Part shown: in pieces, positions 1 to 27,751 of the stretch
Position numbering within the stretch: the stretch's first letter is position 1
Layout of the letters: the number at the start of each line of letters is the position of its first letter
NCBI GenBank assembly: GCA_016932415.1
Contig: JAFGCX010000024.1
Location: forward strand, 1-27,751
Origin: Candidatus Krumholzibacteriota bacterium
GTDB taxonomy: Bacteria > Krumholzibacteriota > Krumholzibacteriia > Krumholzibacteriales > Krumholzibacteriaceae
Reading direction: 5' to 3'
Length of the DNA stretch: 27,751 nucleotides
Made by a program: the position numbers and the translations under genes
Notes under the pieces: generated by a model
The model's input: the letters and a program-made list of their open reading frames with translations, nothing else
Told to the model about the DNA's origin: nothing
Databases searched by the model: none

Positions 1-1440
1 CCAATCACCAGGTTGGAAGGACATGGCAAGATCTCCATATTTATCAATGACGATGGTTCGGTTGCCAACGCCTATCTCCAGATTCCGGAACTGAGGGGTT
101 TTGAGAAGTTCGTCGAAGGCCTCCCGGTCGAAGAGATACCTAGGATCATGCCGAGGATATGCGGCGTGTGCCCGGCGGCTCATCATATGGCTGCTGGCAA
201 GGCTGTGGACGCGGTATACAAGGCCGACATTCCCTCCGTCGCGAAAAAGCTCCGGGAACTCTACTACATGGCGCATTTTATTCACAGCCACGCGGCACAT
301 TTCTATGCCCTGGCTGCTCCTGATTTCGTACTCGGTCCGGACGCTCCGAAAGCATCAAGAAACGTTCTTGGGTTGATTGAAAAAGTCGGGCTTGAGATCG
401 GTGGAGAGGTACTCAAGCAGAGAGCGGCGTCTCAGGATATCCAGATAATGGTCGGCGGGAGAGCGACGCATCCGGTATGGAATATACCGGGCGGAGTCAC
501 CAGGGCTCTCTCGGTCGAAAACAGGGATAAGGTCAGGGAACTGGCAAAAGGGCAGCTTGATTTCAGTATTTTCGGTCTCAAGATCTTCGCCGACACGGTA
601 TTGGCAAACAAGGAATACCTTGATCTTATCACCGGCGATGTCTTTGATCAGGTGACAAACTATATGGGACTCGTCGATGATAATAACAAAGTCAATTTTT
701 ATCACGGCAAGGTCAGGGTAGTCGATCCTGAAGGGAAAGAGATCGTAAAATATTCCGAAGCGGAATATCTCGATCACATAGCGGAACATGTCGAACCTTA
801 TTCGTACCTGAAATTCCCCTATCTGAAAGAGAGGGGATGGAACGGTTTCGTGGAAGGTATGGGGACATCGCTCTACCAGGCAAACCCTCTTCCAAGGTTC
901 AACGCCGCTGACGGGATGGCTACTCCCAAAGCGCAGGAACAGTATGAAAAGATGTTCGAGACTCTCGGTGGTAAACCATGTCACAAACTGATGGTCAATC
1001 ACTGGGCAAGGCTTATCGAGATGGTGTACGCGGCCGAACGGATGATCGAACTGATCAATGATGAAGAGATCACCGATCCTAACGTGAGGATCATTCCATC
1101 GACGACTCCGAAGGAAGGAGTTGGTATAGTCGAGGCTCCAAGAGGCACATTGACACATCATTACTGGACTGACGAAAACGGTTTCGTAACAAAAGCCAAC
1201 CTGATAGTCGGCACCACGAACAACAACGCTTCGATATCGATGGCCGTGAAAAAAGCGGCTGAAAAACTGATCAAACCCGGTGGCGAAGTCACTGACGGGT
1301 TGTTGAACATGGTCGAAATGGCTTTCAGGTTATATGATCCGTGTTTCAGTTGCGCTACACACAGCCTTCCGGGACAGATGCCGCTTGTCGTTGAGATCAG
1401 ATCGCTTGACGGAGAAGTCCTGAACAAGATCTCGCGATGA
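1..1440 (+). CDS. [NiFe] hydrogenase large subunit, group 3 (MvhA-like), 5' truncated by the window edge
   Basis: Catalytic subunit that binds the Ni-Fe(CN)2CO site and oxidises or evolves H2 in the cytoplasm. The reading frame is open from base 1 and starts inside the conserved PITRLEGHG motif, so roughly ten N-terminal residues and the true start lie to the left; the TTG at 13 is not the start. The N-terminal cysteine pair RICGVC is at 154-171 (Cys codons 160 and 169) and the C-terminal pair DPCFSC at 1336-1353. His codon 1360 closes the DPCxxCxxH motif, after which the maturation protease should remove a 25-residue tail. The HFYALAAPDF and SRNVLG segments resemble the MvhA/group 3c family, which usually pairs with heterodisulfide reductase; that pairing is inference because the small subunit is outside the window. 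The protease and hyp genes follow in the same operon. Confidence 0.95.
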   Translation, partial: PITRLEGHGKISIFINDDGSVANAYLQIPELRGFEKFVEGLPVEEIPRIMPRICGVCPAAHHMAAGKAVDAVYKADIPSVAKKLRELYYMAHFIHSHAAHFYALAAPDFVLGPDAPKASRNVLGLIEKVGLEIGGEVLKQRAASQDIQIMVGGRATHPVWNIPGGVTRALSVENRDKVRELAKGQLDFSIFGLKIFADTVLANKEYLDLITGDVFDQVTNYMGLVDDNNKVNFYHGKVRVVDPEGKEIVKYSEAEYLDHIAEHVEPYSYLKFPYLKERGWNGFVEGMGTSLYQANPLPRFNAADGMATPKAQEQYEKMFETLGGKPCHKLMVNHWARLIEMVYAAERMIELINDEEITDPNVRIIPSTTPKEGVGIVEAPRGTLTHHYWTDENGFVTKANLIVGTTNNNASISMAVKKAAEKLIKPGGEVTDGLLNMVEMAFRLYDPCFSCATHSLPGQMPLVVEIRSLDGEVLNKISR

Positions 1441-1468
1441 CAGAGTCGCGGTTCCGGGGGAATTCCAT

Positions 1469-1975
1469 ATGAATACCATAGTCATCGGACTTGGAAATAC
1501 AGTCCTGACTGATGACGGAGTGGGCGTATACGTCGCGAGGCATCTTCGCGGCAGACTCGGACCTTCAGTAAAAGTAATAGAGGCTGAACTTGCCGGTCTT
1601 GACCTGATGGAGATGATGAAGGATCAGGACCGCGCTATAATCATAGACGCGATCAATCTTGATGGCGAAGAAGCGGGAACAGTCTTCAGGCTGAAACACG
1701 ATGACATAAGGATAACTCCCCGGCTCGCGTCATGCCATGATATCGATCTCGGAACCGCTCTCGCTCTGGGCAGACGATTAGGGTTTCAAATGCCGGAAGA
1801 GGTAGTTATATTCGCTGTACAGGGTGAAGATCTTCTGACCCTGCATGAAGGATGTCTTGAAAAGGTGGAAAACATCATTCCCGGTCTCGTAGATGAGATA
1901 ACCGGAATGATCAATCAGGAACCTTTCACGAAGATCTCGATAGACCTGGGCGGGAGAAAAAACAAGGATGCATGA
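1469..1975 (+). CDS. [NiFe] hydrogenase maturation endopeptidase (HyaD/HybD/HycI family, M52)
   Basis: This 168-residue protease recognises nickel in the finished active site and clips the C-terminal tail of the large subunit. The fold signature is visible: a Rossmann-like start VIGLGN, then TDDGVG (Asp16), IIDAI (Asp60) and CHDIDLG (His90). These match the three Ni-sensing ligands Glu16, Asp62 and His93 of E. coli HybD, with Asp replacing Glu at the first position. The ATG at 1469 follows a GGGGG run at 1456-1460. It lies 28 bases after the large-subunit gene whose tail it should process, and its end overlaps hypA by 8 bases, indicating one transcript and probable translational coupling. Confidence 0.93.
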   Translation: MNTIVIGLGNTVLTDDGVGVYVARHLRGRLGPSVKVIEAELAGLDLMEMMKDQDRAIIIDAINLDGEEAGTVFRLKHDDIRITPRLASCHDIDLGTALALGRRLGFQMPEEVVIFAVQGEDLLTLHEGCLEKVENIIPGLVDEITGMINQEPFTKISIDLGGRKNKDA

Positions 1976-2351
1976 GGTCTCTCTGATGCAGAACCTGCTG
2001 AATGTCGTTTCCGAAGCGGCAAAGGAGCAGGGAGACGGCAAGGTAACAAGTATACATCTTAAAATAGGCCGGATGGCCGGAGTGAATTCCGATTCCCTCA
2101 GATTCGCGTTTGATATACTCTCAAAGGGTACGCGGGCTGACTCGGCGGTTCTGGAGATCGAGATGATCCCGCTGAAAATACACTGCAATGGATGTTCGGA
2201 AGATATTTCACCTGAAGAATTCTCTCTTTACTGTTCATTGTGCGGAAGCAGGGATATGACAATCGTCTCGGGCCGGGAAATGGAGATAGATTATATAATG
2301 GTCGAGGACAGTGACGGGATCAGCGCGGGGAATAGCGCTGCCAGGGAGTGA
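1968..2351 (+). CDS. hypA: Hydrogenase nickel-insertion accessory protein HypA
   Basis: HypA delivers nickel to the hydrogenase precursor together with HypB. The 127-residue protein begins MHEVSL, giving the canonical His2 and Glu3 used for nickel binding, and has a zinc-binding loop with paired cysteines Cys73/Cys76 and Cys89/Cys92. Length matches the family. The start codon lies inside the end of the protease gene (8-base overlap, ATGCATGA), so the genes are probably translationally coupled. Confidence 0.97.
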   Translation: MHEVSLMQNLLNVVSEAAKEQGDGKVTSIHLKIGRMAGVNSDSLRFAFDILSKGTRADSAVLEIEMIPLKIHCNGCSEDISPEEFSLYCSLCGSRDMTIVSGREMEIDYIMVEDSDGISAGNSAARE

Positions 2352-2360
2352 AAAGAGGTA

Positions 2361-3026
2361 ATGATGCATCAGATAAATATCGGCGAAGATCTCCGCGGGA
2401 AGAACCGCGAGATAGCTGAAGAAAACAGAAAGATGCTGAAAGAACATGATGTTTTTTCGCTGAATATCATGAGCGCTCCTGGAGCGGGAAAGACAACATT
2501 GCTCGTAAAATCCCTGCCGATGATCACCGGAAGATTCAGAGTGGGAGTCATTGAAGGAGATCTACAGACCTCCAGGGATGCCGAAAGGGTGCGCGAGACG
2601 GGAGTGGATGTGTTCCAGATACAGACAGGCGGCGTCTGTCATCTCGACGCGTCAATGGTCCATTCGGCCCTCCACTCGTTTGATCTCGACGCGATAGACA
2701 TTTTGTTGATAGAGAATGTCGGGAATCTCGTATGTCCCGCCGAGTTCGATCTTGGCGTCGACGGAAGGGTCATGCTTATGAGCATCACCGAGGGGGATGA
2801 CAAACCGAAAAAATATCCCCTGATGTTCAGCGAATCGAGACTTTTGATGTTGAACAAGGTCGATCTGGCCGATTACGTGGACTTCGACATCGGCAAAGCC
2901 AGATCGGAAGCGAAGGAAATAAATCCCGATATAGAGATACTGGAGATATCATGCCGTTCGGGAAAAGGTCTCGACGAGTGGGTGGCATGGATAGAGGGTT
3001 TCAGAAAAAACACCAGAGGTGAATGA
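2361..3026 (+). CDS. hypB: Hydrogenase nickel-incorporation GTPase HypB
   Basis: SIMIBI-class GTPase that powers nickel transfer during hydrogenase assembly. Visible motifs are the P-loop SAPGAGKTT near residue 37, IEGDLQTS, the metal-binding TGGVCH and ENVGNLVCP at the dimer interface, and the guanine-specificity NKVDLAD. The histidine-rich nickel-storage stretch seen in some HypB proteins is absent, so this is the short form (221 residues). ATG occurs twice in a row (2361 and 2364) after GAGG at 2355-2358; either could be used. The stop codon overlaps the start of hypC. Confidence 0.96.
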   Translation: MMHQINIGEDLRGKNREIAEENRKMLKEHDVFSLNIMSAPGAGKTTLLVKSLPMITGRFRVGVIEGDLQTSRDAERVRETGVDVFQIQTGGVCHLDASMVHSALHSFDLDAIDILLIENVGNLVCPAEFDLGVDGRVMLMSITEGDDKPKKYPLMFSESRLLMLNKVDLADYVDFDIGKARSEAKEINPDIEILEISCRSGKGLDEWVAWIEGFRKNTRGE

Positions 3027-3274
3027 TGTGTCTTGCCATTCCGATGATGGTCAAGGAAATAGACGGTGATACGGCGGTAGTCGAAGCCGGCGGGATAAGA
3101 AAAAACGTAAGGCTCGATCTTGTAGAAGGCGTTAATTTGGGTGACTACGTAATGATCCATACGGGATACGCGATCGAGATACTCGACAGCAAAGAGGCTG
3201 AAGAGACGCTTGAACTGATCAAGAAGGTATACAGAGCGGGAATGACCAATGACGCGGAAGGCCTCGAACCGTGA
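3026..3274 (+). CDS. hypC: Hydrogenase assembly chaperone HypC
   Basis: Small chaperone (82 residues) that carries the Fe(CN)2CO unit with HypD and docks on the hydrogenase large subunit. The family needs a cysteine directly after the initiator Met, so the ATG at 3026 (MCLAIP) is chosen over the ATG three bases upstream. The start shares a base with the hypB stop (TGATG). The rest is the usual OB-like barrel sequence, including GGIRKNVRLDLV and GDYVMIHTGYAI. The end overlaps the hypD start by four bases. Confidence 0.95.
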   Translation: MCLAIPMMVKEIDGDTAVVEAGGIRKNVRLDLVEGVNLGDYVMIHTGYAIEILDSKEAEETLELIKKVYRAGMTNDAEGLEP

Positions 3275-4371
3275 TTATCTCTCCATTCGAATCATTTCAT
3301 GACCCTGAGATCGCTTCGATCCTGATCAGGGAACTTAAGAGATTTCCAACGGGAAAACGAATTACCCTGATGCACGTATGCGGTACGCATGAACATTCCC
3401 TGGCAAAAGCAGGAATCAGATCGCTCCTGCCGGGCTGGATCAGGCTTGTCGCGGGTCCTGGATGCCCCGTCTGCGTATGCCCCGCGGGGGATATAGATCT
3501 TGCCATGCAGGCTGCCTCGAAGGAGAAGGTGATACTCGCCACTTTCGGTGATATGTTCAGGGTACCTTCCGGAGACAGGTCTCTCGAGATGATGAAAGCG
3601 GAGGGAGCGGATATAAGGGTGATCTATTCACCCCTCGACCCGGTAAAGATCGCGATCGATAATCCCGATCGTGAAGTGGTTTTTATGGCGGTCGGGTTCG
3701 AGACGACGATAGCGCCTATAGCCGCGTCGATACTCTCCGGCCTGCCTCGTAACTATTCGATGATAACTTCGCTTCGCGTTGTTCCGGAAGCGTTGATCTT
3801 TCTTCTCGATAGGACCGAGGGCGGGATAGATGGATTCATCCTCCCGGGTCATGTCAGTACTGTTCTTGGAAGAAAAGGATACTCATTCCTTGAGACGGAA
3901 TATTCCGTTCCGGGGGTCATATCCGGTTTCGAACCTGTCGATATTCTGCACGGGATACTCGAACTCGCGCGCCAGGTGTCCGCCGGGCCTCCCTATACGA
4001 TCGAGAACCTGTACAGGAGAGTCGTAAGGGAAGATGGCAATACCAGGGCGAGCAGGATGATCTATGAAGTCTTTCAAAAAGCCGATTCAAGATGGAGGGG
4101 GATCGGCACGATACCCGGTTCGGGACTTGAATTGAAAAAAGAGTACGCTTCGATCGACGCCGTTCAAAGACACAGGCTTCAATACGACGAAAATTCGATA
4201 GATGTTCCTGAAGGGTGCATCTGCCACAAGGTGATCCTCGGGGAAGCTGAATCAGAAGATTGCCCGTTGTTTGGAAGCCGATGCACTCCGCGCAGCCCGG
4301 TCGGTCCATGCATGGTCTCGAGCGAAGGCACCTGCAGGGCAAGGTATCAGTACCGTACGGTGCCTACCTGA
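3271..4371 (+). CDS. hypD: Hydrogenase Fe(CN)2CO assembly protein HypD
   Basis: Iron-sulfur scaffold on which the Fe(CN)2CO group is built with HypC and HypE. The 366-residue protein has MHVCGTHEH (Cys37) and GPGCPVC (Cys65, Cys68), the conserved catalytic region, and C-terminal cysteines in CICHK, EDCPLF, SRCTP, GPCMV and GTCRA that bind a 4Fe-4S cluster. An extra cysteine follows directly (VCVCPAG, Cys70). The start is GTG, overlapping the hypC stop (GTGA), which signals translational coupling. It is the last gene of the hydrogenase run; hypE and hypF do not follow. Confidence 0.96.
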   Translation: MIISPFESFHDPEIASILIRELKRFPTGKRITLMHVCGTHEHSLAKAGIRSLLPGWIRLVAGPGCPVCVCPAGDIDLAMQAASKEKVILATFGDMFRVPSGDRSLEMMKAEGADIRVIYSPLDPVKIAIDNPDREVVFMAVGFETTIAPIAASILSGLPRNYSMITSLRVVPEALIFLLDRTEGGIDGFILPGHVSTVLGRKGYSFLETEYSVPGVISGFEPVDILHGILELARQVSAGPPYTIENLYRRVVREDGNTRASRMIYEVFQKADSRWRGIGTIPGSGLELKKEYASIDAVQRHRLQYDENSIDVPEGCICHKVILGEAESEDCPLFGSRCTPRSPVGPCMVSSEGTCRARYQYRTVPT

Positions 4372-4514
4372 CAAGAATTCAGTTGACTGGTCGATATTCC
4401 TTAATTTACCTTGGCTTTCAGGGCGAGGTTGAATAAAAACCATATTGATTATGTATTTAATATGAACTCGCCATCGGGTTTAATTCGTGATAAGGGAAAA
4501 GGAAGGTGATGGAT

Positions 4515-5492
4515 ATGAAAGTGATGGTCGGCGGGAACAGTTATAACCTGTCGGGCGGTGGTATGAAGAATATCATCGGCGGAGTCATTGTCCTGATCAT
4601 CCTGGTATCAGGGCTCTACTCTGTCGGAGCTGATGAAGTCGGTGTCATCCTGCGTTTCGGGAAATACGTAAGATCGACTGATCCAGGTCTTCACATCAAG
4701 ATACCGTTTGGTATAGAGAGTGTCGACAAGGTAAAGGTCAAGAAAGTATTCAAGCAGGAATTCGGTTTCAGGACGATTAAAGCTGGTATCAAGACGCAAT
4801 ACAGCAGCAAGAGTTATTATGAAGAATCGATCATTCTCACCGGCGACCTCAATGTCGCCGAAGTGGAATGGGTCGTTCAGTACAAGGTAAAGGATCCGTA
4901 TAACTATCTCTTCAAGATCAAGGACCCTTCCGAGACCCTGAGAGCGATGTCCGAATCTGTTGTCAGGCGGGTCGTCGGAGACAGGGCAGTGACAGAGATC
5001 CTGACTCTTGGAAGGATCGATATCGCGAAGGATGTCGAGGTCGGACTCCAGGAGCTACTTGACCATTTTGAGTCGGGAATACAGATCGTCACTGTCCAGC
5101 TTCAGAATGTCAATCCTCCCGATCCGGTCCGCCCGGCTTTCAATGAGGTGAACAGGGCCAAGCAGGACAAGGAGACAATGATAAACGAGGCTTGGGAGGA
5201 CTATAACAAGAGGATCCCGAGAGCCAGGGGTGAGGCGGAACAGATGATCGCCGAAGCTGAAGGATACGCGACGAAAAGAGTGAACCAGGCGCTCGGGGAC
5301 GCTTCCCTCTTCAATCAGATATACAAGGAGTACAGGCTCGCGCCGGATGTGACACGCAGACGTCTCTACCTCGAGACGCTCGGAGAGATCCTGCCAAGGA
5401 TGGAGGAGATCTACATCGTAGACGAGGATCAGAAATCGATCCTGCCACTTCTTGAAATTGGCAAAGATAGAAAGGGGGGTGATGGAAAATGA
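4515..5492 (+). CDS. hflK: SPFH-domain membrane protein HflK
   Basis: With HflC it forms the membrane cage that surrounds and modulates the AAA protease FtsH; most of the protein faces the periplasm. One membrane segment lies near residues 18-40 (IIGGVIVLIILV), followed by the SPFH/prohibitin domain with VGVILRFGK and DPGLH, a helical region containing ARGEAEQMIAEAEGYA, and a C-terminal LYLETLGEIL typical of HflK. The ATG at 4515 is preferred because AGGTG at 4504-4508 sits six bases upstream; GTG 4506 and ATG 4509 are in-frame alternatives. The glycine-rich cytosolic N-terminus of enterobacterial HflK is absent. It overlaps hflC by four bases. Confidence 0.92.
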   Translation: MKVMVGGNSYNLSGGGMKNIIGGVIVLIILVSGLYSVGADEVGVILRFGKYVRSTDPGLHIKIPFGIESVDKVKVKKVFKQEFGFRTIKAGIKTQYSSKSYYEESIILTGDLNVAEVEWVVQYKVKDPYNYLFKIKDPSETLRAMSESVVRRVVGDRAVTEILTLGRIDIAKDVEVGLQELLDHFESGIQIVTVQLQNVNPPDPVRPAFNEVNRAKQDKETMINEAWEDYNKRIPRARGEAEQMIAEAEGYATKRVNQALGDASLFNQIYKEYRLAPDVTRRRLYLETLGEILPRMEEIYIVDEDQKSILPLLEIGKDRKGGDGK

Positions 5493-6445
5493 AAGGCAGA
5501 AAAATACTGTTTTTAGTGATTCTGGTCTTAATTTATGTCGTTGTGATCAATACGTTCTATATTCTGAATGAAGCGGAACAGGCTATCATCACCCAGTTTG
5601 GAAAACCTGTCGGAGGAAAGATAGACAAGGCGGGATTACACGTCAAGGCGCCTCTTATCCATACTCTTCATAAATTCGAGAAGAGGATCCTGATCTGGGA
5701 CGGTTCGGCCGATCAGATCCCAACGGCTGACAAGAAATATATCTGGCTCGATACGACAGCGAGATGGCGCATCGTCGATCCATTACTGTTCTATCAGTCC
5801 GTCGGCAACGTCACCGGAGCCCTCGGCCGGATGGACGATATAATAGATTCCTCCTCAAGGGATGTCGTATCGAGTAACGCCCTTCTTGAAGTTGTAAGGA
5901 ATTCGAACGACATCAGAAAGAAAAAAGCCGAGATAGCTTTAAAAGACAAGTCGATCGAAGACGAGATAGAGGTCGTTCTTGACGAGATAAGTATAGGAAG
6001 GGAACAGATAGCCAGGGAGATCCTTACCAAGTCTGTCGAACTTGTCGGCCGCTACGGGATCGAACTTCTCGATGTCCAGATAAAGCGATTGAACTATATA
6101 GAGGATGTCAGGAAGAAGGTCTACGAAAGGATGATCTCGGAAAGGCAGAGAGTTGCTTCGGGATACCGCTCCGAGGGAGAAGGCAAGAAAGCGGAGATCA
6201 ACGGTAAGATGGAAAAAGAGCTTAACGGAATTCAGTCCGAGGCTTATAAAGTATCGCAGGAGATCCGCGGAAAGGCTGACGCGCAGTCAACGAAGATATA
6301 CGCTGACGCTTACAGGCAGGATCCTGAGTTCTATTCTTTTCTTAAATCGCTCGAAGTATACAGAAATTCGATGGGGCAGAATACCAGGGCGATATTGACT
6401 ACGGATAGCGATATATATCGATACATGAAGAAGATAAAGAGATAA
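5489..6445 (+). CDS. hflC: SPFH-domain membrane protein HflC (protease modulator)
   Basis: Partner of HflK in the FtsH-modulating complex. The 318-residue protein has an N-terminal membrane anchor (residues about 5-24), the SPFH start NEAEQAIITQFGKPVG, IWDGSADQIPTADKKYIWLD, and a C-terminal region (IYADAYRQDPEFYSFLKSLE) diagnostic for HflC. The start is an ATGA overlap with the hflK stop, with a purine-rich GGGGGGTGA just upstream. No ftsH gene is present in the window. Confidence 0.94.
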   Translation: MKGRKILFLVILVLIYVVVINTFYILNEAEQAIITQFGKPVGGKIDKAGLHVKAPLIHTLHKFEKRILIWDGSADQIPTADKKYIWLDTTARWRIVDPLLFYQSVGNVTGALGRMDDIIDSSSRDVVSSNALLEVVRNSNDIRKKKAEIALKDKSIEDEIEVVLDEISIGREQIAREILTKSVELVGRYGIELLDVQIKRLNYIEDVRKKVYERMISERQRVASGYRSEGEGKKAEINGKMEKELNGIQSEAYKVSQEIRGKADAQSTKIYADAYRQDPEFYSFLKSLEVYRNSMGQNTRAILTTDSDIYRYMKKIKR

Positions 6446-6522
6446 TCGGCCCGGTCGTGGATCGATTCGCGGAGGTTTCGCGCGGGTCCGCTCCTGATCC
6501 GGCTGGCAAAACAGTCAAAAAG

Positions 6523-6564
6523 CATGGTGAGGTCCCGATTTTACGGGAAAGGGGCTTCACCATG
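6523..6564 (+). repeat. Strong imperfect hairpin downstream of hflC
   Basis: CATGGTGAGG (6523-6532) pairs with CTTCACCATG (6555-6564) in ten pairs, one of them G-U. Inside it TCCCG pairs with CGGGA around the loop ATTTTA, leaving AAGGGG as a 3'-side bulge. No T-tract follows, so it is not a standard intrinsic terminator. It lies 59-119 bases before the next gene and could be an RNA structure, a transcript-end stabiliser or an operator; the function is unknown. Confidence 0.6.
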
Positions 6565-6622
6565 TGTTATATTGATCACTCGACCCCTGGTTTGACTTAG
6601 ACGCTGACTCTGGAGTATGAGA

Positions 6623-9600
6623 ATGATGGGGTATAAAAGTAAAAACTTCTTTCGATTCGCCGCCTTCCCGATGATCCTGGCTCTCTTGTCTATCTTTCCC
6701 GTTCAGGTAAGCGGATGGAATCACACGGAGATCGAGTGGAGAACACTCGAAACGGACCATTTTTCAATTCATTTTCACGAGGGAGAGGAATGGTCTGCCA
6801 GGGAGACGGCCAGGATTGCCGAGGAGATCCATGGCGCCCTGACGAAGTTCTATGGTTTCAGCCCGGGAAGGATACATATAAACCTCTATGACAAATGGGA
6901 TAAATCAGCTGGAGCCACTTATTATTATCTTAACAGGATAGATATTGATGCTTCAGATTATGATTTCGCTTTGAGGGGAGCCGCCGACTGGCTCAGAAAC
7001 GTCATTACCCACGAATACACGCACATGGTGACGATCCAGGCGGCAATGAAGATGCCTCTCTGGATGCCATCGATCTACCTGCAGGGTATAACGTTCGAAA
7101 AGGAAAAAAGACCCGATGTAATAAACGGATATCCCAATTTCCAGGGATCGCTGCCGTATGCCGGAGAGATCGTCCCAAACTGGCTTGCAGAGGGAGTAGC
7201 CCAATTCCAGTGTCCCTGCGCGAGAAACGATATATGGGATTCTCACAGGGATATGATACTCCGGATGGCCGTTCTTAACGACAGGCTCCTTACTCTCGAC
7301 GAGATGGGAGTCTTCGGAAAAAATTCTTTCGACGCGGAAAAATTATATAACCAGGGGTATTCGCTTGTAAGGTTCATCAACGAAAGTTATGGAGCGGAAA
7401 AGCTCACTGAACTGGTGAAAGAGCATTCAGGGTTTCTGCGCCTTTCCTTTAATGGAGCGTGCCGGAAGGTGCTCGGCGTTGATGACAGCGAGCTTTATGC
7501 CGAGTGGGTACGAAAGATAACGAAGGAATATTCAGCGGTAAGGGACGAGGTCTCGGAAAACCGGATCGAGGGAGAGCGAGTAGCCCAGCACGGGTTCATG
7601 AATATCTTTCCTCTGTTCGCCGGGAAAGAGGGGGGATATTATTATCTGTCGAACAGGGGAAGGGATTACATGGGTGTGGACCTTGTCCATCAGGGAACTG
7701 ACGGAAAATGCGATATCATCGCGAGGGACGTATCCTCGAAGCCGTCGCTGTCAAAGGACAGGAGACAGATCTGCTATTCAAAAAGGTCGGGCGATAACAA
7801 ATATCAATACGAACTTAACGATATATTCATTACATACCTCGGGGCGGGCATTGAACGGCGGTTGACGAAGTCGGATCGAGTCGTAGACCCCGTATTCTCA
7901 CCGGACGGGAAATCGATCGCCGCGATCTCTGGTAATGACGGATCGGAACATATAGTACTGATAGATGTAGTAGGCGGGAGCGTCAGACCTCTTTCGCGGA
8001 AAAGAACGGCTCAGCGGTATTACCGGCTTTCCTGGGGTGATGGCGGCATTCTGGCGACCCGTTTTCTCGGCGTCAGCAACGATATAGTGTTGATCGATCC
8101 CGAGACAGGGGATGAGACCGAGATCATCTCTACCGGAGCTGACGAACGCGACCCTGCCTGGGATCGGAGCGGCGCTGGATTCTTCTATTCGAGCGATAAG
8201 ACAGGTATATTCAACATCTATTATAGAAGTCCCGCTGAGAATAAAGACCTTTATGTCACGAATGTACTTGGAGGCGCTTTCTCGCCCGATTCCGACGGAG
8301 ATGATATCGTATTTTCCTCTTTCGGAACTGACGGATACGAGATCCGCCGGATCGACGGCTGGAGAAAGTCGGCGGCTCCGGCTTCAGCCTCTGAAGTATA
8401 TGAGGATCTGATAACAGAAAGAGACACGTATATAAACAGAGCGAAATGCTCGCAGGGGCAAGTTACAGATTACGATTATTCCGATCTGGACAGAAGGTTG
8501 AAGGACGCTAAGAAATACAATGTGGATTATACGCCGGTGTATATATTCCCCCGGATAGTATGGTATGACGACCAGCTCCGTCTAGGGGTTGTCGCCGATA
8601 CGAGGGATTACCTTGACAGGCAGGCAGTATATGGCGCAGCGTCGGTGAATAAAGACAAGGAATTCAATCTGCAGTTCGGTATCGAGTCGAGACAGTTCAA
8701 GCCGACTTTTTTTTTCAATTTCTACGCGGCAAGGAAATATTACAATTATTTCGAAGAGGCGAGTGGTGACGTTCAGGTGAGATATGATCTCTGGGACGCG
8801 TTCTTCGGATGCAGGCTCGAACTGGATCAGCCATCGGCGAGAGACAGGAAAGAGATCGTCCTGCAGTACAATCATGGCGAATACGGACTGAATATCAACG
8901 CGTGGGATATAGCCGACGTTGAACTGGGGTGGAATTATTACAAGGCTAACGAGTTTTCCGTATACCTGAACTACAGTGGAATCGGTTCAGGCATCAGTTC
9001 CGATATAAATCCGTCCTCAGGGAGAAGGTTCAGGCTGGAACTGACAAGAGCTTACGACAAGATGTCTTCAGGGTCGTTCGAGTATAATTTCAAACCGATC
9101 TATGACAAAAACGAATTCGGAAGATATACGCTTGTCTATGAAGAATTCATTCCCCTGCCGTACTGGTCTCACGTCCTGTCGCTGTTTATAAGGGGCGGCG
9201 CGATAGATGAGAGCAAAGTCGACGATTTCTTCAATCTTTTCATCGGAAGCAGGGACGGGATGAGAGGATATTCGTATTACAGCATGGGTGGCAGGAAAAA
9301 CGCGATGGTCAGGGCTACTTACAGGTTCCCCGTCTGGAACAATATAAACCGGCAGGTGCTGACTACGTATTTCAGTTCGATCTACGCCGGAATCTTCGCC
9401 GAAGCAGGCAGGGCATGGGACGAGGACAGGTTTATGACGGAAGATTACAAGAGGGACGCGGGTTTCGAGCTGAGGTTGAAGGGATTTAATTTCTATAACT
9501 ACCCTCTTGCCGCTTCACTGGAAGCGGCGTACGGAATAGACGAAATAATCTACGCTGATCCTTTCCGTCCCGATATCAGTATCTCGGAGGGGAGAGAGTG

Positions 9601-9634
9601 GAAGTTTTACGGTTCGGTATTTTTCGATTTCTAA
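6623..9634 (+). CDS. Exported MA-clan (gluzincin-like) metallopeptidase fused to a TolB-like propeller and a C-terminal beta-barrel
   Basis: Large envelope protein (1003 residues from the ATG at 6623, which has TGGAG seven bases upstream; ATGs at 6617 and 6626 are alternatives). An N-terminal signal sequence (about residues 10-32) is followed by a peptidase-like domain with zinc motif HEYTH (codons 7010-7024) and NWLAEGVAQF, whose Glu codon at 7190 is the likely third zinc ligand. From about residue 330 come TolB/PD40-type repeats such as DPVFSPDGKS, DPAWDRSG and GGAFSPDSDG. The last ~350 residues are rich in alternating aromatic strands and end in VFFDF, typical of an outer-membrane barrel. 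Family knowledge supports 'peptidase MA-like'; substrate and localisation are inferred. It probably shares a transcript with thyX 21 bases downstream. Confidence 0.85.
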   Translation: MMGYKSKNFFRFAAFPMILALLSIFPVQVSGWNHTEIEWRTLETDHFSIHFHEGEEWSARETARIAEEIHGALTKFYGFSPGRIHINLYDKWDKSAGATYYYLNRIDIDASDYDFALRGAADWLRNVITHEYTHMVTIQAAMKMPLWMPSIYLQGITFEKEKRPDVINGYPNFQGSLPYAGEIVPNWLAEGVAQFQCPCARNDIWDSHRDMILRMAVLNDRLLTLDEMGVFGKNSFDAEKLYNQGYSLVRFINESYGAEKLTELVKEHSGFLRLSFNGACRKVLGVDDSELYAEWVRKITKEYSAVRDEVSENRIEGERVAQHGFMNIFPLFAGKEGGYYYLSNRGRDYMGVDLVHQGTDGKCDIIARDVSSKPSLSKDRRQICYSKRSGDNKYQYELNDIFITYLGAGIERRLTKSDRVVDPVFSPDGKSIAAISGNDGSEHIVLIDVVGGSVRPLSRKRTAQRYYRLSWGDGGILATRFLGVSNDIVLIDPETGDETEIISTGADERDPAWDRSGAGFFYSSDKTGIFNIYYRSPAENKDLYVTNVLGGAFSPDSDGDDIVFSSFGTDGYEIRRIDGWRKSAAPASASEVYEDLITERDTYINRAKCSQGQVTDYDYSDLDRRLKDAKKYNVDYTPVYIFPRIVWYDDQLRLGVVADTRDYLDRQAVYGAASVNKDKEFNLQFGIESRQFKPTFFFNFYAARKYYNYFEEASGDVQVRYDLWDAFFGCRLELDQPSARDRKEIVLQYNHGEYGLNINAWDIADVELGWNYYKANEFSVYLNYSGIGSGISSDINPSSGRRFRLELTRAYDKMSSGSFEYNFKPIYDKNEFGRYTLVYEEFIPLPYWSHVLSLFIRGGAIDESKVDDFFNLFIGSRDGMRGYSYYSMGGRKNAMVRATYRFPVWNNINRQVLTTYFSSIYAGIFAEAGRAWDEDRFMTEDYKRDAGFELRLKGFNFYNYPLAASLEAAYGIDEIIYADPFRPDISISEGREWKFYGSVFFDF

Positions 9635-9655
9635 TGAAGAGATAGAGGATAATTG

Positions 9656-11050
9656 ATGAAAGTCATTCTGGCCGGTCTGAATGTCGAATCGGATCTGATC
9701 AAGAAGGCGGAAACGGCGCTTGGCGCCGAGATGACACCCGAGGTCATTTCCGCCGCTTACGCGAGGATAAGCAGGGATCCGAGAAACGTCAATACGCTAA
9801 GAAGAGAGGCAAGAAAGGAAATAAGGAAAGCGCGCAGATCAAACGAGGCTATCGTTTTCGATATGGGGCATTCCTCGATAGCCGAACATGCCGTTATGAA
9901 CTTTGACGTGATGGACATATCAAGGATCGCCGTGGAGGCGATAGAACATTTCCGACTGGCATCATATACTGAAAAATCGCAACGATATATCCGGCTCGGA
10001 AAAGATTTTGTCATCCCGAAGGAGATAGTGGAAGCAGGATTAAGGAGTGAATTTCTCAGCCTGGTCGAGAGCTTGAATTGGTACTACGAAGAACTTTTCT
10101 CGAAAATAGCCAGGTCCTCTTCAGGCAGTGGGACAGCGAAAGAAGACGCAAGGTATCTCATGCCGCTGGCAACGTCAGCGCAGCTTGGCATGACGATAAA
10201 CGCCCGCGAACTGGAATATATGATCAGCCGTCTTTCGTGCCACGAACTTTCGGAAGTGAGGGAGTTTTCGGACAGGTTGTCGAAAATAGCTCACAGGAAA
10301 GTACCTTCTCTTGTGCGGTATCCGGGGGCGACTGATTACTTCAGAATGATGCCGGTGGTAAAGAGAGAGGCCGGAAGGATAGCTCGGGTAAAAAGAAAAG
10401 ACCAGTCGGAAAGGGTCAGGCTGGTAGACGCTACTGAAAACGGAGATATAAAGCTGATAGGAAGCATCATATACTCGGGCGGCCAGAGTTCCTACGCCGA
10501 ATCGATGGAAGCCGCAAAGAGGATGAAGAGTAAAAATCGATCCGAAATCGTTGCTTCGGTCATGAAGGAGATCGAATCATATAACGGTGTGTGGAGAGAA
10601 TTTGAAAATATCGACATGACCTTCGAGGTCGTAGTATCTGCTTCATGTTACGCGCAGCTGAAGAGGCACAGGATGACGACCCAGATCGTCCAGCCATATT
10701 CAACATCTCTCGGAGTCTCTATTCCCGAATCGGTGCGAAAAGCAGGTGGAATATCTCTTTTCAGAGAGGGTATAAAAAAGTCCGAAGGACTTTACAGGAA
10801 GTTGAGGGAAAAAGCAGGTATTTCCGCGGAATATGTTTTGACAAACGCGCACCGGAGAAGGGTGATGGTCAAGATCAATCTCAGGGAACTGTATCATTTT
10901 TCCAGGCTCAGAAGCGATGCCCACGCCCAATGGGAGATAAGGGAAATATCGGAGATGATGTGTTCTCTCGCGAGGGAAAGATTTCCCCTCGGGGGCTCAA
11001 TGCTTGGCGGGAAAGACCAGTTTTACGAAATAAAAAAGAAATGCACCTGA
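9656..11050 (+). CDS. thyX: Tandem-domain flavin-dependent thymidylate synthase (ThyX)
   Basis: Makes dTMP from dUMP with FAD, NADPH and methylene-tetrahydrofolate. The 464-residue chain is about twice the length of ordinary ThyX and contains two ThyX-like domains. Domain 1 has GHSSIAEH (His72), the motif half ASYTEKSQRY (Glu106, Ser108, Arg110) and NARELEYMISRLS. Domain 2 has AQLKRHRMTTQ (Arg337-His-Arg339) and INLRELYHFSRLR followed by AHAQWEIRE. The RHR part of the RHRxxSxNExSxRY signature survives only in domain 2, and the ExSxRY part only in domain 1. Two-domain ThyX is known in some bacteria such as Chlamydiae. The ATG at 9656 has GAGG seven bases upstream; the TTG at 9653 is rejected. 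Confidence 0.9.
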   Translation: MKVILAGLNVESDLIKKAETALGAEMTPEVISAAYARISRDPRNVNTLRREARKEIRKARRSNEAIVFDMGHSSIAEHAVMNFDVMDISRIAVEAIEHFRLASYTEKSQRYIRLGKDFVIPKEIVEAGLRSEFLSLVESLNWYYEELFSKIARSSSGSGTAKEDARYLMPLATSAQLGMTINARELEYMISRLSCHELSEVREFSDRLSKIAHRKVPSLVRYPGATDYFRMMPVVKREAGRIARVKRKDQSERVRLVDATENGDIKLIGSIIYSGGQSSYAESMEAAKRMKSKNRSEIVASVMKEIESYNGVWREFENIDMTFEVVVSASCYAQLKRHRMTTQIVQPYSTSLGVSIPESVRKAGGISLFREGIKKSEGLYRKLREKAGISAEYVLTNAHRRRVMVKINLRELYHFSRLRSDAHAQWEIREISEMMCSLARERFPLGGSMLGGKDQFYEIKKKCT

Positions 11051-11100
11051 TGTATAACATTAAGTAGTTTAAATAACCATATAATTAAAAAGATATTATA

Positions 11101-12057
11101 ATGTCATCATTAAGAGTTCTGGTGAAAAGGCGCGTCGGTTTCCGCAAGTCGCTTCAAAGCCGATCCTTCTCTCTTTTCCTGCTGATGGCCATCCTGGCAT
11201 TCCTCGTATCGCATCTTTCCTTCTCCAGTGGGCTGGAAGGCGCTGGAGGTGATAAAGCGCTGAGCTCCTCTCCCGATAGGATCATATCCCTTTCGCCAAG
11301 CAGTACGGAGATACTATACGCTCTTGGGCTTGAGGATAGACTGGTCGGCGTGACAAGGTTCTGCAAGTTTCCACCCGGCGTTTCGGAAAAACCCAAGGTC
11401 GGGGGTTATCTTGATCCCAATTACGAGATAATAGCGTTGCTGAAACCTGACATGGTGATCCTTCTGCCGGAGCAGGATGCTGCCGGAAGGTATCTTGATC
11501 AACTGAGGATCGCTCATATGACTGTAGATAACAAGACGATAGAGGATATCCTTGCATCAATCAGGATGATAGGAGAAATATGCGGGGTGGATAGTGCCGC
11601 CGTGAAACTGGTCTCATCCCTCGAATCACGGATAGATTCCGTCCGGACCAGGGTCCTAGCCGGGGCCAGGCCGAGAATAATGATAACGATAGGAAGGGAT
11701 TTTGGATCTGATTCTCTCGGAAAGATCTATATAGCGGGAAGAAAGACATATTACGACGAGATCATAGATATCGCCGGGGGCGTGAATGCCTGCGGGGAGA
11801 GGATGATAAAGTACCCGGTCATCTCAGCCGAGGGTGTCCTCGCGATAGATCCCGACATGATCATCGAACTTCTTCCTGAAAAAGATGCGGCAGGTTATAC
11901 TGAGGAAGAGATAAACAGGCCATGGAAAGGGATCCCGAATGCCAGGGCGGTAAGGGGAAAGAAAATATATCTACTGACGCAGGATTATACCCAGATTCCG
12001 GGACCGAGATTCATAATGCTTCTCGAGGATATAGCCGGAATAATCAATTCGGAGTGA
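11101..12057 (+). CDS. Periplasmic substrate-binding protein of a BtuF/FecB-type ABC importer
   Basis: Captures cobalamin or an iron chelate in the periplasm and hands it to the permease encoded two genes downstream. After a signal sequence (hydrophobic core around SLFLLMAILAFLVSHLSF) comes the family start RIISLSPSSTEILYALGLED, then KPKVGGYLDPNYE and LLKPDMVILL, all typical of the BtuF/TroA-like fold. Sequence resembles cobalamin binders more than siderophore binders, but the ligand cannot be fixed by eye. No good ribosome site precedes the ATG at 11101; GTG at 11122 with AAGAG upstream is an in-frame alternative. No cobalamin riboswitch fits in the 50-base upstream gap. Confidence 0.88.
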   Translation: MSSLRVLVKRRVGFRKSLQSRSFSLFLLMAILAFLVSHLSFSSGLEGAGGDKALSSSPDRIISLSPSSTEILYALGLEDRLVGVTRFCKFPPGVSEKPKVGGYLDPNYEIIALLKPDMVILLPEQDAAGRYLDQLRIAHMTVDNKTIEDILASIRMIGEICGVDSAAVKLVSSLESRIDSVRTRVLAGARPRIMITIGRDFGSDSLGKIYIAGRKTYYDEIIDIAGGVNACGERMIKYPVISAEGVLAIDPDMIIELLPEKDAAGYTEEEINRPWKGIPNARAVRGKKIYLLTQDYTQIPGPRFIMLLEDIAGIINSE

Positions 12058-12059
12058 AG

Positions 12060-12848
12060 ATGCGAGGAATAGATATAAGAATCGATCGACTGTCATGCCG
12101 GCTCGGCGGGAAGGAGATCCTTTCGTCGATGACATTTGAAGTCCCCGCCGGGAAGCATCTTTCAATAATCGGCCCAAATGGCGCCGGGAAAACGACTCTT
12201 CTGAAATGCATCATGCGGATCCTTCCGATCTCGAACGGATCGATTGAGATCAGAGGCCGGAAGATCGGCGAGTACAGTCAGAAGAAGCTTGCGAGGGATA
12301 TCGGGTATGTCCCCCAGAACGCCGGCAGATCGATACCATTTACAGTAGAAGAACTCGTTTTGATGGGGCGATATCCATATCTCAGTCCTTTCTCATCTGT
12401 TACTCCGGAAGACCGTGACGCGGCGCGTTCAGCGCTTGATATGACCGGGACACTGGCCCTTTCGGACCGCGGGTTTGACAGTCTCAGCGGGGGTGAGCAG
12501 CAGCTCGTCCTGATCGCGTCGGTCCTCGCCCAGGGATCGGGAATAATACTTCTCGACGAACCGGCGACATTCCTCGATCCGAAACACGCGGAAGAAGTGT
12601 ACAGGATACTTCGCAGGATCAGGGAAGAGATGAACGCGACGATACTCTCCGTCACGCACGATATAAACAGTTCACTTATGGTCTCGGACGCGATCCTGGC
12701 CATAAAGGATGGGAAACGCGCATATTACGGAAAAACTGGAGATCTCACTGCCGCTGGCGTCCTTGACGAAGTATTCGACAAGAAATTCCTCTATTCAGAT
12801 CATCCCGTCTCCGGGACGAGAATAATAATGCCGGATGTGATCAGGTGA
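12060..12848 (+). CDS. ATP-binding protein of the BtuD/FecE-type ABC importer
   Basis: Cytoplasmic ATPase driving uptake of cobalamin or an iron chelate. The ATG at 12060, with GGAG five bases upstream and two bases after the preceding stop, gives 262 residues. Walker A GPNGAGKTT is at residues 38-46, the signature LSGGEQQ at 142, Walker B LLDEPAT with Asp166/Glu167, and the switch His in VTHD. The order binding protein, ATPase, permease is typical for this transporter class. The open frame continues upstream to 11922 but only as overlap with the previous gene. Confidence 0.93.
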   Translation: MRGIDIRIDRLSCRLGGKEILSSMTFEVPAGKHLSIIGPNGAGKTTLLKCIMRILPISNGSIEIRGRKIGEYSQKKLARDIGYVPQNAGRSIPFTVEELVLMGRYPYLSPFSSVTPEDRDAARSALDMTGTLALSDRGFDSLSGGEQQLVLIASVLAQGSGIILLDEPATFLDPKHAEEVYRILRRIREEMNATILSVTHDINSSLMVSDAILAIKDGKRAYYGKTGDLTAAGVLDEVFDKKFLYSDHPVSGTRIIMPDVIR

Positions 12849-13849
12849 TGAAGAATAAAAGAAAATTGTTCATAGCCTTCTTCTTTCTGGCTTCCTTTAC
12901 AGTGATAGCGGCGGCCCCGTTTTTCGGAGTTGAAAAGATCACACCTGGAACTGTACTGAGACCGGACAGTGACGATGTAAAGGCGGAGATATTCTGGAAG
13001 ATAAGGGTTCCGAGGGTAATAGCGGCTTTTTGCGCCGGGGCGGCACTCGCGCTGAGTGGGATGGCATTTCAGGCGATATTCAGAAATCCTCTGGCAACCC
13101 CGTTCACCCTGGGAGTATCGAGCGGATCGGCGTTCGGAGCGGCCATCTACATTCAGATGGGGATTTCTTTCTCGCTTCCGGGAATATCCGGTCAGTCGCT
13201 CTTCGCCTTTATGGCCGCGCTTGTATCGATAGGTATAGTCTACGGGCTTACAAGGTTGAAAAAAGGATTCTCCACAGCCACGATGTTGATATCCGGAGTG
13301 GCAGTAAATTTCTTCTTCTCGAGCCTGATCCTCTTTATACAGTATATAAGTGATTTCGATAATTCCTTCAGGATAATCAGGTGGCTTATGGGTGGTTTCG
13401 AGATCGTCGGGTACTCACCGGTATTGACTATCCTGCCTTTTATAGCGATCGGGACGATCATGATCCTTCTGAAGATAAATGAGCTGAACCTGATAACCGC
13501 CGGGGATGATCTTGCCGCCGGCAAGGGCGTCGACATAAAGAGAACGAGGACTGTAATATTTCTCGCGGCAAGCCTGATGATCGGCAGCATAGTATCGATA
13601 TTCGGCGTGATAGGGTTTGTCGGGATGATGGTACCGCACATATGCAGGTTGATAGCCGGGTATAATCACAGGAATCTCGCTCCGGCAAGCCTCGTCTTCG
13701 GAGGGACTTTCCTGGTTATCTGCGACACGCTTTCACGGACGGTGATCGCTCCGGCTGAGATACCGGTCGGAGTGATAACGGCCCTTCTGGGAGGACCGTT
13801 TTTCATATACCTGCTGCTGAGCGGATTTTCGGTGGAGGGACGCCGATGA
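12848..13849 (+). CDS. Permease of the BtuC/FecCD-type ABC importer
   Basis: Membrane subunit (333 residues) of the FecCD/BtuC family, expected to have ten membrane helices. Recognisable segments are WKIRVPRVIAAFCAGAALAL, AFQAIFRNPLATPFTLGVSSG, RWLMGGFE, GFVGMMVPHICRL and a C-terminal GGPFFIYLL, all family signatures. The ATG at 12848 shares one base with the ATPase gene stop; GTG at 12845 is an alternative. The stop overlaps the start of the radical SAM activase by four bases, so importer and glycyl radical system are physically one operon. Confidence 0.93.
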   Translation: MKNKRKLFIAFFFLASFTVIAAAPFFGVEKITPGTVLRPDSDDVKAEIFWKIRVPRVIAAFCAGAALALSGMAFQAIFRNPLATPFTLGVSSGSAFGAAIYIQMGISFSLPGISGQSLFAFMAALVSIGIVYGLTRLKKGFSTATMLISGVAVNFFFSSLILFIQYISDFDNSFRIIRWLMGGFEIVGYSPVLTILPFIAIGTIMILLKINELNLITAGDDLAAGKGVDIKRTRTVIFLAASLMIGSIVSIFGVIGFVGMMVPHICRLIAGYNHRNLAPASLVFGGTFLVICDTLSRTVIAPAEIPVGVITALLGGPFFIYLLLSGFSVEGRR

Positions 13850-14649
13850 AAGGGAGTATCTTCGACCTGAAAAAATTCGCGATACACGACGGCCCCGGTA
13901 TTAGGACTACGGTCTTTTTCAGTGGATGTCCACTGAGATGCTGGTGGTGCCACAATCCCGAATCATTTATCGATGATCGGCAGCGACGCCCCGGCGAGGT
14001 AGTATCGAGAATATCGTTATGCCGCTATGAAGGATCGGAAAGAGTCACCGGCAATGATGTTCCCGTAGAGGCTGTGATAAGAGAGATAATGAAGGACGAG
14101 GTGTTTTACAGGCATTCGGGTGGGGGCGTGACGATATCGGGAGGAGAACCTCTCTTTCAACCTGATTTTCTCGTAGAACTTTTGAAAGCGTGCGGGGATG
14201 AAGAGATCCATATCGCTCTCGATACATCCGGATACGCCGAAAGAAAAGATATTGAAAGGCTCGGCGGCCTGGTCGATCTTTATCTTTTCGATATCAAGTT
14301 CATCGATGAGAAGGAACATATCAAATATACAGGAGTTTCGAACAGGCTGATACTTGATAACCTTCAATACCTTGAGAGCAGCGGGGCTGATATAGAGATA
14401 AGAATACCGTTGATACCAGGGATAACCGATACGGCGCGCAACATCGAAGATATCATCTCATTTCTAATGAATAGAGATGCTCTTCACAAGGTATCACTTC
14501 TTCCGTATAATAAGATGTGCGAGGATAAATTCAGGCGGATGAGGATGAAGTACCGTCCCGGTCCTGTTTCGCCGCATTCTCCGCAAGATATCGCGGAGAT
14601 AACGGAAAAATTCACGAGCGCCGGTCTCGAGGTCGGCATCGGAGGATGA
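13846..14649 (+). CDS. Glycyl radical enzyme activating protein (radical SAM)
   Basis: Uses S-adenosylmethionine and a 4Fe-4S cluster to install the glycyl radical on its partner enzyme, here almost certainly the dehydratase encoded next. The cluster motif CxxxCxxC is at Cys28, Cys32 and Cys35 (SGCPLRCWWCHNPES), preceded by KFAIHDGPGIRTTVF, and VTISGGEPLFQ supplies the SAM-binding GGE motif. At 267 residues it is close to PflA in size: the extra ferredoxin-like two-cluster insertion found in many glycyl radical activases is missing from the segment after Cys35. It overlaps both neighbours by four bases. Confidence 0.95.
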   Translation: MKGSIFDLKKFAIHDGPGIRTTVFFSGCPLRCWWCHNPESFIDDRQRRPGEVVSRISLCRYEGSERVTGNDVPVEAVIREIMKDEVFYRHSGGGVTISGGEPLFQPDFLVELLKACGDEEIHIALDTSGYAERKDIERLGGLVDLYLFDIKFIDEKEHIKYTGVSNRLILDNLQYLESSGADIEIRIPLIPGITDTARNIEDIISFLMNRDALHKVSLLPYNKMCEDKFRRMRMKYRPGPVSPHSPQDIAEITEKFTSAGLEVGIGG

Positions 14650-17018
14650 AAAGGTTGAACAAGAGGATTGAAAGGTTGAGAAAACAGAGTCTTGAGGCCG
14701 CCGCGGAGATATCGATGGAACGGGCTCTTCTCCTGACCGAGTTTTACCGTGACAAGACCGAAAAAGACCTGTCGGTCCCGGTATCGAGGGCGAAAGCTCT
14801 CCGGCATATCCTCGAGAATAAAGCTCTCTGCGTAAATCCCGGAGAACTTATCGTCGGAGAAAGAGGTCCCCGTCCGAAAGCCACATCGACTTATCCCGAG
14901 ATCTGCGCACATTCCCTTCTTGATCTCGACATACTCGACAAAAGGGAAAAGGTCTCTTTTAAAGTCAGCGCGGAGTCGAGGAAGATCCATGAGGGTGAGA
15001 TAATCCCATTCTGGGCAGGTAGAAGTATCAGGGATATCATTTTCAGGAAAGTATCGCCAGAGTGGCTTGACGCGTACGAGGCGGGGATCTTTACTGAATT
15101 TCAGGAGCAGAGGGCCCCGGGACACACTGTGCTCGACGGCAAGATATACACGAAGGGTTTCATTGATTTCAAAAAAGAGATCGATGAAAGCATTTTAAGA
15201 ATATCGGAAAAATCGTCCCCCGTGAGTCGGGCGAGGGTAGAGGAATTGAAAGGGATGGCTATCGCTGCCGATGCTCTCATCGGCTACGCGCGAAGGTACG
15301 CCGCTCTACTCGATGAGATGGCTGAAGTGGAGAAGGACAGCAGAAGAAGGGATGAACTGATCGAGATGGCTGGTGTCTGCAGGAGAGTCCCGGCCCTGGC
15401 CCCGGAGACATTCCATGAAGCTTTGCAGTACTACTGGTTCGTCCATATAGGGATAATAACCGAATTGAATACGTGGGATTCCTTCAATCCCGGAAGGCTT
15501 GACCAGCAGCTGTTACCATTTTATTCAGAAGGAATATCTGAAGGGACCCTGACGAAGGAAAAGGCAAAGGAACTCCTGCAGTCGTTCTGGATTAAATTCA
15601 ACAACCAGCCAGCACCGCCGAAAGTAGGCGTCACCGCGCAGGAAAGCAACACGTATACCGATTTTTGCCTTATTAACCTCGGCGGAGTGACCGGGAACGG
15701 GGAGGACGGGGTCAACGAACTGACCTATCTTATTCTCGACGTCATCGAGGAGATGCGGCTTCTTCAACCGGGAACGATGGTTCAGATCAGCCGTAAGAAC
15801 CCGGACAAGTACCTTGACAGAGCACTTAAGATCGTGAAGACCGGATTCGGTCAGCCATCGGTATTCAATACCGAAGCGATAATCGCCGAGATGCTCAGGC
15901 AGGGGAAATCGATCGAAGACGCCAGGGCCGGCGGAGCGAGCGGGTGCGTCGAGACGGGAGCATTCGGAAAGGAAAGTTATATTCTTACCGGATATTTCAA
16001 CCTCCCGAAGATCCTCGAGTTGACGCTTCACCGAGGTACTGATCCGGTCACGGGAAAATCGATTGGTATCGATACCGGTGACCCCGCCGGATTCGGAGAC
16101 TTCGAGGAGTTCTACGGCGCATTTGAACGTCAGCTCAAATATTTTATCGACATAAAGATCGCGGGAAATCTGATCATCGAATCGATATGGGCGGAGACTC
16201 TTCCCGCGCCGCTGATGTCGCTTCTGATAGACGATTGCGTCAAGAGGGGGATGGATTATAACGAAGGAGGAGCGAGGTACAATTCGTCGTATATCCAGGG
16301 TGTCGGGCTTGGAACAGTGAGTGACGCGATGGCGGCGGTAAAATACCACATTTTCGATCTGGCGGATCTTTCTTTCGATGAGTTGATAGATGCTCTCGAC
16401 CGGGATTTCGATGGAAAGGAAAAGCTCAGGAAGATCCTTGTCGACGAGACTCCAAAATACGGGAACGACGATGATTATCCCGACCTGATAATGGTAAGGA
16501 TATTCGAAAGCTTCTTCGATTCCGTCGATGGCATCGAGAACGCCAAGGGGGGGTATTTCCGCGTGGATATGCTTCCGACCACCTGCCACGTCTATTTTGG
16601 AAGCAAGACAGGCGCGCTGCCTGATGGAAGGAAGGCAGGCGTTCCTCTTTCAGAGGGGATATCACCCGTCCAGGGAGCGGACAGGAAAGGCCCGACGGCG
16701 GTGCTTAAATCCGCCTCGAAATTCGATCATCTCAAGACCGGCGGTACTCTTCTCAATCAGAAGTTCTCTCCACAGGTATTTTCTGAGGGGAAGGGCATCG
16801 AGAAGGTACGTCAGTTGATCAGGGCGTATTTCAGTATGAACGGACACCATATTCAGTTTAACGTCGTCAGTGCTGATATTCTGAGAAGAGCACAGGATGA
16901 TCCTGAGAGCCACAAGGATCTGATTGTAAGGGTCGCCGGGTACAGCGATTACTTCGTAGATCTAGGGACTGATCTACAGAACGAGATAATAAGACGCACG
17001 GAACATGAAGCGGGATGA
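14646..17018 (+). CDS. hypD: Glycyl radical enzyme: trans-4-hydroxy-L-proline dehydratase
   Basis: Removes water from trans-4-hydroxy-L-proline to give pyrroline-5-carboxylate, using a radical that is destroyed by oxygen. The 790-residue protein carries the thiyl cysteine in SGCVETG (Cys434, with Glu436) and the glycyl radical site RVAGYS (Gly765). Counting codons, the residues recalled as active-site positions of Clostridioides difficile HypD are all present at identical numbering: His160, Asp278, Ser334, Phe340, Cys434, Glu436, Tyr450 and Thr645. This separates it from pyruvate formate-lyase (paired Cys) and choline or glycerol lyases (GCVEP). The name collides with the unrelated hydrogenase hypD at 3271-4371. 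Pyrroline-5-carboxylate reductase, often adjacent in other genomes, is not in the window. Confidence 0.93.
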   Translation: MKRLNKRIERLRKQSLEAAAEISMERALLLTEFYRDKTEKDLSVPVSRAKALRHILENKALCVNPGELIVGERGPRPKATSTYPEICAHSLLDLDILDKREKVSFKVSAESRKIHEGEIIPFWAGRSIRDIIFRKVSPEWLDAYEAGIFTEFQEQRAPGHTVLDGKIYTKGFIDFKKEIDESILRISEKSSPVSRARVEELKGMAIAADALIGYARRYAALLDEMAEVEKDSRRRDELIEMAGVCRRVPALAPETFHEALQYYWFVHIGIITELNTWDSFNPGRLDQQLLPFYSEGISEGTLTKEKAKELLQSFWIKFNNQPAPPKVGVTAQESNTYTDFCLINLGGVTGNGEDGVNELTYLILDVIEEMRLLQPGTMVQISRKNPDKYLDRALKIVKTGFGQPSVFNTEAIIAEMLRQGKSIEDARAGGASGCVETGAFGKESYILTGYFNLPKILELTLHRGTDPVTGKSIGIDTGDPAGFGDFEEFYGAFERQLKYFIDIKIAGNLIIESIWAETLPAPLMSLLIDDCVKRGMDYNEGGARYNSSYIQGVGLGTVSDAMAAVKYHIFDLADLSFDELIDALDRDFDGKEKLRKILVDETPKYGNDDDYPDLIMVRIFESFFDSVDGIENAKGGYFRVDMLPTTCHVYFGSKTGALPDGRKAGVPLSEGISPVQGADRKGPTAVLKSASKFDHLKTGGTLLNQKFSPQVFSEGKGIEKVRQLIRAYFSMNGHHIQFNVVSADILRRAQDDPESHKDLIVRVAGYSDYFVDLGTDLQNEIIRRTEHEAG

Positions 17019-18798
17019 GATCTTCCGAGATCGGCGCGGGATCGGTGAGAAAATGATCTCCGAAAAACCGGGATCAACGAAAAAGGATATTTTAATTGCT
17101 GCTGGAATTTTTCTTCTGGCACTGGCCGTGAGGTTTATTTACCTCCTGGAGATCTCAAAAGGACCCCTCTTCGACACTCCGGTCATAGATTCAGCCACAT
17201 ATCTTGATATAGCGAGGAATATAGTATCGACGCATTCCCTCGACCCCAGGCTCTTCTGGCAATCGTTCTTTTATCCGTTGTATCTCGCCATGACAATATC
17301 GGTTTTCGACGATCAGGCGGTAGCGGCAAGGATCATTCAGCTTTCGGCGGGAGCAGTCTCAGCGGTACTGATCTATTTTATCGGGAAAAAACTCTTTGAC
17401 AGGAAGACAGCGATACTTGCCGCTGTAATGATAGCGATCTGCGGAACTATGTTCTTTTTTGAAGGAGAGCTTCTAGCGACAGGGTGGGCGTCATTTATTT
17501 CTGTGGTCCTCATGATGCTGATGATCGAGACGCTCGACAGGGATAATTTGTCGCTGTTTATCTTTTCAGGCCTGGCCGCCGGTATCGCGATAGCGATACG
17601 CGCGACTTTTCTTCCCTTCATTCTGGTGACGTATATCTATTTTGCCTTAAGGGTGAAAGATGGCAGGGGAGGAGTGGGAAGATCATTTATCCGCTATACA
17701 ATCATGCTGGCGGCTTTTATAATAGTCCTCACCGGTATCGCTTTCGTCTCCAGAAATATTACAGGCCATTTCAGCCCGATGCCCCGATCAGGATCGATCA
17801 ATCTTTACATAGGGAACAATCCAGACACTGACAGCACTATGATGATACGGCCCGGCTATCCATGGCGAAAACTGACGAGAGAACCGCTTGTCCAAGGCTT
17901 TACCGGCGATTCAGGACACCGGAAATATTTCATGGATCGTTACAGGGAATATATCGTGACTGATCCCGCCGGGTTTTTAAAGGGGATCGCTAATAAAAGC
18001 GTTCAGTTTCTGAGTTCCAGGGAATTACCGAGAAATATAGATATCTACACCGGACGGAAGTACTCCAGGTTGCTTTCGATAGCAGTATGGAAGATAGGAG
18101 AATTCGGATTCCCTTTTGGATTGATTCTTCCTTTCGCTCTTATGGGCCTGTTTTATAACAGGGAAAAGATCCCCGGCCCCGTGATGATATTTCTCATAGT
18201 CTATCCACTCACAATAATAGCCGTTTTCGTAGCGTCAAGATACCGGATCGTGATGATGCCGGTAATAACGCTCATGAGCGCCGCGGGAATCACGCATTTC
18301 GCGGCAAGAGTAAAAAACCGCGAATGGAAAGAAACAGGAATAGATATGGGAGTCATAATACTGCTCATCCTTCTTTTTACCCTTCCCGGACCTTTCGTTT
18401 CAGAGGCATATGACTATGAAGCCGAGTTGTATGCTTCGGCGGGATACGAGCAGAGCAAAGCAGGTAAGGCTGCCGAGGCGGAAGAAAATGTGAGGAAGTC
18501 ACTGCTCCTTTCTCCCGGTTATATATCCGGACACAGGATACTTGGCAATATTCTGCTGCAGAAAGGTGAGTTCGGGCAGGCGGAAGAGCAATTCCGGATC
18601 GTTTTAAGGGATGATCCAGGATCCTGTATGGTAGAATATTACCTCGCTCTTGCTCTATGGAGGCAGGGCAGAAACGATGAAGCCCGGGTCCTGATCGATT
18701 CGTCCAGGAAAGGCGCGATGAGGGAGAGGGAGGGAGAACTGTTGACGCAGATAGAAGCTGCAAGTAAAACGCTCTCCCGGGAGGAAAGCGCAAAGTAG
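17005..18798 (+). CDS. Polytopic membrane protein, GT39-like, with C-terminal TPR repeats
   Basis: About ten hydrophobic segments run from residue ~28 to ~455, beginning ILIAAGIFLLALAVRFIYLL and followed by an extracytoplasmic acidic motif PVIDSATY. That layout resembles ArnT/PMT-type (GT39/GT-C) glycosyltransferases, which move sugars from lipid carriers, but no diagnostic catalytic motif is certain. The last ~130 residues form about three TPR-like helical repeats (for example AEAEENVRKSLLLSPGY and GQAEEQFRIVLRDDPG), a likely protein-binding module. The gene overlaps the dehydratase by 14 bases if the ATG at 17005 is used; the ATG at 17053, with GGTGA upstream, is a good alternative. Its role in the operon is unknown. 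Confidence 0.82.
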   Translation: MKRDEIFRDRRGIGEKMISEKPGSTKKDILIAAGIFLLALAVRFIYLLEISKGPLFDTPVIDSATYLDIARNIVSTHSLDPRLFWQSFFYPLYLAMTISVFDDQAVAARIIQLSAGAVSAVLIYFIGKKLFDRKTAILAAVMIAICGTMFFFEGELLATGWASFISVVLMMLMIETLDRDNLSLFIFSGLAAGIAIAIRATFLPFILVTYIYFALRVKDGRGGVGRSFIRYTIMLAAFIIVLTGIAFVSRNITGHFSPMPRSGSINLYIGNNPDTDSTMMIRPGYPWRKLTREPLVQGFTGDSGHRKYFMDRYREYIVTDPAGFLKGIANKSVQFLSSRELPRNIDIYTGRKYSRLLSIAVWKIGEFGFPFGLILPFALMGLFYNREKIPGPVMIFLIVYPLTIIAVFVASRYRIVMMPVITLMSAAGITHFAARVKNREWKETGIDMGVIILLILLFTLPGPFVSEAYDYEAELYASAGYEQSKAGKAAEAEENVRKSLLLSPGYISGHRILGNILLQKGEFGQAEEQFRIVLRDDPGSCMVEYYLALALWRQGRNDEARVLIDSSRKGAMREREGELLTQIEAASKTLSREESAK

Positions 18799-18814
18799 AG
18801 TTGTAGCGAAGAAC

Positions 18815-18843
18815 TTGACTGGCCGGACAGACTGGAATATCAT
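18815..18843 (+). promoter_or_regulatory. Sigma-70-type promoter for the YCF48-like lipoprotein gene
   Basis: TTGACT (18815-18820), a spacer of exactly 17 bases, then TATCAT (18838-18843). It lies in the only gap (18799-18898) between the preceding operon and the lipoprotein gene and would give a leader of about 50 bases. Confidence 0.6.
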
Positions 18844-18886
18844 TCGACAGGAACACCCCTGCTGATTTGAACGATGAAGGATTTTC

Positions 18887-18891
18887 AGGAG
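18887..18891 (+). promoter_or_regulatory. Ribosome binding site that fixes a TTG start
   Basis: AGGAG lies seven bases before TTG at 18899. No in-frame ATG or GTG gives the signal peptide, so this site decides the start of the lipoprotein gene. Confidence 0.75.
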
Positions 18892-18898
18892 AGACAAG

Positions 18899-21601
18899 TT
18901 GAAGACCCGATCGATACTAAATAAAATCGCAGTCATCGTCATCGCCCTGATCCCACTGATCTTTCCAGCATGTACAGGCGAGCCGTTCACTCCGGGAAAG
19001 ATCGAGGATGAATCCGCGTGGTATATCCAGAGCCCCGCGGTACGTAACAATGGCCTGAGGGATATTATCTTTATTGACGAAAATGAGGGAGTGGCGATCG
19101 GGACGGGAGGACTGATCCTTATCTCAAATGACGGTGGAAACACCTGGGGCGGGGTCGGCAGCGGCACCTTGAGCAACCTATACGGTATAGATATGAGAAA
19201 CTCCGGATCGGGGCTGGTCGTAGGCGATTCCGGCAGGCTTCTCAGTTCTTTGGACGGAGGACTCGCCTGGAAAAAGGAATCTATCGATCAGCGTAACAAC
19301 CTCAATAAGGTATCAATGACTTCTGATTCGACGGCGGTAGCTGTTGGATCATCGGGGATCATTCTCGGACTTGATTACTCCGGCAGCGAGTGGTCCGCGC
19401 GGGAAGTGACTGTTCCAAATCAGTTCAACTCGGTATTTTTCGCTTCGCCGGACACGGGATACGCGGCCGGATCATCGGGAACGATATTCAGGACATATAA
19501 CGGCGGGATCGACTGGGTGAGGTTATCATGCGGCGAGGATATCCACATAAACAGTATTTATTTCTTCGATGGGGAGAATGGTATTGCCGCGTGCGATGAG
19601 GGCGCTGTATTCAGGACTTCCGACATGGGAGAATCATGGACAAAGACGCAGCTGCTGACATCGATAGACTATAATTCTGTATATTTCATCGATCCATCCA
19701 CCGGTTTCATGGCCGGTTCCGGAGGTAATATAGTCAAGACATCCGACGGCGGCGAGTCGTGGTCTCCGCTGACAAGCGGCACGAACGAGGACCTGACGGG
19801 GATATTCTTCGCCGACGAACTGAGCGGTGTGGCGACAGGAATGAGCAGCACGATCCTTTTTACTTCTGACGGAGGGTCGAACTGGGACGATAAGGAGCCT
19901 TCCGGGATCACTTCCGATTATTACCGCTCTTTTATCGATGAATCGGGCATGGTGTGGGTCGTCGGATCTGGCGGTACGATCCTTTCGACGAGAGATGGTG
20001 GAACGATATGGGACCAGGCATCTTCCGGCGTTACGAAGACACTTTACGGATATTCAGTGATCGACGAGGCAAAAGCTGTCGTGTGCGGCGCGGGAGGAAT
20101 AATTCTATATACTGAAAACAGCGGGCTGAACTGGGAGGTCGTAGATTCAGGAACCGACAATACGCTATTTGATATCTTCGCCTCCGGCTCGAATCTTACC
20201 GCGGTGGGGATGGAAGGTACGATAATCATCTCGGCTTCCGACGCTTCTTCATGGAGCGAAAAGACAGGATCTGTCATTCCATATCTTACCGATCTGTATT
20301 TCCATGATTCTCTCAATGGCGTGGCCGTCGGATATTATGGAACCGTCCTTAGAACGATAGACGGTGGAGAGACATGGTCGTTTATAGAGAGCGTGACTGA
20401 GAGCGCCCTCTTCGCGATCGATTTCTGTGATCTTCTTAACGGAACGGCCGTTGGGGACAATGGAACGATCCTTGATACCGACGACGGAGGGAAAACGTGG
20501 GAATCACAGGCAAGCGGAACCGGAATGCGACTTGCCGGAGTAGACCGGTTAGATATTGCGACGTCCCTTGCAGTCGGAACAGATGGCCTTGTGGTCAGAA
20601 CGGTTAACGGTGGGATCTCCTGGGTATCAGAGACCAGCGGAACGGGGGAAGGCCTCTACGCGGTACTGATGATCGATTCGCAGAGAAATATCATCATGGG
20701 CGACAGGGGGACGATCCTCGAAAGCGATGATGGAGGAGATACGTGGAGCAGTATCAGCACGGGAATATTCACTTCGCTCAATTCAGTCTGGATGATAAGC
20801 GCCAGCAAAGTAATCGCCGTAGGGGAAAATGGAGCGATCGCGAAAACGGTCGACTCCGGTGTCCATTGGAATCCAGTATCGACAGACACAGAGATGGGGT
20901 TGTCGGGGATATGTTTTACCGATGACGAAAAAGGTTATATAGTCGGTGAAGGAGGGATAATACTCGAGTCGACTGATGGCGGGGTCACCTGGGACGAGGT
21001 GACAGGGCCTGTCGCGACAGAACTGAAGAGCATTTCCTTCTTCGACCTGTTAAACGGTATGGCGGCAGGTTCAGGAGGCACGATCATCCATACATCGGAT
21101 TCCGGGCTGAACTGGTCGGACAGATCGACGGGGTCAGGATCAAACCTCAATTGCATATTGATGACTGCTGATTCCTCCGCCCTGGCTGTGGGAAATGGTG
21201 GCGTGATTATATTCACAGATGATGCCGGACAGAACTGGGTGGAAAGGAATTCTCCGACTGTACTGGATCTTTCATCGGTCGCTTTCTCCGGTCCTTCCAC
21301 AGGGTTCGCCGTAGGGGCGGAAGGGATAATTCTCGGAAGCACCGACGGGGGAGCGACATGGAGTCCCGTAGTGTCAGGAACATCGACTGATCTTGACGCT
21401 GTATTTTATCTCGGAGATGATAATTGGATCGCGGCCGGCAAGAGAGGCGTGATCATAAAATCGGTCGATGGCGGAGCAAGCTGGGCCAGATCGACGCCGG
21501 TCACCGCGGCAGACCTCAGGGCGTTGTTCTTCACTGATGCGAATACCGGAACTGCCGTTGGAGAGGGCGGAACGATATTAAGGACTCTCACCGGCGGATA
21601 A
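18899..21601 (+). CDS. Lipoprotein made of 21 YCF48-like beta-propeller blades
   Basis: Secreted 900-residue protein. Residues 1-25 are a lipoprotein-type signal (hydrophobic IAVIVIALIPLI then FPAC, Cys25; the Phe at -3 makes the lipobox atypical). The remainder is 21 repeats of about 41 residues with core consensus AVGxxGTIxxTxDGGxxW, the YCF48/BNR-like blade. The first core is AIGTGGLILISNDGG; the last ends at RTLTGG without its Trp. Ycf48 itself is a seven-bladed propeller, so 21 blades suggests three propellers in a row. Ycf48 assists photosystem assembly, but there is no reason to infer photosynthesis; bacterial relatives are envelope proteins of unknown role. It starts at TTG with its own promoter and converges with the C39-like gene. 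Confidence 0.9.
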   Translation: MKTRSILNKIAVIVIALIPLIFPACTGEPFTPGKIEDESAWYIQSPAVRNNGLRDIIFIDENEGVAIGTGGLILISNDGGNTWGGVGSGTLSNLYGIDMRNSGSGLVVGDSGRLLSSLDGGLAWKKESIDQRNNLNKVSMTSDSTAVAVGSSGIILGLDYSGSEWSAREVTVPNQFNSVFFASPDTGYAAGSSGTIFRTYNGGIDWVRLSCGEDIHINSIYFFDGENGIAACDEGAVFRTSDMGESWTKTQLLTSIDYNSVYFIDPSTGFMAGSGGNIVKTSDGGESWSPLTSGTNEDLTGIFFADELSGVATGMSSTILFTSDGGSNWDDKEPSGITSDYYRSFIDESGMVWVVGSGGTILSTRDGGTIWDQASSGVTKTLYGYSVIDEAKAVVCGAGGIILYTENSGLNWEVVDSGTDNTLFDIFASGSNLTAVGMEGTIIISASDASSWSEKTGSVIPYLTDLYFHDSLNGVAVGYYGTVLRTIDGGETWSFIESVTESALFAIDFCDLLNGTAVGDNGTILDTDDGGKTWESQASGTGMRLAGVDRLDIATSLAVGTDGLVVRTVNGGISWVSETSGTGEGLYAVLMIDSQRNIIMGDRGTILESDDGGDTWSSISTGIFTSLNSVWMISASKVIAVGENGAIAKTVDSGVHWNPVSTDTEMGLSGICFTDDEKGYIVGEGGIILESTDGGVTWDEVTGPVATELKSISFFDLLNGMAAGSGGTIIHTSDSGLNWSDRSTGSGSNLNCILMTADSSALAVGNGGVIIFTDDAGQNWVERNSPTVLDLSSVAFSGPSTGFAVGAEGIILGSTDGGATWSPVVSGTSTDLDAVFYLGDDNWIAAGKRGVIIKSVDGGASWARSTPVTAADLRALFFTDANTGTAVGEGGTILRTLTGG
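19058..21598 (+). repeat. Array of 21 degenerate ~123-bp coding repeats (propeller blades)
   Basis: Repeat units encode GxxGxIxxTxDGGxxW cores spaced about 41 codons apart across the whole lipoprotein gene. The DNA copies have diverged, so the repetition is plain only at protein level, which argues for an old, maintained array rather than a recent expansion. Confidence 0.85.
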
Positions 21602-21632
21602 AAAAACACAGGGAGAAACCGGTCTCTCCCTG
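21602..21632 (-). terminator. Intrinsic terminator of the C39-like gene
   Basis: Read on the - strand, CAGGGAGA and TCTCCCTG form an eight-pair stem (21609-21632) with an eight-base loop, followed by a T-rich tail from the A-run at 21600-21606. It sits 34 bases past the C39-like stop. On the + strand the same hairpin directly follows the lipoprotein stop but lacks a T-tract, so there it would be weak. Confidence 0.75.
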
Positions 21633-21665
21633 CGCGTTACGAGCGGATATACCCCTGTTAACGGA

Positions 21666-22451
21666 TCATTCATTAAAAATGCTTTTGATCTTTCCCCATG
21701 TATCATCATCTGTCCCATGGACAGACGTTATTGAAAGATAGATATCGACGACATCGATGACCTGGTTTCCGGGCAGAAAGTACGGTGAACCGGAATTCGG
21801 CCAGGGATCGTAAATGAGATACATATCGTCCTCGCACTCCGCCGTATCAAGATCGTCATAACCGGCGATTATCTTGCAATGACCGGAGTCGTATATTATC
21901 TCCTCCGGCAGTGTCGTCTGATCCTGCGGCCATGATCCCATATCGATCCAGAGGATCGGTATATCGGTATTGATGCACCATATGACATCCGAACATGTAA
22001 GAAGAGGATTCGTCGTCAACTGGGGGCCGAACTGGAAAGGTACTATGCCGACAGCATAAGTAAAGGCATTCTGGATCTCCGGTGGTTTCATAGCTGTTCC
22101 GGCATACATACCGAGCGCATGGGTCTCCAGGATACCGTTACCCATTATCTCTCCGCCGAGAACCTTTGAATTGTCATAGATATCATCCTGGTTGATAAAC
22201 GGGGCTCCACGGCCAGTGAAGAGAGCGTACATCGCGCAGCTCGCCGGAGCGCAGTAAGTACCGCAATGCATGCAGACAAGAGCGTGATTAGGAGCATGAG
22301 GCGCGGCACTCGCGCCCGGTATACAAATCATGTTTGTATCCTTATGCTGCCAAAGCTGTGTGATTGCAAGGGTTTTCTGAGTGGCAAATGACTCAGTAGA
22401 TACTGATGATACAAGGATGATGGCAGAAAGGAAAATTATCAGTTTCCGCAT
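21666..22451 (-). CDS. Secreted cysteine-rich C39-like (papain-like) peptidase
   Basis: 261 residues with a Sec signal peptide (cleavage probably after SFA, residue 23). The C39_2-type catalytic layout is visible: YCAPASCAMY with candidate nucleophile Cys67, SGHCKIIAGYDD with His191, and IYDPWP with Asp215. The usual Gly after the nucleophile is Ala. Nine cysteines (43, 60, 63, 67, 72, 153, 159, 192, 206) are unusual and suggest disulfides or metal binding after export. The ATG at 22449-22451 has a near-perfect GGAGGTGG site seven bases upstream. It is a single gene with its own promoter and terminator, convergent to the propeller lipoprotein. Substrate is unknown; a non-proteolytic C39-like role is possible. 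Confidence 0.82.
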   Translation of the reverse strand: MRKLIIFLSAIILVSSVSTESFATQKTLAITQLWQHKDTNMICIPGASAAPHAPNHALVCMHCGTYCAPASCAMYALFTGRGAPFINQDDIYDNSKVLGGEIMGNGILETHALGMYAGTAMKPPEIQNAFTYAVGIVPFQFGPQLTTNPLLTCSDVIWCINTDIPILWIDMGSWPQDQTTLPEEIIYDSGHCKIIAGYDDLDTAECEDDMYLIYDPWPNSGSPYFLPGNQVIDVVDIYLSITSVHGTDDDTWGKIKSIFNE

Positions 22452-22530
22452 GTAGAGTCCACCTCCCGCGTAAAGAAATAATCCGTTATGACATAAGATT
22501 TGTATGGGGCCAGCGGGTATATATCCGACC

Positions 22531-22560
22531 GCCGGACGATATTAGCATAATCTATCCGGC
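22531..22560. promoter_or_regulatory. Inverted repeat straddling the -10 region: candidate operator
   Basis: GCCGGA (22531-22536) and TCCGGC (22555-22560) are perfect inverted copies 18 bases apart, with inner GAT and ATC nearly in register. The dyad encloses the -10 element of the - strand promoter, where a bound repressor would block it. Function is inferred from position only. Confidence 0.4.
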
Positions 22561-22567
22561 GAGTCAA
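22539..22567 (-). promoter_or_regulatory. Sigma-70-type promoter for the C39-like gene
   Basis: On the - strand: TTGACT (22562-22567), a spacer of exactly 17 bases, then TAATAT (22539-22544). The transcript would start near 22532 and have a leader of about 80 bases ending in the GGAGGTGG ribosome site at 22459-22466. Confidence 0.65.
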
Positions 22568-22701
22568 GGTTTTGGATGGATATTTTTTGGGGGTTTAAAT
22601 GGTATGGGGTTTTTCTTATCCTTGAATTATATCACTATTTCCCTTTATTCTTCGGTCCTGTGGCTATTCATTTTGCTTGTTTTAACCAGGGATGCTGCCG
22701 C

Positions 22702-25700
22702 ATGGACCGGATCATCATTAAAAACGCCGGTGAACACAACCTCAGATCGGTAGATCTCGAGATCCCGCGCGACTCACTGGTAGTTGTCACGGGAGTATCC
22801 GGTAGCGGAAAATCGTCGCTCGCATTCGACACTATATGCCGCGAGGCTCAGAGGCGGTATCTCAGGACTCTTTCTTCATACGCAAGAATGTACATCGGTA
22901 AGCTCGGAATGCCTGATTTCGAAATAATGACGGGTCTTTCACCATCGATCTCGATAGACCAGAAGACGGTCGTAAGGAATCCCCGATCGACGGTCGGGAC
23001 AATCTCGGGGTTGAGCGATCACCTGAGGCTCCTCTTTTCGAGGCTGGGAGACTGCGAGCCCGGAACCAGCTCCAGTCTTTTCTCCTTCAATTCGGAAAAA
23101 GGCGCCTGTCCCGAGTGCAAGGGTCTTGGCGTGGAGGACAGGATAGTGCCAGAACTCCTCATCTCGGACGATACGAAGACGATCCGCGAGGGTGCGCTCG
23201 TGCTGACTACTCCGAACGGGTATCTTGTCTATTCGCAGGTGACCCTCGATGTGCTAGACGAAGTCTGCCGGGCGCATGGCTTCAATATAGATATTCCATG
23301 GAAAGAACTGACCGCCGAACAGGTAAATGTCGTATTGAACGGTTCGGAAAGAATAAAGATACCGTTCGGAAAGCATCCGCTGGAATCGAGGCTGAAGTGG
23401 AACGGCCTCACGGCGAGACCCCGCGAAGAAGGATATTACAAGGGGATCCTTCCTGTGATGGAGGATATTCTCAGGCGCGACAGGAACAGGAATATCCTGA
23501 GGTTTGCCCGCTCAATAAAGTGCGACAGATGCGGTGGCCGGCGCCTGGGCAGGGAGGCTCTGGGAGTTACCTGCCTGGGGATGAACATCGCTGAGATGTC
23601 AGAGATGACAGTCGACCGGCTGCATGAATTTTTCTCCCTGATCGATCTCTCTGAAAAGGACAGTCCGGTGGGTGGACCTATCGCGCGGCAGATAATCGAA
23701 CGAACCGGCCTTCTCCGAGATCTGGGACTCGGCTACCTGACATGCGACCGAGAGTCGACTACCCTGTCAGGTGGAGAGGCGCAGAGGATCCGGCTGGCGG
23801 GACTTGCCGGAGGGGGGCTGCAGGGGCTCCTCTACGTACTGGATGAGCCGTCGATCGGCCTGCATCCGAGTGATAACAAGAAGATGCTCTCGATACTGAA
23901 AAAGCTCAGGGACAGGGGGAACACGGTCTTGGTCGTCGAACACGACGAGGAGACTATGTATAGCGCGGACTACCTTGTCGATATCGGTCCGAAGGCGGGA
24001 GTCCTTGGCGGAAAGATCCTCTACGCGGGGCCACCGTCCGATATGGAAAGCGCCGACCCGGCAAGTGAGACAATGGCGTATCTGCTGGGAAAAAAGAAGA
24101 TCAAAGCGCCTGATGTTTACCGCGAAGGCAGCGGTGAGATCAGGATAGGCGGAGCGCGGGGTTTCAATCTCAGGGATATCGATGTCATTTTCAGGACCGG
24201 CGCTTTCAACGTCGTCACGGGAGTCTCCGGCGCCGGCAAATCAACGCTGGTCAACAGGACGCTCTCGGCAATCCTAAAGGGCGAGGCTGAAAAAGGGGGA
24301 GAGCTCTGCCGAAGTTTAGAAGGGATTGATCTGATCGATTCGGTAATAGAGATCGACCAGGCGCCTATCGGGAGGACTCCGCGCAGCAATCCGGCCACCT
24401 ATACGAAACTATTCGACCTGATCAGAGATCTTTTCGCGGGCTGCCGGGTCTCCAGGGATCGCGGGTATGACAAGGGAAGGTTTTCGTTCAATGTCGAAGG
24501 CGGAAGATGCGAGGCCTGCCAGGGAGCGGGCGTGCAGCAGATCGGGATGCATTTCCTGGAGAATATCTCTGTTATATGCGAAGAGTGCGATGGGAAGAGG
24601 TTTGACGGCAGCACCCTCGAAGTCCTGTACAGAGGGGTCAACATCCATGACGTCCTGGAGATGCCGGTAGAAGAAGCGGCAAATTTTTTCAGTGACGACA
24701 AGAGGATAATGCGTCATCTCGGCGCGCTCCTTGATGTAGGCCTCGGATACATCACGCTGGGGCAGCCGTCGACAACCCTCTCGGGAGGGGAAGCGCAGAG
24801 GGTAAAACTCGCGTCACGGCTCGCGAGGCCATCATCCGGCAAGACACTGTATATACTCAACGAACCGACCACCTCTCTTCACACTGCCGATATAGCTATC
24901 CTGCTGCGGGCGATAAGAAGTCTGGTGGAGGCTGGAAATACCGTCGTTGCTATCGAGCATAATCTTGACTTCATCAGGTCCGCTGACTGGATGATAGATC
25001 TAGGCCCGGGAAGCGGTGAAGAAGGCGGAGGTCTTGTATTCATGGGAAGACCTGGTGAAGCGGTTCTGGCAGAAGAGTCGCTTACCGGCATGGCTTTAAG
25101 AGACGCGGCCCGGGATACCTTGGCGATGTCGATGGATATCGAAAGGGAAGAATCGGCAGGTCCGAAAAAGCAGATAGAGCTTCGCGGCGTGACAACGCAT
25201 AACCTCAGGTCGGTCGACGTCGATATTCCCCATGGAAAAATAACTGTCATAACAGGCGTATCCGGCAGCGGTAAATCGTCGCTGGCCTTCGACACTCTCT
25301 ACGCGCAAAGCAGGATGTTGTATTTCGGATCCCTTTCTACCCAGGCGAGAAGATATATGAAGAAAATTCCACTTCCGCCGGTCGAACAGACTGCGGGATT
25401 GAACGCCGCGATCGCTATCGGCCAGAATAGAAGCATCGACAACCCCCGTTCGATAATAGCGACGGTCACAGAGATATACGATCATTACAGGCTGCTTTTT
25501 TCCAGAGCCGGTATGGTCGGAGACCGCGCGACCGACTTTTCGGCAAGGATCTTTTCATTCAATCATCACCAGGGGGCCTGCCCGCAGTGCAGGGGACTCG
25601 GCGTGAAGACTGTCTGCAGCGCTGAAGCCCTCGTGTCACATCCACACCTTTCGCTGCTCAACGGAGCGATGGATGGAAGCAGGACGGGAGGGTTCTATGG

Positions 25701-27663
25701 TGAGCGTGGTGGCCAGTACCTTGCGATACTTGTGGCTGTAGGGGAGAAAAAGAGGATAGATTATTCCGTTCCCTACGACGAGCTTTCTTCTGAGGCGCGC
25801 CAGCTGGCGATGCATGGCGCGGGGGATGAATTCTTCAGCGCCGTATGGAGGTTCAACCGGAAAGGGCGCGAGGGAGAGCATCGATGGGAGGTAAGATGGC
25901 CGGGATTCTGCGGCCATGTCGAAAGGGAATACGAGCGGGTACATGCCGATAAGAGGGGCGAGAAGATGCTTCCGCTGATGGAGGATGTCACCTGCCCCGC
26001 CTGCTCGGGGGCGAGGTTATCGCCTGAGGTCCTGCGCGTTATCTTTGCCGGAAAAAACATCTCAAGCCTCTGCGCGATGACGGTCGACGAGACACTTCAG
26101 TTTCTAAGCTATATAGATGAAGACCAAAAAAATTCCGGTCTCACTGAAAGGCAAATCATTGTCACCGAAGCTCTCAGAAGAGAGATCGCCGGCAGGCTCG
26201 AGCCGATAAGACAGATGGGGCTGGGGTACCTGAGGCTGGACAGAAGGACGTCGACCCTTTCCGGAGGCGAGTTGCAGAGAGTGCTGCTGGCCGCTCAGCT
26301 CGGTAGCAGACTCTGCTCTGTCACCTATGTCCTGGATGAACCAACGGTGGGACTGCACGAGCGTGATACGGAAAAACTCATCGACATCATGAAACGGCTG
26401 CGCGACGAGGGAAATACTGTAATAGTCGTTGAGCATGACGAAAAGGTCATACGAGCCGCCGATCATATCATAGACATGGGACCTGGCGCCGGGACGTCTG
26501 GTGGCAGGGTGGTCGCCGAGGGCAACATCGATTCGATCGAATCAGATCCTTCGTCTCTCACCGGCATGTATCTCTCCGGATGGAAACGGATCGGCAGGGC
26601 TGATAGAAAATGGCAACAGTGTGACGGTCTTGAAATCAGGGGTGCCGAGGCGAACAACCTCAAGAATCTCGATCTGACGATACCGGCAGGCGGGATAACA
26701 GCTGTCACAGGGGTCTCGGGAAGCGGAAAATCGAGCCTTGTCTTCGATGTCATCGCATCTTCCTTTGAACGGAAGAAGCCGGCAGGTTGCAGGGAAATCG
26801 TAGGATTTGAACGGTTCGCGGGCGTCATCAGCATCGACCAGGGACCGATCGGAAGTTCTTCGCTGAGCAATCCCGCCACGTACTGCGGCATCTTCGACAG
26901 GATCAGGGAACTCTTTGCCTGCGAAAAGATCTCGAAAGAGCGCAAATACGCGAAGGCGCGGTTCTCATTCAATTCAAAGGGCGGGCGATGCGAACACTGC
27001 AGGGGAATGGGGACGAAAAAGGTGGAGATGGGATTTCTCGCTGATGTCCACGTTCCCTGCGAAGAATGTGGAGGCCGGCGCTATAATGAGGAGACTCTCG
27101 CGATCAAGCACAGGGGCAGGAATATCTTCGAGACCCTGAATATGACGATCGATGAGGCGAAAGAACTTTTCATCGATGACAGGATGTTGTCCGCCGCGCT
27201 CGATATCCTTTCATCGGTCGGGCTGGGTTATCTCCAACTTGGTCAGAGGTCGGACACACTGTCGGGAGGCGAGTCCCAGAGGCTGAAACTGGCTGCAGAA
27301 CTAATAAAGTCGCAAATGAAAAAAAGATCGGCCGGCGGATTATCTGAAAGTGCCGGGAAGAACCTGTATATCCTCGACGAACCGACGACCGGACTGCACT
27401 TTCAGGATATCGAAAGACTCATCGGAATATTCGACGGACTCGCTGCCGACGGCCACACAATACTTGTCGTTGAACATAATCTCGAAGTCATAGCGAACGC
27501 CGACTGGATAATTGACCTGGGACCTGAAGGGGGCGACGAGGGAGGCGGTATTGTGGCTTGTGGCGCCATGGATGCTATCATGGCATCTGCTTCTTCGTAC
27601 ACGGGGCAGGCACTGAGGGAGCGGGGCAGGCACAAAACCAAACAGGATCCCTATCCCACATGA
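22702..27663 (+). CDS. uvrA: Fused double UvrA2-type ABC protein (four ABC modules, no UvrB-binding domain)
   Basis: 1653 residues, about twice a UvrA. Two complete UvrA-like halves (about 1-815 and 820-1653) each have two ABC modules. Walker A motifs start at residues 31, 507, 852 and 1337; signatures are [24 protein letters not shown] and LSGGESQR; Walker B is LDEP at Asp381, LNEP at Asn720 (altered), LDEP at Asp1212 and LDEP at Asp1559. Zinc-finger pairs CPEC/CDRC, CEAC/CEEC, CPQC/CPAC and CEHC/CEEC are kept. Both halves pass from RLLFSR directly to FSFN in ~10-13 residues, so the UvrB-binding domain and its zinc finger are missing, as in UvrA2/DrrC paralogues. Likely role is DNA-damage or DNA-binding drug tolerance rather than standard excision repair. 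The ATG at 22702 has CAGGGA nine bases upstream and matches the family N-terminus; the in-frame extension to 22576 is rejected. Confidence 0.93.
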
Positions 27664-27664
27664 T

Positions 27665-27686
27665 AAAAACGGATCAACCGATCCGT
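27665..27686 (-). terminator. Intrinsic terminator after the tRNA
   Basis: ACGGATC and GATCCGT (27669-27686) form a perfect seven-pair stem with a four-base loop. On the - strand it runs into a short T-tract (A-run 27665-27669), placed 19 bases beyond the tRNA 3' end. On the + strand it starts six bases after the uvrA-like stop but has no T-tract. Confidence 0.65.
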
Positions 27687-27704
27687 CTAACTCATTGATA
27701 ATAA

Positions 27705-27751
27705 TGGTGCCGGAGGAGGGAATCGAACCCTCATGGTACCAAGTACCGGGG
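27705..27751 (-). tRNA. tRNA-Leu, 3' part only (anticodon outside the window)
   Basis: Read on the - strand: a variable arm GGTAC-TTG-GTACC, T-arm GAGGG-TTCGATT-CCCTC, acceptor strand CTCCGGC, discriminator A and an encoded CCA (27705-27707). The long variable arm marks a class II tRNA; acceptor CTCCGGC with A73 fits leucine rather than serine (G73) or tyrosine. The 5' part and anticodon lie to the right, so the isoacceptor cannot be read. Confidence 0.88.

Follow-up and report, generated by a model that had tools for sequence, protein, structure and literature searches.

What can a UvrA do that carries two UvrA units on one chain and lacks the domain through which UvrB is normally recruited, and from where does such a protein derive? 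The question is raised by a gene at the end of a contig of a Candidatus Krumholzibacteriota bacterium (assembly GCA_016932415.1, contig JAFGCX010000024.1), of which the whole stretch analysed, here called the window, spans 27,751 nucleotides. UvrA is the textbook generalist sensor of DNA damage. A reading made from the letters of the window alone (the sequence-only reading) had described the encoded protein as a covalent UvrA2 dimer, stripped of the UvrB-binding domain in both halves and perhaps dedicated to intercalators or crosslinks.

Two UvrA halves in a single frame

The gene (P0001; 22702–27663, + strand; contig C24 of genome G000) is a single uninterrupted frame coding for 1653 aa plus a stop. 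An alternative ATG occurs in frame upstream, at 22576, while the nearest relative (L007, 73%), located on a Candidatus Krumholzibacteriota contig of the same genus, begins at the site equivalent to 22702. The UvrA equivalog model NF001503 spans both halves with 1859.7 bits. Four Walker A sites (aa 31, 507, 852 and 1337), four LSGGE signatures (aa 355, 693, 1186 and 1520), four Walker B sites (aa 377, 716, 1208 and 1555) and eight CxxC motifs, amounting to two zinc modules per half, are encoded, and the DNA-binding or insertion domain (UvrA_DNA-bind, PF17755) is matched once in each half (E = 6e-24). Each half thus contains two ABC modules, zinc modules 2 and 3 and an insertion domain, with a single Walker B aspartate replaced by asparagine. 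The motif-based positions include the second Walker A of the N-half, at the distal ATPase site (24220–24246, +; aa 507–515), and the zinc module 3 hairpins of the N-half (24508–24594, +; aa 603–631) and the C-half (26989–27075, +; aa 1430–1458).

Both AlphaFold2 half-models align with UvrA structures across almost their full length. The N-half, as modelled (22702–25146, +; aa 1–815), has a pLDDT of 85.5 and matches 2r6f_B over 791 residues (Z 47.0), while the C-half (25168–27660, +; aa 823–1653), modelled as aa 816–1653 with a pLDDT of 85.8, matches 3zqj_B over 785 residues (Z 49.3). The Z scores against the UvrA2 structure 2vf7 are 44.4 and 44.9 for the N- and C-half, respectively. That the chain holds two complete UvrA halves is therefore borne out by motifs, domain matches and fold. 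The halves share 40.6% identity and are joined by a linker of about 17 aa (25117–25167, +), which is variable among relatives. In some of these (L012, L021 and L025) the linker is of low complexity, with TPSTPTG or VEGVELVE repeats, which suggests a flexible tether between the UvrA halves.

Absence of the UvrB-interaction domain

The UvrB-interaction domain (UvrA_inter, PF17760) is matched nowhere in the protein, while two genes elsewhere in the genome are matched by the identical search. At the site occupied by this domain in single UvrAs, the RLLFSR block is separated from FSFN by only 12 aa in the N-half (23026–23091, +) and 15 aa in the C-half (25489–25563, +), neither junction giving a PF17760 match. 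In each half this stretch is some 140 residues shorter than in E. coli UvrA and resembles that of Deinococcus UvrA2. The absence of the domain from both halves, as originally proposed, can be confirmed. The protein lacks the PF17760 domain and zinc module 1 that characterise class I UvrAs, and has the domain content of class II, which is defined by the absence of both. It would be unable to recruit UvrB through the standard domain, the absence of that domain being directly observed. The missing docking domain leaves other UvrB contacts possible, because signature domain II likewise contacts UvrB (PMC6486640).

Distribution of the short double UvrAs

Double UvrAs devoid of the UvrB domain, hereafter short doubles, occur in the Krumholzibacteriota, the Acidobacteriota including Aminicenantes, the Elusimicrobia, the Planctomycetota and the Bacteroidota, with frames of about 1540–1700 aa. 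The survey for an architecture of about 1650 residues thus finds it in several phyla, and chance can be excluded as its origin because the same architecture is found again in them. A search with the N-half insertion domain showed the short type in 10/78 genomes within the window's phylum, in 22/297 of the phylum of G081, in 6/294 (strong matches) of that of G095, and in 3/47 and 2/149 of those of G084 and G088, each sample including its centre genome, which was picked for having a double and accounts for one match per count. Among the matches listed for a junction probe in 296 Bacteroidota genomes, a double-length frame was found only in the centre genome. This scattered occurrence is as expected from gene transfer or repeated loss. 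Stand-alone halves were not found in the N-half insertion domain surveys, which, fragments aside, match double-length frames only; two short Planctomycete cases that were examined extend to the sequence edge.

Two further arrangements were observed. The Planctomycete genome G095 encodes both a long double of 1923 aa with two UvrB domains and a short double of 1624 aa with none (L126 and L139), and no single UvrA was found in it. At L104 (3844–9582, −), a frame of 1913 aa ends in a UvrA of the second type; its first 970 aa have no Pfam match and may represent a chance open frame.

Conservation of the insertion domains

The zinc module 2 and insertion domain regions of the N-half (23107–23538, +; aa 136–279) and C-half (25579–26010, +; aa 960–1103) both have 138 aa between the cysteine pairs, but share only 15% identity. 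Across the short type this spacing is 138 residues in all 32 N-halves (L013 counted) and in 30 of 32 C-halves, with 141 in the other two, as opposed to 110 to 145 in single UvrAs and 133–135 (N) and 137–141 (C) in long doubles. The N-half insertion domain has zero gaps across the short doubles, and 43 of the 144 columns of its zinc module 2/insertion region are invariant among 11 proteins. The N-type motif runs from YSQVT...GKHx to RNxNILRF, whereas the C-type motif is KTGRFYG...GQY...W.GF...EYxRKHADxRG; between the halves of any one protein, identity of the insertion domains is just 12–19%. Profiles of both types find UvrA structures and nothing else, the N-type being aligned over its first 80–90 positions only.

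When the insertion domain and the core, taken as the part after it, were compared by mean pairwise identity, short doubles gave 64.4 vs 49.0% for the N-half and 45.9 vs 43.5% for the C-half (ratios of 1.32 and 1.07). The corresponding values are 32.0 vs 58.0% (N) and 29.3 vs 54.9% (C) in long doubles, 30.5 vs 60.6% in UvrA1, 33.0 vs 51.2% in second UvrAs and 55.2 vs 66.7% in class II UvrAs, the last from three sequences only; the ratio in UvrA1 and long doubles is about 0.5. At the level of sequence, the constraint is thus reversed in the short doubles, and only there among the groups compared, in that the ATPase core varies more than the insertion domain.

Asymmetry of the ATPase sites

In the N-half, the second of the two Walker B motifs (LYILNEP; 24847–24879, +) has an asparagine in place of the aspartate and retains the glutamate. 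The substituted position is also occupied by Asn in L007 and by Arg in L008, with the Glu intact. In the published scheme (PMC6486640) this site counts as distal. The substitution, which the sequence-only reading did not mention, makes it probable that one of the four ATPase sites is degenerate. Other lineages deviate elsewhere, for example through LSTGE signatures in the C-halves of Bacteroidales, and as judged from these motifs, ATPase asymmetry between the halves recurs among the short doubles, the site not always being the same.

Origin of the short double UvrAs

In an unrooted tree of halves, a branch with support 99 sets the N-halves apart, and other branches do so for the C-halves (96) and the single UvrAs (83). 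The short N group (96) and the short C group (99) remain when the insertion domain and UvrB region are left out. A more careful tree, built from the N-halves together with single UvrAs, groups short with long doubles (99/99), short doubles with one another (100/100) and single UvrAs with UvrA2 (99/99). The fusion is accordingly not recent; the halves belong to one old double-UvrA lineage. The fusion may have united two different UvrAs or have arisen through internal duplication. Of the "covalent UvrA2 dimer", the single-chain double UvrA without standard UvrB docking holds, while descent from UvrA2/DrrC is not supported in that form, UvrA2 being placed with the single UvrAs. Direct kinship of the short doubles with UvrA2, and with it descent from a fused UvrA2, is disfavoured by the trees, but AU tests on the N-halves do not reject a grouping of the short ones with UvrA2 (p 0.39 and 0.19).

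The long Planctomycete doubles offer a point of comparison for the UvrB domain. In 12 genomes their N-half matches PF17760 at 107–129 bits, with a second, weaker match (36–62 bits) in the C-half of the same gene in 11 of these; the long double is the sole PF17760 gene in 11/12, G711 having another of 1858 aa. Among the short doubles, the UvrB domain is gone from both halves apart from L013 (Eisenbacteria), which has it in the N-half only, yet already has the insertion domains of the short type, and which is the first branch among the short N-halves with moderate support (94/87). Loss of the UvrB domain most likely took place after the fusion, because the N-half of L013 keeps it. The simplest order would be fusion, then change of the insertion domains together with loss of the C-half UvrB domain, and finally loss of the N-half domain. 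Fusion thus probably came first and domain loss second, separately from the class II UvrA2.

Proposed function and other UvrA genes of the genome

An insertion domain that is more constant than the engine it is attached to and that differs between the halves, in a protein that has lost its link to UvrB, implies a specific substrate. We give about even odds that the short double works independently of UvrB, using ATP to sense or remove a specific lesion or DNA-bound ligand. In such a mechanism, the two halves would fold onto each other in the manner of a UvrA dimer. Being separately encoded, their insertion domains could have diverged and become fixed, giving an asymmetric clamp which, to judge from their conservation, would recognise a single specific kind of distortion, adduct or bound small molecule. 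Most likely as in the class II UvrA Ecm16, ATP-driven binding and release would displace or shield the ligand or lesion. The ancestor would be a fused UvrA akin to the Planctomycete type, which lost its UvrB domains stepwise and whose descendants coexist with separate UvrAs retaining the domain. More tentatively, the short doubles may constitute a functionally distinct class of UvrA, a permanently asymmetric single-chain sensor whose two differing, strongly conserved insertion domains read one specific and widespread lesion or ligand without UvrB. That this would be an intercalator or a crosslink, as the sequence-only reading had it, is a guess.

The short double is not the sole UvrA of its cell, because two more are encoded in the genome (assembly of 3.11 Mb, 95.5% complete), both with PF17760: one of 967 aa on contig C10 (132 bits) and one of 929 aa on C36 (50 bits). 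The uvrB gene is on C34 (1010 bits). The advised check for a separate canonical uvrA was thus positive, and another UvrA-type gene is present in all 16 double-bearing genomes checked, in G095 in the form of the long double. The C36 UvrA, near position 59449 (L089), has a short insertion spacing of 110 residues beside its weaker UvrB-interaction domain, and clusters with "second UvrAs" from other genomes of its phylum and of the Bacteroidota. The company of uvrB and a class I UvrA, along with the ATPase, zinc and insertion modules kept in the halves, would also suit an accessory recogniser in nucleotide excision repair, which finds a class of lesion and passes it to the ordinary UvrA-UvrB through mixed dimers or a loadable state of the DNA. 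This is the less likely role, as an ordinary UvrA is to be expected in the genome anyway, the built-in partner lowers the likelihood of mixed dimers, and no linkage of doubles to uvr genes was seen at related loci.

The unusual invariance of the insertion domains could instead reflect contacts with a partner protein or binding to DNA of a special structure, with a chromosomal, regulatory or defence role in place of damage tolerance. Two PADLOC models for the MADS defence system, mad3 and mad8, give matches to the ABC modules of the protein with E values of 1e-145 and 2e-61, but these models are short (374 and 314 positions), and matches to such modules are to be expected of UvrA-like ATPases. 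The scan for mad genes covered this protein alone, on a contig that ends 88 bases downstream of it. Among 31 related loci, none of the neighbouring gene families is shared by more than 5, which argues against an operon or cluster partner and leaves neither a system to be built nor a neighbour hinting at drug tolerance, and no relative of the N-half insertion domain was confirmed in viral contigs. A non-repair role is hence rather improbable. The lost Walker B aspartate and the further degenerate ATPase motifs in Bacteroidales members could be taken as signs of a decaying, non-functional paralogue, a notion with hardly any probability given the long open frames in several phyla and the gapless N-half insertion domain, with a mean identity of 64%.

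Two other features of the window were noted. A predicted 900-aa protein with many GTxGTILxTxDGGxxW-type repeats is encoded at 18899–21601 (+), and the sequence at 27706–27751 (−), judged by eye, looks like the 3' portion of a tRNA gene, the remainder being cut off by the contig end. Insertion associated with a tRNA was set aside, a tRNA being present at few of the related loci.

Comparison with known UvrA systems

The two features are known separately, fusion from some UvrAs and the absence of the UvrB domain from others. A literature search, with subscription papers mostly outside it, so that an earlier description is possible, found no account of short doubles, of stepwise domain loss in a fused lineage or of reversed insertion-domain conservation. 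In the ordinary UvrAs compared here, the insertion domain is far less conserved than the core, the opposite of the short doubles. With protomers that can be mutated separately, the latter represent a natural UvrA in which dimer asymmetry is testable, namely which side reads and which ATPase site fires.

The fused excinuclease subunit A model NF001885 (1809 positions), which we take to be of the chlamydial type, has the same tandem UvrA architecture; this type was compared through the model alone, against which the short double scores 1084.3 bits, below the cut-off of 3054, and the long Planctomycete double L029 scores 1305. Class I UvrAs (E. coli UvrA and the C10 protein) share the ABC modules, zinc modules 2 and 3 and the overall fold, with 43–46% identity beyond the missing domain.

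A fused UvrA has already been reported for Planctomycetes (PMC8567305), to which the long doubles of about 1900–2000 aa (L029 and L169–L174) correspond. It shares with the short double the arrangement of two halves in tandem, which belong to the same N- and C-lineages, the N-halves of both types forming one clade (99/99). It differs in that its N-half has a strong UvrB-interaction domain and its C-half usually a second, weaker one, where the short double has neither, in its variable rather than fixed insertion domains, and in being mostly the only PF17760 gene of its genome, whereas the short double is accompanied by other UvrAs.

The class II UvrAs (Deinococcus UvrA2, 2vf7; Ecm16, 7sh1; DrrC) likewise lack the UvrB-binding domain and zinc module 1, but are homodimers of single-unit chains of about 750–870 aa, as opposed to two different halves fused in 1653 aa. 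Resistance to echinomycin is conferred by the class II UvrA Ecm16 with no need for UvrA, UvrB, UvrC or UvrD, and the substrate specificity of Ecm16 depends on its insertion domain (PMC10192343). By analogy, Ecm16 would appear to be the closest working analogue of the short double UvrA.
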